Shown piece by piece: positions 1 through 64,000 of a stretch of 64,000 nucleotides of DNA. The position numbers were made by a program, and so were the translations under genes. The notes under the pieces were generated by a model, which saw nothing but the letters and a program-made list of their open reading frames with translations, searched no databases and was not told the origin of the DNA. The DNA lies in assembly GCF_035978755.1 (NCBI RefSeq), contig NZ_CP108414.1:5642001-5706000 (forward strand). The letters run 5' to 3'. Each line of letters starts with the position of its first letter. The stretch's first letter is position 1. Source of the DNA: Streptomyces sp. NBC_01298. GTDB lineage: Bacteria > Actinomycetota > Actinomycetes > Streptomycetales > Streptomycetaceae.

Positions 1-752
1 ACGCCGAGGGTGAGGGAGGGGGATTCGCGGGTGGCGCGGCAGATGTCGACGACGTACGCGGTGATCTCCGGGGAGACGCTGGTGGCTTCGACGGCCTTGC
101 GGGCGGCGTCGAGCTCGGCGGGGCCGGCGACCGGGCGGATGCCCGCGGAGTGCAGGTCGCGGGGGTTGAAGCCGGCCGCGTGGCGGGTCAGTACGCCGAT
201 CTCGTCCTCGCGGGAGGGGAGCGGGACGGTGAGCTTCAGGAGGAAGCGGTCGAGCTGGGCCTCGGGGAGGGGGTAGGTGCCCTCGTACTCGACCGGGTTC
301 ATGGTGGCGGCGACGAGGAACGGCTCCGGGAGCTTGCGGGGCGTGCCGTCGACGGTGACCTGGCGCTCCTCCATCGCTTCGAGGAGGGAGGACTGGGTCT
401 TGGGGGGCGTGCGGTTGATCTCGTCGGCGAGGAGGAGATTGGTGAAGACCGGGCCGTTCTGGAAGGAGAACTCCGCGGTGCGGGCGTCGTAGACGAGGGA
501 GCCGGTGACGTCGCTCGGCATCAGGTCGGGGGTGAACTGGACGCGCTTGGTGTCGAGTTCGAGGGAGGCGGCGAGGGCCCGCACGAGGAGGGTCTTCGCG
601 ACGCCGGGGACGCCTTCGAGGAGGACGTGGCCGCGGCAGAGGAGGGCTACGACGAGACCGGTGACGGCGGAATCCTGGCCGACCACGGCCTTTCCGATCT
701 CGGTGCGGAGCGCCTCCAGGGCGGAGCGGGCGCTGTCCGTGGTGGCCGTCAT
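1..752 (-). CDS. MoxR family AAA+ ATPase, 3' end outside window
   Basis: Reading the minus strand from ATG at 752 gives about 250 codons with no stop before the window edge, so the C-terminus is missing. Visible motifs are a Walker A segment GVPGVAKT near residue 46, a Walker B segment LLADEINRT near residue 107, and a sensor-type segment VAATMNPVEYEGTYPLPEAQLDRF near residues 148-171. This is the MoxR subclass of AAA+ ATPases, which act as chaperone-like partners of DUF58/VWA proteins in assembling cofactors or envelope complexes. The start codon overlaps the stop of the upstream DUF4350 gene (ATGA at 749-752), so translation is probably coupled. The DUF4129-DUF4350-MoxR order is typical of actinobacteria, where a DUF58 gene usually follows; that part would lie beyond position 1. 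The family call is firm; the substrate is unknown. Confidence 0.95.
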   Translation of the reverse strand, partial: MTATTDSARSALEALRTEIGKAVVGQDSAVTGLVVALLCRGHVLLEGVPGVAKTLLVRALAASLELDTKRVQFTPDLMPSDVTGSLVYDARTAEFSFQNGPVFTNLLLADEINRTPPKTQSSLLEAMEERQVTVDGTPRKLPEPFLVAATMNPVEYEGTYPLPEAQLDRFLLKLTVPLPSREDEIGVLTRHAAGFNPRDLHSAGIRPVAGPAELDAARKAVEATSVSPEITAYVVDICRATRESPSLTLG

Positions 753-2503
753 GAGGTGCGGACCTCCCTTTCGAGGGCGTCGAGGTGGTCGGCGAGCGCG
801 ATGAGCGCCGCGTCGGTGGTGGGGGTGGTGCCGAAGAGCAGGGTGTCCGGGGCGTGCGGGGGCCGTCCGGCGGTGAGGCGGGCCGCGACGGCGGGGACCA
901 GGGAGGCCGGGTCGTGGGCCTGGGAGGCCGGTACGCCGACCAGCGCGGCCAGGCGTTCGCGGGCGGCGGCGCGCAGCACGGTGGCCGCGCGGTCGCGGGC
1001 GTCGGCCTTGCGGTACAGGCGGGCGCGGCCCTCGGTGGCCTCGGAGGCGCGGACGAGGACGGGGAGGCGTTCTGTGACGAGCGGGCCGAGGCGGCGGGCG
1101 CGCCAGAGGGCGGCGACGGCGGCGGCGAGGAAGAGCTGGAGCAGGGCCCAGCTCCAGCCGGCGGGGATCAGGTCGAGGAAGTTCCGCTCCTCGCCGGTGC
1201 CTTCGGCGTTGTCGGGGTCGCTGTCGGCGAGGGACGGCAGGTACCAGACGAGGTGCGGGCGGGAGCCGAGGAGGTGGAGCGCGAGGGAGGCGTTGCCCTC
1301 CTTGGCGAGGTTCTTGTTGAGGAGGGCGTCCTCGGAGCCGAGGAGGACGGTGTCGCCGCCGGGGATGCCGGTGGGCAGGACGAGGAGGGTGGGGTGGCCG
1401 GCGTCGGGGTAGCAGCCGGTGGCTCCGGGGGTGGTGGTGGCGTAGTTCTGGCCGCCGCCCGTCGCGGCGCGGCCCGCGGTGGTGGCGGCGGGGAGGGTGC
1501 AGGAGCCGCCCGGGTCGAGGTTCGTGTCCGGGGCGGTGGAGTTGCCGGGGGTGCGGGTGCCGGGGGCCAGCGAGGGGAGGCTGAGGGAGCTCGGCGCGAG
1601 CAGGACGGTCCGGCCGCCGGAGAGGTCGATCGCGGAACGGACGGCGCGGAGTTGGGTCTCCCCGAGCCGGTCGGGGTCGGTGACCAGCAGGGTCGTGTCG
1701 GGTCCGGCGGCGTCGGCGGCCTCCGCGGCGGTGGTGACGACACGGGTCGTCACCCCGCGGTCCGCGAGGAGTTCGGCCACGGCCCGGCTGCCGGCGGGGT
1801 CGGCGGAGCGGGGGTCGAGGTAGCCGTGCCGGGCACCGGAGTTGAGGGCGGCGAGGGCCAGCCCGGCGGCGAGGAGCACAGCGAGCGCGAGGAGGAACCC
1901 GCGGGAGCGGGTCCACAGGTCCCGGGGCGATGCGCCTCCGGCGGTGGTACGGGGAGGGGCGGCGGCCTCGCCGGCCGCCGGGGCGGGGGCTCCGTCGGCG
2001 CGGGTCGCTGCCGAGGGGGCTGCGCCCGGGGCGGGGCGGCCCGCGCCCGGGGCTGCGCCCGGTCCGCCCCCACGAGGGGGTGCTGCCGCGGAGCTGGGGG
2101 GCACGGGGGCTGCGCCCGGCACGGCGAAGCCTGCGCCTGGCGGGGCCGCCGACGGGTGGGGAGGGGGCGTTGGGGCTGCGTCCGGCGTGCCGGAGCCTGG
2201 ACCTGGCGGGGTCGCTGCGGGGTGGGCGGGAGGCACGGGGGCTGCGCCTGGGGTGCCGGAGCCTGGACCTGGCGGGGTCGCTGCGGGGTGGGCGGGAGGC
2301 ACGGGGGCTGCGCCTGGGGTGGGGTGGCTCTGGCCGGGGGCTGCGTCCGGGCCGTCCAGAGCTGCGTCCGGCGTGCCGGGGGCCGGGGACGGCGGGGGTG
2401 CTGCCGGGTGGCCGGGCGTCACGGGGGCGGCGCCTCCCGTGGGGTGGTCCGTGCCGGGGGTGGCGGTGCCCGAGGTGCCCGGGGAGGGGGTGTTGTCGGT
2501 CAT
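749..2503 (-). CDS. DUF4350 domain membrane protein with Pro/Ala repeat N-terminus
   Basis: 584 residues from ATG 2503, which overlaps the TGA of the DUF4129 gene (ATGA). The same frame stays open upstream to 2902, but that part is a shadow of the DUF4129 gene. The first ~180 residues are low complexity (Pro, Ala, Gly, Thr) and include a 22-residue unit repeated exactly, encoded by two 66-bp tandem copies at 2187-2318. A membrane segment follows (LLALAVLLAAGLALAAL), then the DUF4350 domain (about 40 residues further on, including TTLLVTDPDRL), a second membrane segment near WALLQLFLAAAVAALW, and a cytoplasmic tail with GRARLYRKADARDRAATVLR. DUF4350 proteins accompany MoxR and DUF4129 partners; the function is unknown. 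The disordered N-terminus looks lineage-specific. Confidence 0.9.
   Translation of the reverse strand: MTDNTPSPGTSGTATPGTDHPTGGAAPVTPGHPAAPPPSPAPGTPDAALDGPDAAPGQSHPTPGAAPVPPAHPAATPPGPGSGTPGAAPVPPAHPAATPPGPGSGTPDAAPTPPPHPSAAPPGAGFAVPGAAPVPPSSAAAPPRGGGPGAAPGAGRPAPGAAPSAATRADGAPAPAAGEAAAPPRTTAGGASPRDLWTRSRGFLLALAVLLAAGLALAALNSGARHGYLDPRSADPAGSRAVAELLADRGVTTRVVTTAAEAADAAGPDTTLLVTDPDRLGETQLRAVRSAIDLSGGRTVLLAPSSLSLPSLAPGTRTPGNSTAPDTNLDPGGSCTLPAATTAGRAATGGGQNYATTTPGATGCYPDAGHPTLLVLPTGIPGGDTVLLGSEDALLNKNLAKEGNASLALHLLGSRPHLVWYLPSLADSDPDNAEGTGEERNFLDLIPAGWSWALLQLFLAAAVAALWRARRLGPLVTERLPVLVRASEATEGRARLYRKADARDRAATVLRAAARERLAALVGVPASQAHDPASLVPAVAARLTAGRPPHAPDTLLFGTTPTTDAALIALADHLDALEREVRTS
2187..2318. 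repeat. Two tandem 66-bp coding repeats in the DUF4350 gene
   Basis: Units at 2187-2252 and 2253-2318 are essentially identical and followed by a decayed third unit. The period is a multiple of three (22 codons), so copy-number change would keep the reading frame. Confidence 0.9.
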
Positions 2504-3162
2504 GGGGTGGGGCCTGTCAGGAGGGGCTTGGTGTGGGACAGGGCCCGGTCCAGGGTGGTGAGGGTCGCGTACATGTCGGGGGTGGCGGGGTGGGCGCCGT
2601 AGGTGACGTCGTCGAAGGTGCGCGCGGCCGCGCGCAGGGCCGTGGCGTGGGACGGGAGGGAGCGGGCGGCTTCGGCGGCCGCCTCGTCCGCGGTGCGGCC
2701 CGGGCGGGGGTCGAGGAGGGTGCGTTCCTCCAGGGAGCGGACCACGGCGCGCATGCGCTCCTGGACGGCTTCGCTCCAGCGGCCCTCGCCGGCCAGTGCT
2801 TCGGCGGTGGCGCGGTGGTCCGCCGCGCTGCGGACGCCGTCGTCGAAGAGGGTGCCGGGGGCGCGCGAGGCCGTACGGCCGGGGGTGCCCAGGCGCCACC
2901 ACAGGGCGGCGGCGACCAGGAGGGCGAACACGATGATGGCCAGCAGGCCCAGCGCGCCGCCCGGGGTCGCGCCGGAGGCGCGGTCGAAGAGGTCGCCCAC
3001 CCAGTCCCAGAAGCGGTTCAGGGCCCGCTGGACCAGCCCGGGGTCGTTCTCGTGGTACGCGGGCTTGGACAGCTCGTGGCGGGCCGCCTCGCGGGCGGCC
3101 TCGCGGCCGATGCCGGGTTGTGGCGTGGGTTGTGGTGCGAGCAGGCCCCCCGTGCTCCTCAT
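2500..3162 (-). CDS. DUF4129 domain-containing membrane protein
   Basis: 220 residues from ATG 3162. One clear membrane segment (LGLLAIIVFALLVAAALWW, about residues 73-91) separates a short N-terminal part from a C-terminal DUF4129-type domain with conserved features such as the segment AEALAGEGRWSEAVQERMRA and R-LEERTLLDPRPGRTADE. In this family the domain often sits at the C-terminus of transglutaminase-like proteins; here it stands alone. The gene lies 7 bp after the stop of the upstream membrane protein and overlaps the DUF4350 gene by 4 bp, so the four minus-strand genes almost certainly form one transcript. Function is unknown; operon context suggests an envelope assembly system with the MoxR ATPase. 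Confidence 0.92.
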   Translation of the reverse strand: MRSTGGLLAPQPTPQPGIGREAAREAARHELSKPAYHENDPGLVQRALNRFWDWVGDLFDRASGATPGGALGLLAIIVFALLVAAALWWRLGTPGRTASRAPGTLFDDGVRSAADHRATAEALAGEGRWSEAVQERMRAVVRSLEERTLLDPRPGRTADEAAAEAARSLPSHATALRAAARTFDDVTYGAHPATPDMYATLTTLDRALSHTKPLLTGPTP

Positions 3163-3169
3163 TCCCGCG

Positions 3170-4393
3170 TCAGCCTCCGGTCGGCGGCGTGGTGGTGCCG
3201 TAGTTCTCGATGCCCGCGGCCCGCGCCAGCTCCAGGTCGAGGGCCTCGCGGCGGATGCGCTGGTCGACGTAGAGCAGGACGGTGACGCCCGCCTGGACCG
3301 GCATGGTGATCGTCAGGGCGATGACCCCGCCGATGCCCACGGAGATCAGGTAGCCCCAGCTCGTCGCCCCCGTACCGTCGGCCATGCCGTCGAGGCCGCC
3401 GCCGAACACCAGCGCGCCCATGACGGTGAGGGGGAGGACGATGAGGGCCGAGAGCAGGGTCGTGATGATGCCGGTCAGCAGGGTGATGCCGAAGATCCGC
3501 CACCAGGAGCCCTTGACCAGCTTCGAGGAGCGGACGAGGGCCTTGCGGACCGTCGTCTGCTCCAGCATCAGGGCGGGGGAGGCCAGGGCGAACCTGATCC
3601 AGAGCCAGAGGATCACTCCCAGGGCGGCGAACCCGCCCAGGATGGCGAGGGCGGCCTGTCCGGCCAGGGCGCCGGGCAGGACCAGGACGCCGAAGAGGAC
3701 GGCCGATCCGATGCCCAGGAGGAGGGTGAGGCCGAACAGCCGCAGGAGCTGCGGGCGCGCCTCGCGCCAGGCGGCGCCGATGGAGGAGCCGTGTCCGAGG
3801 ACCGCGCGGCTGAAGATCATGGTGAGCATGGCGGTGGCCACGATGGATCCGACGAGCTGGATGAAGCCGTCCAGCGCGCTGACCCCGATCATGCTGCCGA
3901 AGGATTCGAGCTCCTCCTTCCCCGTGCCGCTGCCCGACGCGTCCACGACGAGGTCGGCGAACAGGTACTTCTGGGTGAGCACGCTGGTCAGCTGGACGAC
4001 GACGGCCACGATCAGGGTGATCGGCAGCACCGCGCGCCAGTGCTTGCGCATGGTGCTGACGGCGCCGTCGAGGATCTCGCCCAGGCCGAGCGGCCGCAGC
4101 GGGATCACGCCGGGCTTCACGGCCTGGGTGTGCGCGCCCCAGCCGTTCGGGCCGCCGTTCTGGGGGCCGGTGCCGTACGAACCCCAGCCCGCGCCCGGCT
4201 GCGGAGCCGGGGGCTGCTGCGGGTTCGGCGGGGTGTGGCCCGGGGTCGGGCTGGACCACTGGCCGGGCGGTGGCTGCTCGGCGGACCACTTGGAATCGCT
4301 GCCGGAACCGCCCGCGGGTGGCTGCGTACCGGGGGAGCCCTCACCGTCGGACGGGGAGGATCCGGGCGTAGCCCAGCCCGGAGAGTCGTTCAT
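3170..4393 (-). CDS. Multi-pass membrane protein, glycerophosphodiester phosphodiesterase membrane-domain type
   Basis: 407 residues from ATG 4393, chosen because AAGGAG lies 7 nt upstream and the N-terminal extension to 4591 is not conserved in character. The first ~110 residues are Gly/Pro/Ser/Gln-rich and probably cytoplasmic. Then comes GVIPLRPLGLGEILDGAVSTMRKHW, a start typical of this actinobacterial family, and about six to seven hydrophobic segments (for example VLPITLIVAVVVQL, LLLGIGSAVLFGVLVLPG, GGVIALTITMPVQAGVTVLLYV). It lacks the phosphodiesterase catalytic domain; only the membrane domain is present. It heads the minus-strand operon and is divergent from mtrA, with 272 bp between them. 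Its role is unknown. Confidence 0.88.
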   Translation of the reverse strand: MNDSPGWATPGSSPSDGEGSPGTQPPAGGSGSDSKWSAEQPPPGQWSSPTPGHTPPNPQQPPAPQPGAGWGSYGTGPQNGGPNGWGAHTQAVKPGVIPLRPLGLGEILDGAVSTMRKHWRAVLPITLIVAVVVQLTSVLTQKYLFADLVVDASGSGTGKEELESFGSMIGVSALDGFIQLVGSIVATAMLTMIFSRAVLGHGSSIGAAWREARPQLLRLFGLTLLLGIGSAVLFGVLVLPGALAGQAALAILGGFAALGVILWLWIRFALASPALMLEQTTVRKALVRSSKLVKGSWWRIFGITLLTGIITTLLSALIVLPLTVMGALVFGGGLDGMADGTGATSWGYLISVGIGGVIALTITMPVQAGVTVLLYVDQRIRREALDLELARAAGIENYGTTTPPTGG

Positions 4394-4665
4394 CGTCGCT
4401 CCTTCACGTGCACGCGGGGTGCGGGCGCTTGGTCCGGCTGCCATCGTGCCATGTGACAACCTCGAACGGACCAGCCGTCCCGAACGGAACAGGGGCCTCC
4501 CGGATCCCGAATGGATACCGGACGGATCCCGGACGTTCGCGCCTTCGTCTGGGGGCCGGATCCGGGGCACACTGGGCGCCCTGATCTCCACGCAGGTCCG
4601 AGGGACGATTTCCAGCCCCTTTGGCTGTGGGACAGCTCACCGCCGGGTAACGATTAGCTAATGGG
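4394..4665. promoter_or_regulatory. Divergent promoter region, membrane operon / mtrA
   Basis: 272 bp without a gene. A GGTAACG box lies at 4646-4652, followed by an AT-richer stretch (GATTAGCTAAT) immediately before mtrA that could supply a -10 element. No terminator is visible. The GTAAC box is a possible MtrA autoregulation site; that is inference only. Confidence 0.4.
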
Positions 4666-5355
4666 ATGATGTCAACCATGAAGGGACGCGTCCTTGTCGT
4701 CGACGACGACACCGCGCTGGCCGAGATGCTCGGCATTGTGCTGCGTGGAGAAGGTTTTGAGCCGTCGTTCGTAGCGGACGGCGACAAGGCACTGGCTGCC
4801 TTCCGGGAGGCGAAGCCGGATCTCGTGCTGCTCGACCTCATGCTGCCCGGTAGGGACGGCATAGAGGTGTGCAGGCTGATCCGCGCCGAGTCTGGCGTAC
4901 CGATCGTGATGCTCACCGCCAAGAGCGACACCGTGGACGTGGTCGTGGGCCTGGAGTCCGGGGCCGACGACTACATCGTCAAGCCGTTCAAGCCGAAGGA
5001 GCTGGTGGCCCGCATCCGGGCCCGCCTGCGCCGTTCGGAGGAGCCGGCGCCCGAGCAGCTGACCATCGGTGACCTGGTCATCGACGTGGCGGGGCACTCG
5101 GTGAAGCGGGAAGGCGCCTCGATCGCGCTGACCCCGCTGGAGTTCGACCTGCTGGTCGCGCTCGCCCGCAAGCCCTGGCAGGTCTTCACCCGCGAGGTGC
5201 TGCTGGAGCAGGTCTGGGGCTACCGCCACGCGGCCGACACCCGCCTGGTCAACGTGCACGTCCAGCGACTGCGCTCCAAGGTCGAGAAGGACCCGGAGCG
5301 CCCCGAGATCGTGGTGACGGTGCGCGGGGTCGGCTACAAGGCCGGACCGAGCTGA
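4666..5355 (+). CDS. mtrA: Two-component response regulator MtrA
   Basis: 229 residues, OmpR/PhoB class. The receiver domain shows acidic residues D13-D14, the phospho-acceptor D57 (LVLLDLMLPGRDG), conserved Thr in MLTAKSD, and Lys in YIVKPFKPKEL. The C-terminal winged helix (about 130-229) has LTPLEFDLLVALARKPWQV and the recognition helix segment DTRLVNVHVQRLRSKVE. The start is ambiguous between ATG 4666, 4669 and 4678; 4666 is kept because known homologues begin MMS. It is one base upstream of mtrB and belongs to the conserved actinobacterial mtrA-mtrB-lpqB operon, which controls cell-wall and division genes and, in Streptomyces, development and antibiotic production. Identity is very secure. 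Confidence 0.98.
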   Translation: MMSTMKGRVLVVDDDTALAEMLGIVLRGEGFEPSFVADGDKALAAFREAKPDLVLLDLMLPGRDGIEVCRLIRAESGVPIVMLTAKSDTVDVVVGLESGADDYIVKPFKPKELVARIRARLRRSEEPAPEQLTIGDLVIDVAGHSVKREGASIALTPLEFDLLVALARKPWQVFTREVLLEQVWGYRHAADTRLVNVHVQRLRSKVEKDPERPEIVVTVRGVGYKAGPS

Positions 5356-5356
5356 C

Positions 5357-7453
5357 ATGACACCCGGCAAGCCCCGTGGCCGCTCCCGCTGGGGAGCGCT
5401 GCGGGGCGGCCGGCAGCTCCGCCTCGACGCGGTCGGAGCGCCCGGCGGCCCCGTGCTGCGACTGTTCGTACGCCTCGTACGACGGCCGCTGCTTCCGGCT
5501 GTCCGGCTGTGGCGGCGCAACATCCAGCTCCGGGTGGTCGCCGCCACCCTGCTGATCTCCCTCGCCGTGGTCCTCGCCCTCGGGTTCGTGGTCATCGCGC
5601 AGGTCAGCAAGGGCCTCCTCGACGCCAAGGAGGAGGCCGCGCAGAGCCAGGCCGCGGGCGGCTTCGCGGTCGCACAGGAGAAGGCCAACACGCCCTATAC
5701 GGCGGACGTGGCCGACGCCTCCGACAACAAGGTCGGCCGGGACGCCAGTACCTGGATGAACTCCCTGGTCAAACAGCTCGCCAGTGGTGGGCAGAGCGCC
5801 TTCGAGGTGGCGGCGCTGGGCGCCGGCACCGGAACCGGCGAGGAACAGCCGGCCGGCCGGGGCGCCCCCGGTGTCCGCGGAGCCCGTGCCTCCGGCAACG
5901 TGGACCCGACCGCGAGCGTCCCGCTGGGGCTGCGGCGCGACGTCAACCACGCGACCGGCGCCTTCAAGACCTTCTCGCAGATCCGCTACACCGACGCCGG
6001 GGACAAGCTGCCCGAGCCCGCGCTCGTCATCGGCAAGCGGCTCACGGACATCAACGGCGACCCGTACGACCTGTACTACCTCTTCCCGCTCACCCAGGAG
6101 GAGGAGTCCCTCAACCTGGTCAAGGTCACCATCGCCACCGCGGGCCTGTTCGTCGTCGTCCTGCTCGGCGGGATCGCCTGGCTGGTCGTGCGCCAGGTCG
6201 TCACCCCCGTCCGGATGGCCGCGGGGATCGCCGAGCGGCTTTCGGCGGGTCGGCTCCAGGAGCGGATGAAGGTCACCGGCGAGGACGACATCGCCCGTCT
6301 GGGCGAGGCCTTCAACAAGATGGCCCAAACCCTCCAGAACAAGATCCAGCAGCTGGAGGACCTCTCCCGGCTCCAGCGGCGCTTCGTCTCGGACGTCTCC
6401 CACGAGCTGCGCACCCCGCTGACGACGGTCCGGATGGCGGCGGACGTCATCCACGACGCCCGCGCCGACTTCGACCCGGTCACCGCGCGCTCCGCCGAGC
6501 TCCTCGCCGGGCAGCTCGACCGCTTCGAGTCGCTGCTCGCCGACCTGCTGGAGATCAGCCGGTTCGACGCGGGCGCCGCGGCCCTGGAGGCGGAGCCGAT
6601 CGACCTGCGGGACGTCGTGCGCCGGGTCATCGACGGGGCGCAGCCGCTCGCCGACCACAAGAACACCCGGATCCGCGTCCTCGGGGACACCCAGCCGGTG
6701 ATAGCCGAGGCCGACGCCCGGCGCGTGGAGCGGGTCCTGCGCAACCTCGTCGTCAACGCCGTCGAGCACGGCGAGGGCCGCGACGTGGTCGTCCGGCTCG
6801 CCTCGGCGGGCGGGGCCGTCGCCGTGGCCGTACGGGACTACGGAGTCGGGCTCAAGCCCGGCGAGGCCACCCGGGTCTTCAACCGCTTCTGGCGCGCCGA
6901 CCCGGCGCGGGCGCGCACGACCGGCGGTACCGGCCTCGGCCTGTCCATCGCCGTCGAGGACGCCCGGCTGCACGGGGGCTGGCTCCAGGCGTGGGGCGAG
7001 CCCGGCGGCGGCTCGCAGTTCCGCCTGACGCTGCCGCGCACCGCCGACGAGCCGCTGCGCGGATCGCCGATCCCGCTGGAGCCCGAGGATTCCCGGGCCA
7101 ACCGGGCCAGGGCCGCCGCGGATGCCGCCGGCGCCGCGGAGGGCTCCGCGGCGGCCGGGCGCCAGGCGCAGCAGGCGGGGCGGAGCGACCGGTCGCCGAT
7201 ACCGCCGAGGTCCCCGGTCGCGGGCGCGGTGCCCGTACCGGCCGACCCGACGGCGCTGCCGGGCAGCGGGGCACGGGTCGTGACCCGGCCGGCGGAACAG
7301 GGACACGGTTCCGGGGGCGGGGCGGCGAACGCGCGCTCCGGCGGGGCGGGGGGAGCAACCGACCGGGAAGGTGGCAGCGGTGGAACCGGCGGATCAGGCG
7401 GATCAGGCGAAGGGGGCGGCGCGGGTGCCCGGGGTGGATCGCATGGGCGCTGA
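5357..7453 (+). CDS. mtrB: Sensor histidine kinase MtrB
   Basis: 698 residues from ATG 5357, one base after the mtrA stop. Architecture: a cytoplasmic N-tail of ~55 residues, TM1 (TLLISLAVVLALGFVVIAQV), an extracellular sensor domain, TM2 (TAGLFVVVLLGGIAWLVV), HAMP, dimerisation/phosphoacceptor helix with H349 in VSHELRTPLTT, N-box LRNLVVNAVEHG, and G-boxes DYGVGL and GGTGLGLSIA. After about residue 565 there is a long Gly/Ala/Arg/Pro-rich tail ending in a Gly-Ser run; it is absent from short mycobacterial homologues and probably disordered. The kinase phosphorylates MtrA and its output is modulated by LpqB, whose gene overlaps the end of mtrB by 11 bp. Confidence 0.97.
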   Translation: MTPGKPRGRSRWGALRGGRQLRLDAVGAPGGPVLRLFVRLVRRPLLPAVRLWRRNIQLRVVAATLLISLAVVLALGFVVIAQVSKGLLDAKEEAAQSQAAGGFAVAQEKANTPYTADVADASDNKVGRDASTWMNSLVKQLASGGQSAFEVAALGAGTGTGEEQPAGRGAPGVRGARASGNVDPTASVPLGLRRDVNHATGAFKTFSQIRYTDAGDKLPEPALVIGKRLTDINGDPYDLYYLFPLTQEEESLNLVKVTIATAGLFVVVLLGGIAWLVVRQVVTPVRMAAGIAERLSAGRLQERMKVTGEDDIARLGEAFNKMAQTLQNKIQQLEDLSRLQRRFVSDVSHELRTPLTTVRMAADVIHDARADFDPVTARSAELLAGQLDRFESLLADLLEISRFDAGAAALEAEPIDLRDVVRRVIDGAQPLADHKNTRIRVLGDTQPVIAEADARRVERVLRNLVVNAVEHGEGRDVVVRLASAGGAVAVAVRDYGVGLKPGEATRVFNRFWRADPARARTTGGTGLGLSIAVEDARLHGGWLQAWGEPGGGSQFRLTLPRTADEPLRGSPIPLEPEDSRANRARAAADAAGAAEGSAAAGRQAQQAGRSDRSPIPPRSPVAGAVPVPADPTALPGSGARVVTRPAEQGHGSGGGAANARSGGAGGATDREGGSGGTGGSGGSGEGGGAGARGGSHGR

Positions 7454-9290
7454 GCCGGGCCGGTCGCACCGGCGCACGCCGGGCGCACTGGGCGCCCTGA
7501 GGGCCCTCGCCTTCGGTGCGGCGGGGCTGCTGCTGGCCGGCTGCGCCTCCATGCCCGACCACGGCGAGGTCCGACCCGTGGAGGCCTCCCAGGGCGTCGA
7601 CTCCCAGGTCCGCGTCTTCGGCGTGCCGCCGGCCGACAAGGCCAGCCCGCAGGAGATCGTCGACGGCTTCCTGGAGGCCATGACCAGCGATGATCCGCAG
7701 CTCCAGACCGCCCGCAAGTACCTCACGGACGACGCGGCGAAGAACTGGAAGCCCGGAGCGGCCGTCACCGTGCTCTCCGCCGGCCTCGACCGGTTCTCCG
7801 TACCGGGCGAGAAGGAGCCGGCGGCCATCCCCCGGTTCAAGATCGCGGGCAAGATGCTGGCCACGGTGGACGAGCGCAGCGCGTACCAGCCGGAGACCGG
7901 CGGTGAGCCCTACGAGGAGTTCCTCCAGCTCCAGCAGAAGGACGGCCAGTGGCGGATCGCGACCCCGCCCAGCAGCCTGGTGCTGAGCGAGTCCGACTTC
8001 CAGCGCATCTACCGGCCGGTCAACAAGTACTATTTCGCGGGCTCCACGCTCGTCGCCGACCCCGTCTACGTGCGCCAGCGCAGCGACCCCGATTCCCGGA
8101 TGGACCCCACCACCCAGACCGTGACCTCGCTGCTGGCGGGGCCCTCCAAGTGGCTCGGGCCGGTGGTCACTTCCAGCTTCCCGACCGGTACGGAGCTGCG
8201 GGAGGGCACCAAGTCCCTTTCGATCGACGGTCAGAACACGCTCCGCGTCCCCCTGAACAAGAACGCGGACGACGTCGCGGAGCCGCAGTGCCAGCGGATG
8301 GCGACCCAACTCCTGTACACGGTCAAGGATCTGACGGGCTTCCGGGTCGACCGGGTCGACATCGTGCGCTCCGACGGCACCACGCGCTGCCAGGTGTCCG
8401 AGGCGGCCGCCGCCGTGATCGCCAACCTGCCGCCCTCGCCCGGACACCAGTACTACGTGGACGCCGAGAACCGGTTGCAGCGGTTGAACCTGGACCCCAA
8501 CAGCGAGGAGCAGCAGGACCCGCCGTCACCGGCTCCCGGGCCGCTGGCCGCGAACCCGGCCTTCAAGGTGGGCTCCGCCGCCGTGTCCTACGACGAGAAG
8601 CGGGCCGCGGTCGTCTCCGAGGACGGGCACGGGCTGTACGTGGCCAACCTGACCACCGCCGGGCCGATGCCACCGGCGCTGCTGACCGCCAAGGGCACGA
8701 AGCCCAATGGGCTCACCACCCCGACGTGGGACGCGGCGGGCGACCTGTGGGTCGCGGACTCCGACGTGCAGAACTCGACGCTGTGGCGGCTGCCCGGCGG
8801 CGCCGGGCCGGCCGAACGGGTCGAGGTGACCGGGCTGAACGGCAGGCGGATCACGGGGCTGAAGGCCTCGCCCGACGGTGTGCGGATCGCGCTGCTGGTG
8901 CAGCGGGAGAGCCGCAAGTACCTGTACACCGGGCGGATCGAGCGGCCCGACGGGAAGGGCGACGCCTCGGCGGTCTCGGTGCGCGAGCTGCGCGCGGCCG
9001 CCCCGCAGCTGGCCGACGTGACGGCGATGAGCTGGGCGCCGCGGGGCCGGCTGCTGGTGGTGGGCCGGGAGAGCGGCGGGGTCGTACAGGCCCGCTACAT
9101 GCTGGCCGACGGCTCGATGGTCGGGGCCGGCCTGCCCGGCGCGACCGGGCTGGTGGCGGTCGCCGCGAGCGAGGACGAGAAGAAGCCGGTGGTCGCCGAA
9201 TCCCTGGAGGACGGCATCGTGTGGCTGCCGCCGGGGGCGCAGTGGCGCACGGTGGTGGCCGGCGGACGGGCTCCGGTCTACCCGGGCTGA
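7443..9290 (+). CDS. lpqB: Lipoprotein LpqB, MtrAB accessory factor
   Basis: 615 residues from ATG 7443, which overlaps the last codons of mtrB. The start is chosen because it gives a compact lipoprotein signal: basic n-region, hydrophobic AFGAAGLLLAGC with the lipobox cysteine near residue 36. The longer upstream frame is only a shadow of the Gly-rich mtrB tail. The N-terminal half contains GerMN-type sequence (for example VTSLLAGPSKWLGPVVTSSFP), and the C-terminal half is a beta-propeller-like LpqB domain with repeated strands such as GDLWVADSDVQNSTLWRLPGG. LpqB binds the MtrB sensor domain outside the membrane and tunes MtrA phosphorylation. Operon and sequence both agree. Confidence 0.96.
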   Translation: MGAEPGRSHRRTPGALGALRALAFGAAGLLLAGCASMPDHGEVRPVEASQGVDSQVRVFGVPPADKASPQEIVDGFLEAMTSDDPQLQTARKYLTDDAAKNWKPGAAVTVLSAGLDRFSVPGEKEPAAIPRFKIAGKMLATVDERSAYQPETGGEPYEEFLQLQQKDGQWRIATPPSSLVLSESDFQRIYRPVNKYYFAGSTLVADPVYVRQRSDPDSRMDPTTQTVTSLLAGPSKWLGPVVTSSFPTGTELREGTKSLSIDGQNTLRVPLNKNADDVAEPQCQRMATQLLYTVKDLTGFRVDRVDIVRSDGTTRCQVSEAAAAVIANLPPSPGHQYYVDAENRLQRLNLDPNSEEQQDPPSPAPGPLAANPAFKVGSAAVSYDEKRAAVVSEDGHGLYVANLTTAGPMPPALLTAKGTKPNGLTTPTWDAAGDLWVADSDVQNSTLWRLPGGAGPAERVEVTGLNGRRITGLKASPDGVRIALLVQRESRKYLYTGRIERPDGKGDASAVSVRELRAAAPQLADVTAMSWAPRGRLLVVGRESGGVVQARYMLADGSMVGAGLPGATGLVAVAASEDEKKPVVAESLEDGIVWLPPGAQWRTVVAGGRAPVYPG

Positions 9291-9378
9291 CGGCCGCGGA
9301 CGAAGCGACGGCCCGCCCTTTTCCGTGGTTGTCCACAGGGGTGGTGGGCGGCTGTCCCCGCCCGGCAGAGTGGTCGGC

Positions 9379-10149
9379 ATGCGGGAGTGGTGGCGGGGGC
9401 TGGCGGGTGAGCTGGCCGGGCTGGTGCTGCCGGTCGGGTGCGCCGGCTGCGGGGCCGGCGGCGCGGCGATGCTGTGCGGAGCCTGCCGGTCGGAGCTCAG
9501 TGGGGCCTTGGCGGGGCCGGTACGGCCGTCTCCGTGCCCCGCGGGGCTGCCCGCGGTCCATGCGGCCACCGTGTACCGGGAGGCCGTACGGGCCGTCGTG
9601 CTGGCCCACAAGGAGCGTGGCGCGCTGCCGCTGGCCGGTGCCCTCGGCGCCGCACTGGCGGCCGCGGTCCGCGCGGGCGGGCCGGGCGGCGCAGGCGGCG
9701 GAGACGTCGTACTGGTTCCCGTGCCCTCCGCGCGGCACCGGGTGCGGGCGCGCGGGCACGATCCGGCGCGCAGGATCGCCCTGGCCGCCTCGGCGCGGCT
9801 GCGGCGGGAGGGGGTGCCCGCGCGCGTGGCGCCCGTACTGAGGCTGCGGCGGGCGGTGGCCGACCAGGCGGGCCTGGGGGCCGCGCAGCGCCGGGAGAAC
9901 CTCGCCGGGGCCCTGGAGGCGCGGCCCGGGGCCGGTCGGGTGACGGCGGGGGCGGCCCGGATCGTCGTGGTGGACGACCTCGTGACCACCGGATCCACCC
10001 TGGCGGAGGCGGCGCGGGCGCTGCGCGCGGCCGGGATCGGAGCGGCCTCGGCGGCGGGTCTGGCGGCCGCCGTGGTGGCCGCGCCGGCGGACTCCTTCGT
10101 ACGTCCCGGCGCCGGTGCAACTCGAACAGAGCAAAAAACTTGGGAATAG
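9379..10149 (+). CDS. ComF family phosphoribosyltransferase-like protein
   Basis: 256 residues from ATG 9379; a GTG at 9325 would add 18 residues and cannot be excluded, since neither start has a convincing ribosome binding site. The N-terminus carries a four-cysteine zinc-binding pattern (C21, C24, C33, C36 in VGCAGCGAGGAAMLCGAC). The PRTase core follows, with the PRPP-loop signature VVVDDLVTTGSTL near residues 196-208. ComF proteins are linked to DNA uptake in naturally competent bacteria, but in actinobacteria the role is unclear. The gene follows lpqB after 88 bp and precedes hpf, an arrangement found in other Streptomyces. Family assignment is firm; substrate and process unknown. Confidence 0.92.
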   Translation: MREWWRGLAGELAGLVLPVGCAGCGAGGAAMLCGACRSELSGALAGPVRPSPCPAGLPAVHAATVYREAVRAVVLAHKERGALPLAGALGAALAAAVRAGGPGGAGGGDVVLVPVPSARHRVRARGHDPARRIALAASARLRREGVPARVAPVLRLRRAVADQAGLGAAQRRENLAGALEARPGAGRVTAGAARIVVVDDLVTTGSTLAEAARALRAAGIGAASAAGLAAAVVAAPADSFVRPGAGATRTEQKTWE

Positions 10150-10507
10150 ATTTGGAACTGGAGGGGAAGGCGCATCGTTGCAGGTAGTAAGAGGGAACGG
10201 CCACCTGAACGGAGGTACGTTCCGGTAGCGGGTGCCGACAACCGGCATAGAGGGATATGTTCGGTTGTAAGGAATTGGCGAACCTTGGCCCCGCGCATCG
10301 GAGCGCACGTTTCGAGCGTCGTGACGATTCGGAAACTTCGTGTCAGAGGTTGTCCCTCGACTCCGAAGTCGGTGGGGTGTAGATCTTGCCGGTGGGGGAG
10401 GAGGAGGTGGAAGTCGCCAAGTCCGAGGCTCCGGTGTTCACCGGGGTCTGGTGCGAAAGGGAGACGCTTCGCCCCTGAGGCGGAGCTATCCGGGAACGGA
10501 GTTCTGC
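10150..10507 (+). promoter_or_regulatory. Long leader/promoter region upstream of hpf
   Basis: 358 bp without a convincing gene. It holds an inverted repeat ACAACCG (10238-10244) / CGGTTGT (10262-10268) separated by 17 nt that include the AT-rich GGATATG, and a purine-rich stretch around 10395-10412. A ribosome binding site GGAG is 8 nt before the GTG at 10508. No riboswitch was recognised. Confidence 0.4.
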
Positions 10508-11209
10508 GTGGACATCGTCGTCAAGGGCCGTAAGACCGAGGTGCCCGACCGGTTCCGCAAGCACGTGGCCGAGAAGCTGAATCCGGAGCGGATCCAGAAG
10601 CTCGACGCGAAGGTGATCAGCTTGGACGTCGAGGTGTCCAAGGAGCACAACCCGCGCCAGGCCGACCGTTCCGACCGCGTGGAGATCACCCTGCGTTCGC
10701 GGGGCCCGGTGATTCGTGCCGAGGCTTCCGCCGCCGACGCGTACGCGGCGCTCGACCTCGCTCAGGACAAGCTGGAGGCCCGGCTGCGCAAGCAGCACGA
10801 CAAGCGCTACACGCGGCGCGGCGCCGGACGACTCTCGGCGGCGGAGGTCGCCGACGTGGTCCCGAACGCCGCCACCCTCAACGGCAACGGCGAGCCGGTC
10901 AACGGCGAGAAGACGGACGCGATTCCGACCACCCGGATCGGATCGCTGGAAGTGCAGGGCGACGGCCCGCTCGTCGTGCGCGAGAAGACCCACTCGGCCG
11001 CACCCATGTCGCTCGACCAGGCCCTGTACGAGATGGAACTGGTCGGTCACGACTTCTATCTGTTCGTCGATTCCGACACCAAGATGCCGAGCGTCGTCTA
11101 CCGGCGCCACGGTTATGACTACGGCGTGATCCACCTCAACGCCTCCGACGCCGCCTCCAGCTCGGGTGAGCTCGACGGCGCGGGCGCGGGTGGCGCGCTC
11201 GGAGGCTGA
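10508..11209 (+). CDS. hpf: Ribosome hibernation promoting factor, long form
   Basis: 233 residues. GTG 10508 is preferred over upstream codons because homologues start (M/V)DIVVKGRKTEV and GGAG is correctly spaced. The N-terminal domain (1-110) is the S30AE/YfiA fold, with the basic surface RRGAGR and KQHDKR. A linker is followed by the C-terminal dimerisation domain (about 160-215: EKTHSAAPMSLDQALYEMEL, DFYLFVDSDTKMPSVVYRRHGYDYGVIHL), which defines the long HPF class that forms 100S ribosome dimers alone. The gene is followed by a perfect hairpin terminator. Streptomyces use this factor in stationary phase, spores and stress. Confidence 0.97.
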   Translation: MDIVVKGRKTEVPDRFRKHVAEKLNPERIQKLDAKVISLDVEVSKEHNPRQADRSDRVEITLRSRGPVIRAEASAADAYAALDLAQDKLEARLRKQHDKRYTRRGAGRLSAAEVADVVPNAATLNGNGEPVNGEKTDAIPTTRIGSLEVQGDGPLVVREKTHSAAPMSLDQALYEMELVGHDFYLFVDSDTKMPSVVYRRHGYDYGVIHLNASDAASSSGELDGAGAGGALGG

Positions 11210-11267
11210 GCCGCTGATTCCGGACTGATTCCGGGCTGGATCCGGATGTCCGTGCGGTGCCAGTGTG

Positions 11268-11303
11268 GTGCCCCCGCGTTCGCCCAGGCGGGCGCGGGGG
11301 CAC
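11268..11303 (+). terminator. Hairpin terminator after hpf
   Basis: Perfect 11-bp stem GTGCCCCCGCG (11268-11278) / CGCGGGGGCAC (11293-11303) with a 14-nt loop that can fold further. There is no long T run, as is usual in Streptomyces. Confidence 0.85.
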
Positions 11304-11350
11304 TCGTGTGAGGTGATGGCTGCGAAACGGTGGCTTGTATGGGTCGGCCT

Positions 11351-11376
11351 GTAACCGTCGGCACCCGTTCGGTTAC
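11351..11376. promoter_or_regulatory. Inverted repeat GTAACCG/CGGTTAC, operator candidate
   Basis: GTAACCG at 11351-11357 and its complement CGGTTAC at 11370-11376, separated by 12 nt, about 90 bp before the response regulator gene. The arms are perfect. Which protein binds is unknown; MtrA or the downstream regulator itself are possibilities. Confidence 0.5.
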
Positions 11377-11467
11377 CTGGGCATGGAATCATGTCGGGCA
11401 GTCAGCCGGCGGCCGCTCTCGTCGGATTGACCCAGCAGCTCAGCACCGTGGTGCAGGGGGAGGAACG

Positions 11468-12196
11468 ATGGCGGACAGCTTCGGGCCGGTGCGTGATGAC
11501 AACGGTGCGGGCTGCCGTGACGAGGACCGGGTGGCAGAGCCGATCCGGGTTCTCGTGGTCGACGACCACGCGCTGTTCCGGCGCGGGCTGGAGATCGTCC
11601 TCGCGCAGGAGGAGGACATCCAGGTCGTCGGCGAGGCGGGAGACGGGGCGGAGGCCGTGGACAAGGCGGCGGATCTGCTGCCGGACATCGTGCTGATGGA
11701 TGTGCGGATGCCGCGGCGCGGCGGGATCGAGGCGTGCACCTCGATCAAGGAGGTGGCGCCCTCCGCGAAGATCATCATGCTGACGATCAGCGACGAGGAG
11801 GCGGACCTCTACGACGCGATCAAGGCGGGGGCCACCGGGTACCTGCTGAAGGAGATCTCCACGGACGAGGTCGCGACGGCGATCCGGGCGGTGGCGGACG
11901 GGCAGTCGCAGATCAGTCCGTCGATGGCGTCGAAGCTGCTGACGGAGTTCAAGTCGATGATCCAGCGGACGGACGAGCGGCGGTTGGTGCCGGCGCCACG
12001 GCTGACGGATCGGGAGCTGGAGGTCCTGAAGCTGGTGGCCACCGGGATGAACAACCGCGACATCGCGAAGGAGTTGTTCATCTCCGAGAACACCGTGAAG
12101 AACCATGTGCGCAACATTCTGGAGAAGCTGCAGTTGCACTCCAGGATGGAGGCGGTGGTGTACGCGATGCGGGAGAAGATCCTCGAGATCCGGTAG
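11468..12196 (+). CDS. NarL/FixJ family response regulator, no adjacent kinase
   Basis: 242 residues from ATG 11468, with GGGGGAGGAAC just upstream. The receiver domain (27-145) has D32-D33, phospho-acceptor D78 (VLMDVRMPRRGG), Thr in IMLTISDEE and Lys in YLLKEIS. The LuxR-type HTH (about 179-235) shows LTDRELEVLKLVATGMNNRDIAKELFISENTVKNHV. The sequence is complete and all receiver residues are present, so it could be phosphorylated. There is no histidine kinase next to it, which makes it an orphan regulator here. In S. coelicolor the regulator at this place between hpf and secA is likewise unpaired, as far as I recall. Target genes are unknown. Confidence 0.95.
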   Translation: MADSFGPVRDDNGAGCRDEDRVAEPIRVLVVDDHALFRRGLEIVLAQEEDIQVVGEAGDGAEAVDKAADLLPDIVLMDVRMPRRGGIEACTSIKEVAPSAKIIMLTISDEEADLYDAIKAGATGYLLKEISTDEVATAIRAVADGQSQISPSMASKLLTEFKSMIQRTDERRLVPAPRLTDRELEVLKLVATGMNNRDIAKELFISENTVKNHVRNILEKLQLHSRMEAVVYAMREKILEIR

Positions 12197-12244
12197 GCCC
12201 TCCGGTGGGCCCATCGGGGCGAGGTCCCTCGTGGAGCCGCGGCT

Positions 12245-13420
12245 TCAGAGGGTCGACAGTTCCGCCGTTACCGCCGCCGCTTCCGCCGGAGAGCTCGCGC
12301 GGTCGATCCGGATCGCGTCGCAGCCGACCCAAGTGGCGGCTTCGCGGAGGGCTTCGGCCATGGCGCGGGCTGCCTTCGGGGTGGTCAGGGAGAGCTGGCG
12401 GGCCACCAGGGTGGTGCCCTCGCGGGCCGGGTCCACGCGGCCCTGGAGGTGGCCCCCGGCCAGCAGGGGCATCGCGAAGTAGCCGTGGATCCGCCGGGGC
12501 TTGGGCACGTAGGCCTCCAGGCGGTGCGTGAAGCCGAAGATCCGCTCCGTGCGCGGGCGTTCCCAGATCAGGGAGTCGAAGGGCGAGAGCAAGGTCGTGC
12601 GGTGGCGGCCCCGGGGGAGCGGGGAGAGGGCCGAGGGGTCCGCCCAGGCCGGTTTGTCCCAGCCCTCCACCTGCACCGGGACCAGGCCGGCGTCCTCGAC
12701 CACGGCGTCGAAGTCCTGGTTCTTGAGGCGGTGGTAGTCCGCGATGTCGGAGCGGGTGCCCACGCCCAGGGACCGCCCCGCGAGGGCCACGAGGCGGCGC
12801 TTGCACTCCCGGTCGTCCAGTTCGTCGTGGAGCAGGGCCGAGGGGACCGCGCGCTCGGGCAGGTCGTAGACCCGCTTCCAGCCGCGGCGTTCGGTGCAGA
12901 CGACCTCGCCGATGTCGAGGAGCCACTCCACCGCGATCTTCGTCTCGGACCATTCGAACCATTCGCCGCCGTTCTTGGCGCCGCCCAGTTCGGTGGAGGT
13001 GAGAGGGCCCTCGGCCGCCAGGCGGTCCAGGACCGTCTTCGTCGAGCGGTCCTTGTCCTCCAGGACGTGCCAGCGGTGGCCGCGGGCCTTGCGGGCCCGG
13101 CGGCGGAAGGCGAAGTGCGGCCATTCCTCGATCGGCAGGATGCAGGCCGCGTGCGACCAGTACTCGAAGGCGTGCTGGTCCGACCAGTACGAGGCTTCGA
13201 CGGTGGAGCGGCCGACCGCGCCGAGCCGCGCGTACGGGACGAGCTCGTGGGAGCGGGCCAGTACGGAGATCGTGTCGAGCTGGACGGCGCCCAGGTGGCG
13301 CAGGACGCCGCGGACCCCGCCGCGCCGGTCCGGGGCGCCCAGGAATCCCTGCGCGCGCAGCGCGATGCGGCGGGCCTCGTCGGCGGAGAGGGACACGGTC
13401 GGCGGGGGTGCGGGCGTCAT
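12245..13420 (-). CDS. Winged-helix DNA glycosylase of the AlkX/YcaQ (HTH_42) family
   Basis: 391 residues from ATG 13420. The domain has tandem winged helices, beginning with [16 protein letters not shown]. The catalytic signature in this family is Q-phi-D or Q-phi-Q; here it reads QLD in [18 protein letters not shown] (near residues 47-49), which matches the YcaQ/AlkX subtype rather than the AlkZ self-resistance subtype. These enzymes unhook interstrand crosslinks and remove bulky alkyl-purines. No biosynthetic genes for a DNA alkylator are nearby, so general repair is likely. A TAGGGT box ends 6 nt before the start codon, suggesting a leaderless mRNA. Family is firm, the lesion spectrum is inferred. 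Confidence 0.9.
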
Positions 13421-13426
13421 GACCGC

Positions 13427-13432
13427 ACCCTA
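13427..13432 (-). promoter_or_regulatory. -10 box TAGGGT for the AlkX-like gene, leaderless type
   Basis: On the minus strand TAGGGT is followed by six bases and ATG 13420, placing transcription start at or next to the A of the start codon. No ribosome binding site is present. Confidence 0.55.
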
Positions 13433-14008
13433 GACCCGGCCACCGACAGGCGAGGGAAGGTACGGGAGGCGGGAGGGCAGGCCGAGGTCCGAGGGGAGCA
13501 TGGCGCCCGTCCAGCAGTCCCGCAGGGTTTCGCGGTGTTCCATGCCCGCGCGCGCGACGCCCTCGATGGTGAAGCCGGCCTTCTCGGCGACCCGGCGGGA
13601 GGCGTCGTTGCCGACGCCCGCGCGCCAGATCATCCGCACGCAGCCCAGGTCGGTGAAGGCCCAGCGCAGTACGGCGGGCAGCGCCTCGGGCAGGTAGCCG
13701 CGGCCCCGGTGGCCGGCGACGGTCCAGTAGCCGACCTCGTGCGCGTTGTCGCCCTGCGGGCCGAGGCCGACGCAGGCGACCAGCGGGCCGCCCGCGCCGA
13801 GCCGGACGCCGAAGTTGTACTCGGATCCGTTCAGCCCGCCCGGGACCCGGGTCGCGAAGGACTCGGCGTGCGTCCGCTCGTACGGGACGGGGACCGGTAT
13901 CCAGCGCTGGATCGCGGGATCCTGCAGGGCCGCGTACACCTCGTCCGTGTCCGAGGCGTCCAGGGGGCGCAGGACGAGACGCTCGGTGGTCAGGGTGATC
14001 GGTTCCAT
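13430..14008 (-). CDS. GNAT family N-acetyltransferase, RimJ/RimL type
   Basis: 192 residues from ATG 14008; the frame is open to 14071 but the natural N-terminus of this family is [24 protein letters not shown], right after this ATG. The acetyl-CoA loop is seen in [13 protein letters not shown], and the C-terminal [20 protein letters not shown] is typical for RimJ/RimL-like enzymes that acetylate protein N-termini or small amines. It ends 9 bp before the AlkX-like start and points the same way. The -10 box of the AlkX-like gene lies inside the last codons of this gene, so the second gene may have its own promoter. Substrate unknown. Confidence 0.9.
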
Positions 14009-14163
14009 GGACGGATTCTGCTCTGGGAGGACGGCCGCGGGGAAACGGATTCCGGAAGAGGGACCGCCCATACCGGCACCTTCGGTGCCCCTCGCACGTT
14101 CTCATTTCCGGGCAGTCCAGCCCCGCGGCAGTGCGGACCTCCCGACGCGACCGCGTCCTCGCT

Positions 14164-14169
14164 TACGAT
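14164..14169 (+). promoter_or_regulatory. -10 candidate TACGAT for secA
   Basis: TACGAT at 14164-14169 is about 80 nt before the secA start in the 240-bp region between the divergent GNAT gene and secA. No clear -35 was found. A well placed AAGGAG lies at 14233-14238. Confidence 0.4.
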
Positions 14170-14248
14170 GGCCGTTGCGGTGGGGCCCACCCTCCGTGCC
14201 CGCGCACGAATACAGTGCCAGGCCCGACCGGCAAGGAGACAAACCTCG

Positions 14249-17029
<2,781 letters not shown>

Positions 17030-17050
17030 CCCGCGGGCAGCTCGCGGGAA

Positions 17051-17101
17051 CGCCGCCGGGGCCGGACACCACGCTGTGCGTGGGGTCCGGCCCCGGCGGC
17101 G
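17051..17101. terminator. Strong bidirectional terminator between secA and the Rv3235-like gene
   Basis: Perfect 17-bp arms beginning CGCCGCCGGGGCCGGAC, loop of 17 nt that includes a second small stem ACGC/GCGT. The converging genes at either side share it. Confidence 0.9.
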
Positions 17102-17132
17102 TTGGTGTGTGTTGGCGCGTGCGGGCCCGGGG

Positions 17133-17801
17133 TCATGGGCGGGGGCCTTGGAGTTCCACGGCGGCGCAGCGCCAGCGCAGGTCGGGGCCCTGTTCCAGGC
17201 GGAAGGCCAGCGCGGTGAGGCGCTCGCCCGTCGCGATGCGGGCGAAGGCCTCGATGACCCCCGGGCCGGGGGTGAAGCGGCCGCACCCGTGGAGGACGGG
17301 GCTGAGCCGGCGGGCGTCGTACGCGCGCTCCTGCGGGGGGTCGGCGGGGGCGAGGGTGATCAGCTGGTCGTAGGCCGGGCCGATGGTGTGGCCGATCAGG
17401 GAGTGCACGGGGCGGCGTCCGCTGAGGACGGCGAGCAGCCGTTCGGCGAACCAGTGGTGCGGGCCGCTGCCGCGGGGGACGGTGGTGGGCGGTCGGCGCC
17501 GGTCGTGGCGGCCGGGCCGCGCGGTCCGGGGGCCGGTCCCGGCCGGCCGCGCGGAGCCCCGGCCGGGCCCGGTGCCGGCGCCGCCCCCGGCAGCCGTTCG
17601 TGGGCCGCCGCCGCTCCCGGGGCGCCGGGTGGTCCCGGGCCCGGGCCCGGTGGGCCCTGTGGGCCCGGGGCTGCGGAGGCTCTCGGTGGGCCCGGGGACG
17701 CCGGGGTTTCCGGTGCTCCCGGGCGCGCGGGGGCTTCCGGTGGGCCCCATGGGGCTGGTTCCGGGGGTGGTTCCCGTGGGGTGGGGTGTGCTGGTGGTCA
17801 T
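17133..17801 (-). CDS. Rv3235 family protein
   Basis: 222 residues from ATG 17801. The first ~110 residues are a Gly/Pro/Thr/Arg-rich, clearly disordered stretch with imperfect repeats of the GPTGSPRAPG kind. The conserved C-terminal domain (about 115-222) contains HHWFAERLLAVLSGRRPVHSLIGHTIGPAYDQL, then LSPVLHGCGRFTPGPGVIEAFARI and FRLEQGPDLRWRCAAVEL, which is the hallmark of the Rv3235 family found next to secA in actinobacteria. Its biochemical role is not known; conservation beside secA suggests a link to secretion or growth. It converges on secA across a strong terminator. Confidence 0.85.
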   Translation of the reverse strand: MTTSTPHPTGTTPGTSPMGPTGSPRAPGSTGNPGVPGPTESLRSPGPTGPTGPGPGTTRRPGSGGGPRTAAGGGAGTGPGRGSARPAGTGPRTARPGRHDRRRPPTTVPRGSGPHHWFAERLLAVLSGRRPVHSLIGHTIGPAYDQLITLAPADPPQERAYDARRLSPVLHGCGRFTPGPGVIEAFARIATGERLTALAFRLEQGPDLRWRCAAVELQGPRP

Positions 17802-18247
17802 GGCGGTCGTCCCCGGGGTCGGGCCCGGCGTGGTACCGGGCGGTAACTTGGTAGGGGACTTCTACGGGGCCGCGAACACGCTCCGCAACGATGCCGCGGG
17901 GGCGCCCCGGGTCCGGCCCGCCTTCACCTATCCGGGTCGGTCCCCGGCCGCCCCCGGGCCCGGGCCCCGGGCCCGCGGGGCGGGAGGTGGACGCCGCATG
18001 GCCCCGCCGCGGCACCCCGAAGGGGGACCCGGGCCGTCACGGATGGAGTCCGGGCCTCGGGGCCGGTCCCTTCCGGGGGCGGCGTCACCGGACGGGCCCG
18101 CCCCGGGCCGTCACGGACGGGGTGCGGGGCGGGGCGGCGGAGTTGTGGAGGGTGCTGGGGGTGATGCGTGTGAGGGGGCGGCGGGGGATGCGGGGCGGGT
18201 CCCGGTCGTATCCTGGGGGCGTTTCCGACTACCGAAAGCAGCCGGCC
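17802..18247. other. 446-bp intergenic region, G/C-run rich
   Basis: No convincing gene. It has long runs of C and G, two near-identical copies of GGGCCGTCACGGA(T/C) at about 18029 and 18109, and near its right end a TATCCT box (18209-18214) that fits a -10 element about 35 nt before the next start codon. The left edge should contain the promoter of the minus-strand Rv3235-like gene. Confidence 0.5.
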
Positions 18248-18748
18248 ATGCGCGTGTACGTCCCCCTGACCCTGCCCGGGCTCGCCGAGGCGCACCAGGC
18301 GGGTGAGCTGGGCCCGGCTCCGCTGCGGGCGTACGCCGTCACGCCCGGGCTGCGCGAGTGGTTCGTGTCGGACGACATCGAGGAGCTGGAGTACGCCGCC
18401 CTGACCAGGGCCGCCGTCGCCTCGCTGCGGATGATCGCCGAGGACGGGGCCGCGCCCCGCAAGCGGGTCGTGGTGGCCGTCGACGTGGACGACAAGGCCG
18501 CCACCGCCGTCCCCGGCGCCGACGAGGCCGCGCTCGGCCAGGTGGCGCTCGCCGGGGCCGTACGGCTCTCGGTGGCGGCCGCGGTGCACGTGGACGCCGA
18601 AGAGGCCCTGGAGGACGTGAGCGCCGCCGTGGCGGCCGTCGCGGCCGCGGACGGGGGCGACGAGGACGCGCGCTCCACCGTGGACGAGGCCGAGGAGCAC
18701 GAGCTGCTGTGGTTCGGGGTCCAGGAGATTCCGGGGCTGCTGAAGTGA
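18248..18748 (+). CDS. DUF6912-type conserved actinobacterial protein
   Basis: 166 residues from ATG 18248; upstream codons in the same frame belong to the G-rich intergenic region. The sequence begins MRVYVPLTLPGLAEAHQAG and has central helices EYAALTRAAVASLRMIAE followed by strands RVVVAVDVDD and acidic segments ending HELLWFGVQEIPGLLK. No signal peptide or membrane segment. I recognise this as the small conserved family annotated DUF6912 in Streptomyces; the enzymatic or binding role is unknown. Its stop overlaps the GTG start of the HAD-like gene (GTGA at 18745-18748), so the two products are probably made together. Confidence 0.8.
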   Translation: MRVYVPLTLPGLAEAHQAGELGPAPLRAYAVTPGLREWFVSDDIEELEYAALTRAAVASLRMIAEDGAAPRKRVVVAVDVDDKAATAVPGADEAALGQVALAGAVRLSVAAAVHVDAEEALEDVSAAVAAVAAADGGDEDARSTVDEAEEHELLWFGVQEIPGLLK

Positions 18749-19569
18749 GCGCCGCACCCCGGAACCCCGCACCCGAGGGCCCCGTGCCCGTGGTCCCCAC
18801 GCCCGAGGGCCCCGCGCTCGCGGTGCCGGCACCCGCGGTGCCGGTCCGGGCCGCCGCCGTGCCCGTCGCCGCCGCGTCCGCGCGCCCGGCGGCCCCGGTC
18901 CCGGCGTCCGCGGCCCCGCACATCGTCTGGGACTGGAACGGCACGCTGCTCCACGACATCGACGCCGTGATAGCAGCCACCAACGCCTCCTTCGCCGAGC
19001 TCGGCCTCGCTCCGATCACCCTGGAGCGGTACCGCGAGCTGTACGTCGTACCGGTGCCGAAGTTCTACGAGCGGCTCATGGGCCGGCTCCCCACGGACGC
19101 CGAGTGGCTGGTCATGGACGAGGCCTTCCACCGCCACTACTGGGTGGCCGCCGAGGACGCCGGGCTCGCCGAGGGGGCCCGCGACCTCCTGCGGGACTGG
19201 CAGGAGGGCGGGCTCACGCAGTCCCTGCTGTCCCTCGCGCCCCACGACAAGCTCGTGCCGCTCGTCCGGGCGCACGGGATCGACACGCACTTCCTGCGCG
19301 TCGACGGCCGTACCGGGCCCTCCCACACCACCAAGGCGGGACACCTCGTACGTCACTTGGCGGCCCTGGAGGGGACGGGAGTGACGGCCGGGCGTACGGT
19401 CCTCATCGGAGACGCCGTGGACGACGCGCTGGCCGCCGCGCACGTGGGCGCGCGGGCCGTCCTCTATACGGGCGGATCACACAGCCGGGGCAGTCTGGAA
19501 TCAGCCGGTGTCCCCGTCGTGGACAGCCTGGCGGAGGCCGTCCGCACTGCTCGCGAGCTGGCCGGATAG
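18745..19569 (+). CDS. HAD superfamily hydrolase-like protein
   Basis: 274 residues from GTG 18745, translationally coupled to the preceding gene. The first ~57 residues are Pro/Ala/Val-rich and probably flexible. Motif I reads DWNGT (63-67): the nucleophile Asp is present but the second, acid/base Asp of the usual DxDxT is Asn. Motif II may be LSLAPHDKL, the Lys of motif III is likely in TTKAGHLVRHL, and motif IV is VLIGDAVDDALAA. The cap is the small helical type (C1). This subgroup resembles phosphoglycolate phosphatases in outline. The Asn replacement suggests a changed or weak phosphatase activity. Substrate unknown. Confidence 0.87.
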   Translation: MSAAPRNPAPEGPVPVVPTPEGPALAVPAPAVPVRAAAVPVAAASARPAAPVPASAAPHIVWDWNGTLLHDIDAVIAATNASFAELGLAPITLERYRELYVVPVPKFYERLMGRLPTDAEWLVMDEAFHRHYWVAAEDAGLAEGARDLLRDWQEGGLTQSLLSLAPHDKLVPLVRAHGIDTHFLRVDGRTGPSHTTKAGHLVRHLAALEGTGVTAGRTVLIGDAVDDALAAAHVGARAVLYTGGSHSRGSLESAGVPVVDSLAEAVRTARELAG

Positions 19570-19965
19570 CGACCGGCGCATGAGCGGAGAGCGACCGCGC
19601 ACCGGCCTGGCACGCCCGGCCGGGCCGGGCCCTGTCCAGAGTGTCAAAGTTACCCCCCCTCTTTTGTACACATACAGCTCATGACGAGCCGGGGGTGGAG
19701 CGAGATAGCCTGGTACCCGTGATCAGCGCGATAGTTCTCGGAGGCACTGAAGCCTCCGCCCGGCGCCCGGCGCACATACGTGCCCGGGCCCTCGCTGATC
19801 TCCGCCCCCGGGACGGCCGGCCGATCTTGGCCGATTTCCTCCCGGTGGGCTCTCTCGACGGCATAGCGTCGATCCCGGACGGACAACGAATCCCCGCCTC
19901 GCGGTGCTATGCCATTCCTTCCTTCACCTACGTCACGCAATGGCGCGCGACAGGAGCCAGAGGAC
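19570..19965 (+). promoter_or_regulatory. 396-bp promoter/leader region of gdhB
   Basis: The region has an AT-richer patch (19650-19690) with GTTAC, and a TAGCCT box at 19706-19711 followed seven bases later by GTG 19719, which opens an alternative frame of 103 codons that overlaps the start of gdhB. An obvious ribosome binding site CAGGAG lies about 12 nt before ATG 19966. No terminator for the upstream HAD-like gene is clear beyond GC-rich repeats near 19604-19632. Confidence 0.4.
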
Positions 19966-22900
19966 ATGCAGACCAAGCTGGACGAAGCAAAGGCCGAGCT
20001 GCTCGCGCGGGCGGCACGGGTAGCTGAGAACAGCCCGGCCGGGGGGCTACTTCCGACTGGGTCCGAACCGGGGGAGCGTCCCGACCGGGACACGACCCTC
20101 GCCTACCTCCAGCGCTACTACCTGCACACGGCCCCGGAGGACCTGCTCGACCGGGACCCGGTCGACGTGTTCGGAGCCGCGCTCTCGCACTACCGGCTCG
20201 CGGAGAAGCGTCCGCAGGGCAAGGCGAACGTGCGCGTGCACACCCCCACGGTGGAGGAGAACGGCTGGACCTCCAGCCACTCCGTCGTCGAGGTGGTCAC
20301 CGACGACATGCCCTTCCTCGTGGACTCGGTGACGAACGAGCTGTCCCGCCACGGGCGCGGCATCCATGTCGTGATCCACCCGCAGGTGGTCGTCCGCCGC
20401 GACGTCACCGGCAAGCTGATCGAGATCCTCGGCCCCGACTGCGACGCGCACGGTCCCCGCACCGCGCGCCCCCACGACTCCCTCGTCGAGTCCTGGATCC
20501 ACGTCGAGATCGACCGCGAGACGGACAAGGCCGACCTCAAGCAGATCACCGCCGATCTGCAGCGCGTCCTGTCCGACGTGCGCGAGTCCGTCGAGGACTG
20601 GGAGAAGATGCGCGACGCGGCGCTGCGCATCGCGCAGGAGCTGCCCGAGGAGCCGACCGCCCCGGACCTGCGCGAGTACGAGCTCGAAGAGGCCCGCGAG
20701 CTGCTGCGCTGGCTCGCCGACGACCACTTCACCTTCCTCGGCTACCGCGAGTACAACCTCGTCGACGGCGACTCCCTGTCCGCCGTGCCCGGCACCGGCC
20801 TCGGCATCCTGCGCTCCGACCCGCTGCACCACGGCCAGGATGAGGCGCACCCCGTCTCCCCGTCCTTCAACCGGCTGCCGGCCGACGCCCGCGCCAAGGC
20901 CCGCGAGCACCGCCTGCTGGTGCTGACCAAGGCCAACAGCCGCTCCACCGTCCACCGCCCGTCGTACCTCGACTACGTCGGCGTGAAGAAGTTCGACGCC
21001 GAGGGCAACGTCGTCGGCGAGCGCCGCTTCCTCGGCCTGTTCTCCTCCGCCGCGTACACCGAGTCGGTGCGCCGGGTCCCGGTCATCCGCCGCAAGGTCG
21101 CCGAGGTCCTGGAGGGCGCGGGCTTCGCCCCGTCCAGCCACGACGGCCGCGACCTGCTCCAGATCCTGGAGACGTACCCGCGCGACGAGCTGTTCCAGAC
21201 CCCGGTCGACCAGCTCCAGGCCATCGCCACCTCCGTGCTGTACCTCCAGGAGCGCCGCCGGCTGCGGCTGTACCTGCGCCAGGACGAGTACGGGCGCTAC
21301 TACTCCGCGCTGGTCTACCTCCCGCGCGACCGCTACACCACCGGCGTGCGGCTGCGGCTGATCGCGATCCTGCAGGAGGAGCTCGACGGCATCAGCGTCG
21401 ACTTCACCGCCTGGAACACCGAGTCGATCCTCTCCCGCATCCACTTCGTCGTCCGCGTCCCGCAGGGCACCGAGCTGCCCGTGCTGACCGACGCCGACGT
21501 CGAGCGGATCGAGGGACGCCTGGTGGAGGCCGCCCGCTCCTGGGCCGACGGCTTCGGCGAGGCGCTCGTCGCGGAGCTGGGCGAGGAGCGCGCCGCCGAG
21601 CTGCTGCGCAAGTACTCCAACTCCTTCCCCGAGGGCTACAAGGCCGACCACTCGCCGCGCTCGGCCGTGGCGGACCTGTGCCACCTGGAGCGGCTGAACG
21701 CCAGCGACCGCGAGTTCGCGCTGTCGCTGTACGAGCCGGTCGGCGCGGGCCCCGGCGAACGCCGGTTCAAGATCTACCGCACGGGCGAGCAGGTCTCGCT
21801 CTCCGCGGTCCTGCCGGTCCTGCAGCGCCTGGGCGTCGAGGTCACCGACGAGCGGCCGTACGAGCTGCGCTGCACCGACCGCACCAACGCGTGGATCTAC
21901 GACTTCGGTCTGCGGATGCCGCTCCCCAGCGGCGGCGCGGACGCAGCCGGGAACGCGAACTACCTCGGCGACGACGCCCGCGAGCGGTTCCAGGACGCCT
22001 TCTCCGCGGTCTGGCGGGGCGACGCCGAGAACGACAACTTCAACACCCTGGTGCTGGGCGCCGGACTGACCTGGCGCCAGGCCGTGGTCCTGCGCGCGTA
22101 CGCCAAGTACCTGCGCCAGGCCGGTGCCACCTTCAGCCAGGACTACATGGAGGACACCCTCCGCAACAACGTCCACACCACCCGGCTGCTGGTCTCCCTC
22201 TTCGAGGCCCGGATGTCGCCCGGCCGCCAGTCCGCGGGCACCGAGCTCGTCGACGCGATGCTGGAGGAGCTGGACGGGGCCCTGGACCAGGTCGCCTCGC
22301 TGGACGAGGACCGCATCCTGCGCTCCTTCCTCACCCTCATCAAGGCGACGCTGCGCACGAACTTCTTCCAGCTCAACTCCAAGGGCGAGCAGCACTCCTA
22401 CGTGTCGATGAAGTTCGACCCGCAGGCGATCCCCGATCTGCCGGCGCCGCGTCCGGCCTTCGAGATCTGGGTCTATTCCCCGCGCGTCGAGGGCGTCCAC
22501 CTGCGCTTCGGCAAGGTCGCCCGGGGCGGCCTGCGCTGGTCCGACCGCCGCGAGGACTTCCGTACGGAGATCCTCGGCCTGGTCAAGGCGCAGATGGTCA
22601 AGAACACCGTCATCGTGCCCGTCGGCGCCAAGGGCGGCTTCGTCGCCAAGAACCTCCCCGACCCGTCGGTGGACCGCGACGCCTGGCTCGCCGAGGGCAT
22701 CGCCTCGTACAAGATCTTCATCTCGGCGCTGCTCGACATCACCGACAACATGGTCGGCGGCGAGGTCGTGCGGCCCAAGGGCGTGGTCCGCCACGACGAG
22801 GACGACACCTACCTCGTCGTCGCCGCCGACAAGGGCACCGCGACCTTCTCCGACATCGCCAACGGGGTCGCGGAGTCCTACGGGTTCTGGCTCGGCGACG

Positions 22901-24948
22901 CCTTCGCCTCCGGCGGCTCGGCCGGCTACGACCACAAGGGCATGGGCATCACCGCCCGCGGCGCCTGGGAGTCCGTCAAGCGGCACTTCCGCGAGCTCGG
23001 GCACGACACCCAGACGCAGGACTTCACGGTCGTCGGCGTCGGCGACATGTCCGGCGACGTCTTCGGCAACGGCATGCTGCTCTCCGAGCACATCCGCCTG
23101 GTGGCGGCCTTCGACCACCGGCACATCTTCATCGACCCGAACCCGGACGCGGCGACCTCCTACGCCGAGCGCCGGCGCCTGTTCGAGCTGCCGCGCTCCT
23201 CGTGGGCGGACTACGACAGCTCGCTGCTGTCCGCCGGCGGCGGGATCCACCCGCGCAGCGCGAAGGCCATCCCGGTCAACGCGCAGGTCCGCGAGGCCCT
23301 CGGCATCGAGGCGGGCGTCACGAAGATGACCCCGGCCGACCTGATGAAGGCGATCCTGCACTCCCCGGTGGACCTGCTGTGGAACGGCGGCATCGGTACG
23401 TACGTCAAGGCGACGGCCGAGACGCACGCGGACGTCGGCGACAAGGCCAACGACGCGATCCGCGTCAACGGCGCCGACGTGCGGGCCAGGGTCATCGGTG
23501 AGGGCGGAAACCTGGGCCTGACCCAGCTCGGCCGCATCGAGTTCGCCCGTATCGGCGCGGGCGGCGAGGGCGGCAAGGTCAACACCGACGCCATCGACAA
23601 CAGCGCGGGCGTGGACACCTCCGACCACGAGGTGAACATCAAGATCCTGCTGAACGCGGTGGTCACCGACGGGGACCTGACCGTCAAGCAGCGCAACAAG
23701 TTCCTCGCCGAGATGACCGACGAGGTCGGCCGGCTGGTGCTGCGCAACAACTACGCGCAGAACGTGGCCCTGGCCAACGGCGCCGCCCAGGCGCCCAGCC
23801 TGCTCCACGCCCAGCAGCGCTTCATGCGCCGCCTGGGCCGTGACGGCCTGCTGGACCGCGCCCTGGAGTTCCTGCCCAACGACCGGCAGCTGCGCGAGCT
23901 GCTGAACACCGGCAAGGGCCTGACCCAGCCGGAGCTGGCCGTCCTGTTCGCCTACACCAAGATCACGGTGGCGGACGAGCTCATCCACACCGAGCTCCCG
24001 GACGACCCGTACCTCGCCCGCCTGCTGCACGCCTACTTCCCGGGCGCGCTGCTCGCGAAGTTCCCCGAGCAGGTCGACGGGCACGCGCTGCGCCGCGAGA
24101 TCATCACCACGGTGCTGGTCAACGACACCGTCAACAGCGGCGGCTCGACCTTCCTGCACCGTCTGCGCGAGGAGACCGGAGCCTCCCTGGAGGAGATCGT
24201 CCGGGCGCAGCTCGCGGCCCGCGAGATCTTCGGCCTGGCCGAGGTGTGGGACTCGGTCGAGGCCCTCGACAACAAGGTCGCCGCCGACGTCCAGACCCGG
24301 ATCCGGCTGCACTCGCGGCGCCTGGTCGAGCGCGGTACGCGCTGGCTGCTCAACAACCGGCCGCAGCCGCTCCAGATCACCGAGACCATCGAGCTCTTCT
24401 CGGAGCGGGTGGAGCGGGTCTGGTCGGACGTGCCGAAGCTGGTGCGCGGCGCGGACCTGGAGTGGTACGAGGCCGTCATGGCCGAGCTGATCGGCGAGGG
24501 CGTGCCGGAGGAGCTGGCGGCCAAGGTGGCCGGCTTCTCGTCCGCCTTCCCGACGCTGGACATCGTGGCGATCGCGGACCGGACGGGTGTGGAGCCGCTG
24601 GCCGTCGCCGAGGTGTACTACGACCTCGCCGACCGGCTGGACATCACCCAGCTGATGGACCGGATCATCGAGCTGCCGCGGGCCGACCGCTGGCAGTCGA
24701 TGGCCCGCGCGTCCATCCGCGAGGACCTGTTCTCGGCGCACGCGGCGCTGACCGCGGACGTGCTCGCGGTCGGGAACGGCACTTCGACTCCCGAGGAGCG
24801 CTTCAAGGCGTGGGAGGAGAAGAACGCGGCGATCATCGGGCGTGCGCGGACGACCCTGGACGAGATCCAGGGGTCGGACGACTTCGACCTGGCGAACCTG
24901 TCCGTCGCCATGCGGACGATGCGCTCGCTGCTGAGGGCGCACGCGTAG
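19966..24948 (+). CDS. gdhB: Large NAD-dependent glutamate dehydrogenase (about 180 kDa class)
   Basis: 1660 residues from ATG 19966. The upstream in-frame ATG 19909 would add 19 residues and lacks a good binding site. The protein has the long N-terminal regulatory part with ACT-like segments (about 1-650), the catalytic core (about 750-1270) with KNTVIVPVGAKGGFVAKN and GGLRWSDRREDFRTEILGL, the dinucleotide region VVGVGDMSGDVFGNGMLLS, and a helical C-terminal domain. This class (GDH2/Bac_GDH) was first characterised in Streptomyces clavuligerus and is conserved in the genus; it oxidises glutamate to 2-oxoglutarate and ammonium. It is transcribed alone and followed by a strong hairpin. A huge antisense frame along the whole gene is an artefact of codon bias. 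Confidence 0.97.
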   Translation: MQTKLDEAKAELLARAARVAENSPAGGLLPTGSEPGERPDRDTTLAYLQRYYLHTAPEDLLDRDPVDVFGAALSHYRLAEKRPQGKANVRVHTPTVEENGWTSSHSVVEVVTDDMPFLVDSVTNELSRHGRGIHVVIHPQVVVRRDVTGKLIEILGPDCDAHGPRTARPHDSLVESWIHVEIDRETDKADLKQITADLQRVLSDVRESVEDWEKMRDAALRIAQELPEEPTAPDLREYELEEARELLRWLADDHFTFLGYREYNLVDGDSLSAVPGTGLGILRSDPLHHGQDEAHPVSPSFNRLPADARAKAREHRLLVLTKANSRSTVHRPSYLDYVGVKKFDAEGNVVGERRFLGLFSSAAYTESVRRVPVIRRKVAEVLEGAGFAPSSHDGRDLLQILETYPRDELFQTPVDQLQAIATSVLYLQERRRLRLYLRQDEYGRYYSALVYLPRDRYTTGVRLRLIAILQEELDGISVDFTAWNTESILSRIHFVVRVPQGTELPVLTDADVERIEGRLVEAARSWADGFGEALVAELGEERAAELLRKYSNSFPEGYKADHSPRSAVADLCHLERLNASDREFALSLYEPVGAGPGERRFKIYRTGEQVSLSAVLPVLQRLGVEVTDERPYELRCTDRTNAWIYDFGLRMPLPSGGADAAGNANYLGDDARERFQDAFSAVWRGDAENDNFNTLVLGAGLTWRQAVVLRAYAKYLRQAGATFSQDYMEDTLRNNVHTTRLLVSLFEARMSPGRQSAGTELVDAMLEELDGALDQVASLDEDRILRSFLTLIKATLRTNFFQLNSKGEQHSYVSMKFDPQAIPDLPAPRPAFEIWVYSPRVEGVHLRFGKVARGGLRWSDRREDFRTEILGLVKAQMVKNTVIVPVGAKGGFVAKNLPDPSVDRDAWLAEGIASYKIFISALLDITDNMVGGEVVRPKGVVRHDEDDTYLVVAADKGTATFSDIANGVAESYGFWLGDAFASGGSAGYDHKGMGITARGAWESVKRHFRELGHDTQTQDFTVVGVGDMSGDVFGNGMLLSEHIRLVAAFDHRHIFIDPNPDAATSYAERRRLFELPRSSWADYDSSLLSAGGGIHPRSAKAIPVNAQVREALGIEAGVTKMTPADLMKAILHSPVDLLWNGGIGTYVKATAETHADVGDKANDAIRVNGADVRARVIGEGGNLGLTQLGRIEFARIGAGGEGGKVNTDAIDNSAGVDTSDHEVNIKILLNAVVTDGDLTVKQRNKFLAEMTDEVGRLVLRNNYAQNVALANGAAQAPSLLHAQQRFMRRLGRDGLLDRALEFLPNDRQLRELLNTGKGLTQPELAVLFAYTKITVADELIHTELPDDPYLARLLHAYFPGALLAKFPEQVDGHALRREIITTVLVNDTVNSGGSTFLHRLREETGASLEEIVRAQLAAREIFGLAEVWDSVEALDNKVAADVQTRIRLHSRRLVERGTRWLLNNRPQPLQITETIELFSERVERVWSDVPKLVRGADLEWYEAVMAELIGEGVPEELAAKVAGFSSAFPTLDIVAIADRTGVEPLAVAEVYYDLADRLDITQLMDRIIELPRADRWQSMARASIREDLFSAHAALTADVLAVGNGTSTPEERFKAWEEKNAAIIGRARTTLDEIQGSDDFDLANLSVAMRTMRSLLRAHA

Positions 24949-24984
24949 CCCTCACGGGCAGCGGTACGCGTACGCGTACGAGTA

Positions 24985-25028
24985 CGGGCCGGGCCCGGGA
25001 CCCTCTGGGGGGTTCCGGGCCCGGCCCG
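24985..25028. terminator. Bidirectional terminator between gdhB and ABC exporter gene
   Basis: Arms CGGGCCGGGCCCGGGACCC and GGTTCCGGGCCCGGCCCG with one mismatch, loop TCTGGGG. It lies between converging genes. Confidence 0.85.
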
Positions 25029-25047
25029 CGTTCGTGGTGCGCGGTGG

Positions 25048-25854
25048 TCAGCGCTTCTTGGTGAACGCCTCGTACGCGTCGCAGACCTCGCCGGAGGGGC
25101 CGTCCATGCGCAGGACGCCCGATTCGAGCCAGATCGCGCGGTCGCAGGTCTCGCGGACCGTGCCGATGCCGTGGCTGACGAGGAAGACGGTGCCGGCGTG
25201 TTCGCGGAGTTCTTCGATGCGGGCCTGGCTGCGGCGCTGGAAGGCGGCGTCGCCGGTGGCCAGGGCCTCGTCGATCATCAGGACGTCGTGGTCCTTGGCG
25301 GCGGCGATGGAGAACCGCAGCCGGGCGCCCATGCCGGAGGAGTAGGTGCGCATGGGCAGGCTGATGAAGTCGCCCTTCTCGTTGATGCCCGAGAAGTCGA
25401 CGATCTCCTGGTAGCGCTGGCGGATCTGCTGCTTGGTCATCCCCATGGCGAGGCCGCCGAGGACCACGTTGCGTTCGCCGGTCAGGTCGTTCATCAGGGC
25501 GGCGTTCACGCCGAGCAGCGACGGCTGGCCGTGCGAGAAGATCCGGCCGCGCGCGACCGGCTGGAGGCCGGCGATGGCGGACAGAAGCGTGGACTTGCCC
25601 GAGCCGTTGGTGCCGATCAGGCCGATGGCCTCGCCCTTGTACGCGGTGAAGCTGACGCCCTTGACGGCGTGCACCTCGCGGATGCCGGGGGCGGGCTTGC
25701 GCGAGAAGATCCGGCTCATGGCCGCGGTCGCGCCGCCCTTGCGGCCGCCCGAGCCCTGGACCTTGTAGATCACGTGGACGTCGTCGGCGATGACGGTCGG
25801 GGTACGGGTCTCGGGTGCGGGTGCGGGTGCGGGTGCGGTTGCGGTGTCAGCCAC
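25048..25854 (-). CDS. ABC transporter ATP-binding protein, teichoic-acid/polysaccharide exporter type
   Basis: 268 residues from GTG 25854, overlapping the permease gene by 8 bp. Walker A is GTNGSGKST, the signature is YSSGMGARLRFS, Walker B is VLMIDEALATGD, and the switch His is in FLVSHGI. The YSSGM signature and the short form are typical for TagH/RfbE-like exporters of cell-wall polymers and O-antigen-like glycans. The N-terminus has an Ala-Pro tract encoded by four GGTGCG-type hexamers (about 25814-25840), a slippage-prone microsatellite. With the permease and the nearby GT2/CDP-glycerol transferase it probably exports a teichoic-acid-like polymer. Confidence 0.93.
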   Translation of the reverse strand: MADTATAPAPAPAPETRTPTVIADDVHVIYKVQGSGGRKGGATAAMSRIFSRKPAPGIREVHAVKGVSFTAYKGEAIGLIGTNGSGKSTLLSAIAGLQPVARGRIFSHGQPSLLGVNAALMNDLTGERNVVLGGLAMGMTKQQIRQRYQEIVDFSGINEKGDFISLPMRTYSSGMGARLRFSIAAAKDHDVLMIDEALATGDAAFQRRSQARIEELREHAGTVFLVSHGIGTVRETCDRAIWLESGVLRMDGPSGEVCDAYEAFTKKR

Positions 25855-26806
25855 GGCCGTACTCCTCCTCTGCCTTCCAGAAGAAAACGAACCCGCCGAT
25901 GCCGGCGAGCAGGGCCCAGCCCAGGGCGACCAGCCAGACGTGCGGCGGGAGCTGGCTCGCCTGGTACGAGTCGATGAGCGCGAAGCGCATCAGGTCGATG
26001 AAGACGGCGGCGGGGTTGAGCTTGAGGGCCATCGAGACCCAGGACGGCAGGTGGTCCGTACGGAGCATCTGGTCGATCGACCACATGACGCCCGAGGCGT
26101 ACATCCAGGTCCGCAGGATGAACGGCATCAGCTGGCTGATGTCCGGGCTCTTCGCGCCGATCCGCGCCATGGCCATCGCGCAGCCGGCGCAGAAGACGGC
26201 CATGAGGACCAGGGTGGGGGCGGCGAGGAGCCAGCTCAGGGCCGGGGTCTGGCCGTAGATGAGCAGCAGGATGACCAGCGCGCCCATGGTGATCAGGAGC
26301 TGCTGGAAGAGCTGGACGACCGTGGACAGCGGCAGCGAGGCGCGCGGGAAGTGCAGGGCGCGGACCAGGCCGAGGTTCGACTGCACGGCGCGGGTGGAGG
26401 CGTTGAAGCAGCTTCCGATGAAGTCCCAGACGAAGACGCCGGTGATCAGGAACGCGATGTAGTCCGGTACGGCCTTCTGGGCGTGCATCACGACGCCGAA
26501 GATGAAGTAGTAGACGGCCGCGTTGAGCAGCGGGGTCATCAGGTGCCAGACCTGGCCGAGGCTGGCCTGGCTGTACTGGGCGTGCATCCGGGCGGTGGCG
26601 TACGCGGTCACGAAGTGACGCCGGCCCCAGAGCTGCGCGATGTAGCGGGGGAGCGTGGGGCGGGCTCCGCTGAGGGTCAGGTCGTGCGCCGCCGCCAGCT
26701 CGGCGACGGGGTCCGGAGCCTGGGTCCTGTTCTTGTCCTTGCCCTTGCCCGTGGTGCGGCCCTTGCGGTGCGAGGGGGCGGGCGGTGGCGCGGTGGTCAC
26801 TGTCAC
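25847..26806 (-). CDS. ABC-2 type permease for cell-wall polymer export (TagG-like)
   Basis: 319 residues from GTG 26806; the frame extends to 26923, but that upstream sequence contains the repeats of the promoter region and so is unlikely to be coding. The N-terminal ~70 residues are basic and cytoplasmic. Then about six membrane segments follow, including LLNAAVYYFIFGVVM, YIAFLITGVFVWDFIG, LLITMGALVILLLIYG, LVLMAVFCAGCAMAM and a last one ending FVFFWKAEEEYGRG. This fits ABC-2 permeases of the TagG/RfbA class. It is the first gene of a two-gene unit with the ATPase and is divergent from a TetR gene, which is a good candidate regulator. Confidence 0.9.
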   Translation of the reverse strand: MTVTTAPPPAPSHRKGRTTGKGKDKNRTQAPDPVAELAAAHDLTLSGARPTLPRYIAQLWGRRHFVTAYATARMHAQYSQASLGQVWHLMTPLLNAAVYYFIFGVVMHAQKAVPDYIAFLITGVFVWDFIGSCFNASTRAVQSNLGLVRALHFPRASLPLSTVVQLFQQLLITMGALVILLLIYGQTPALSWLLAAPTLVLMAVFCAGCAMAMARIGAKSPDISQLMPFILRTWMYASGVMWSIDQMLRTDHLPSWVSMALKLNPAAVFIDLMRFALIDSYQASQLPPHVWLVALGWALLAGIGGFVFFWKAEEEYGRG

Positions 26807-26843
26807 GAGGGTCGCTTTCGACGGGGGCGGGGCGTCGGGCGAT

Positions 26844-26881
26844 CGATGGGACGGGTCCGTATCGATGGAACGGGTCCGTAT
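26844..26881. promoter_or_regulatory. Two tandem 19-bp repeats in exporter/tetR intergenic region
   Basis: CGATGGGACGGGTCCGTAT (26844-26862) is followed at once by CGATGGAACGGGTCCGTAT (26863-26881), with one mismatch. A further CCGTATCG occurs near 26926. The location between a permease gene and a divergent TetR gene suggests operator function. Confidence 0.55.
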
Positions 26882-26942
26882 CGTCGCTACGGCGAGGTTA
26901 GGTCGTGACACGACGAAACGCAACCGTATCGTCGTCGCGGGT

Positions 26943-26948
26943 TATGCT
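26943..26948 (+). promoter_or_regulatory. -10 box TATGCT for tetR gene, leaderless type
   Basis: TATGCT is followed by six bases and ATG 26955, with no ribosome binding site in between. Confidence 0.5.
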
Positions 26949-26954
26949 CTGCTC

Positions 26955-27590
26955 ATGACGCCTGAGCCCCCTGCCGCCACCGCTCCCCCCGCCGCCCGCA
27001 GAGCCCCCGCGGGGGCCGCCGTCCTCCGTGAGGACGTGACCGAGGCGATCCGGACGGCAGTCGTCGAGGAGCTGGCGACGGTCGGGTTCGCGCGGATGTC
27101 GATCGAGGGCATCGCGCGGCGGGCGGGCGTCGGGAAGACGGCCGTGTATCGCCGGTGGAAGTCGAAGCTGCACCTGGTGCTCGACCTGGTGGGCGCCTTC
27201 GCCACGGACGGCCTGCCGGTGCCGTCGACGGGGTCCCTCTACGGGGACGTACGGGCGCTGCTGGAGGTGATGTCACACGTGCTGCGGCATCCGGTGGCCT
27301 CGGCGGTGATCCCCGACCTGCTGGTGGAGGCGGCGCGGAACCCGGAGATCGCCGACGCGGTACGGGGCGCGCTGCTGGAGGGGCAGCGGCGGATGGCGGA
27401 GGGGATCATCTCCGAGGCGGTCTCGCGGGGCGAGCTGCCCGTGGGGGTGGATGCGGGGCGGGCGCTGGATCTGGCGATCGGGCCGCTGTACTGGCGGCAG
27501 GTGGTGGTGCGGGACGCGGTGTCGCGGGGCTACCTGGACGACCTCGCGCGGTCCGTCGTGGCCGGGCTCACGGCCGGGCCGGCCGCCTGA
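26955..27590 (+). CDS. TetR/AcrR family transcriptional regulator
   Basis: 211 residues from ATG 26955. The frame is open for 100 codons upstream but covers the exporter promoter, so the first ATG after the -10 box is preferred. After an Ala/Pro-rich lead, the TetR HTH (about 29-75) reads IRTAVVEELATVGFARMSIEGIARRAGVGKTAVYRRWKSK, which is a strong match to the family. The C-terminal ligand domain resembles TetR_C type with LYGDVRALLEVMSHVL and LDLAIGPLYWRQVV. It is divergent from the polymer exporter operon with about 150 bp between them, containing tandem 19-bp repeats. It probably represses the exporter or itself; ligand unknown. Confidence 0.92.
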   Translation: MTPEPPAATAPPAARRAPAGAAVLREDVTEAIRTAVVEELATVGFARMSIEGIARRAGVGKTAVYRRWKSKLHLVLDLVGAFATDGLPVPSTGSLYGDVRALLEVMSHVLRHPVASAVIPDLLVEAARNPEIADAVRGALLEGQRRMAEGIISEAVSRGELPVGVDAGRALDLAIGPLYWRQVVVRDAVSRGYLDDLARSVVAGLTAGPAA

Positions 27591-27864
27591 GGGCTTGCGC
27601 TGCGCGCGGCCGTCCCTCTGCGCCCCGGCTGCGACCGTTGCCGCTGCGCGGGGCCCGGTGGGCGGGTGCGGGTGGCTCGGCCCTGCGGGGCGGAGTTCCC
27701 CTACCCGCCCTTCCGCCGTTCCCCGGGCGCTGCCCGGACCCGGTCCTCAAACGCCGGACGGGCTAGGAGGGGCAGGGGTACCGGGCTGCGCCCGGACCCC
27801 TTCTGGGGCTCCGCCCCAGACCCCGGTCCTCAAGCGCCGGACGGCTGAAAGTGGCTGCGACTGC
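27591..27864. repeat. Intergenic region with two copies of a Streptomyces-type dispersed repeat
   Basis: GGTCCTCAAACGCCGGACGG begins at 27742 and a near copy GGTCCTCAAGCGCCGGACGG at 27825. Between them lies a hairpin TGGGGC-TCC-GCCCCA (27804-27818). This type of element is widespread between Streptomyces genes in my knowledge. It may serve as a terminator for the converging tetR and glycosyltransferase genes. No gene is visible. Confidence 0.7.
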
Positions 27865-30141
27865 CTACGGCCAGCGGCCCGTGGTCAGGTGGGCCAGGGT
27901 GGGTTCCGGGGTGGCGGAGGGGGCTGCGGGGGTGGGGCGGCGGTCTTCCAGGGGGGTGATGGGGGCGGTCGGCTGGCTCAGGAAGACGCGGCGGACCACG
28001 CGTTCCGCCGCCTGGCCGTCGTCGTGCGTGCAGAACCGGGTCCGGAAGGACGCGCGGAGCTGCGCCGAGCGGGAGCCCTGCCAGTGGCCGGTCGCGAAGA
28101 TGTCCACCAGCTCGTCCTCCGTGCGGGCGATCGCTCCCGGGGGGAAGGCCCGCAGGTCGAAGTACGTGCCGCGGGAGGCCTCGTACGCCTCCCAGTCGTC
28201 CGCGTGGATGACGATCGGGCGGTCCAGGGACGCGTAGTCGAACATCAGGGACGAGTAGTCCGTCACCAACGCGTCCGAGGCCAGGCAGAGTTCCTCGACG
28301 GAGGGGTGCGAGGAGACGTCGAGGAGGCGCGGGTGGGGATCGGGGGAGGGTGAGCCCGCGTACGTGAGGTGGGTGCGGGTCAGGATCGTGTAGCGCGGGC
28401 CCAGGTCGCGCAGGATGCGGTCGAAGTCCGGCTGCGCGGGGCGGCTGCGGCGGTAGTCGCGGTGGGTCGGCGCGTACAGGATCGCCGTGGAGCCCGGCGG
28501 GATGCCGAGGCGTTCGCGCAGCTCCAGGACCTCCGCCTGGGTGGCCCGGTGGAACACGTCGTTGCGGGGGTAGCCGTACTCGAGCGTCGTGTAGGAGGAC
28601 GGGACCGCCTTCTCCCAGACCAGGGTGGAGTGGCGGTTGGAGGAGAGCAGGTAGTCCCACTGGTCCGCGCCGCGCAGCAGCCCCGCGAAGTCCGTCGTGG
28701 GGGTGGCCGCCGGGCGGTCCTGGAGGTCGAGGCCGACGCGCTTGAGCGGGGTGCCGTGCTGGGTCTGGAGGAGGATCTGGCCCGGGCGCTTGACGAGGGT
28801 GCGGTCGAAGTTGACGTTCGTGACGAGGTACGTGGCGCGGGCCAGGGCCGTCCAGTACGCAGCCGAGCCCGGGCGGAGCGGAGTGGTGCCGCGGGGCACG
28901 GTCGAGGCGTGCGCCGGGTCGCAGATCCACGCCGTCCGCATGCGCGGGGCGAGTTCGCGCAGCTTGGCCTCGATCGCCGCCGGGTTGCAGGCGTAACCCC
29001 CGTGCCAGTACGCGGAGAAGACCGCCAGCTCCGGCCGGAGCGGGAGCAGGCGCTGGGCGCGGTAGTGCAGGCGCAGGGCGGTTTCGCCGAGGCCCCGGCC
29101 CAGGGTGATCCCGGCGCGGCCCGCCGCGAGCGAGGCCGAGCGGAGCACGGACAGGACGCGGTACGCGCGCCGGGTGCCCAGCCGCATCAGGAGGTGGCGG
29201 GTGCGGTCCGTCCGGCTCAGGGACAGCGGCCGGGGGCCCGGCACCCGGTAGCGGCGCAGCAGGGCCGAGGCCCGGGCGAAGAACTCGGCCCGGGCGGCGC
29301 GCGGGAGCCGGCGCGGGTCCGCGTACAGGGCGCAGAAGTGCTCGGCCATCCGCCGGTGCACGGCGGGCCGCCAGCGCTCCAGCTCGGGGCGGGTGGCGAG
29401 GTAACCGAAGACGCGGTCGTACTGGTCGAAGACGTCCAGGTGGCGTCGGGTGGACGTGGTCAGGATCGAGCCCGTGCGGCGCTGGCGGTAGTGCACGCAG
29501 ACCCGGTCGAGGACGGCGACCGACTCCGCCGCCAGCAGCGCCGGATAGGTCCAGGGGGTGTCCTCGTAGAAGCCGGGCGGGAAGGAGAGGCCCTCGCGCT
29601 CCACGTACTCGCGGCGGTAGGCCTTGTTCCACACGACCATCAGCATGCCGAGGAGGGCGGGGCGGTCGGCGAGGCGGAAGCTGGCCGGGCCCTCCTCGGA
29701 GAGGCGGTGGGACTGGCTGTTGCGGACCAGCTCGCCGGTCCAGTAGGTGCGCGCGTAGTCGTAGACGAGCACGTCCGGGGAGCCGGTGGCCTTCAGCCGG
29801 TCGGTGACGGCCTGGAGGGCGCCGGGGGCCAGGGTGTCGTCGCCGTCGAGGAAGAGGACGTAGTCGCCGGTGGCCCGGGACAGGCCCGCGTTGCGGGCCG
29901 GTCCCAGGCCGAGGTTGTGCGCCAGGTGCACGGCGGTGACCCGGGGGTCCCGGGCCGCGCAGTCGTCGATGATCGAACCGCAGGCGTCCGGGGAGGCGTC
30001 GTCGACCACGATCAGTTCGAGATCCGGGTACGACTGGGTCAGGACCGAGTCCAGACTCTCCTGGAGGTACGCCTGGACCTTGTACGCGGGCACGATGACG
30101 CTGAACCGGGGCACGGCACATCCAGGGGTCGGCGCGGACAT
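27865..30141 (-). CDS. GT2 glycosyltransferase fused to CDP-glycerol glycerophosphotransferase
   Basis: 758 residues from ATG 30141; a start at 30213 would add 24 residues with no family similarity. The N-terminal GT-A domain (about 12-250) has FSVIVPAYKV, LIVVDDASPD (D47, D48) and the metal-binding FLDGDDTL. A helical linker follows. The C-terminal domain (about 370-715) is a TagF/TagB-type glycerophosphotransferase: AYWHGGYACNPAAIEAKL, GTPLKRVGLD, LYAPTHRDYR and TDYSSLMFDYASLDRPIV. Such fusions build poly(glycerol/ribitol phosphate) or glycosylated teichoic polymers at the inner membrane face. Its proximity to the ABC exporter pair supports a joint pathway in wall-polymer assembly. No membrane segment was seen. 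Confidence 0.92.
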   Translation of the reverse strand: MSAPTPGCAVPRFSVIVPAYKVQAYLQESLDSVLTQSYPDLELIVVDDASPDACGSIIDDCAARDPRVTAVHLAHNLGLGPARNAGLSRATGDYVLFLDGDDTLAPGALQAVTDRLKATGSPDVLVYDYARTYWTGELVRNSQSHRLSEEGPASFRLADRPALLGMLMVVWNKAYRREYVEREGLSFPPGFYEDTPWTYPALLAAESVAVLDRVCVHYRQRRTGSILTTSTRRHLDVFDQYDRVFGYLATRPELERWRPAVHRRMAEHFCALYADPRRLPRAARAEFFARASALLRRYRVPGPRPLSLSRTDRTRHLLMRLGTRRAYRVLSVLRSASLAAGRAGITLGRGLGETALRLHYRAQRLLPLRPELAVFSAYWHGGYACNPAAIEAKLRELAPRMRTAWICDPAHASTVPRGTTPLRPGSAAYWTALARATYLVTNVNFDRTLVKRPGQILLQTQHGTPLKRVGLDLQDRPAATPTTDFAGLLRGADQWDYLLSSNRHSTLVWEKAVPSSYTTLEYGYPRNDVFHRATQAEVLELRERLGIPPGSTAILYAPTHRDYRRSRPAQPDFDRILRDLGPRYTILTRTHLTYAGSPSPDPHPRLLDVSSHPSVEELCLASDALVTDYSSLMFDYASLDRPIVIHADDWEAYEASRGTYFDLRAFPPGAIARTEDELVDIFATGHWQGSRSAQLRASFRTRFCTHDDGQAAERVVRRVFLSQPTAPITPLEDRRPTPAAPSATPEPTLAHLTTGRWP

Positions 30142-30170
30142 ATGGCCCAGGAACCCCCGGCGTGGTGATC

Positions 30171-30201
30171 GGGTTACGCAGGGTGCGGCATTCGGGTTAC
30201 G
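30171..30201 (-). promoter_or_regulatory. Direct repeat of GGGTTACG upstream of glycosyltransferase gene
   Basis: GGGTTACG occurs at 30171-30178 and 30194-30201, 23 bp apart (about two helical turns), within 60 bp of the start at 30141. On the minus strand it reads CGTAACCC. Confidence 0.4.
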
Positions 30202-30242
30202 GAGCGTCAACAACGCACGTCAACACCGTGATCCACACCGCT

Positions 30243-31151
30243 CTACTTGATCGCTCCCGCCATCACCCCCGAGACGAACTGCCGCTGGAAGGCGAAGAAG
30301 ACGACGAGCGGCACCACCATCGACAGGAAGGCGCCGGGCGCCAGCACGTCGATGTTGTTCCCGAACTGCCGTACCTGCTGCTGGAGCGCGACCGTGACCG
30401 GCGGGTGCGCCGAGTCCGCGAAGACCAGGGCGACCAGCATGTCGTTCCACACCCACAGGAACTGGAAGATGCCGAGCGAGGCGATCGCCGGACCGCCCAG
30501 CGGCAGCACCACCCGGGCGAACAGCCGCAGTTCGCCCGCCCCGTCGAGCCGGGCCGCCTCCAGCAGCTCGCGCGGGATCTCCGCGAAGAAGTTGCGCAGC
30601 AGGAACACGGCGAACGGCAGCCCGAAGGCGGTGTGGAAGAGGACCACCCCCGCCGTGGTCTCGAACAGGCCGATGGAGCCGAAGAGTTCGGAGACCGGGA
30701 TCAGCGCCACCTGGACGGGCACGACGAGCAGCGCGACCACGAGCAGGAACAGCCAGTCGCGGCCGGGGAACTCCAGCCAGGCGAAGGCGTATCCGGCGAA
30801 CGAGCCCAGCGCCAGGACGAGCAGGGTCGCCGGGATCGCGATGGCCGCCGTGTCGATGAGCGAGCCCGTGACGGTCTCGTTGGCCAGCAGCCGCTCGTAG
30901 TTGCCGGCCGTCAGCCGGGAGGGCGCCGTCAGCGCCCGCCACCAGCCGCCGTCGTTCAGCGCGGTGGGCGAGAGGAAGGAGGAGACCAGCAGTCCGAGCG
31001 TGGGCAGCAGCCAGAACAGGCCCGCGAGGACCAGGAAGACGCGCAGCGCCCCGCCGGCCGCCCGGGCGGCCAGGGACCGCGCGGTGGCCGCTGAGGTCGG
31101 GGGCGGCGTACGGGACGGCATACGGGGCGGCGTGCGCGGCGGTGTGCTCAT
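30243..31151 (-). CDS. Sugar ABC transporter permease, MalG type
   Basis: 302 residues from ATG 31151, overlapping the MalF-type gene by 4 bp. About six membrane segments are visible, such as VFLVLAGLFWLLPTLGLLVSSFL and WLFLLVVALLVVPVQVALIPV. The EAA loop for contact with the ATPase is EIPRELLEAARLDGAGELRLFARVVLPLGGPAI. The C-terminus ends in QRQFVSGVMAGAIK, typical for CUT1 carbohydrate permeases. The operon has a binding protein and two permeases but no ATPase; in Streptomyces the shared ATPase MsiK, encoded elsewhere, serves such importers. The transported sugar is not evident from sequence. Confidence 0.95.
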   Translation of the reverse strand: MSTPPRTPPRMPSRTPPPTSAATARSLAARAAGGALRVFLVLAGLFWLLPTLGLLVSSFLSPTALNDGGWWRALTAPSRLTAGNYERLLANETVTGSLIDTAAIAIPATLLVLALGSFAGYAFAWLEFPGRDWLFLLVVALLVVPVQVALIPVSELFGSIGLFETTAGVVLFHTAFGLPFAVFLLRNFFAEIPRELLEAARLDGAGELRLFARVVLPLGGPAIASLGIFQFLWVWNDMLVALVFADSAHPPVTVALQQQVRQFGNNIDVLAPGAFLSMVVPLVVFFAFQRQFVSGVMAGAIK

Positions 31152-32542
31152 CGGCGGGCCTCCCGGCGCATCCGGCGGATGTTGTAGGCCATGACGGGAG
31201 CCACCAGCACCAGCAGCAGCACCGCGATGGCGCTGCCCAGCCCCTGATCGGCGTCCGTGCCGAAGGAGGTCCGGTACAACTGGAGCGCCAGGACGTTCGC
31301 GTCGTCCTGCACCGCGCCCGGCGCGATCACGAAGACCAGGTCGAAGACCTTCATGACGTTGATGACGAGGGTCACCAGCACGACGGCCAGGACGGGCGCC
31401 AGCAGCGGCACCGTGATCCGCCGCAGCACCTGCCACTCGCTCGCCCCGTCCACCCGCGCCGCCTCCAGCAGCTCGCGCGGTACGGCGGCCAGCCCGGCCC
31501 CGATCAGCACCATCGCGAACCCGGCCCACATCCACACGTAGGCCCCGATCACCGCCGGGGTCACCAGGGTCGGGCCGAGCCATTCGACGCCCGCGTACGC
31601 CTCCCGGAAGTTCGAGGCGGGCAGCCGCAGCAGCGCGCCGTCCGCGGCGGCGGACAGGGTGAAGGTGCCGTCGGCCCGGGTCCGCGCCGAGTCGACCACC
31701 CGGCCGTCCTTGACCGCCTCGACGCGCAGCCCCGACAGGGCGGACTCGGTGGGGTCGACGGTGTTCGTCGTACCGCCCCCGCCCCGGGTGAAGTCCTGCC
31801 AGGCGGTGCCGGTGACCTTCCCGGGCTCCGTGGCGGCCGGCCGCGCCGTCCGCGTCCCCGGGGGAAGGGCTTCGGGGGCGATGCCGACCAGCGGGAGCGG
31901 CGCGGGCACGCCCGCCCGTACCGGATCGCGGGTCACGTACGCGCCCCCGTCGGCCGGGGCCAGCGGCGAATCCCGGCCGGGGCGGGCCTTGGGGAAGGCG
32001 GAGGACTCGGCGAAGGTGTCGTGGACGCCGACCCAGACGGCGTTGGCGACGCCCCGGTCGGGGTCGGCGTCGTAGACGAGCCGGAAGATGATGCCCGCCG
32101 CGAGCATCGAAATGGCCATCGGCATGAAGACGATCAGCTTGAACGCCGTTCCCCAGCGCACCCGTTCGGTCAGCACGGCGAAGAGCAGACCGAGCGCGGT
32201 GGCGCTGACCGGGGCCAGCACCACCCAGAGCGCCGTATTGCCCAGCGCGGTGCGGATCGTGTCGTCGCGCAGGATCTCCCCGTAGTTCCCGGCGCCCACG
32301 AACTCCTCGCCGGAGCGGTCGAAGAAGCTGCGGTACAGCGAGTACCCGATGGGGTGCACGACGAGCGCGCCGAGCAGGACGAGGGAGGGGAGGAGGAACG
32401 CCGCGGCCGTCAGCCGGCGGCGCCGGGTCTCCCTGTTCTTGGGGGAGCCGTGGCCGGTGGCGGCCGCCGGCGCCACCGGGGTGGTCGCGGGCGATCCCGT
32501 CGGAGAGGCGGACGATCCCGTGGGGGAGGCTGCCGGGGTCAC
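31148..32542 (-). CDS. Sugar ABC transporter permease, MalF type, with large extracytoplasmic insert
   Basis: 464 residues from GTG 32542, four bases after the binding-protein gene's stop. The usual CUT1 permease is about 290-320 residues. The excess lies in an N-terminal Ser/Pro-rich tail of ~40 residues and in an insert of about 145 residues (about 165-310) between membrane segments. The insert holds VRAGVPAPLPLVGIAPEALPPG-type sequence and a strand-rich module SGLRVEAVKDGRVVDSARTRADGTFTL resembling a carboxypeptidase-regulatory/Ig-like fold. Its place recalls the P2 loop of E. coli MalF, which touches the binding protein. The EAA loop is VPRELLEAARVDGASEWQVLRRITVPLLAPV. The permease call is firm; the function of the insert is inferred. 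Confidence 0.93.
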   Translation of the reverse strand: MTPAASPTGSSASPTGSPATTPVAPAAATGHGSPKNRETRRRRLTAAAFLLPSLVLLGALVVHPIGYSLYRSFFDRSGEEFVGAGNYGEILRDDTIRTALGNTALWVVLAPVSATALGLLFAVLTERVRWGTAFKLIVFMPMAISMLAAGIIFRLVYDADPDRGVANAVWVGVHDTFAESSAFPKARPGRDSPLAPADGGAYVTRDPVRAGVPAPLPLVGIAPEALPPGTRTARPAATEPGKVTGTAWQDFTRGGGGTTNTVDPTESALSGLRVEAVKDGRVVDSARTRADGTFTLSAAADGALLRLPASNFREAYAGVEWLGPTLVTPAVIGAYVWMWAGFAMVLIGAGLAAVPRELLEAARVDGASEWQVLRRITVPLLAPVLAVVLVTLVINVMKVFDLVFVIAPGAVQDDANVLALQLYRTSFGTDADQGLGSAIAVLLLVLVAPVMAYNIRRMRREARR

Positions 32543-32546
32543 GGGG

Positions 32547-33971
32547 TCAGTTCCCGTAGGCCTTGGCCGCGTCCGCCTCCAGCCTCGCCTGGGTCCCCGC
32601 CACGTCGGCCGGGTTCGCCAGGAAGTCCTGGAGCGCCTTCCACTCGCCCGCGCCCGGGGTGCCGCCGAAGGCCGACGGGGCCTGGTCCGACATGTCGAAG
32701 CGGAAGTTGTCGCCCGCCGCGATCAGGGCCTCGGCGATGCCGCGCTGGATGTCGTTCGGGTACGCGGCCGGTTCGAGCGCCTTGTTCGGGGAGAGGAAGC
32801 CGCCCTCACGGGCATGGATCCGCGCCGAGTCCACCGAGGCCAGGAACGTCAGCAGCGCCTGCGCGCCCTTCGAGTCCTTCAGCGCCACCGCCACGTCCCC
32901 GCCCGAGACCACCGGAGCCTTGGCGCCGACCGCCGGGAAGGGGAAGACCAGGGCGTCCGTGCCCACCTTCGCGTCCGTCTGGGCGATGTTGACCGCCACG
33001 AAGTCGCCCTCGAAGACCATCGCGGCGCCCGGCCGGTCCCCGCCGGTGAAGGTCTGCGTCACCGACTTCGGGAACTCGGTCGCCAGCGCCCCGCTCTGGC
33101 CGCCCGCCAGGAAGTCCTTGCGGCCGAACAGCTCGGCGAGGGAGGTCAGCGCCTGCTTGACGCTCGCGTCCGTCCACTTGATCTCGTGCTTCGCCAACTG
33201 GTCGTACTTCTCCGGGCCCGCCTGCGAGAGGTAGACGTTCTCGAACCAGTCGGTCAGGGTCCAGCCGTCGGCCCCGGCCACCGACACCGCCGGGGTGCCG
33301 GACGCGGACAGGGTGTCGGCCGCGGTGAGCAGTTCCTTCCAGGTCTTCGGGGGCGTCACGCCCGCCGCCTCGAAGGCCTTCGCGTTGTACCAGATCAGCG
33401 ATTTGTTGGCGGCCTTGTAGTAGACGCCGTACTGGGTGCCGTCGACCGCGCCCAGCGTCTTCCAGCCGGGCGAGTAGTTCTGGTCGAGCTGGGCCTTCGC
33501 CTCGGGGCCGACCGGCTGCGCCCACTTGTTCTTCACCGCCGAGGCCAGCGCCCCGACCTGCGGGAGCAGCGCCACGTCCGGCGGGGCGCCGCCCGCGATC
33601 TTCGAGCCGAGGAAGGTGACGATCGGGTCCTGCGCGGGGACGAAGGTGACGGTGGCGCCCGTCCGCCGCTCGAACTCCTTCAGCACCTTGACGAAGTTCG
33701 CCTGCTCCGCCCCCGTCCAGACGGCGGCGACCTCCAGCTTCTCCCCGTCGAGCCGGGGTAACGCGACGGACGGCCCGCCCGAGATGTCGGGGCCGTCCGG
33801 GCCCTTCGCCGGATCCTTGCCGTCGCCGCCGCACGCGCTGAGCGCGAGCGCGCCGGCCACGGCCAGAGCGGCCCACGTGTGATGCGTACGAAGAGATCGC
33901 GTACGAAGAGATCGCGTACGGAGCGATCGCGTACGGAGAGATGTCGTGCGGCTCGTTCCCTGCTTGCGCAT
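32547..33971 (-). CDS. Extracellular sugar-binding lipoprotein (SBP family 1)
   Basis: 474 residues from ATG 33971; the upstream extension to 34019 is out of character. The signal peptide is of lipoprotein type with ALSACGGDG as lipobox. Its n-region is unusual: SLRTR repeated, encoded by four tandem 15-bp units. The mature part has family-1 solute-binding features: VAAVWTGAEQANFVKVLKEFERRTGATV, a periplasmic-binding hinge, GVYYKAANKSLIWYNAKAFEAAGV and an ordered C-terminus. It is the first gene of the importer operon and delivers sugar to the MalF/MalG-type permeases. Ligand cannot be read from sequence. Confidence 0.95.
   Translation of the reverse strand: MRKQGTSRTTSLRTRSLRTRSLRTRSLRTHHTWAALAVAGALALSACGGDGKDPAKGPDGPDISGGPSVALPRLDGEKLEVAAVWTGAEQANFVKVLKEFERRTGATVTFVPAQDPIVTFLGSKIAGGAPPDVALLPQVGALASAVKNKWAQPVGPEAKAQLDQNYSPGWKTLGAVDGTQYGVYYKAANKSLIWYNAKAFEAAGVTPPKTWKELLTAADTLSASGTPAVSVAGADGWTLTDWFENVYLSQAGPEKYDQLAKHEIKWTDASVKQALTSLAELFGRKDFLAGGQSGALATEFPKSVTQTFTGGDRPGAAMVFEGDFVAVNIAQTDAKVGTDALVFPFPAVGAKAPVVSGGDVAVALKDSKGAQALLTFLASVDSARIHAREGGFLSPNKALEPAAYPNDIQRGIAEALIAAGDNFRFDMSDQAPSAFGGTPGAGEWKALQDFLANPADVAGTQARLEADAAKAYGN
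33884..33943. repeat. Four tandem 15-bp units in a signal-peptide coding region
   Basis: Units GCGTACGAAGAGATC (33884-33898 and 33899-33913), GCGTACGGAGCGATC and GCGTACGGAGAGATG run without gaps. They encode repeated SLRTR/DLFVR-like pentapeptides depending on frame; in the used frame they are positively charged. Confidence 0.9.
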
Positions 33972-34084
33972 GGCGGTGCCCCCGATGCCTCGCTGGCGAT
34001 GGTGTGTCCCGTGCCACAAGGTCTACGCCGCCCCGCGCACCCCCGCAATACCGCCTCGCGGGGTACGGGGGTGCGCGGAGGGCT

Positions 34085-34115
34085 GCTCGGCGGGCCGCTT
34101 GGGGGCCGGCCGAGC
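34085..34115. terminator. Hairpin between FtsK-like gene end and sugar-binding gene start
   Basis: GCTCGGC (34085-34091) and GCCGAGC (34109-34115) with further pairing inside (GGGCC/GGCC). It lies just after the end of the FHA-FtsK-like gene on the minus strand, so it could end that transcript. Confidence 0.5.
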
Positions 34116-34120
34116 GGCGT

Positions 34121-37100
34121 TCACGGGGCCGGCGGGAACAGCACCGGTACCGCCGACACCAGGTGCGAGGCCCGGTCCAGGGCGCTGGCCAGCAGCGCCA
34201 GGTCGGTCGGGCCGTTGCCCAGCTCGCGGACCGGGCGACGGGCCGGCGGATCGCCCATCCGCTCCCACTCCACCGGCACCACCGTCGGCCGCAGCGTCGC
34301 CGTCCGGGGGATCCGTCCGGTGACCCGGCCGCCCTGGAACGGGACCGCGCGCCCGTCGGCGTACCGGAGCACGCCCCGGCCGGGACCCGGCTGGTCGGGG
34401 GCGTCGAGCTCCACGCACAGGGTCGTGAGACGGGCCAGCTCGGTGTCGGCCGTCCGGTCCGGGCGGGCGCTGGTGGCCACCAGGTGCACCCCGAGCCGGG
34501 CACCCTCGCGGGCCACCGCCTCCAGCGCGCGGACCACCGAACCGGCGGCGGGCCGGCCCGTGCTGCCCAGACCCGGCGCGACCAGCGCGTCGAAGTCGTC
34601 CACGAGGACGACCAGGCGCGGCAGCGGGCTGGGCCCGGCCGCGGGATCGGTCCGGGTGGCCGAGGAACGCAGCCGCAGGGTGCCGGACCGCTGGGGTTCG
34701 AGATCGCCGCGCAGCTCGCCCGGGGTGGGCTGGCGGGGAGAGACCATCCGGTCGGAGACCTCGCGCACGGCGTGCCACTCGGAGAACGGCACGCCGTCCA
34801 GCAGCTCGGCCCGCCGCTTGAGCTCCGCGCCCAGCGCCTGCGCGAACTCCCGCATCCGCAGCGGGTCCGAGGCGATCAGGTGCGCCGAGACGTGCGGCAG
34901 CTCCGTACAGGGCAGCAGGCCGTCGCCGCGCTCGCCGCCGGCCCCGTCGAGCAGGACCAGGCCGAGCCGGTCGGGCCGGGCGGCCGCCGACAGGGAGGCC
35001 GCCACGGAACGCAGCAGTTCGGTACGGCCGCTGCCGGCGGGCCCCTCGATCAGCATGTGCGGCCCGTCGGTGACCAGTTCGGCGCCCACCGCCCCGCGCC
35101 GGCCGGTGCCGAGGACTATCTCCGCGAGCCCGCCGACGCGCTGGCCCTGGTCGGTGGCGGCGGCCCAACGGGCCATCAGTGAGGCCGGGGTGGCCCGGGC
35201 CAGCCCCAACTCGTCCAGCAGCCGCGCGGTCTGGGGCAGCTGTGCGGCGGCCGGGCGGTAACCGCCCTCGGCCGCGGGGGAGTCGGCCTTGAGAGGGGCC
35301 AGGGCGCGGGCGAACCGCTCCGCCCAGGCCGCCGAAACGGCGTCCGCCGTCGCCGTCCCGCCGGACGCGGCCGGTTTGCCGCCGGAGACCGCGAAGGTCC
35401 GTACGGTCGTGGCCACATCACCGCTGAGCAGGGCGGCCGTCGAACAGTCGCGGAAGGCGGGGGCGGCCGCGCAGGCCGCCTCGTAGGTCTCGGCGACGGG
35501 CGAGGCGGGCGTCGCCGCCGGCGCCTCGGCCAGGGCCAGCACGTGGATCCCGGCGGCCGGCCCGTGCGAGGCCAGCCGGCTGGTGATGTCCCGCAGGGCC
35601 CCGGGACCGGGGTCCCCGTCGAGCACCAGGAGGGTGTAGGGGCCCCGATAGGCGTACGAGGCCTCGCGCACCGCGTCCGGGCCCGCGGCGGCCCAGTGGG
35701 TACCCAGGGGGCCGTCGTCGAGCCGCCGGGTCAGCTCCCCGGCGCGGGCGGCCGCCTGATCGCGGTCGTAGGCCAGCAGCAGCCGGCAGTCCTGCCCGTG
35801 CGCGGGGCGCACGTGGGGCAGCCAGCCGAGCCAGCCCCAGTCGCGGCGGCGTTCGGCGAGCGGGCGGGCCCGGTCGGTGGAGATCAGCACGATCTCCAGA
35901 CGCTGGCCGGGGGCGTGCAGCGCCGCCAGCCGCGCGATGACGGCGCGGGCCACACCGGTCAGCCGGGCCCGGGGCCCCGCGATGCCGAGCGCGCCGGTCT
36001 CGCGGAGCGCGACCTCGCTGCCCGCGCCGAGCGTGACGTCCAGCCCGGCGGGCCCGGCCCACAGCCGCGGGGCCGGCCCGAGGGCGGTCAGCAGCAGGGC
36101 CGCGGGATCGTCGGAGCCGGGCCGCGCGGTGACGGCGGCCGCCGCCTCGGCGACCACCTCCACCTCGGCGGCCTCCGCCCCGCGCACCCACTTCCGCGCC
36201 CAGGCCCCGATGCCGCGACGCCCCGCACGCCGGGGCTCGGCCTCCCGGGCCGCCTCGGACTCCTCCCAGCCGCCGGCGCCGTGATGCTCGACCCCGGTGC
36301 GCTGGGCCGCCGCCGGGCCGTCGTGGCCGTGGGGGGCGGAGTACGGGTCTGCGGCGGGTGCTCCCGCGTGGGGGCCCGGATACGCCGGCGCCGCGTACGG
36401 GGCCGGCGTACCGCCGGGGTGCGCTGCCCCGTCGTACGGGTGCGGGGCCGCGGCCGGGTGTGCGGCTCCGGCCTGGTGGGATGCTCCGCCGTACTGTGCG
36501 GCGCCGGGTGCGCCGGGCCCCGGCCCGGGCCCGGGCCGGGCGATCCGGCCGGCGTGGTGGGGGTCGGCGTAGCCGTCCTGGCCGGCCTCGCCGTACGGCC
36601 AGGGGGCCGCGGCAGCGGAGCCGGACGCGGACGGGCCGCCCCCGGTGTGGTGTTCGGAGCCCCGGGCGGCGGGAACCGCTCCGGCGCCGCCGTCCCGGTA
36701 CGCCACGGGCGAGGGAGCTGTCCGGCCGGGGTCGGGGGCGGAGCCCCCGTTTCGGGACGGGGCGGGGTGGGGGATCTGCGCTTGCGCGCCCCGGCTCCCC
36801 GCGTCGGGACGAGCCCCACCGGCCCGGGCTCCGCCGGGGGTGTGGCCGTCGGGGTGTGACCTGGCCGGGGCGCCGGGCGTTGCTCCGGCCCAGGCTCCGC
36901 CTGCGGAGTGCGACTCCGCCGGGGCGCCGGGCGTTGCTCCGGCCCAGGCTCCGCCGGCGGAGTGCGACCCCGCCGGGGTGCCCGGCGTAGCGGCTGCCCG
37001 GGCTCCGTCGCCCTCGGGTCGCGACCCCGCCGGGGGGCCGGCATCGGGGTGGCCCGGGAGGGAGACGGCGAGGTGGCCCTCCAGGTCCGGGGTGAGGGGG

Positions 37101-37759
37101 AGGGGGGAGGACGCCGGGCCCACGGCCAGGCGGAGCGTGGACTCGCCGACCCGCAGCAGCGCGCCGGGCGCGAGCGCCACCCGTTCCGCGCCGACCACGG
37201 CGCCGTCCAGCGTGGTGCCGTTCGTCGACCCGAGGTCGGCCACCGCCACCCGCCCGTCGGGGAGCACCGTCACGGTGCAGTGCAGGCGCGAGACGTCCGG
37301 ATCGTCCAGCGGGACGTCCGCGTCGGCCGAGCGCCCGATCCGGATCGCCCCCGGGTGCAGCAGGTGCACCCCGCCGGCGTCCGGACCGGCCACGACGTGC
37401 AGTTGCGGCCCGTCGCCGAGGGCCGCCGCGGTCCCGTCCGTGCGGACGTCGGGGCCGGGCACGTTCAGCGACAGCACCGCCCCGTCCACCAGCGGCGGCT
37501 CGCCGAGCGCGGCCCGCGCGGGGTCCAGGCGCTCCGTACCGGCGTACAGCACGACCGTGCCGCCGGTGTCGGGGCCGCCGACGGTCGCCGCGAGCCCGGA
37601 GGCCACCGCGGACAGCGCCGTTCCGGCGGGTGCGGTGACGAGCACGTCACAGCTCGCCGGGGTGCCTCCCCCGCCGGTACTCCCGCCGGAGGCGCTCGCG
37701 GTGGCGGTCTGGTGGCCGCTGCGCGACCCCGACCCGAGGACGGTCAGCCGGATCTGCAT
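34121..37759 (-). CDS. FHA domain / FtsK-SpoIIIE (EccC-like) ATPase, orphan
   Basis: 1212 residues from ATG 37759. Residues 1-105 look like a ubiquitin-like beta-grasp domain. An FHA domain follows (about 118-215) with the phosphothreonine-binding residues G142-R143-S144, S157-R-L-H160 and N180-G181. Residues 230-545 are low complexity (Gly, Pro, Ala, His) with a 54-bp coding repeat at 36867-36974. The C-terminal 650 residues resemble tandem FtsK/SpoIIIE ATPase modules of EccC: the first lacks a Walker A (GIAGPRARLTGV), the second has GPAGSGRT (near 905) and VVLVDDFDAL (near 1046). No WXG100 or other ESX genes are close. It is divergent from two Ser/Thr kinases, so phosphorylated partners recognised by FHA are plausible. 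Confidence 0.85.
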   Translation of the reverse strand: MQIRLTVLGSGSRSGHQTATASASGGSTGGGGTPASCDVLVTAPAGTALSAVASGLAATVGGPDTGGTVVLYAGTERLDPARAALGEPPLVDGAVLSLNVPGPDVRTDGTAAALGDGPQLHVVAGPDAGGVHLLHPGAIRIGRSADADVPLDDPDVSRLHCTVTVLPDGRVAVADLGSTNGTTLDGAVVGAERVALAPGALLRVGESTLRLAVGPASSPLPLTPDLEGHLAVSLPGHPDAGPPAGSRPEGDGARAAATPGTPAGSHSAGGAWAGATPGAPAESHSAGGAWAGATPGAPARSHPDGHTPGGARAGGARPDAGSRGAQAQIPHPAPSRNGGSAPDPGRTAPSPVAYRDGGAGAVPAARGSEHHTGGGPSASGSAAAAPWPYGEAGQDGYADPHHAGRIARPGPGPGPGAPGAAQYGGASHQAGAAHPAAAPHPYDGAAHPGGTPAPYAAPAYPGPHAGAPAADPYSAPHGHDGPAAAQRTGVEHHGAGGWEESEAAREAEPRRAGRRGIGAWARKWVRGAEAAEVEVVAEAAAAVTARPGSDDPAALLLTALGPAPRLWAGPAGLDVTLGAGSEVALRETGALGIAGPRARLTGVARAVIARLAALHAPGQRLEIVLISTDRARPLAERRRDWGWLGWLPHVRPAHGQDCRLLLAYDRDQAAARAGELTRRLDDGPLGTHWAAAGPDAVREASYAYRGPYTLLVLDGDPGPGALRDITSRLASHGPAAGIHVLALAEAPAATPASPVAETYEAACAAAPAFRDCSTAALLSGDVATTVRTFAVSGGKPAASGGTATADAVSAAWAERFARALAPLKADSPAAEGGYRPAAAQLPQTARLLDELGLARATPASLMARWAAATDQGQRVGGLAEIVLGTGRRGAVGAELVTDGPHMLIEGPAGSGRTELLRSVAASLSAAARPDRLGLVLLDGAGGERGDGLLPCTELPHVSAHLIASDPLRMREFAQALGAELKRRAELLDGVPFSEWHAVREVSDRMVSPRQPTPGELRGDLEPQRSGTLRLRSSATRTDPAAGPSPLPRLVVLVDDFDALVAPGLGSTGRPAAGSVVRALEAVAREGARLGVHLVATSARPDRTADTELARLTTLCVELDAPDQPGPGRGVLRYADGRAVPFQGGRVTGRIPRTATLRPTVVPVEWERMGDPPARRPVRELGNGPTDLALLASALDRASHLVSAVPVLFPPAP
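36867..36974. repeat. 54-bp tandem coding repeat (18 residues per unit)
   Basis: Two near-identical units start at 36867 and 36921, with a partial third. In the FHA-FtsK gene they encode AGGAWAGATPGAPAESHS-like peptides. Confidence 0.85.
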
Positions 37760-38264
37760 CGCCGTCAGCGGTCCCTTCTGCGCGGTGCGCGGTGCGTGCG
37801 CCCGGCAGGGACCTGTGGGACGGATCACCCGGTGCCGTTCGCACGTGGTGCCCGTCCGTCCGCCCCCACCCGGCACGGACGCGTCGTCCGGTCAGGTCTG
37901 CCCGGAAGGCGGGGCTCCCGTCCCGGCCGTTCCGTACGGGTGCATCCTCGCACCTGTCGTCATCGACACGCCCGCCACCCACCGGCAATTGATCTTGATC
38001 GGTCGCGGACCGGCACCGGACCTGCGAGCGGGCCGATCGGATATCGACAGGATGGCCGGGAAAATCGCCCCCGGCATACGCCGCAAACATCACCCTTCGC
38101 GCATATGTGCGGCAACCAACCTCCCTCACCCCGCGTCTTCCTTCGGGACAAGCCCTAGAGTGGGCCGGAAAACCATTGCGCGGATCAGGCGTGGATGAAG
38201 CGTGCACCGAGTGTGCGGCACGGGGACCACTCGCCGGAATCGACGACAGCAGGGAGCGCGTGAC
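37760..38264. promoter_or_regulatory. 505-bp divergent region between FHA-FtsK gene and pkaA
   Basis: No gene found despite an open frame. A TAGAGT box (38156-38161) about 105 nt before pkaA may be its -10 element. There is an AT-richer patch at 38030-38110 with TCGGATATCGA. AGGGAG (38251-38256) is a good ribosome binding site for GTG 38265. Confidence 0.4.
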
Positions 38265-40052
38265 GTGCGGCCAGTCGGCAGCAAGTACCTGCTCGAGGAG
38301 CCGCTCGGGCGCGGCGCCACGGGCACCGTCTGGCGCGCCCGCCAGCGTGAGGCGGCCGGTGCGGAGGCGGCGGTGGCCGGCCACCCCGGCGAGACCGTGG
38401 CCATCAAGGTCCTCAAGGAGGAGCTGGCCCAGGACCCGGACATCGTCATGCGCTTCCTGCGCGAGCGCTCGGTCCTGCTGCGCCTGACGCACCCCAACAT
38501 CGTCCGCACCCGCGACCTCGTCGTCGAGGGCGATCTCCTCGCCCTCGTCATGGACCTCATCGACGGCCCGGACCTGCACCGGTACCTCCGCGAGAACGGC
38601 CCCTTCAGCCCGGTCGCCGCGAGCCTGCTCACCGCCCAGATCGCGGACGCGCTCGCCGCCAGCCACGCCGACGGCGTGGTCCACCGCGACCTGAAGCCCG
38701 CCAACGTCCTGGTCGACGAGCGCGACGGCCAGATGAAGCCGATGCTCACCGACTTCGGCATCGCGCGCCTGGCGGACTCCCCGGGCCTGACGCGCACGCA
38801 CGAGTTCGTCGGCACCCCGGCCTACGTGGCCCCCGAATCCGCCGAGGGCCGCCCGCAGACCTCCGCCGTCGACATCTACGGCGCCGGCATCCTGCTCTAC
38901 GAGCTCCTCACCGGCCGGCCGCCCTTCGCCGGCGGCACCGCGCTGGAGGTGCTGCACCGCCACCTCAGCGAGGAGCCGCAGCGCCCGCCGAACGTGCCCG
39001 AGCCGCTGTGGACGGTCATCGAGCGCTGCATGCGCAAGGAGCCCTACGAGCGCCCGAGCGCGCAGACCCTGGCGCGCGGCCTGCGCGTCGTCGCCTCCGG
39101 CATCGGCGTGCACTCCACGGCCGCCGAGGTCGAGGCCGCCCTCGGCGTCGGCGCGCTCCTGGCGCCCGACCCCTCGCCCGCGCCGGTGCCCGCGACCCCG
39201 GGTGCCGCGGACGCGACGCAGATACTGCCCGGGGGCTCCGCCGGATCCGCCGGGGCCTCCCCGATGGGGGCCTACGACCCCAACGCCATGACCAGCGTGA
39301 TGCCGCCGGTCGGCGGGGCCGACGCCACGTCCGTGCTCCCGAGCACGGGGGCGCCCGGCGCCGACGCGACCTCCGTGATGCCGCCCGTGCAGCGGCCGGA
39401 CCAGCCGCACCCGTGGCAGTCGCAGCTGCAGGCGGCCCGCGACCGCAACGAGCAGACGCAGATGCAGTACCTGGACCCGAGCGAGGACCCCCTGCGCCGG
39501 CGGCCGCAGCGCCAGGCGCCGCCGCAGCAGCAGTACCAGCAGCCGCCCCAGCAGCAGCCGCAGCGACCGCAGCAGCCTCCGCAGCAGCAGCCGTACCGGC
39601 AGGCCCCGCAGCCGCAGCAGTACCAGCAGCCTCAGCAGTACCCGCAGCAGCAGTACGCGCCGCAGCCCCCGCCGCAGCACTATCAGCCGCAGCAGCACCC
39701 CCAGCAGTACCAGCAGCCGCAGGGACAGCCCCAGTACCGCCAGCCCCAGCAGCCTCAGCAGCAGCCCCCGCAGGGTCCGCCGCCGGGCCGCCAGCCGGAG
39801 CGGCGCGAGCCCCGCGAGCCCCGCCGCAGCGCGAACCCGGTGAAGATCCCGGGGCTGGGCTGCCTCAAGGGCTGCCTGGTGATGATCCTGGTGTTCTTCG
39901 TCGCGGGCTGGCTGATCTGGGAGTTGACCCCCCTCCAGGGGTGGGTCGGCACCGGTCGCGGCTGGTGGGACCAGGTGTGGACCTGGGGCTCGGACGCCGT
40001 GGACTGGGTCACCGCGATCGGAGACGCCACGGGCGGCGGCTCGACCCCCTGA
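38265..40052 (+). CDS. pkaA: Membrane-anchored Ser/Thr protein kinase PkaA-like
   Basis: 595 residues from GTG 38265, preceded by AGGGAG. The kinase domain (about 8-275) has P-loop GRGATGTVW, Lys48 (VAIKVLK), H140-R-D142-LKPAN, DFG and PEYVAPE-like APE (AYVAPESAE). A linker of about 210 residues follows, whose second half is a Gln/Pro-rich tract (about 405-510) with QQQ runs. Then a membrane segment (CLVMILVFFVAGWLIW) and a ~45-residue extracellular tail. It is the topology of PASTA-less Hanks kinases in Streptomyces. Position next to a second kinase and prfB matches pkaA-pkaB of S. coelicolor; assignment of the symbol rests on synteny and remembered length, hence moderate certainty. Confidence 0.85.
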   Translation: MRPVGSKYLLEEPLGRGATGTVWRARQREAAGAEAAVAGHPGETVAIKVLKEELAQDPDIVMRFLRERSVLLRLTHPNIVRTRDLVVEGDLLALVMDLIDGPDLHRYLRENGPFSPVAASLLTAQIADALAASHADGVVHRDLKPANVLVDERDGQMKPMLTDFGIARLADSPGLTRTHEFVGTPAYVAPESAEGRPQTSAVDIYGAGILLYELLTGRPPFAGGTALEVLHRHLSEEPQRPPNVPEPLWTVIERCMRKEPYERPSAQTLARGLRVVASGIGVHSTAAEVEAALGVGALLAPDPSPAPVPATPGAADATQILPGGSAGSAGASPMGAYDPNAMTSVMPPVGGADATSVLPSTGAPGADATSVMPPVQRPDQPHPWQSQLQAARDRNEQTQMQYLDPSEDPLRRRPQRQAPPQQQYQQPPQQQPQRPQQPPQQQPYRQAPQPQQYQQPQQYPQQQYAPQPPPQHYQPQQHPQQYQQPQGQPQYRQPQQPQQQPPQGPPPGRQPERREPREPRRSANPVKIPGLGCLKGCLVMILVFFVAGWLIWELTPLQGWVGTGRGWWDQVWTWGSDAVDWVTAIGDATGGGSTP

Positions 40053-40228
40053 TCGACCTGATCGGCACAATCCACCCGAACCGGTCCTTGTACCGGTGAC
40101 TTCGTGGATTTGTCGACTTCCGGGACGTGATTTCGCCCGCAGAAGTGAAGGTCGCCGCGATCCGTGGACTCCAACACCCATCCGGCCGCGTAGCTTTGGT
40201 GCGTACGCCAGCCGCTGAGGGAGCAGTT

Positions 40229-41476
40229 GTGGCACGGAAGATCGGCAGCCGGTACACCGCGCACCAGATCCTGGGACGCGGCAGCGCGGGCACGGTGTGG
40301 CTGGGCGAGGGGCCTGACGGCCCCGTCGCCGTCAAACTGCTGCGCGAGGACCTCGCGTCCGACCAGGAACTCGTCGGACGGTTCGTCCAGGAGCGCAGCG
40401 CGCTCCTGGGCCTGGAGCACCCGCACGTCGTCTGCGTCCGTGACCTCGTCGTGGACGGCAACGACCTCGCCCTCGTCATGGACCTCGTCCGCGGTACGGA
40501 CCTGCGCACGCGCCTCGACCGCGAGCGGCGGCTCGCCCCCGAGGCGGCCGTCGCGATCGTCGCCGACGTCGCCGACGCCCTGGCCGCGGCGCACGCGGCG
40601 GGGGTCGTGCACCGGGACGTGAAGCCGGAGAACGTCCTGCTCGACATGCAGGGCCCGCTCGGCCCCGGCGGCGCGCACCCGGCGCTGCTCACCGACTTCG
40701 GTGTGGCCAAGCTCATCGACTCGCCGCGGCGCTCCACCGGCGGACGGGCCTCGGCCCCGACCACCCGGATCATCGGCACGCCCGACTACCTGGCGCCGGA
40801 GATAGTGGAGGGACTGCCGCCGCGCGCGGCGGTGGACATCTACGCCCTGGCCACCGTGCTGTACGAACTGCTCGCCGGCTTCACGCCGTTCGGCGGCGGC
40901 CACCCCGGGGCGGTGCTGCGGCGCCACGTGACGGAGACCGTCGTCCCACTGCCGGGCATCCCCGACGAGCTGTGGCAGCTCATGGTCCAGTGCCTGGCCA
41001 AGGCCCCCGCCTCGCGGCTGCGGGCCTCGGAACTCTCCCTGCGGCTGCGGGACCTGCTGCCGCTGCTCGCGGGGATGCCGCCGCTGGACGTGGACGAGCC
41101 GGACGAGCCGGAGCAGGCGGACTTCCCGGAACCGGAGGCCGCCGCCGCCGATCCGGTGCGGCGACGGGGTGTGGTTCCGCTGGTCCCCGGCTCCGCCACC
41201 GACTCCAACCGGGACACCCACACCTCGATGCGGGTGCCGGGGCCGGACGAGCTGGCGGGGGGCGCGCTGGGCACGGCCCGGGTTCCGCGCCCCGCCGGCG
41301 GGCACCGGCCGGGCTCCGCGCGGCACCGGGCGGAGACCGTCCGCAAGCGCCGGCTCGCGCTGTCGGCCGCCGCGGTCGCGCTGGCCGCCGCGGTGGGCGT
41401 CGGCAGCTGGCTGGCCGTCTCCTCCGACTCGGCGCCGCCGCAGGACGACAGGCAGTCGGGCTCCACGGCCCCGTAG
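40229..41476 (+). CDS. pkaB: Ser/Thr protein kinase PkaB-like
   Basis: 415 residues from GTG 40229, with GAGGGAG about 6 nt upstream; the frame starts earlier at 40127 but lacks support. The kinase domain (about 8-280) shows GRGSAGTVW, VAVKLLRE, HRDVKPEN, DFGVAKL and GTPDYLAPEIV. A juxtamembrane region (about 285-370) is acidic and then Arg-rich, followed by a membrane segment (LALSAAAVALAAAVGVGSWLAV) and a short outside tail of ~20 residues. A TAGCTT box at 40191-40196 may be its own -10 element. PkaA and PkaB of S. coelicolor are paired autophosphorylating kinases; the downstream substrates are not well known. The FHA protein encoded nearby is a possible partner. Confidence 0.85.
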   Translation: MARKIGSRYTAHQILGRGSAGTVWLGEGPDGPVAVKLLREDLASDQELVGRFVQERSALLGLEHPHVVCVRDLVVDGNDLALVMDLVRGTDLRTRLDRERRLAPEAAVAIVADVADALAAAHAAGVVHRDVKPENVLLDMQGPLGPGGAHPALLTDFGVAKLIDSPRRSTGGRASAPTTRIIGTPDYLAPEIVEGLPPRAAVDIYALATVLYELLAGFTPFGGGHPGAVLRRHVTETVVPLPGIPDELWQLMVQCLAKAPASRLRASELSLRLRDLLPLLAGMPPLDVDEPDEPEQADFPEPEAAAADPVRRRGVVPLVPGSATDSNRDTHTSMRVPGPDELAGGALGTARVPRPAGGHRPGSARHRAETVRKRRLALSAAAVALAAAVGVGSWLAVSSDSAPPQDDRQSGSTAP

Positions 41477-41539
41477 TACGGGGGTGCGGCCGGCTCCGCC
41501 CTGCGGGGCTGGCCGGCCCCGCAAGGCTCCCGGGCCGGG

Positions 41540-42640
41540 CTACGCGCCGCCGACCAGCTCCGGGTGCCAGCGCCGCGCCACCGCGGGGTGGGCCCGGACC
41601 CAGCCCTTCAGCTCGTTGCGGCCGTACTCCGCGTGCAGCGGGTTCGACGCGTCGTGCGCTATCCCCGGCGCCGCGTCCAGGTAGTCGCCCGGGACCGTCT
41701 CGATGACGGCGTCCAGGCGCGGGTTGTAGAAGAACGGCACCGAGAACCGCTCCACGGCCCCCGCCGGGCTCACCACGCGGTGGTCCGTGGCCGTCAGGTA
41801 CCCCTCCGTGGCGATCTCCAGCAGCTCGCCCAGGTTGACCACGAAGGCCCCCGGCATCGGGGGGACGTCCAGGAAGGCCCCGTCCCGGACCACCTGGAGC
41901 CCGCCCACCGAGTCCTGGAGGAGCAGGGTGAGGAAGCCGTAGTCCTTGTGGGCCCCGACCCCCTGGTCGGTGCCCGTCGGGGCGGATCCCGGGTAGCGGA
42001 TCAGCTTCGTGTGCAGGTGGGGCCGGTCCGCGAAGGCCGCGTCGAAGAAGTCCGCCGGGGCGCCGATCGAGGCGAGCAGCTCCTGGAGCAGGCGGTGCGC
42101 CACCGCCGCCAGCCGGGACTGCCACTCCAGCACCGCGTCCCGCAGTTCCGGAAGCGCCGCGGGCCACTGGTTGGGACCCTCCAGCCACAGGTACGCCGGG
42201 TCCTCCGGTCCCACGTCCCGCGCCGGCCGCTCCGCTCCCACGTCGAGCTGGTCGCGCCAGTCGGAAGCGCCGCCGGTCAGCTCGTGCCCGATGCGGGTGT
42301 ACCCCCGGAAGTGCGGGGAGTTCAGATTGCTCACGGCCAGCCGGTCCGCCTCCGGGAGGGCGAAGAACGCCCTGGTCAGGGCCAGGATGCGGGCGGTCTC
42401 GGCGGCGGTGATCCCGTGCCCGGTGAGGTGCAGGAAACCGCTGTCCCGGGCGGCCGCGTGCAGTTCCTTGCGGAAGGCGTCGCGCAGGGCCGGATCATCG
42501 GCCTGGGACAGGTCCAGGACCGGGAGCGAGTGCGCCTCGGGCGAAGCGGAGGAGGACGGCGAAGAGGAGGTAGAAGCGGAGGGAGGAGAAGCAGGAGCGG
42601 AAGAAGGGGAAGACGCGGGAGAAGGGTGCGCGGACGGCAT
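41540..42640 (-). CDS. Isopenicillin N synthase family 2-oxoglutarate/Fe(II) dioxygenase-like protein
   Basis: 366 residues from ATG 42640. The first ~38 residues are a Ser/Pro/Ala run encoded by a polypurine tract on the plus strand. The DIOX_N part begins LPVLDLSQADDPALRDAF and has FLHLTGHGI. The Fe(II) triad is H231-x-D233 (GAHKDYG) and H287 (TDHRVV), and the RxS motif for the co-substrate carboxylate is RFS about 10 residues later. So a functional enzyme is expected. This subgroup occurs widely in actinobacteria outside antibiotic clusters; substrate unknown. No biosynthetic genes flank it, and it converges with pkaB. Confidence 0.92.
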   Translation of the reverse strand: MPSAHPSPASSPSSAPASPPSASTSSSPSSSASPEAHSLPVLDLSQADDPALRDAFRKELHAAARDSGFLHLTGHGITAAETARILALTRAFFALPEADRLAVSNLNSPHFRGYTRIGHELTGGASDWRDQLDVGAERPARDVGPEDPAYLWLEGPNQWPAALPELRDAVLEWQSRLAAVAHRLLQELLASIGAPADFFDAAFADRPHLHTKLIRYPGSAPTGTDQGVGAHKDYGFLTLLLQDSVGGLQVVRDGAFLDVPPMPGAFVVNLGELLEIATEGYLTATDHRVVSPAGAVERFSVPFFYNPRLDAVIETVPGDYLDAAPGIAHDASNPLHAEYGRNELKGWVRAHPAVARRWHPELVGGA

Positions 42641-42963
42641 GACGGCTCCGTTTCGGATGTCACGGGGTCCTGTCCCCAGGGGTGGCGGGGGCCGCGGTGG
42701 GGGAGGGCCGCCGGCAGGGTTGGCGCCGGGGCCGCGAGGCCGCGTACAGGACCAAGTCGGATCGGGGTGGATCAGGCTTGGGGATGGTCCGGCGGCAGAC
42801 AGCTCGTCGTCGTGACACGCATGTGGTCCACATGGCGGCGCTTGACGAGGAAGACGGTCATATCGTGAGCGTACGCCCGTACGACCCGTCATTAGTACGG
42901 GGGATTCGGCCTGGCCGGAGAGCGGCCGGAGAGCGGCCCCCGGGGACCGGCTACGCTGGACCC
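42641..42963 (+). promoter_or_regulatory. 323-bp divergent region before prfB with leaderless-type promoter
   Basis: No gene. TACGCT at 42952-42957 ends 6 nt before GTG 42964, which is the start of prfB, and there is no ribosome binding site. This fits a leaderless transcript. Upstream is a TTGACG at 42842-42847, too far away to act as its -35. Confidence 0.5.
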
Positions 42964-44073
42964 GTGGCAGTCGTCGATGTTTCCGAAGAGCTGAAGTCCC
43001 TCTCCTCGACCATGGGGTCGATCGAGGCCGTCCTGGACCTCGACAAGCTGAGGGCAGAAATCGCCGTGCTCGAGGAGCAGGCCGCCGCGCCGTCCCTGTG
43101 GGACGACCCGGAGGCCGCCCAGAAGATCACGAGCAAGCTTTCGCACCTCCAGGCGGAGGTCCGCAAGACCGAGCACCTGCGCGGGCGCATCGACGACCTG
43201 GCGGTGCTGTTCGACCTCGCCCAGGAGATGGACGACGCGGACACCCTCGCCGAGGCGGAGACCGAGCTGGTCTCCGTGCGCAAGGCCCTGGACGAGATGG
43301 AGGTCCGCACCCTGCTCTCCGGCGAATACGCCGAGCGCGAGGCGCTGGTCAACATCCGTGCCGAGGCCGGCGGCGTGGACGCCTCCGACTTCGCCGAGCG
43401 CCTCCAGCGCATGTACCTGCGCTGGGCCGAGCGGCACGGCTACCCGACCGAGATCTACGAGACCTCGTACGCGGAAGAGGCCGGCATCAAGTCGACCACC
43501 TTCGTGGTCAAGGCCCCGTACGCCTACGGCACCCTCTCCGTCGAGCAGGGCACCCACCGCCTCGTCCGGATCTCGCCCTTCGACAACCAGGGCCGCCGCC
43601 AGACCTCCTTCGCGGGCGTCGAGGTGCTGCCGGTCGTCGAGTCCAGCGACCACGTCGAGATCGACGAGGGCGAGCTGCGCGTGGACGTGTACCGCGCCTC
43701 GGGCCCCGGCGGCCAGGGCGTCAACACGACCGACTCCGCGGTGCGCATCACGCACCTGCCGACCGGCATCGTGGTCTCGTGCCAGAACGAGCGCTCGCAG
43801 ATCCAGAACAAGGCCAGCGCGATGAACGTCCTCCAGGCCAAGCTGCTCGAGCGGCGCCGCCAGGAGGAGAAGGACAAGATGGACGCCCTCAAGGACGGCG
43901 GAAGCTCCTGGGGCAACCAGATGCGGTCCTACGTCCTGCACCCGTACCAGATGGTCAAGGACCTCCGGACGGAGTTCGAGGTCGGCAACCCGCAGGCGGT
44001 GCTCGACGGCGAGATCGACGGCTTCCTGGAGGCCGGGATCCGCTGGCGCAAGCAGCAGGAGCAGACCGCGTAG
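42964..44073 (+). CDS. prfB: Peptide chain release factor 2
   Basis: 369 residues from GTG 42964. The GGQ motif (249-251) in [18 protein letters not shown] promotes peptidyl-tRNA hydrolysis and the SPF tripeptide (204-206) in RISPFDNQG reads UGA/UAA. The gene is read in one frame, without the programmed +1 shift of E. coli prfB. N-terminal domain 1 starts [26 protein letters not shown]. The gene is followed by a perfect 17-bp hairpin. It is the single class-I release factor in the window; prfA should be elsewhere. Confidence 0.98.
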
Positions 44074-44104
44074 TCGGCGCGCACGCGCGTACCCGTGCAC
44101 GTAC

Positions 44105-44143
44105 GGAAGGGCCCGGACACCTCTACGGTGTCCGGGCCCTTCC
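44105..44143. terminator. Perfect 17-bp hairpin after prfB
   Basis: Arms 44105-44121 (GGAAGGGCCCGGACACC) and 44127-44143 with a 5-nt loop. It stands between prfB and a converging small gene. Right after it, CTACTGCGT-like 9-mers repeat three times (44150-44175). Confidence 0.9.
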
Positions 44144-44206
44144 GCTCTTGCGTCTACTGCGTCTACTGCGTCTTCTACGTCTGATCGGGACGTGGCGGCT
44201 GAGGAG

Positions 44207-44401
44207 CTACGCCGTCTGCTGAGCCACCAGTGCCAGCGCGGTCACCAGGATCACCAGCAGCGCGACGAGCGCCACCGGGTTCACACCACCGGAGAAGGGG
44301 CCCTCCTGCTGGAGGCGCTCCCGGTTCGCCCGGCACACACGGCAGCGGCCCTGGCTGACGGGTCCGGCGCAGTTCGCGCACACGAGCCGGTCATATGTCA
44401 T
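44207..44401 (-). CDS. Small zinc-ribbon membrane protein
   Basis: 64 residues from ATG 44401 with AGGAGG closely upstream. The N-terminal half has two CxxC pairs ([10 protein letters not shown] and [11 protein letters not shown]), a compact zinc-ribbon, and the C-terminal half is one membrane segment ([19 protein letters not shown]). The tail is only four residues, so the ribbon is cytoplasmic if the N-terminus is inside. It converges on prfB and is divergent from ftsE. Similar small proteins occur next to ftsE in other Streptomyces in my memory; no function is known. Confidence 0.8.
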
Positions 44402-44626
44402 GCGCTCCTCCTCTCGTCCCCTCGGTTACAACGGTCGCGGGAACCGGTCCGTTCCCCCTCCCACTGTGCCAGCTTCGATGACATTCGGCGCGGCCCCTCC
44501 GGGCAATCGCGATCGCGCACCTCTCGGACCAGGGGATATATCGGGCAACTCCGGACGCCGGGTCCACACCTCGCGCCTGTTCGCGTATGGTCACGGACAC
44601 CTACTCCCGGCGACCGTGGTGCACCC

Positions 44627-45316
44627 GTGATCCGATTCGACAACGTCTCCAAGTCCTACCCGAAGCAGAGCCGCCCCGCACTCAGAGATGTCTCCCTGGA
44701 CATCGCGAAGGGCGAGTTCGTCTTCCTGGTCGGCTCCTCCGGCTCCGGCAAGTCCACCTTCATGCGGCTCATCCTGCGCGAGGAGCGGGCGAGCCACGGC
44801 CAGGTGCACGTCCTGGGCAAGGACCTCGCCAAGCTCTCCAACTGGAAGGTTCCGCAGATGCGGCGCCAGCTGGGGACCGTCTTCCAGGACTTCCGTCTCC
44901 TGCCCAACAAGTCGGTGGCCGAAAATGTGGCCTTCGCCCAGGAGGTCATCGGCAGACCTCGCGGCGAGATCAAGAAGGCCGTTCCCCAGGTCCTGGAACT
45001 CGTCGGCCTCGGCGGCAAAGAGGACCGGATGCCCGGCGAGCTCTCCGGTGGTGAGCAGCAGCGCGTGGCCATCGCCCGTGCCTTCGTCAACCGGCCGGCG
45101 CTGCTGATCGCGGACGAGCCCACCGGCAACCTGGACCCCCAGACCTCCGTCGGCATCATGAAGCTGCTGGACCGGATCAACCGGACCGGCACCACCGTGA
45201 TCATGGCGACCCACGACCAGCAGATCGTCGACCAGATGCGCAAGCGCGTCATCGAACTCGAGCAGGGCCGTCTCGTCCGCGACCAGTCGCGCGGCGTCTA
45301 CGGCTACCAGCACTGA
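44627..45316 (+). CDS. ftsE: Cell division ATP-binding protein FtsE
   Basis: 229 residues from GTG 44627, a start that gives the classic [24 protein letters not shown]. The much longer open frame upstream is not conserved. Walker [11 protein letters not shown]-loop [12 protein letters not shown], signature [14 protein letters not shown], Walker [13 protein letters not shown] and H-loop MATHDQ are all intact. FtsE works with FtsX at the membrane to activate cell-wall hydrolases during division. ftsX starts 17 bp after the stop. TATGGT at 44586-44591 is a possible -10 box. Confidence 0.97.
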
Positions 45317-45333
45317 AAGGCTCCTGAGACGCG

Positions 45334-46257
45334 ATGCGCGCCCAGTTCGTCATGTCGGAGATCGGGGTCGGTCTCCGCCGTAACCTGACCATGACCTTCG
45401 CGGTCATCATTTCCGTGTCCTTGTCGCTGGCCCTGTTCGGCGGTTCCCTGCTCATGCGCGACCAGGTGAGCAAGATGAAGGGGTACTGGTACGACAAGGC
45501 CAATGTCTCCATCTACCTCTGCAACAAGAACGATGCCGAGGCGACCGGCGGATCCGCCTGTTCCAAGGGGGCGGTGACCCCGGAGCAGAAGACGGCCCTG
45601 GAGGCCGAGCTCAAGGGCATGGACCTCGTCAAGGGGGTCACCTACGAGTCCGCCGACGAGGCCTTCAAGCACTATCAGGAGCAGTTCGGCAAGACCGCCC
45701 TGGCCGCCTCCATCACCCCGGACCAGATGCAGGAATCCTTCCGGGTGAAGCTGAAGCAGCCCGAGAAGTACAAGGTCATCACGACCTCCTTCTCCGGCCG
45801 TGACGGCGTCCAGTCCGTCGAGGACCAGCGCAGTGTGACGGACAACCTCTTCAAGCTCCTCGGCTACCTCAACATCGCCGCCCTCGTCATCATGCTGGTC
45901 ATGCTGATCGTGGCCCTCCTGCTGATCGTCAACACGGTGCGCGTCTCGGCCTTCAGCCGGCGGCGCGAAACCGGGATCATGCGCCTGGTGGGCGCCTCCA
46001 GCTTCTACATCCAGGTGCCGTTCATCATGGAGGCGGCCTTCGCCGGCCTGATCGGCGCGCTGCTCGCCTGCGGGATGCTCGGCGCAGGCCAGTACTTCGT
46101 GATCGACCACGGCGCCGCGCTGCGCGAGAAGATGGAGCTCATCAACTTCATCGGCTGGGACTCGGTCCTGACCAAGCTGCCGCTCGTCCTGGTCATCGGT
46201 CTGCTGATGCCCTCGCTGGCGGCCTTCATCGCCTTGCGCAAGTACCTCAAGGTGTGA
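45334..46257 (+). CDS. ftsX: Permease-like cell division protein FtsX
   Basis: 307 residues from ATG 45334. A first membrane segment (MTFAVIISVSLSLALFGGSLLM) is followed by an extracellular domain of ~150 residues with two cysteines (YLCNKND, SACSKG) and then three membrane segments: LNIAALVIMLVMLIVALLLIV, AAFAGLIGALLACGML, and LVLVIGLLMPSLAAFIALR. This is the normal FtsX/MacB fold of Gram-positives. The extracellular domain is expected to touch peptidoglycan-hydrolase partners. Co-transcribed with ftsE. Confidence 0.97.
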   Translation: MRAQFVMSEIGVGLRRNLTMTFAVIISVSLSLALFGGSLLMRDQVSKMKGYWYDKANVSIYLCNKNDAEATGGSACSKGAVTPEQKTALEAELKGMDLVKGVTYESADEAFKHYQEQFGKTALAASITPDQMQESFRVKLKQPEKYKVITTSFSGRDGVQSVEDQRSVTDNLFKLLGYLNIAALVIMLVMLIVALLLIVNTVRVSAFSRRRETGIMRLVGASSFYIQVPFIMEAAFAGLIGALLACGMLGAGQYFVIDHGAALREKMELINFIGWDSVLTKLPLVLVIGLLMPSLAAFIALRKYLKV

Positions 46258-46311
46258 CGAGCGCCCCGCGAGCGGTACGGCCAACCACCCGTACCGCGCG
46301 GGGCCTTGTCC

Positions 46312-46317
46312 TAGACT
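46312..46317 (+). promoter_or_regulatory. -10 box TAGACT for S41 protease gene, leaderless type
   Basis: TAGACT ends 7 nt before ATG 46325 with no ribosome binding site between; start of transcription probably coincides with the start codon. Confidence 0.5.
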
Positions 46318-46324
46318 CGGCGCC

Positions 46325-47554
46325 ATGCCGGGCCTGCCGAGTATTCCCGCCTTCTGTCTCCAGCCCCGCGACGTGCGTCGCGGGGCTGTTGTGACGTTGC
46401 TCTTCCTCGCCGCCGTGGGGGTCGGAGCGGGCACCGGCAGCTGGGGCGACGGCGGCTCCGCCGACTCCGCGGGGCCCGCCGCGCTGGTGGTGGGTACGGA
46501 ACCCGACGCCGCCCCGCCCGGGCCGCGGGTCCCCGCGCAGGCGCCCCGCGCGGCGGCCACCGCCGACCGGGACGCGGTGGCCCGCGCGGCCGCCGAGGCC
46601 GTCGCCGAGGGCAAGTCCGCCAAGTCGGCGGCCCAGGACGTGGTGAGCCGCAGCGGGGACCGCTGGGCCGCGGTGTACGACCAGGGCGAGTACGAGGCCT
46701 TCGCCGACGACCTGGACGGCCACTGGACGGGCGTCGGCCTGTGGGCCGGGCGGCTGCGCGACGGCCGCATCGAGATCGACCGGGTCCAGCCCGGCAGCCC
46801 CGCGGCGCGGGCCGGGATGCGCGCCGGGGACCGGCTGCTCAGCATCGACGGGCAGGGCGTGACCGGGCTCCGGGTGGCCGAGGTGGTGTCCCTGCTGCGC
46901 GGCTCGGCCGGTACCCCCGTGGAGCTGAAGCTGACCCGCGGCGGGACCGACCTCACGCGGACGGTGCGGCGCGAGGAGCTGCGCAGCGAGCCGGTGACGG
47001 TGCGGTCGCTCGCCGGCGGGATCACGGTCATCAAGGTCGCCTCCTTCACCCGGGGGTCCGGCGACCGGGTCCGCTCGGCGGTCCGGGCCGCCCCGGCCGG
47101 CGGCGGGGTCATGCTCGACCTGCGCGGCAACACCGGAGGCCTGGTCACCGAGGCGGTGACGGCCGCCTCCGCCTTCCTGGACGGCGGGCTGGTGGCGACG
47201 TACGACGTGCGCGGCGAGCAGCGGGCCCTCTACGCGGCCCCGGGCGGCGACACGGCCCGCCCGCTGGTGGCGCTGATCGACGGCGGCACGATGAGCGCGG
47301 CCGAACTGGTCACCGGAGCCCTCCAGGACCGCGGCCGCGCGGTGGTGGTCGGCACCCGCACCTTCGGCAAGGGCTCGGTGCAGATGCCCACGGAGCTGCC
47401 GGACGGATCGGTGGCGGAGCTGACGGTGGGGACGTACCGCACTCCGGCGGGCCGCGGTCTGGACGGCACGGGCATCACCCCGGACCTGGCGGCGGCGGAC
47501 GGGGTCGAGGAACGGGCCCGCACGGTATTGGGTGGCATCGGGGTGGGTCCATAG
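46325..47554 (+). CDS. S41 family C-terminal processing peptidase
   Basis: 409 residues from ATG 46325. A membrane segment (AVVTLLFLAAVGVGAGTGS) anchors the protein outside. Then an Ala-rich linker, a PDZ domain (about 155-225: GRIEIDRVQPGSPAARAGMRAGDRLLSIDG) and the tail-specific protease domain. The catalytic dyad is S324 (GTMSAAE) and K349 (TFGKGSV), 25 residues apart as in CtpA. LRGNTGG is the conserved strand. Its substrates in Streptomyces are not known; these proteases process secreted or membrane proteins. The stop codon lies inside an inverted repeat that reaches the smpB start. Confidence 0.95.
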   Translation: MPGLPSIPAFCLQPRDVRRGAVVTLLFLAAVGVGAGTGSWGDGGSADSAGPAALVVGTEPDAAPPGPRVPAQAPRAAATADRDAVARAAAEAVAEGKSAKSAAQDVVSRSGDRWAAVYDQGEYEAFADDLDGHWTGVGLWAGRLRDGRIEIDRVQPGSPAARAGMRAGDRLLSIDGQGVTGLRVAEVVSLLRGSAGTPVELKLTRGGTDLTRTVRREELRSEPVTVRSLAGGITVIKVASFTRGSGDRVRSAVRAAPAGGGVMLDLRGNTGGLVTEAVTAASAFLDGGLVATYDVRGEQRALYAAPGGDTARPLVALIDGGTMSAAELVTGALQDRGRAVVVGTRTFGKGSVQMPTELPDGSVAELTVGTYRTPAGRGLDGTGITPDLAAADGVEERARTVLGGIGVGP

Positions 47555-47575
47555 TGCGAAAATGACCGCACTATG
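47550..47575. promoter_or_regulatory. 9-bp inverted repeat spanning protease stop and smpB start
   Basis: CATAGTGCG (47550-47558) and CGCACTATG (47567-47575) are perfect complements with an 8-nt loop AAAATGAC. The first arm holds the TAG stop, the second arm holds the ATG of smpB. Confidence 0.6.
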
Positions 47576-48058
47576 GCTAAGGAAACAGGGCGCAAGCTGA
47601 TCGCCCAGAACAAGAAGGCGCGGCACGACTACACGATCATCGACACCTACGAGTGCGGCCTCGTGCTCACGGGTACCGAGGTCAAGTCCCTGCGCCAGGG
47701 CCGTGCCTCGCTGGTGGACGGCTTCGTGTCGGTGGAGAGCGGCGAGGCCTGGCTCTACAACGTGCACGTGCCGGAGTACAGCCAGGGCACCTGGACCAAC
47801 CACAGCGCGCGGCGCAAGCGCAAGCTCCTGCTGCACCGCGAGGAGATCGACAAGCTGGACTCGAAGACGGGGGAGACCGGCAACACGATCGTGCCGCTCG
47901 CCCTGTACTTCAAGGACGGCCGGGCGAAGATCGAGATCGCGCTGGCGAAGGGCAAGAAGGAGTACGACAAGCGGCAGTCGCTGCGCGAGAAGCAGGACAC
48001 GCGCGAGACGAACCGGGTGATCTCGGCCGTGAAGCGCAAGGAGCGCGGCCAGCTTTAA
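47573..48058 (+). CDS. smpB: SsrA-binding protein SmpB
   Basis: 161 residues from ATG 47573. The OB-fold core contains [22 protein letters not shown] and [17 protein letters not shown], and the C-terminal tail is KERGQL preceded by a basic helix needed for decoding-centre interaction. The gene is 127 bp before ssrA, the usual actinobacterial order. SmpB delivers tmRNA to stalled ribosomes. No ribosome binding site is evident between the hairpin and the start, which suggests translation from a fold-dependent or coupled start. Confidence 0.98.
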
Positions 48059-48185
48059 CCTCCTGGCACACGGTGGTCCACTTCGCGTACGATGGCGTCA
48101 GCACCACGCGCTTGCGGGTGGCGCCGGTCGAGCGGGACGCATGGAGAGCGCCTGCTGGATTTCATAACTGAACAGCGTGAAACAT

Positions 48186-48574
48186 GGGGATGATCGGTTT
48201 CGACAGCGGATGTCGATGTAGGGGAAGCGAGCCGAGAAAGCGGCAATGATCTCGTTAACCATATGTCGCAAACAATAATCGCCAACTCCAAGAGCGATAA
48301 CTCCCGCTTCACCCTCGCTGCCTAATAACAGTGAGCTGAAGCCTCTGTGAGGAGCGTCAGCCCGGAAGTGGTCCCGGTCCGGATCCTGGCGTCAATTAGG
48401 GATCTAAACCTCTAACTCCGGTCACGGGGGATAGAGGGAAATCAAACAGTGACTGAGCCCGTCGGAGACTTGTCCGTGTGATCTCCGGGGCTGAGAAAAG
48501 CGCAGCGGAATGCGCTCGGAGAAGCCCTACTTCTGCACCGTTGGACGCGGGTTCGATTCCCGCCATCTCCACCA
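48186..48574 (+). ncRNA. ssrA: Transfer-messenger RNA
   Basis: 389 nt. The 5' end GGGGATG pairs with CATCTCC next to the genomic ACCA at 48571-48574, seven pairs with one G-U. The T arm reads GGGTTCGATTCCC. The tag frame starts at GCC 48281 and reads ANSKSDNSRFTLAA followed by two TAA stops at 48323-48328. The tRNA-like half, pseudoknot-rich middle and AATAATCGCC before the resume codon fit actinobacterial tmRNA. A long T-rich terminator follows at 48583-48630. The CCA end is encoded. Confidence 0.97.
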
Positions 48575-48582
48575 CCCCATGT

Positions 48583-48630
48583 GAAAAAGCCCCCGGCTCG
48601 CGAGTCCACTCGCAGGCCGGGGGCTTTTTC
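48583..48630 (+). terminator. Rho-independent terminator of ssrA
   Basis: 15-bp perfect arms GAAAAAGCCCCCGGC / GCCGGGGGCTTTTTC with a T5 run. It is symmetric and could work on both strands. Confidence 0.95.
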
Positions 48631-48632
48631 GT

Positions 48633-48656
48633 TGTGTGGGTGTGTGGGTGTGTGGG
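48633..48656. repeat. Three tandem TGTGTGGG octamers
   Basis: TGTGTGGG at 48633, 48641 and 48649 directly after the ssrA terminator. Probably a simple repeat prone to slippage; lies in the 230-bp region before the collagen-like gene. Confidence 0.8.
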
Positions 48657-48861
48657 TGCCGGGGCTGCGCCGGTCAGAGGTGACCGGCCGTGTCAGTCGC
48701 CGATCCGCTCCTGCGTGAAGGCCGGCTGTGAGGGGGCCGTGGGCCGGAAGGTGGTCGGGTGCGGCCGACCGGTCGTACGGCAGCGTGCCGTTCACTCGGG
48801 AGCGATCCGTATATCTGATGATCGCGGCGATTGCGCAAGCCCGATCGAAAGGCGCACCCCC
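48657..48861 (+). promoter_or_regulatory. Promoter region of the collagen-like gene
   Basis: A patch of lower GC with GATCCGTATATCTGATGATCG (about 48804-48824) likely contains the -10 element (TATATC/TATCTG). GAAAGGCG at about 48847-48854 can serve as ribosome binding site for ATG 48862. No other gene fits here. Confidence 0.45.
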
Positions 48862-51354
48862 ATGTCTCTCGCCTCCTGGGCGGACCTCTCGGCGGCACGA
48901 CGGCAACTCGCCGCCGGTGCCGTCACTCTCGGCATCACCGTGGCCGTGGTCCTGCCCACGACCGCCGCGGCCGCCGGCCCGTTCGGCGGCGGTCACGACC
49001 GTGCGGACGGAAAGGTGATCACCAAGAACGCCCAGTCCGTCCACGCCGGTCCCACGACGAAGGCGAAGCGGGTCGGCTCCCGCCACGGCGGCGGACGCGT
49101 CAGCCTCAAGTGCAAGCTGCGCGGAGAGACGGTCGACGGCAACGACATCTGGTACCTGCTCGCGGACCGCGAGGGCTGGATGGCCGCCCGCTACGTGAAG
49201 AACCACCACCCGGTGCCGTGGTGCCCCGTGCAGCCGCCGGTCAAGGGAGAGAAGGGCGACAAGGGGGACAAGGGAGACCGGGGGGAGAAGGGCGACCGTG
49301 GAGAGCCCGGTCTGAAGGGTGACGACGGCGCCAAGGGCGCCAAGGGCGACAGGGGTGACAACGGCGAACCCGGGGTTGCCGGTTCGAACGGCGAGCCCGG
49401 ACGGGACGGTGCGCCGGGAGCCAAGGGTGATCCCGGCGAGCGGGGTCCGGCCGGAATCCGGGGTGAGCGGGGCCAGGACGGGATGCCGGGGGCCGACGGC
49501 CCGAAGGGCGACCCGGGCGGGAACGGCCTGCCGGGAGCCAAGGGTGATCCCGGCGAGCGGGGGCAGGACGGGGTCGCCGCGAATCAGGGAGACCGGGGCG
49601 AGCGGGGCCCGGTCGGGCCCAAGGGCGATGCCGGACGGGACGGAGATCAGGGTCCCGCCGGGCCGAAGGGCGACCGGGGGCCGAACGGCCTCGCGGGCGC
49701 GCAGGGTGAGGCCGGCGAGCGGGGTCCGGCCGGGGCGAAGGGCGATCCGGGGCAGCCAGGATCGAAGGGTGACCCGGGCGAGCGCGGGCCGGCAGGCCCC
49801 AAGGGGGACCTCGGACCGAAGGGCGACCCCGGCGGCGACGGCGCCCCGGGCCCGGCCGGCGTACAGGGGCAGAAGGGTGACCAGGGCGCTGCCGGGCCGC
49901 AGGGCGAGCCAGGCCGTGACGGTGCGGCGGGTCAGGGCGGCCCCAAGGGCGACCCGGGCGAGCGCGGGCCGGGAGGAGCCAAGGGCGATCCGGGGCAGGC
50001 GGGGCCGCAGGGCCTGCCCGGCCCGGCCGGAACGCAGGGCGAGCAGGGCCGCGACGGAGCCCCCGGACCGGCCGGGGCCAAGGGCGAGCCCGGCACGTCG
50101 GGCCCGAAGGGCGACAAGGGCGAGAGCGGCCCGGCGGGCGGGAAGGGCGACCCCGGGGAGCGCGGTCCCGCCGGTCCACAGGGTGAGCCCGGCCGCGATG
50201 GGGCCAGGGGCCCCGCCGGTGCCAACGGGATCGACGGCGCCCCGGGGACCGACGGCCGCGACGGCCGCGACGGCGCCCCCGGCCTGAAGGGGGACAAGGG
50301 CGACCGCGGCGAGACCGGACCGGTCGGCGGCAAGGGCGACACCGGCGAGCGGGGCCAGGCCGGCGCGGACGGCCGCGATGGGGCCCCCGGATCCAAGGGG
50401 GAGACCGGCGATCGGGGCGTGGCCGGTGCGGACGGCCGCGACGGGGCCTCCGGGGCGAAGGGCGACGCGGGGGAACGCGGTCCGGCGGGCACGAAGGGCG
50501 ACGACGGCGACCGCGGCCCGGCCGGGCCGAAGGGCGACCGGGGCGACACCGGCGGGAAGGGCGACAAGGGAGACGCCGCCGACGGCATCGACGGCGCCCC
50601 CGGAGTGAAGGGCGACACCGGGTCGCCGGGCCCGAAGGGCGACAAGGGCGACCTGGGTGACACCGGTACCCCCGGAGCGCAGGGTGTGGTGGGCCCGAAG
50701 GGCGACAAGGGTGACCAGGGCCAGGCCGGACCCGGCGGTGCCAAGGGCGACCAGGGGGCCAAGGGCGACCGAGGCGAAGCCGGTCCCCAGGGCCCGGCCG
50801 GTTCCGACGGCGCCACCGGCGCGAAGGGCGACCCGGGCACCGTCGGCGCGCAGGGCGTGGCGGGGGCGAAGGGGGATCCGGGCGTCCAGGGCGTGGCGGG
50901 TCCGAAGGGTGACACCGGGGCCGCCGGGCCGGTGGGTCTGCAGGGTGCTGCGGGGCCGACCGGGACTGCCGGAGCGCAGGGCGTACAGGGTTCGAAGGGC
51001 GACACCGGCGCCCAGGGGCCCCAGGGATCGCAGGGATCGCAGGGGCTCAAGGGTGACAAGGGTGACCAAGGCGAGCGGGGGCAGGCCGGGCCCACGCGTG
51101 ATCCGGTCACCCTCATCGGGGAGATCCAGGCCGTCCCGAAGGGCAGCTCCAGCAACTACAACGGTCCCGTCTGCCCGGCCGGTACCAAGGTCATCGGCGG
51201 CGGCTTCTTCCAGACCAGCACCCCCTCGGACGCGAACCTGCTCACCTCGCACCCGAACACCGACGCCAACCGGTGGCAGGTGTGGCTGAAGAACCCCGCC
51301 TCCGCGGGCGACACCGGCGTCCGCGTCTACACGATCTGCCAGCCCACCGGCTGA
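48862..51354 (+). CDS. Secreted collagen-like protein with SH3-like head and 617-residue Gly-X-Y domain
   Basis: 830 residues from ATG 48862. A signal peptide (n-region with ARRQL, h-region [12 protein letters not shown], cleavage around TAAAA-G) is followed by an SH3-like/bacterial cell-surface domain (about 45-125) with [25 protein letters not shown]. Residues 129-745 are Gly-X-Y: about 204 triplets with only two breaks, ANQ at 240-242 and an extra AD at 573-574. Triplets are charged (GDK, GER, GPK, GDP, GAD); PKGD/KGD sequences and two RGD occur. The C-terminal ~80 residues (DPVTLIGEI... [14 protein letters not shown] ... YTICQPTG) form a small domain with two cysteines. No cell-wall sorting signal. 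Trimeric triple helix with heads at both ends is predicted; the biological role is unknown. Confidence 0.93.
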
Positions 51355-51552
51355 CGGAGCCCGTGCACACACCGCGCCCCCACGACCGCCCGAGCGGCGG
51401 CCGTGGGGGCGCGGTGCCGCTGCACGGGCGGCGCTCCCCGACAGCGTGCGCGCCGACCCGGTGGCATCCGTCGGGACGGCCGAGGCGGGTGGGCCCGGAC
51501 GCCCGGGACCCGCTCGTGGGTGCTCGCTCCCCGGGCCCGTCGGGGCACGCGT

Positions 51553-53058
51553 TCACCCCGCGGGCGGGTGCTTCGCCACCGAACCCCCCGCCCGCGCGAG
51601 CCCCAGGGCGAGCACCGCCGCCCCCGCCGGGAGGGCGTACGGGGTCGTCGCGCCCCAGTGGTCGATCGCGGCGCCGGCCGTCGCGGAGCCCGCCGCGATG
51701 CCCGCGAAGAGGGCGGTGACGGCGAGGGTCATGCCCTCGTTCAGGCGGCCCGGCGGGGTCACGGCGTGGATCCGGGACATCGCGGTGACCATCACCGGGG
51801 CCGTCGCCATGCCGGCCAGCAGCAGGGCCAGGGCCAGGGGGAGGAGATGGCCGGTGGCGGCCGCCGCCAGCGGCAGGGTCATGGCTAGGGCCAGGACGCC
51901 CAGGCAGACGGGGAGCGTGCGCGGGCGCAGGGTGCCGTAGAGCAGGCCGGCCGCGCAGGAGCCGGCCGCCTGGAGGGCGAGGACCGGGCCCGAGAGCCCG
52001 CCGAGGCCGTGGGCGCCCAGGTGGGCGATGGAGGTGATCTCCATGGAGCCGAACATCGCGCCGAGGGCCAGGAAGAGCGGCAGCAGTCCTCCCAGGGCAC
52101 GGAGCGGGGACGGCCCCCGGACCGCGGGTGCGGGCGGCGGCTCGGTGGCGCGGTGAGCGGTGAAGAGCAGCATCCCGGTGAGGAGCAGGACGGCCCCGGC
52201 CAGCGTGCCCGCCTCCGGGAACGCGGCGGTGCACAGGAAGGCGGCGGCCACCGGTCCGAGCATGTACGCCAGTTCGTCCGCGGCCTGCTCGAAGGACATC
52301 GCGGTGTGCCGGGACGCCGGGTCGTCCCGCAGCAGGTGGGTCCAGCGGGCGCGGGACATGCCGCCGATGTTGGGTGTGGTCGCGGTGGCGGCGTAGGAGG
52401 CGAAGAGGGTCCAGGCGGGGGCCTCGGTACGGACGCACGCGATCAGGGAGAGCGAGCCGAGGACCGCGATCAGGGTGGCGGGCACGGCGACCCGGGCCTG
52501 CCCGTACCGGTCCACCAGCCGGGCCGTCCACGGCGCCACGAGGGCGGTGGCGGCCAGGCCGGCCGCCACGACGGCGCCGGCGAGGGCGTACGAGCCGCGC
52601 TGCCCGGCGATCATCATGACGGCGCTGACGCCGAACATGCCCATGGGGAGCCGGGCGATGAGGTTCCCGGTGGTGAACCCGCGGGTGCCGGGGAGCGCGA
52701 AGAGCCGGCGGTACGGGCCCGGGACGCGGGCCGGCCGCGCCGCGCGGGCCGGGTGCCGCGGCCGCGGCGGGGCGGCGGCGAGCACCAGCGTGGTGCCGGA
52801 GACGGCCATGAGCGGCCCGCGCGCGGCCGGGGCGGCGCGGCGCGCGGATCCACCGGACCGGGCCACCGGCGGGGTGCCCGCGAGGGGCACGGCAGACGGG
52901 CCGGCGGCGATCGGGCGGGCCACCGGCGGGGTGCCCGCGACGGGGACGGCAGACGGGATGGCGGCAGAAGGGCCGGCGGACGGCGGGATGGCGGCGGACG
53001 AGGTGGCGGCAGACGGGCCGGCGGCGACGGGGACGGCGGCCGGCGGGGTGGTGGGCAT
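51553..53058 (-). CDS. MFS transporter with long Pro/Ala N-terminal tail
   Basis: 501 residues from ATG 53058. A start at 52812 (MAVSGTT...) would remove 82 residues of Pro/Ala repeat (VAGTPPVARPIAAGPSAVP and the like) and cannot be excluded, as neither start has a good ribosome binding site. The core has about 12 hydrophobic segments; the loop between TM2 and TM3 has LVDRYGQARVAVPATL, an MFS motif-A relative. The family resembles actinobacterial drug or metabolite exporters. It is divergent from a LysR gene with 102 bp between, so the regulator probably controls it. Substrate unknown. Confidence 0.85.
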   Translation of the reverse strand: MPTTPPAAVPVAAGPSAATSSAAIPPSAGPSAAIPSAVPVAGTPPVARPIAAGPSAVPLAGTPPVARSGGSARRAAPAARGPLMAVSGTTLVLAAAPPRPRHPARAARPARVPGPYRRLFALPGTRGFTTGNLIARLPMGMFGVSAVMMIAGQRGSYALAGAVVAAGLAATALVAPWTARLVDRYGQARVAVPATLIAVLGSLSLIACVRTEAPAWTLFASYAATATTPNIGGMSRARWTHLLRDDPASRHTAMSFEQAADELAYMLGPVAAAFLCTAAFPEAGTLAGAVLLLTGMLLFTAHRATEPPPAPAVRGPSPLRALGGLLPLFLALGAMFGSMEITSIAHLGAHGLGGLSGPVLALQAAGSCAAGLLYGTLRPRTLPVCLGVLALAMTLPLAAAATGHLLPLALALLLAGMATAPVMVTAMSRIHAVTPPGRLNEGMTLAVTALFAGIAAGSATAGAAIDHWGATTPYALPAGAAVLALGLARAGGSVAKHPPAG

Positions 53059-53125
53059 GGATCAAGGCTCGGGCCGGGGACGTCAGCGGTCCAACACCTG
53101 TTCGGGAGCGATTCACCGCTCTGCG

Positions 53126-53154
53126 TTGTCAGTCCGCCCGCCGTTGTCTAGTCT
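53126..53154 (+). promoter_or_regulatory. Leaderless-type promoter of the LysR gene
   Basis: -35 TTGTCA (53126-53131), 17-bp spacer, -10 TAGTCT (53149-53154), then six bases and GTG 53161. This is the cleanest promoter in the window. Confidence 0.7.
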
Positions 53155-53160
53155 CCGCAG

Positions 53161-54123
53161 GTGACGCCCCGAGACGTGGAACCCCGCCTGCTGCGCGCCT
53201 TCCTCGCCGTGGCCGAGGAACTGCACTTCACCCGCGCCGCCGCCCGGCTCTACGTGGCCCAGCAGGCCCTCAGCCGGGACGTGCGCCGGCTCGAGCAAAC
53301 CCTGGGCGCGGCCCTGTTCCTGCGCACCACCCGCGCCGTGGAGCTGACTCCGGACGGGGAGCGGCTGCTGCCCCTGGCCCGGGGCGTGCTGCGGGCGCAC
53401 GAGGAGCTGGCCGGGGCGTTCGCGGGGCCCCGGCCGCTGCTCGTCGATCTCAACACCGACGGCCCCGGCACCGCCCGCAGCGTCCTGGACCGGGCCCGCG
53501 AACTCGCCCCCGACTGCGAGCTGATGGCCCGCTTCGAGTCCGGGCTCACCCATGCCGCCGCCGAGATCGCCGCGGGCCGCCTCGACGTCTCCTTCGGGTA
53601 CGCCGACGGCCTCGACCCGGCGCTGCGGGCCCGCCTCGTGCGGACGCCCGTACGGTACGAGCCGCTCGCCGTGCTGCTGCCCGAAGGGCACGCGCTGGCC
53701 GCGCTGGACGCCGTACCGCTGGACGCGCTGCGCGGCGAGTCGGTGTACACCGGGGCCGGGAACCCGCGGACGGCGGAGTGGACCGGGCTCGCGCGCGAGC
53801 TGTTCGCCGGGCGGGGCATCGAGCCCGCGCCGCCCGCGCCGGTGGCGGTGGGCAAGGAGGAGTTCCGCCGGGTCATGGTCAAGACCGGCCGCCCGGTCCT
53901 GGCCACGGTGGGCTTCCTCGACATGCCCGGCTGCGTCAAGCGGCCGCTGACCGCGCCGGTGCCGCTGTCGCCGCTCTCCATGGTGTGGCGGAAGGGAATG
54001 AGCCATCCCGGGCTCGACGCGCTGCGCCGCGCCGCCGCGGAGCTCGGGGCCGGGCGCGGCTGGCTGGAGGTGCCCCCGGACAGCTGGCTGCCCGCGCTCA
54101 CACCGGGCCCCGGCGGCGGGTGA
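53161..54123 (+). CDS. LysR family transcriptional regulator
   Basis: 320 residues from GTG 53161. The HTH (about 9-65) reads LLRAFLAVAEELHFTRAAARLYVAQQALSRDVRRLEQTLGAALFLRTTRAVELTPDG. The C-terminal co-inducer domain is complete, with LDVSFGYADGLDPALRARLVRTPVRYEPLAVLLPEGHALA. The gene is divergent from the MFS transporter, the usual LysR target arrangement. Its mRNA is probably leaderless. No effector can be inferred. Confidence 0.95.
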   Translation: MTPRDVEPRLLRAFLAVAEELHFTRAAARLYVAQQALSRDVRRLEQTLGAALFLRTTRAVELTPDGERLLPLARGVLRAHEELAGAFAGPRPLLVDLNTDGPGTARSVLDRARELAPDCELMARFESGLTHAAAEIAAGRLDVSFGYADGLDPALRARLVRTPVRYEPLAVLLPEGHALAALDAVPLDALRGESVYTGAGNPRTAEWTGLARELFAGRGIEPAPPAPVAVGKEEFRRVMVKTGRPVLATVGFLDMPGCVKRPLTAPVPLSPLSMVWRKGMSHPGLDALRRAAAELGAGRGWLEVPPDSWLPALTPGPGGG

Positions 54124-54292
54124 GTGCAAGGTTTCCCGCCGGTCATCCGGCGGGGACCGGGGCCGAAACGAGCCCTTCGTACGGTCGTCACCACGGACGG
54201 GACGCGACGAGCCCGGCACGACCGGCAAGGCCCGGCAAGGCCCGGGGCGGCCGACGAGCGCGACGTGATCGCAGCAGCTGTGGAGGCGTGTG

Positions 54293-55663
54293 ATGACCAG
54301 TACGACCGCACCGCGCAAGGGTGGCCGCTGGATCGAGCGGTGGGAACCCGAGGACGAGACCTTCTGGCGGGAGACGGGCGAGAAGACCGCCCGCCGCAAC
54401 CTGGTCTTCTCCGTGCTCTCCGAGCACATCGGGTTCTCGATCTGGTCCCTGTGGTCCGTGATGGTGCTCTTCATGGGCCCGAAGTACGGGATCGACCCCG
54501 CCGGGAAGTTCTTCCTCATCGCCACCGCCACCTGCGTGGGCGCCCTGGTCCGCGTCCCGTACACCTTCGCCGTGGCCCGCTTCGGCGGCCGCAACTGGAC
54601 GGTCGTCAGCGCCCTGCTGCTGCTCGCGCCGACGGTCGCCGCCTGGATCGTGATGGAGCCCGGGACCTCGTACGACACCTTCCTGCTGGTGGCCGCGCTG
54701 ACCGGGGTCGGCGGCGGCAACTTCGCCTCGTCGATGACGAACATCAACGCCTTCTTCCCGCTGCGCAAGAAGGGCTGGGCGCTCGGCCTCAACGCGGGCG
54801 GCGGCAACATCGGCGTCCCCGTCGTCCAGCTCGCCGCCCTGCTGGTCATCGGTACGGCCGGGGCCGGCCACCCGCGGCTGCTGCTCGGCGCCTACATCCC
54901 GCTCATCGTGATCGCGGCGGCGCTCGCCGCGCTGCGCATGGACAACCTGGCGCCCGTCCGCAACGACACCGGAGCCGTCCGGGACGCGGCCCGCGACGCG
55001 CACACCTGGATCATGGCGTTCCTGTACATCGGCACCTTCGGCTCCTTCATCGGCTACAGCTTCGCCTTCGGCCTGGTGCTCCAGACGCAGTTCGGCCGCA
55101 CCCCGCTCCAGGCGGCCTCGCTCACCTTCATCGGACCGCTGCTCGGCTCGCTGATCCGGCCGGTCGGCGGGGCCCTCGCGGACCGCTTCGGCGGCGCCTG
55201 GATCACCCTGGGCACCTTCGTGTCGATGGCGGCGGCCACCGGAGTGGTGATCCTGGCCTCCGTACGGGAGTCCCTGCCGGTGTTCCTGGTCGGCTTCGTG
55301 GGGCTGTTCGTCCTCAGCGGGCTCGGCAACGGCTCCACCTACAAGATGATCCCCGGCATCTTCCAGGCGAAGGCGCTGGCCCGCGGGATGAGCGGCGAGG
55401 ACGCGGCCGCGTACGGGCGGCGGCTGTCCGGCGCCTCCATGGGACTCATCGGCGCGGTCGGCGCGCTCGGCGGACTCGCCATCAACCTGGTCTTCCGCGA
55501 GGCGTTCCTGAGCTCCGGCTCGGGCACGGCGGCCTTCGTCACCTTCCTCGGCTTCTACGCGGTGTGCGTAGCCGTCACCTGGGCGGTATACCTTCGCCGG
55601 CCCGCCCAGGCGATGATCCCCACGGCCGGGGCGGAGGCGAAGCCGCAGCTCACCTCGGTGTAA
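54293..55663 (+). CDS. NarK-type nitrate/nitrite MFS transporter
   Basis: 456 residues from ATG 54293; GTG 54290 just upstream is in frame, and GTGGAGG is better spaced for the ATG. The protein has two nitrate-signature-like segments, GVGGGNFASSMTNINAFFP and SGLGNGSTYKMIPGIF, and conserved arginines in the membrane segments, so nitrate or nitrite is the expected cargo. Twelve membrane segments can be drawn. It lies upstream of nnaR, the same pair order as narK3-Rv0260c in mycobacteria and SCO2959-SCO2958 in S. coelicolor. Whether it imports nitrate or exports nitrite is open. Confidence 0.93.
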   Translation: MTSTTAPRKGGRWIERWEPEDETFWRETGEKTARRNLVFSVLSEHIGFSIWSLWSVMVLFMGPKYGIDPAGKFFLIATATCVGALVRVPYTFAVARFGGRNWTVVSALLLLAPTVAAWIVMEPGTSYDTFLLVAALTGVGGGNFASSMTNINAFFPLRKKGWALGLNAGGGNIGVPVVQLAALLVIGTAGAGHPRLLLGAYIPLIVIAAALAALRMDNLAPVRNDTGAVRDAARDAHTWIMAFLYIGTFGSFIGYSFAFGLVLQTQFGRTPLQAASLTFIGPLLGSLIRPVGGALADRFGGAWITLGTFVSMAAATGVVILASVRESLPVFLVGFVGLFVLSGLGNGSTYKMIPGIFQAKALARGMSGEDAAAYGRRLSGASMGLIGAVGALGGLAINLVFREAFLSSGSGTAAFVTFLGFYAVCVAVTWAVYLRRPAQAMIPTAGAEAKPQLTSV

Positions 55664-55696
55664 CGGCGGGCACACGCTGGTTAACGGCACCGAAAT
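55660..55696 (+). promoter_or_regulatory. Possible GlnR box upstream of nnaR
   Basis: TTAAC-(6 nt)-GAAAT at 55681-55696 resembles one a-site/b-site pair of the GlnR consensus (gTnAC-n6-GaAAc), and GTAAC at 55660-55664 resembles a further a-site. In S. coelicolor GlnR controls nnaR; that background supports the guess, but the match is imperfect. Confidence 0.4.
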
Positions 55697-55697
55697 A

Positions 55698-55745
55698 CGC
55701 GTGAACCGAGCCTGATACGCCACCGGGGCAGGCTCGGTTCACGCG
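55698..55745. terminator. Perfect 17-bp inverted repeat between narK-like gene and nnaR
   Basis: CGCGTGAACCGAGCCTG (55698-55714) and its complement (55729-55745) with a 14-nt loop. There is no T run. It may end the transporter mRNA or be a binding site; the terminator reading is preferred. Confidence 0.65.
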
Positions 55746-55829
55746 AGCGTCACGACTACGCGACCGCGACACCGGACCCCGATATCGGACCCCGACACCG
55801 GACCCGACCACTGCGCGAGGCAGGTCACC

Positions 55830-57074
55830 ATGCACGACCAGGACACCCCCACCGGTCCGCCCCTCAGCCCGCCCGCCGGTCAGCCCGCCGATCCTCCGGC
55901 CGGTCCGCCCGCCGGTCAGCCCGGCCGTCCTCCGGCGGGCTCGCCCGCCGGTCCGCTCGCCGGATTCACCGTCGGGGTCACCGCCGCCCGCCGGGCCGAC
56001 GAGCTCATCGCCCTGCTGCGCCGCCGCGGGGCCACCGTGGTGCACGCGCCCGCCCTGCGGATCGTGCCGCTCGCCGACGACGTCGAACTGCTGTCCGCCA
56101 CCAAGGAGCTGATCGGCTGCGCGCCCGACGTGGTGGTGGCGACCACCGCCATCGGCTTCCGCGGCTGGATCGAGGCCGCCGACGGGTGGGGGCTCGGCGA
56201 GGAACTGCTCGGGCGGCTGCGGGAGACCGAACTGCTGGCGCGCGGCCCGAAGGTGAAGGGCGCCATCCGGGCCGCCGGACTCGTGGAGACCTGGTCCCCG
56301 CGGTCGGAATCCCTCGCCGAGGTACTGGACCGGCTGCTCACGGCCGGGGTGGCCGGCCGGCGCATCGCCCTCCAGCTGCACGGGGAGCCGCTGCCCGGGT
56401 TCATCGAGGCCCTGCGGGCCGGCGGGGCCGAGGTGGTCGGCGTACCCGTCTACCGGTGGATGGCACCGGAGGACCTCGGGCCGCTGGACCGGCTGCTCGA
56501 CGCGGTGGCCGCGGGCGGGGTGGACGCGCTGAGCTTCACCTCCGCCCCGGCCGCGGCCTCGCTGCTGACCCGGGCCGCGGAGCGGGGCGTACGGGACCAG
56601 GTGCTCGGGGCGCTGACCGGCGGGTCGGTGCTCTCCGCCTGCGTGGGGCCGGTGACGGCCCTGCCGCTGCAGGCGGAGGGCGTGCCCACGGTGCAGCCCG
56701 AGCGCTTCCGGCTGGGACCCCTCGTGCAGCTCCTGTGCCAGGAACTCCCCGGCCGGGCCCGGGTCCTCCCGGTGGCCGGACACCGGCTGGAACTGCGCGG
56801 CCACGCGGTCCTCCTCGACAGCGAGCTGCGCCCCGTCCCACCGGCCGGCATGGCCCTGCTCAGGGCCCTGTCCCGGCGCCCGGGCTGGGTCGTGGCCCGC
56901 TCCGAACTCCTGCGCGTCCTGCCGGGCGCGGGCCGCGACGAGCACGCGGTGGAAACGGCGATGGCCCGCCTGCGCGTGGCCCTGGGCGCACCGAACCTCA
57001 TCCAGACCGTCGTCAAGCGCGGCTACCGGCTGTCCCTGGACATGGCCGCCGACACGAAGTACGCGGACACCTGA
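55830..57074 (+). CDS. nnaR: NnaR-like nitrate/nitrite assimilation regulator (HemD-like domain plus winged helix)
   Basis: 414 residues from ATG 55830 with GAGGCAGG upstream. The first ~45 residues are Pro/Ala/Gly repeats. Residues about 45-310 resemble uroporphyrinogen-III synthase (FTVGVTAARRADELIALLRRRGATVVHAPAL, SALSFTSAPAAASLL), and the C-terminal ~100 residues are an OmpR-like winged helix (LLDSELRPVPPAGMALLRALSRRPGWVVARSELL, DEHAVETAMARLRVAL, VKRGYRLSL). This is the architecture of NnaR (SCO2958) and of Rv0260c. NnaR co-activates nitrate/nitrite genes with GlnR in S. coelicolor. True HemD function in haem synthesis is unlikely. Confidence 0.88.
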   Translation: MHDQDTPTGPPLSPPAGQPADPPAGPPAGQPGRPPAGSPAGPLAGFTVGVTAARRADELIALLRRRGATVVHAPALRIVPLADDVELLSATKELIGCAPDVVVATTAIGFRGWIEAADGWGLGEELLGRLRETELLARGPKVKGAIRAAGLVETWSPRSESLAEVLDRLLTAGVAGRRIALQLHGEPLPGFIEALRAGGAEVVGVPVYRWMAPEDLGPLDRLLDAVAAGGVDALSFTSAPAAASLLTRAAERGVRDQVLGALTGGSVLSACVGPVTALPLQAEGVPTVQPERFRLGPLVQLLCQELPGRARVLPVAGHRLELRGHAVLLDSELRPVPPAGMALLRALSRRPGWVVARSELLRVLPGAGRDEHAVETAMARLRVALGAPNLIQTVVKRGYRLSLDMAADTKYADT

Positions 57075-57165
57075 GGGGCCGTGCGGGGCGGGCCGGACCG
57101 CTCCCGCCCCGCCCCGGGCCGGGAGCCGGCGGGACACCGGGCTGGCCGCGGACCGGGTCGTCCGT

Positions 57166-57171
57166 TAGCGT
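57166..57171 (+). promoter_or_regulatory. -10 box TAGCGT for GNAT gene, leaderless type
   Basis: TAGCGT is followed by six bases and ATG 57178 with no ribosome binding site. Confidence 0.45.
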
Positions 57172-57177
57172 GCCCGG

Positions 57178-57723
57178 ATGATCATTGACGGGGTGGAGAT
57201 GCGGGAGATCCGGACGGCCGACGCCGCCGGGGTCGCCGAGGTGCTGGACCGGAACCGGGAGTACATGGCCCCCTACGAGCCCCGCCGGGCCGAGGAGTTC
57301 TACACCGAGGCCGGGCAGCGGGGGCGGATCGAGGAACTGCTCGCGGCGCGGGCGGACCGGCGGGCACGGCCGTTCGTGCTGGTCGCCGCCGACGGCGGGG
57401 TGGCCGGGACGATCAACCTCCAGAACATCGTGCGCGGGGCGCTGTCCAGCGGCGCCATCGGCTACTGGGTGGACGAGGCCTGGACCGGCAAGGGGCTGGC
57501 CACCGCCGCGCTCCACGAGGTCATCCGGGTCGCTCGCGACGAGGAGCGGCTGCACCGGGTCGAGGCGGGGACCCGGGTCGAGAACCTGGCCTCGCAGCGG
57601 GTCCTCGCGAAGGCGGGCTTCGAGCAGTACGGGCTCGCGCCCCGCTACCTGCACGTCGGCGGGGACTGGCAGGACCACCGCCTCTTCCAGCTGCTCCTGA
57701 ACGACGAGCCGCCCGCCCTCTAG
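57178..57723 (+). CDS. GNAT family acetyltransferase, RimJ-like
   Basis: 181 residues from ATG 57178. It starts MIIDGVEMREIRTADAAGVAEVLDRNREYMAPYEPRR, as in ribosomal-protein alanine acetyltransferases, and has the acetyl-CoA signature DEAWTGKGLATAALHEVIRVA and SQRVLAKAGFEQYG. No target can be named. The gene stands alone after nnaR and 51 bp before the CGNR gene. Confidence 0.92.
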   Translation: MIIDGVEMREIRTADAAGVAEVLDRNREYMAPYEPRRAEEFYTEAGQRGRIEELLAARADRRARPFVLVAADGGVAGTINLQNIVRGALSSGAIGYWVDEAWTGKGLATAALHEVIRVARDEERLHRVEAGTRVENLASQRVLAKAGFEQYGLAPRYLHVGGDWQDHRLFQLLLNDEPPAL

Positions 57724-57774
57724 CCGAGCGCCCGCGGGACGGGCACTCTGGGGGCACGCCCCGAGAGGGAGGCG

Positions 57775-58353
57775 GTGACGGGTATGTGGTTCGACTCCGG
57801 GCGGGTCTGCCTGGACCTGGTGGCTACTTTTTCTCCCCTCGCGCACACCGAGGGCATCCGGGACGGTGACGGGCTGCGGCTGTGGCTCACCGGAGCCGGG
57901 CTGGTGCCCGACCGGACGCCGCTCGCCCTGGTCGGGGACGACTGGGTGCGCGCCTTCCGGGTGCTGCGCGCCGACGTCGAGAGCCTCGTACGGGCCGAGC
58001 TGGCCGGAGCCGCGCCGCCCGAGGCCGCTCTGGCCCGGGTCAACGCGGCGGCCGCCGGTCCACCCCCGGGACTGTGTGCAGTACAGGACCAAGAAGGTCA
58101 CCTCGTACGGGAGTTGTGCGGCGGAGTCGAATGCGCCGGGCTGCTCGCCTCCGTGGCCCGGGACGCCGTCGAACTGCTCACCGACCCCGGCGAACGGGAC
58201 CTGCTGCGGGCCTGCGAGGGCGACGGCTGCGCCCGGGTCTACCTCGACACCTCGCGCGGACACCGCCGCCGCTGGTGCTCCAGCGAGCTCTGCGGCAACC
58301 GCGAGCGCGTGGCCCGGCACCGGCGCCGCGTCCTCGAATCCCGCCCCGGCTGA
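57775..58353 (+). CDS. CGNR zinc-finger / ABATE domain protein
   Basis: 192 residues from GTG 57775 with GAGGGAGG upstream. The N-terminal ABATE domain begins MWFDSGRVCLDLVATF. The C-terminal CGNR zinc finger contains ACEGDGCARVYLDTSRGHRRRWCSSELCGNRERVARHRRR, with four cysteines and the CGNR tetrad. The family is thought to bind DNA and act in regulation of stress. No partner is apparent. Confidence 0.92.
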   Translation: MTGMWFDSGRVCLDLVATFSPLAHTEGIRDGDGLRLWLTGAGLVPDRTPLALVGDDWVRAFRVLRADVESLVRAELAGAAPPEAALARVNAAAAGPPPGLCAVQDQEGHLVRELCGGVECAGLLASVARDAVELLTDPGERDLLRACEGDGCARVYLDTSRGHRRRWCSSELCGNRERVARHRRRVLESRPG

Positions 58354-58368
58354 CCCGGCCCCGGGCCC

Positions 58369-58408
58369 TCGCGGGGCAGCCGCGGGGCAGCCGCGGGGCA
58401 GCCGGGCA
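58369..58408. repeat. Three tandem 12-bp units before the HelD-like gene
   Basis: CGCGGGGCAGC(C) recurs three times with a shortened fourth. It lies in the 161-bp space between the CGNR gene and the helicase; no terminator was seen beyond it. Confidence 0.75.
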
Positions 58409-58514
58409 GCGTGATCTTCGTCCTGATCCGCGAGCCGTCCCGGAAGGGGCGTGCGCGGGCGGGTCCCTTGGCGTACGGTTGACGGCTGCCCATGCACGTC
58501 AGAAAGGGGCCTTG

Positions 58515-60845
58515 GTGGCCGCGCAGAATGCCGCTGTCGACAGCACGGCGGATTCCGTCCGCGATCGGGAGATCGCGGTCGAGCAGACGCATCTCGATCA
58601 CGTGTACCGACGCCTTGAGGAGAAGATCCACGAGGCGGAGTTCCTGATGAACGACGCCGCCAAGCGTGGCCAGGTCGGCACGCCGGGCGCCCTCGCGGAG
58701 CGGGACGCGCAGGTGTTCCGCGCCGGGATCCACCTCAACCGTCTCAACAACGAGTTCGAGGACTTCCTGTTCGGCCGCGTCGACCTGGTCCTCGGCAAGG
58801 ACGGGGAGCGGGGCCCCGACGGCGCCTTCACCTCCGTCGAGCCCGCCGACGACGCGATCCGCGCCGACCTGACGGCCGATATCGCCGAGACGCTCCACAT
58901 CGGCCGCATAGGAGTCCTCGACTCCGACTACGCGCCGCTCGTCATCGACTGGCGGGCCCCTGCGGCCGCGCCGTTTTACCGCTCCACCCCCAAGGAGCCC
59001 GGCCGCGTCGTGCGCCGCCGGGTCATCCGCTCCAAGGGCCGCAAGGTGCTCGGCGTCGAGGACGACCTGATGCGCCCCGAGGTGACCGCCTTCCTCGACG
59101 GGCACGAGCTGCCCGTCATCGGCGACGGCGCCCTGATGGCCGCCCTCGGGCGGGCCCGTACCCACTCGATGCGCGACATCGTCTCCTCCATCCAGGCCGA
59201 GCAGGACCTCGTCATCCGGGCGCCCGCCGCCTCGGTCGCCGAGGTCGCGGGCGGACCGGGCACCGGCAAGACCGCCGTCGCCCTGCACCGCGCCGCCTAC
59301 CTGCTCTACCAGGACCGCCGGCGCTACTCGGGCGGCATCCTGATCGTCTCCCCGACCCCGCTCCTGGTCGCCTACACCGAGGGCGTCCTGCCCTCCCTCG
59401 GCGAGGAGGGCCAGGTCGCCATCCGGGCGCTCGGCTCGCTCGTCGACGGCGCCGAGGCGACCACGTACGACGATCCGTCCACGGCACGGATCAAGGGCTC
59501 GTCCCGGATGCTGAAGGTGCTGCGCAAGGCCGTACGGGGCGCCCTGGAGTTCGGCGGCCCCGGCGGGGCACCCGCCCCCGACCGGCTGCGGGTGGTGGCC
59601 TTCGGCCGCCGCCAGGAGCTTGAGGCCCACGACCTCGACCGGATCCGGCAGAACGTCCTGTCCGGCACCGCCCCGGTCAACCTGCTGCGCCCGCGCGCCC
59701 GCAAGCTCCTGCTGGACGCGCTGTACTCCAAGTCCGGCGGGGCCGGCCGGCACAGCGACCCGGAGCTCGCCGCCGAGCTGCGCTCCGCCTTCGACGAGGA
59801 CATCTCGACCGAGGACGCGTTCATCGAGTTCCTGCACGCCTGGTGGCCCGAGCTGACCCCGCGCGGGGTGCTGGCCTCCATGGCCGACGAGCGGCGCCTG
59901 GCCCGCTGGTCGCGCCGCGACCTGAACCCGCGCGAGACCCGGCAGCTGGCGCGCTCCCTGCGTCGGGTGGGCCCGGACGGCAAGGGCGCGCTGTCGGTGC
60001 ACGACGTGGCGCTGCTCGACGAGCTCCAGCAGCTGATCGGCGCGCCCGCGCGGCCCAAGAAGAAGCGGGAGCTGAACCCGCTGGACCAGCTGAGCGGGCT
60101 GGAGGAGCTGATGCCGACCCGCGAGGAGACCCAGTGGGAGCGGGCCGAGCGGCTCGCGGCGGAGCGCACCGAGTACGCGCACGTCATCGTCGACGAGGCG
60201 CAGGACCTCACGCCGATGCAGTGGCGGATGGTCGGCCGCCGCGGCCGGGGCGGCACGTGGACGGTGGTCGGTGACCCGGCGCAGTCCTCGTGGACCGATC
60301 CCGAGGAGGCGGCCGCCGCGCGCGACGAGGCGCTGGGCACGCGGCCGCGGCGCAAGTTCACCCTGACGGTGAACTACCGCAACCCGGCCGAGGTCGCCGA
60401 GGTCGCCTCGCGGGTGCTGAAGCTGGCGGCGCCGGGCACGGAGCCGCCGACGGCGGTGCGTTCCACGGGCCTGCGGCCGCGCTTCACGGCGGTGCCCCCC
60501 GTGGACGGGGACCTGCGCTCCACCGTCGTCGAGGAGACCCGGCGCCTGCTGGAGCAGGTGGACGGCACGGTCGGCGTGGTCGTGGCCATGGACCGGCGCG
60601 CGGAGGCCGCGGGCTGGCTCGCGGACCTGGGGGAGCGGGCGGTCGCCCTGGGCAGCCTGGAGGCGAAGGGCCTGGAGTACGACGCCACGGTCGTGGTCTC
60701 CCCGGCGGAGATCGCGAACGAGTCCCCGGCGGGTCTGCGGGTGCTCTACGTGGCCCTGACCCGCGCGACCCAGCAGCTGACGGTGATCTCCACCGGCCAG
60801 GACGAGCCGGATGCGGAGGGCGTCGCCGCGCTGCTCAAGCCGTAG
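58515..60845 (+). CDS. HelD-like superfamily 1 helicase (RNA polymerase recycling/rifamycin-protection family)
   Basis: 776 residues from GTG 58515, with GAAAGGGG 7 nt upstream. The first ~120 residues (REIAVEQTHLDHVYRRLEEKIHEAEFLMND) form the coiled-coil arm seen in HelD. Walker A is GGPGTGKTAVALHRAAYLLY (near 246), motif II is VDEAQDLTPMQW (near 557), and motif III GDPAQSSW and motif VI YVALTRATQQL are present. The HelD family frees RNA polymerase from stalled complexes; the Streptomyces relative HelR protects it from rifamycin. The rifamycin-associated element was not found upstream, so this is probably the housekeeping paralogue (SCO2952-like). Strand separation is not expected. Confidence 0.9.
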   Translation: MAAQNAAVDSTADSVRDREIAVEQTHLDHVYRRLEEKIHEAEFLMNDAAKRGQVGTPGALAERDAQVFRAGIHLNRLNNEFEDFLFGRVDLVLGKDGERGPDGAFTSVEPADDAIRADLTADIAETLHIGRIGVLDSDYAPLVIDWRAPAAAPFYRSTPKEPGRVVRRRVIRSKGRKVLGVEDDLMRPEVTAFLDGHELPVIGDGALMAALGRARTHSMRDIVSSIQAEQDLVIRAPAASVAEVAGGPGTGKTAVALHRAAYLLYQDRRRYSGGILIVSPTPLLVAYTEGVLPSLGEEGQVAIRALGSLVDGAEATTYDDPSTARIKGSSRMLKVLRKAVRGALEFGGPGGAPAPDRLRVVAFGRRQELEAHDLDRIRQNVLSGTAPVNLLRPRARKLLLDALYSKSGGAGRHSDPELAAELRSAFDEDISTEDAFIEFLHAWWPELTPRGVLASMADERRLARWSRRDLNPRETRQLARSLRRVGPDGKGALSVHDVALLDELQQLIGAPARPKKKRELNPLDQLSGLEELMPTREETQWERAERLAAERTEYAHVIVDEAQDLTPMQWRMVGRRGRGGTWTVVGDPAQSSWTDPEEAAAARDEALGTRPRRKFTLTVNYRNPAEVAEVASRVLKLAAPGTEPPTAVRSTGLRPRFTAVPPVDGDLRSTVVEETRRLLEQVDGTVGVVVAMDRRAEAAGWLADLGERAVALGSLEAKGLEYDATVVVSPAEIANESPAGLRVLYVALTRATQQLTVISTGQDEPDAEGVAALLKP

Positions 60846-60968
60846 GAGCGGGCCGGGGACCGGCACGGGACGGGCGTGGCACCGGCGTAGGGCCGGTTGG
60901 TCGGCGGCCAAGGGCGTGGTCCCGACAACCGGTCGCCGGTAGGGGGATCACTTCGGGCGAACCTTTGT

Positions 60969-60974
60969 TAGCCT
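60969..60974 (+). promoter_or_regulatory. -10 candidate TAGCCT for the structured RNA
   Basis: TAGCCT ends 7 nt before G60982, where the outer stem of the predicted RNA starts. No good -35 was found. Confidence 0.4.
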
Positions 60975-60981
60975 GGGTTAC

Positions 60982-61127
60982 GGCACCGACTCGATCCAAG
61001 CCCCCGGGCCCAACCTTCGTCGCCTAGAGCGACCACTTGCCGCGAGGCGAGCATGGCGGGTCGGTGTCATAGACGTAGGAAGCACCAGGTCCGCGTCCTC
61101 CACTCCGTGGAGGGCGCGGACTTTTTT
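60982..61127 (+). ncRNA. Candidate structured small RNA or leader, with intrinsic terminator
   Basis: The 146-nt segment folds on inspection: outer stem GGCACCGAC (60982-60990) with GTCGGTGTC (61060-61068), nine pairs including one G-U; hairpin GTCGC-CTAGA-GCGAC (61019-61033); hairpin CTTGCC-GCGA-GGCGAG (61036-61051) with a GNRA loop; and terminator GTCCGCG-TCCTCCAC-TCC-GTGGAGG-G-CGCGGAC followed by six T (61089-61127). It has no plausible coding sequence. It lies between the HelD-like gene and malic enzyme, about 198 nt before the latter. It may be an independent small RNA or a riboswitch-like attenuator. Confidence 0.65.
61089..61127 (+). terminator. Intrinsic terminator with T6 run
   Basis: Stem of 14-15 pairs with a TCC loop and one T-G mismatch, followed by TTTTTT. 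It is among the strongest in the window. Confidence 0.9.
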
Positions 61128-61324
61128 GTATGGGCCACCCATTCCCCGGACCCCGGTTATCTCGTATGGTGGAAGAGTTCTTCCGAAATTTGTAGCTGGT
61201 TACCTTGTACCGGCTGGTAGGTGGGACGATCGGACAACAGGTCCTGCCGCACCTGCCACGTTTCGGCCGGAGCAGTGCTGGGCCCTGTGTACAGAAGAAC
61301 CAGGGACAGAAGAGGAACACGGCC
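61128..61324 (+). promoter_or_regulatory. 197-bp region between terminator and malic enzyme
   Basis: Contains the near-palindrome GGAAGAGTTCTTCC (61171-61184), GGTTACC (61198-61204), and AGAAGAGGAAC as a likely ribosome binding site. It includes GTATGGT as a possible -10. Confidence 0.4.
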
Positions 61325-62749
61325 ATGGCAACGGCGCCCAGCGTCTCGTACTCGATGACGGTCCGCCTGGAAGTGCCCGCGAGCGGAACCGCGGTCTCCC
61401 AGCTCACCACCGCCGTGGAGTCCTCCGGTGGCTCGGTCACCGGCCTCGACGTGACCGCATCCGGCCACGAAAAGCTCCGCATCGACGTCACCATCGCGGC
61501 GACGTCCACGGCGCACGCCGACGAGATCGTCGAGAAGCTCCGCGGGATCGAGGGCGTCAGCCTCGGCAAGGTCTCCGACCGCACCTTCCTGATGCACCTC
61601 GGCGGCAAGATCGAGATGCAGTCGAAGCACCCCATCCGCAACCGCGACGACCTCTCGATGATCTACACCCCGGGCGTGGCCCGCGTGTGCATGGCGATCG
61701 CCGAGAACCCCGAGGACGCCCGCCGGCTGACCATCAAGCGCAACACCGTCGCAGTCGTGACGGACGGCTCCGCCGTGCTGGGCCTGGGCAACATCGGCCC
61801 GATGGCCGCCATGCCGGTCATGGAGGGCAAGGCGGCCCTCTTCAAGCGGTTCGCCGACATCGACGCCTGGCCGATCTGCCTGGACACCCAGGACCCCGAC
61901 GAGATCGTGGCCGTCGTCAAGGCCATCGCCCCCGGCTTCGCGGGCATCAACCTGGAGGACATCTCCGCGCCGCGCTGCTTCGAGATCGAAGCCCGGCTGC
62001 GCGAGGCCCTCGACATCCCCGTCTTCCACGACGACCAGCACGGCACCGCCATCGTGGTCCTCGCCGCCCTCACCAACGCACTGCGCGTGGTGGGCAAGGC
62101 CGTTGGCGACGTCAAGGTCGTCATGTCGGGCGCCGGCGCCGCCGGTACCGCGATCCTCAAGCTGCTCCTCGCCGCCGGCGTCAAGAACGCCGTCAGCGCC
62201 GACATCCACGGTGTCGTGCACGCGGACCGCCCCGACCTCGTCGACGCGGCCGCGGACTCCCCGCTGCGCTGGATCGCCGACAACACCAACCCCGAGGGCT
62301 ACACGGGCACTCTGAAGGAGGCCGTGGTCGGCGCCGACGTGTTCATCGGCGTCTCGGCCCCCAACGTCCTGTCCGGCGAGGACGTGGCCGCCATGGCGGA
62401 AGGCGCGATCGTGTTCGCGCTCGCGAACCCGGACCCCGAGGTGGACCCGGCGATCGCCCGCCAGACCGCGGCCGTCGTGGCCACGGGCCGGTCCGACTTC
62501 CCGAACCAGATCAACAACGTGCTGGTCTTCCCGGGCGTCTTCCGCGGTCTGCTGGACGCCCAGTCCCGCACCGTGAACACCGACATGATGCTGGCCGCCG
62601 CGAGCGCCCTGGCCGACGTGGTCGGCGAGGACGAGCTGAACGCGAACTACATCATCCCGTCGGTCTTCAACGACAAGGTCGCCGGCGCGGTCGCCGGAGC
62701 CGTCCGCAAGGCCGCCTCCGCGGCCGTGACGGCGCCCACCTCCGTCTGA
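61325..62749 (+). CDS. NAD-dependent malic enzyme with N-terminal ACT domain
   Basis: 474 residues from ATG 61325; the open frame upstream to 61205 is leader sequence. The ACT-like domain covers 1-90 (SMTVRLEVPASGTAVSQLTTAVESSGG, RIDVTIAATSTAHADEIVEKLRG). The catalytic part begins HPIRNRDDLSMIYTPGVARVCMAIAE and has NLEDISAPRCFEIE (metal site), VFHDDQHGTAIVVLAALTNAL and the Rossmann motif VMSGAGAAGTAILKLL. It produces pyruvate from malate. SCO2951, the S. coelicolor homologue in the same place, prefers NAD. An ACT domain suggests allosteric control by a small metabolite. The protein is of normal length and complete. Confidence 0.95.
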   Translation: MATAPSVSYSMTVRLEVPASGTAVSQLTTAVESSGGSVTGLDVTASGHEKLRIDVTIAATSTAHADEIVEKLRGIEGVSLGKVSDRTFLMHLGGKIEMQSKHPIRNRDDLSMIYTPGVARVCMAIAENPEDARRLTIKRNTVAVVTDGSAVLGLGNIGPMAAMPVMEGKAALFKRFADIDAWPICLDTQDPDEIVAVVKAIAPGFAGINLEDISAPRCFEIEARLREALDIPVFHDDQHGTAIVVLAALTNALRVVGKAVGDVKVVMSGAGAAGTAILKLLLAAGVKNAVSADIHGVVHADRPDLVDAAADSPLRWIADNTNPEGYTGTLKEAVVGADVFIGVSAPNVLSGEDVAAMAEGAIVFALANPDPEVDPAIARQTAAVVATGRSDFPNQINNVLVFPGVFRGLLDAQSRTVNTDMMLAAASALADVVGEDELNANYIIPSVFNDKVAGAVAGAVRKAASAAVTAPTSV

Positions 62750-63070
62750 TCCCCGGCGCGTCGCGGGATGCGGGCCCCCCGGGCCGCCCATAGGGTTGCG
62801 GGGATGCCCGCGTGGCCCGCGGTCCGCGTCGTCCGGACACCCGTCCGGACGCCTTCTGGCGCGGACGGAGCGTCACCGCGGCGTGACTGTGGCGCTTTTC
62901 GTGTGACCCCGGCGGGTGCCGGATTGGCTTTCCCGCCGGTGGTGGGGGCAGGATGCGTAACCGGGCGAGAGGGTCTGACGTCAGACCCGGGTCCGGGGAC
63001 TGTCCTAGGGCCCTGGCAGCATCGGCTTCGATCTCACGCCTCTAAGGCACGTTGAACACGGGAGTACAAC
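62750..63070 (+). promoter_or_regulatory. 321-bp region upstream of hupA with an 18-bp perfect palindrome
   Basis: The palindrome GGGTCTGACGTCAGACCC lies at 62970-62987, 83 bp before hupA. A TAGGGT box (62791-62796) is followed seven bases later by ATG 62804, which opens an 83-codon frame that ends at 63055; its status is unclear. GGGAG at about 63061 serves hupA. Confidence 0.5.
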
Positions 63071-63352
63071 ATGAACCGCAGTGAGCTGGTGGCCGCTCTG
63101 TCCGAGCGCGCCGAGGTGACCCGCAAGGACGCCGACGCCGTTCTGGCCGCGCTCGCCGAGACCGTCGGCGAGATTGTCGCCAAGGGCGACGAGAAGGTCA
63201 CCATCCCCGGCTTCCTGACCTTCGAGCGCACCCACCGTGCCGCTCGCACCGCGCGCAACCCGCAGACCGGCGACCCCATCCAGATCCCGGCCGGCTACAG
63301 CGTGAAGGTCTCCGCGGGCTCCAAGCTCAAGGAAGCCGCCAAGGGCAAGTAG
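63071..63352 (+). CDS. hupA: HU family DNA-binding protein
   Basis: 93 residues from ATG 63071 with GGGAG before it. The whole sequence fits the HU fold: MNRSELVAALSERAEVTRKDADAVLAALAETV, GDEKVTIPGFLTFERTHRAARTARNPQTGDPIQIPA, then GYSVKVSAGSKLKEAAKGK. No Lys/Ala C-terminal extension is present, so it is the short HupA and not the spore-specific HupS. It binds and bends DNA without sequence preference and is a main nucleoid protein in vegetative growth. It converges on murA over two strong hairpins. Confidence 0.98.
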   Translation: MNRSELVAALSERAEVTRKDADAVLAALAETVGEIVAKGDEKVTIPGFLTFERTHRAARTARNPQTGDPIQIPAGYSVKVSAGSKLKEAAKGK

Positions 63353-63426
63353 TCCGCCCTTGTGCCGAGGGCCGCACCGGCCCCCGGGACGGCAGTAGGA
63401 CGCAGTACGTGACAAGCGGTACGCCA

Positions 63427-63458
63427 GAGGCGGCCACCCGGCACCGGGTGGCCGCCTC
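63427..63458. terminator. 15-bp hairpin after hupA
   Basis: Perfect arms GAGGCGGCCACCCGG (63427-63441) and CCGGGTGGCCGCCTC (63444-63458) with a CA loop. Confidence 0.9.
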
Positions 63459-63491
63459 CGGCGCTTCCGGAGGGCGAGTGGCCTCCGGGAG

Positions 63492-63539
63492 CCAGAACGC
63501 CCCCACGGGCCCTGTACGGGGCCCGTGGGGGCGTTCTGG
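63492..63539. terminator. 21-bp perfect hairpin between hupA and murA
   Basis: Arms at 63492-63512 and 63519-63539, loop TGTACG. It stands 28 bp after the murA stop on the minus strand and probably ends murA, and acts as second barrier for hupA. Confidence 0.9.
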
Positions 63540-63566
63540 GACGGTCTGGGTGGATCTACGCCCGTG

Positions 63567-64000
63567 TCAGACGAGGTCCCCGCCCGGGAGCTCGACCTTG
63601 GCGCCCAGTTCCACGAGCTTCTCCATGAAGTTCTCGTAGCCCCGGTTGATCAGGTCGATGCCGTGGACCCGCGAGGTGCCCTCGGCGGCGAGCGCCGCGA
63701 TCAGGTACGAGAACCCGCCGCGCAGGTCGGGGATGACCAGGTCGGCGCCCTGGAGCTTGGTGGGCCCCGAGACGACGGCCGAGTGCAGGAAGTTGCGCTG
63801 GCCGAAACGGCAGGCGCTGCCGCCCAGGCACTCCCGGTAGAGCTGGATGTGCGCACCCATCTGGTTGAGCGCGGAGGTGAAGCCCAGGCGGGATTCGTAG
63901 ACCGTCTCGTGGACGATCGACAGGCCGGCGGCCTGGGTCAGCGCCACGACCAGCGGCTGCTGCCAGTCGGTCTGGAAGCCGGGGTGGACGTCCGTCTCCA
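63567..64000 (-). CDS. murA: UDP-N-acetylglucosamine 1-carboxyvinyltransferase, C-terminal part
   Basis: The minus strand is open from the window edge to the stop at 63567, giving the last ~144 residues. It contains THVHPGFQTDWQQPLVV-type sequence at the edge (from the plus strand GGAGACGGACGTCCACCCCGG), ETVYESRLGFTSALNQMGAHIQLYRECLGG, VIPDLRGGFSYLIAALAAEGTSRVHGIDLINRGYENFMEKLVELGAKVE, all typical for MurA. The catalytic Cys is outside the window. The enzyme makes the first step in peptidoglycan precursor synthesis. The murA-hupA order agrees with S. coelicolor. Confidence 0.96.
   Translation of the reverse strand, partial: ETDVHPGFQTDWQQPLVVALTQAAGLSIVHETVYESRLGFTSALNQMGAHIQLYRECLGGSACRFGQRNFLHSAVVSGPTKLQGADLVIPDLRGGFSYLIAALAAEGTSRVHGIDLINRGYENFMEKLVELGAKVELPGGDLV

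Follow-up and report, generated by a model that had tools for sequence, protein, structure and literature searches.

Most work on bacterial collagens concerns a small number of pathogens and the spores of Bacillus. Of the best-described proteins, the streptococcal Scl proteins are reported to nucleate their trimers through an N-terminal variable domain (PMC8968730), and for Lcl of Legionella a trimeric C-terminal domain and a stalk that differs in length between strains have been described (PMC11162425). Collagen-like sequences of Streptomyces have been noted as annotated (PMC4448552), and neither "Streptomyces" nor "actinobacteria" occurs in the main text of a 2022 review (PMC8968730). A literature search on Streptomyces and collagen-like proteins gave no study of such a protein among the matches listed, with subscription papers mostly outside its coverage; this agrees with the first-pass annotation of the locus, which knew of no Streptomyces protein of this kind with a described function. 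Here we describe a gene in a window of 64,000 nucleotides (the whole stretch of DNA that was analysed) of the soil bacterium Streptomyces sp. NBC_01298, identified by its sequence as a real Streptomyces gene of sporadic occurrence that encodes an exported, collagen-like rod.

Domain organization

The gene and its surroundings comprise the following features:

48186..48574, + strand: ssrA (tmRNA; ARAGORN), a neighbour outside the collagen unit
48585..48629, + strand: terminator-like hairpin with a T run after ssrA, from reading of the sequence
48596..51606, no strand: segment without DNA match at the same place in the relative G012, inserted or replaced, bounded by matches of the ssrA flank and the MFS gene on either side
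48862-51354, + strand: collagen-like gene, ATG start, 830 aa by translation
48862..48975, + strand: signal peptide, residues 1-38, read by eye (basic start, hydrophobic stretch, AAAA preceding the mature part)
49009..49224, + strand: SH3-like head, residues 50-121, with conserved C84 and C121 (Pfam scores, alignment of seven heads, profile against PDB)
49246..51096, + strand: collagen-like domain, residues 129-745, 204 Gly-X-Y triplets (triplet count, Pfam Collagen)
49579..49587, + strand: break 1, ANQ, residues 240-242 (translation)
50578..50583, + strand: break 2, AD, residues 573-574 (translation)
51097..51351, + strand: C-terminal domain (CTD), residues 746-830, a predicted six-stranded beta-sandwich with conserved C771/C826

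This layout is exactly, to the residue, that of the first-pass annotation, including the signal peptide, the SH3-like head, 204 triplets over 617 residues, both breaks and the cysteine pair of the CTD. The triplets fall into three runs (residues 129-239 with 37, 243-572 with 110 and 575-745 with 57), RGD is found at residues 164 and 560, and the cysteines of the protein are Cys 84, 121, 771 and 826. The Pfam Collagen model scores 303.6 bits (E 1.7e-92, cut-off 27.2), and the collagen likeness is therefore not due to chance. No LPXTG motif, other sorting signal or membrane anchor was found in the translation. Opposite the gene, the reverse strand has an open frame of 976 aa (48442-51372, - strand), likely a by-product of GC bias.

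Homologues and distribution

A close homologue was found in Streptomyces sp. CB01201 (L034), with a head 53% and a CTD 67% identical, and 161 unbroken triplets. The whole order of head, collagen and CTD is also present in the genomes G002 (45 triplets), G060 (237 triplets, split into three runs) and G288 (233, split into two). Frame shifts or loss in all relatives had been named by the first-pass annotation as evidence against its reading; the frame is open in these four other Streptomyces proteins, although the CTD was detected with a single sequence in only 13 of 150 Streptomyces genomes. With a profile, it was found in 120 of 392 Streptomyces genomes and, in a sample of 296 genomes of the class, in 50. 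The whole architecture occurs in at least four of the 392 (G000, the window's own genome, and G002, G060 and G288), a lower bound, as carriers were counted only among CTD places with loci (L107-L135, L022). An alignment search yielded 25 CTD proteins, of which 24 were included in CTD profile A3, the two-copy protein P0004 being excluded. A search of about 5.8 billion proteins with the CTD-only or head-only region gave none at E <= 0.001 (38 and 44 candidates), a result that says nothing on absence because homologues exist. The gene appears to be an accessory gene of a minority of Streptomyces species.

The genome G021 was considered as a further carrier and rejected. One piece at a contig end has the head and leaves the Gly-X-Y pattern after 16 triplets, a second contig-end piece has a CTD and no head, and the tail of a whole protein (head and 31 triplets) scores only 9.9 bits against a CTD profile built without it; this tail is a row of profile A1, and its match in the profile search of the 392 genomes is thus by construction.

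Pairwise dN/dS of the end domains ranged from 0.10 to 0.49 in four comparisons and from 1.28 to 1.54 in two with the distant G002; these values were not used, given the high divergence and a GC content of 85-95% at third positions of the window gene.

Further collagen-like ORFs lie in the window's 9.7 Mb genome near 0.62, 3.55, 4.77 and 7.65 Mb on the same contig, and the ORF near 3.55 Mb carries a relative of the SH3-like head at its C-terminus. Collagen-like ORFs of this genome at L012, L010 and L009 have other end domains, and the two at L012 are about 2.5 kb apart and have low-charge, GATGPT-type repeats.

A lysine-acid rule in the collagen domain

The residues following Lys at the Y position were counted in 13 collagen-like ORFs or pieces, with 2000 triplet shuffles as the null. 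In the window protein, whose triplets are not independent owing to internal duplications, Lys at Y is followed by Asp or Glu in 44 of 45 cases, compared to 15.9 in shuffled triplets, and none of the 2000 shuffles reached 44. The same Lys(Y)-Gly-Asp/Glu rule is kept in the four homologues (CB01201 29/31, G060 25/26, G288 28/30, G002 7/7), the Gly-X-Y regions of which vary in length and make-up, and was seen in three G021 pieces (4/5, 5/5 and 7/9). Within the window's own genome, the protein with a C-terminal head has 23/26, the ORF near 0.62 Mb shows a weaker rule (6/11, shuffled 1.9), and in each of the remaining three collagen-like ORFs Lys occupies Y once or not at all. Arg at Y is not enriched before an acid in the window protein (8/23 versus 8.1 shuffled), but is enriched in CB01201 (6/8), G060 (4/4) and G288 (3/3).

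For KGE and KGD pairs, gains in triple-helix melting temperature of 15.4 and 17.5 degrees C, respectively, have been reported (PMC7824840). The charge pattern fits what a hydroxyproline-free helix needs, and is consistent with the salt-bridge rule of triple helices rather than with cell-binding motifs; the idea of RGD-mediated cell binding is therefore not needed. The two RGD motifs compare with a shuffled mean of 5.3 (130 of 2000 shuffles equally low), i.e. there is no enrichment, and KGD is accounted for by the salt-bridge rule, so that the earlier suggestion of RGD and KGD as cell-binding motifs is not upheld. The earlier proposal of a secreted rod stabilised by charged pairs is supported, the rod being probably triple-helical as judged from its sequence, and can be narrowed to the Lys-acid rule. 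The motifs given earlier need a small correction: among the charged pairs KGD is the dominant one (41 occurrences), with GPKGDK present three times and GDPGER five times. A bacterial collagen construct of 474 residues (2 x 79 triplets) is given as about 140 nm long (PMC7824840), from which a length of about 180 nm can be estimated for the 617 collagen residues.

Cross-linking of such rods into fibres by a lysyl oxidase, as in animal matrix, can be regarded as largely refuted for the window protein. Streptomyces do have collagen-like genes (PMC4448552) and a lysyl oxidase is encoded in 44 of 150 Streptomyces genomes, including G046, which has a related collagen protein with the head at the C-terminus. 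Against this, no lysyl oxidase was found in the window's genome or in the carrier G002, the carrier G060 is outside the 44 positives (G288 and CB01201 are not in that count), and the enzyme has been thought unlikely to cross-link bacterial collagens (PMC4448552).

The SH3-like head

The head of the window protein scores 20.8 bits against Pfam SH3_3 (PF08239), below the cut-off of 27, and that of the closest homologue 29.0 bits, above it. A profile of seven heads, in all of which the two head cysteines are invariant, matched the SH3-like domains 8b2f, 8b2g, 8b2s and 8b2h in the PDB, with E from 2e-11 to 3e-9. Of the 55 PDB matches, the remaining 51 were antibody chains at E 1e-6 or weaker, and are regarded as spurious. 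An AlphaFold model of the head is of low confidence (pLDDT 39.8). This type of head is common (58 of 120 genomes); among 30 heads with loci examined for collagen, six have Gly-X-Y runs, including the window's own, and 24 do not. It occurs at either end of collagen rods.

The four matched structures are wall-binding domains of fungal GH24/GH184 muramidases. In those proteins the SH3-like domain is joined to an enzyme, whereas the window head is joined to a collagen rod, with no enzyme. Domains of the 8b2f type have been called cell-wall-binding, one of them binding Micrococcus cells (PMC10394673). On this sequence relationship, anchoring to the wall is a more likely role for the head than that of a second trimerisation cap.

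A protein without a sorting signal or membrane anchor might also be released, and the rod could then lie in an extracellular matrix or pellicle, its head binding another ligand or shed wall fragments. The below-threshold SH3_3 score of the window head would suit such a protein, and to our knowledge the ligands of SH3_3 domains are mostly not known. Since the head has wall-binding domains as its closest relatives of solved structure, and can stand at either end of a rod, we consider a released matrix protein possible but less probable than a wall-bound one.

The CTD family

The HMM check of the C-terminal part that had been suggested in the first-pass annotation returned no family for the CTD in the copies of Pfam, NCBIfam and PHROGs searched. 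Collagen IV NC1 was rejected as a relative: its profile match (E 4e-4) adds up from short CPxG stretches that each fail to pass alone. The AlphaFold model of the CTD is confident and predicts a fold that aligns best with the C-terminal modules of PCSK9 (13-15% identity) and with resistin (10-15%), both of which work in threes; Foldseek with the model gave no significant match, nor did sequence comparison to PCSK9 or resistin. The PCSK9 modules and resistin are cysteine-rich, in contrast to the CTD with its two cysteines. Tandem CTD copies are encoded in Streptomyces, and eight of 13 multi-copy ORFs have three copies, an arrangement that is only suggestive of threefold assembly.

Several other CTD proteins were observed. 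A frame of 310 aa in the window's own genome has three CTD copies in tandem, the third weak (G000:C1:100302-101231, - strand; L173). In another Streptomyces genome (G265, L172) 11 CTD matches were found, with four frames of 338-461 aa, all within one stretch, having one C-terminal copy each. P0003 (Streptomyces sp. NPDC101132) and P0009 (Streptomyces sp. 5.8) are short hypothetical proteins resembling the tail of the collagen protein; P0009 starts with unrelated residues, and gene calling or a frame change may hide a collagen part.

The earlier view that both ends act as trimerisation caps therefore holds in part, namely by prediction for the CTD (its modelled fold and the tandem triples), and not for the head with its wall-binding SH3-like relatives. 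Conversely, the head could nucleate the trimer in the manner of Scl, with the CTD as a ligand-binding tip for which no trimer is required. Relatives of the CTD do exist alone as small secreted proteins, but SH3-like domains are usually monomers, and both the best fold alignments of the CTD to threefold modules and its tandem triples speak against this arrangement, which we consider rather improbable. Tentatively, and with a probability well short of even, the CTD may represent an unnamed bacterial family with a threefold beta-sandwich of the resistin/PCSK9 type that serves as a general trimer maker in actinobacteria, forming a homotrimer on rods and a pseudo-trimer as three tandem copies. If true, these would be the same two solutions as those of resistin (one-copy homotrimer) and PCSK9 (three-copy pseudo-trimer).

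Genomic position

The upstream gene order is an ABC ATPase (ftsE by position), ftsX, an S41 protease, smpB and ssrA; downstream of the collagen gene follow genes for an MFS transporter and a LysR regulator and a hemD-like gene. The ATG of the collagen gene lies 287 bases behind the end of ssrA. Because of the terminator-like hairpin in between, of which a pattern scan listed only the inner part (48614-48626) with a site number no higher than in shuffles, the collagen gene probably has its own promoter; no sigma-70-type promoter was found for it by consensus.

In G012, the closest relative by ssrA among those read (98.7% identical), the DNA match ends at 48595 and restarts at 51607. Thirty-six same-genus genomes had an ssrA match, and none of the 26 read has a head or CTD downstream of ssrA. 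In these 26, the MFS match starts 133-393 bases after ssrA in ten, 862-2390 in five and more than 7 kb in three; in eight it was not found in the DNA examined downstream of ssrA. YoeB/YefM toxin-antitoxin pairs occupy this slot in G012 (L095:3260-3786) and G006 (L142:520-1139), and in G023 an RHS-repeat protein of 1445 aa, the start of which is weakly WXG100-like, is encoded between ssrA and the MFS gene (L101:3830-8167).

The collagen genes of CB01201, G060 and G002 have neighbours other than those of the window gene, and the mutually close G060 and G288 share a TetR and a SIR2 gene as neighbours. Three of the four homologues have, next to the collagen gene, a TetR gene with a TetR_C_13 end that is possibly a regulator (L034:5454-6089, L102:4397-4975, L136:510-1088); in CB01201 it is on the opposite strand to the collagen gene, and none lies beside the window gene.

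Phage fibres can contain collagen-like stretches, and integration at ssrA is known, which might indicate a phage-fibre-like or mobile-element protein captured there. The variability of the slot would agree with this, as would remote fold similarities of the CTD to viral proteins; in Foldseek against viral structures these were mostly uncharacterised proteins, with a best E of 0.0021 and no row at E <= 0.001. However, the window protein has a signal peptide, tblastn with the CTD gave no match among plasmid records (72,556) or phage records (50,697), PHROGs holds no family for it, and the homologues are located elsewhere than at ssrA. Integration at ssrA was itself rejected, as a second copy of the ssrA 3' end was not found within the window. 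Such an origin is therefore disfavoured as very unlikely. The neighbourhood with ssrA, to which the first-pass annotation had drawn attention, is incidental and carries no evident meaning, because none of the 26 relatives has the gene there; by sequence comparison, the collagen gene is a single cargo gene in a variable slot.

Proposed role

We propose that the gene encodes an exported, wall-bound homotrimer in the shape of a lollipop some 180 nm in length, which bears the CTD trimer at the tip and acts as a surface adhesin or spacer, and assign to this reading as a whole a probability of roughly one half. Three chains would associate via their C-terminal beta-sandwiches, and this association would start the collagen triple helix. 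In place of hydroxyproline, interchain salt bridges between Lys at Y and Asp or Glu at the next X would hold the helix together. The N-terminal SH3-like domains would bind the peptidoglycan of the hyphae, so that the rod would project from the wall with the CTD trimer outermost. The gene would be an accessory one of a minority of Streptomyces species, placed here in the variable slot after ssrA. It suggests one way, open to test, in which filamentous Gram-positive cells could make a long wall-bound rod. It also provides a long collagen that is free of hydroxyproline and follows the Lys-acid rule almost without exception, and the CTD could serve as a small candidate trimer cap for recombinant collagen.

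Comparison with known collagen-like proteins

Collagen rods are already known in bacteria. What stands out as new is above all the Lys-acid rule, together with the CTD as an unnamed family; the latter and the pairing of probable anchor and candidate cap are the new parts of the protein, a combination that appears undescribed. Like the Scl proteins (Scl1/SclA, Scl2/SclB), it is a secreted collagen-like rod of a Gram-positive bacterium, albeit without their N-terminal variable domain and C-terminal LPXTG anchor, and its scores against the NCBIfam models of Scl1 (373.8, cut-off 400) and Scl2 (287.9, cut-off 325) are below the cut-offs. The score against the NCBIfam Lcl model is also low (295.3, cut-off 500), and its best stretch, 117-343, is mainly the collagen part. 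As described for Lcl (PMC11162425), an N-terminal anchor, here a probable one, is followed by a collagen stalk and a globular C-terminal domain, and the Lcl repeat consensus includes PKGD; Lcl is anchored by an amphipathic helix and has DUF1566 in its CTD, whereas the window protein has an SH3-like head and a family-less CTD of 85 aa. By analogy, Lcl would be the closest working model for the Streptomyces protein, with ends that are unrelated in the two.
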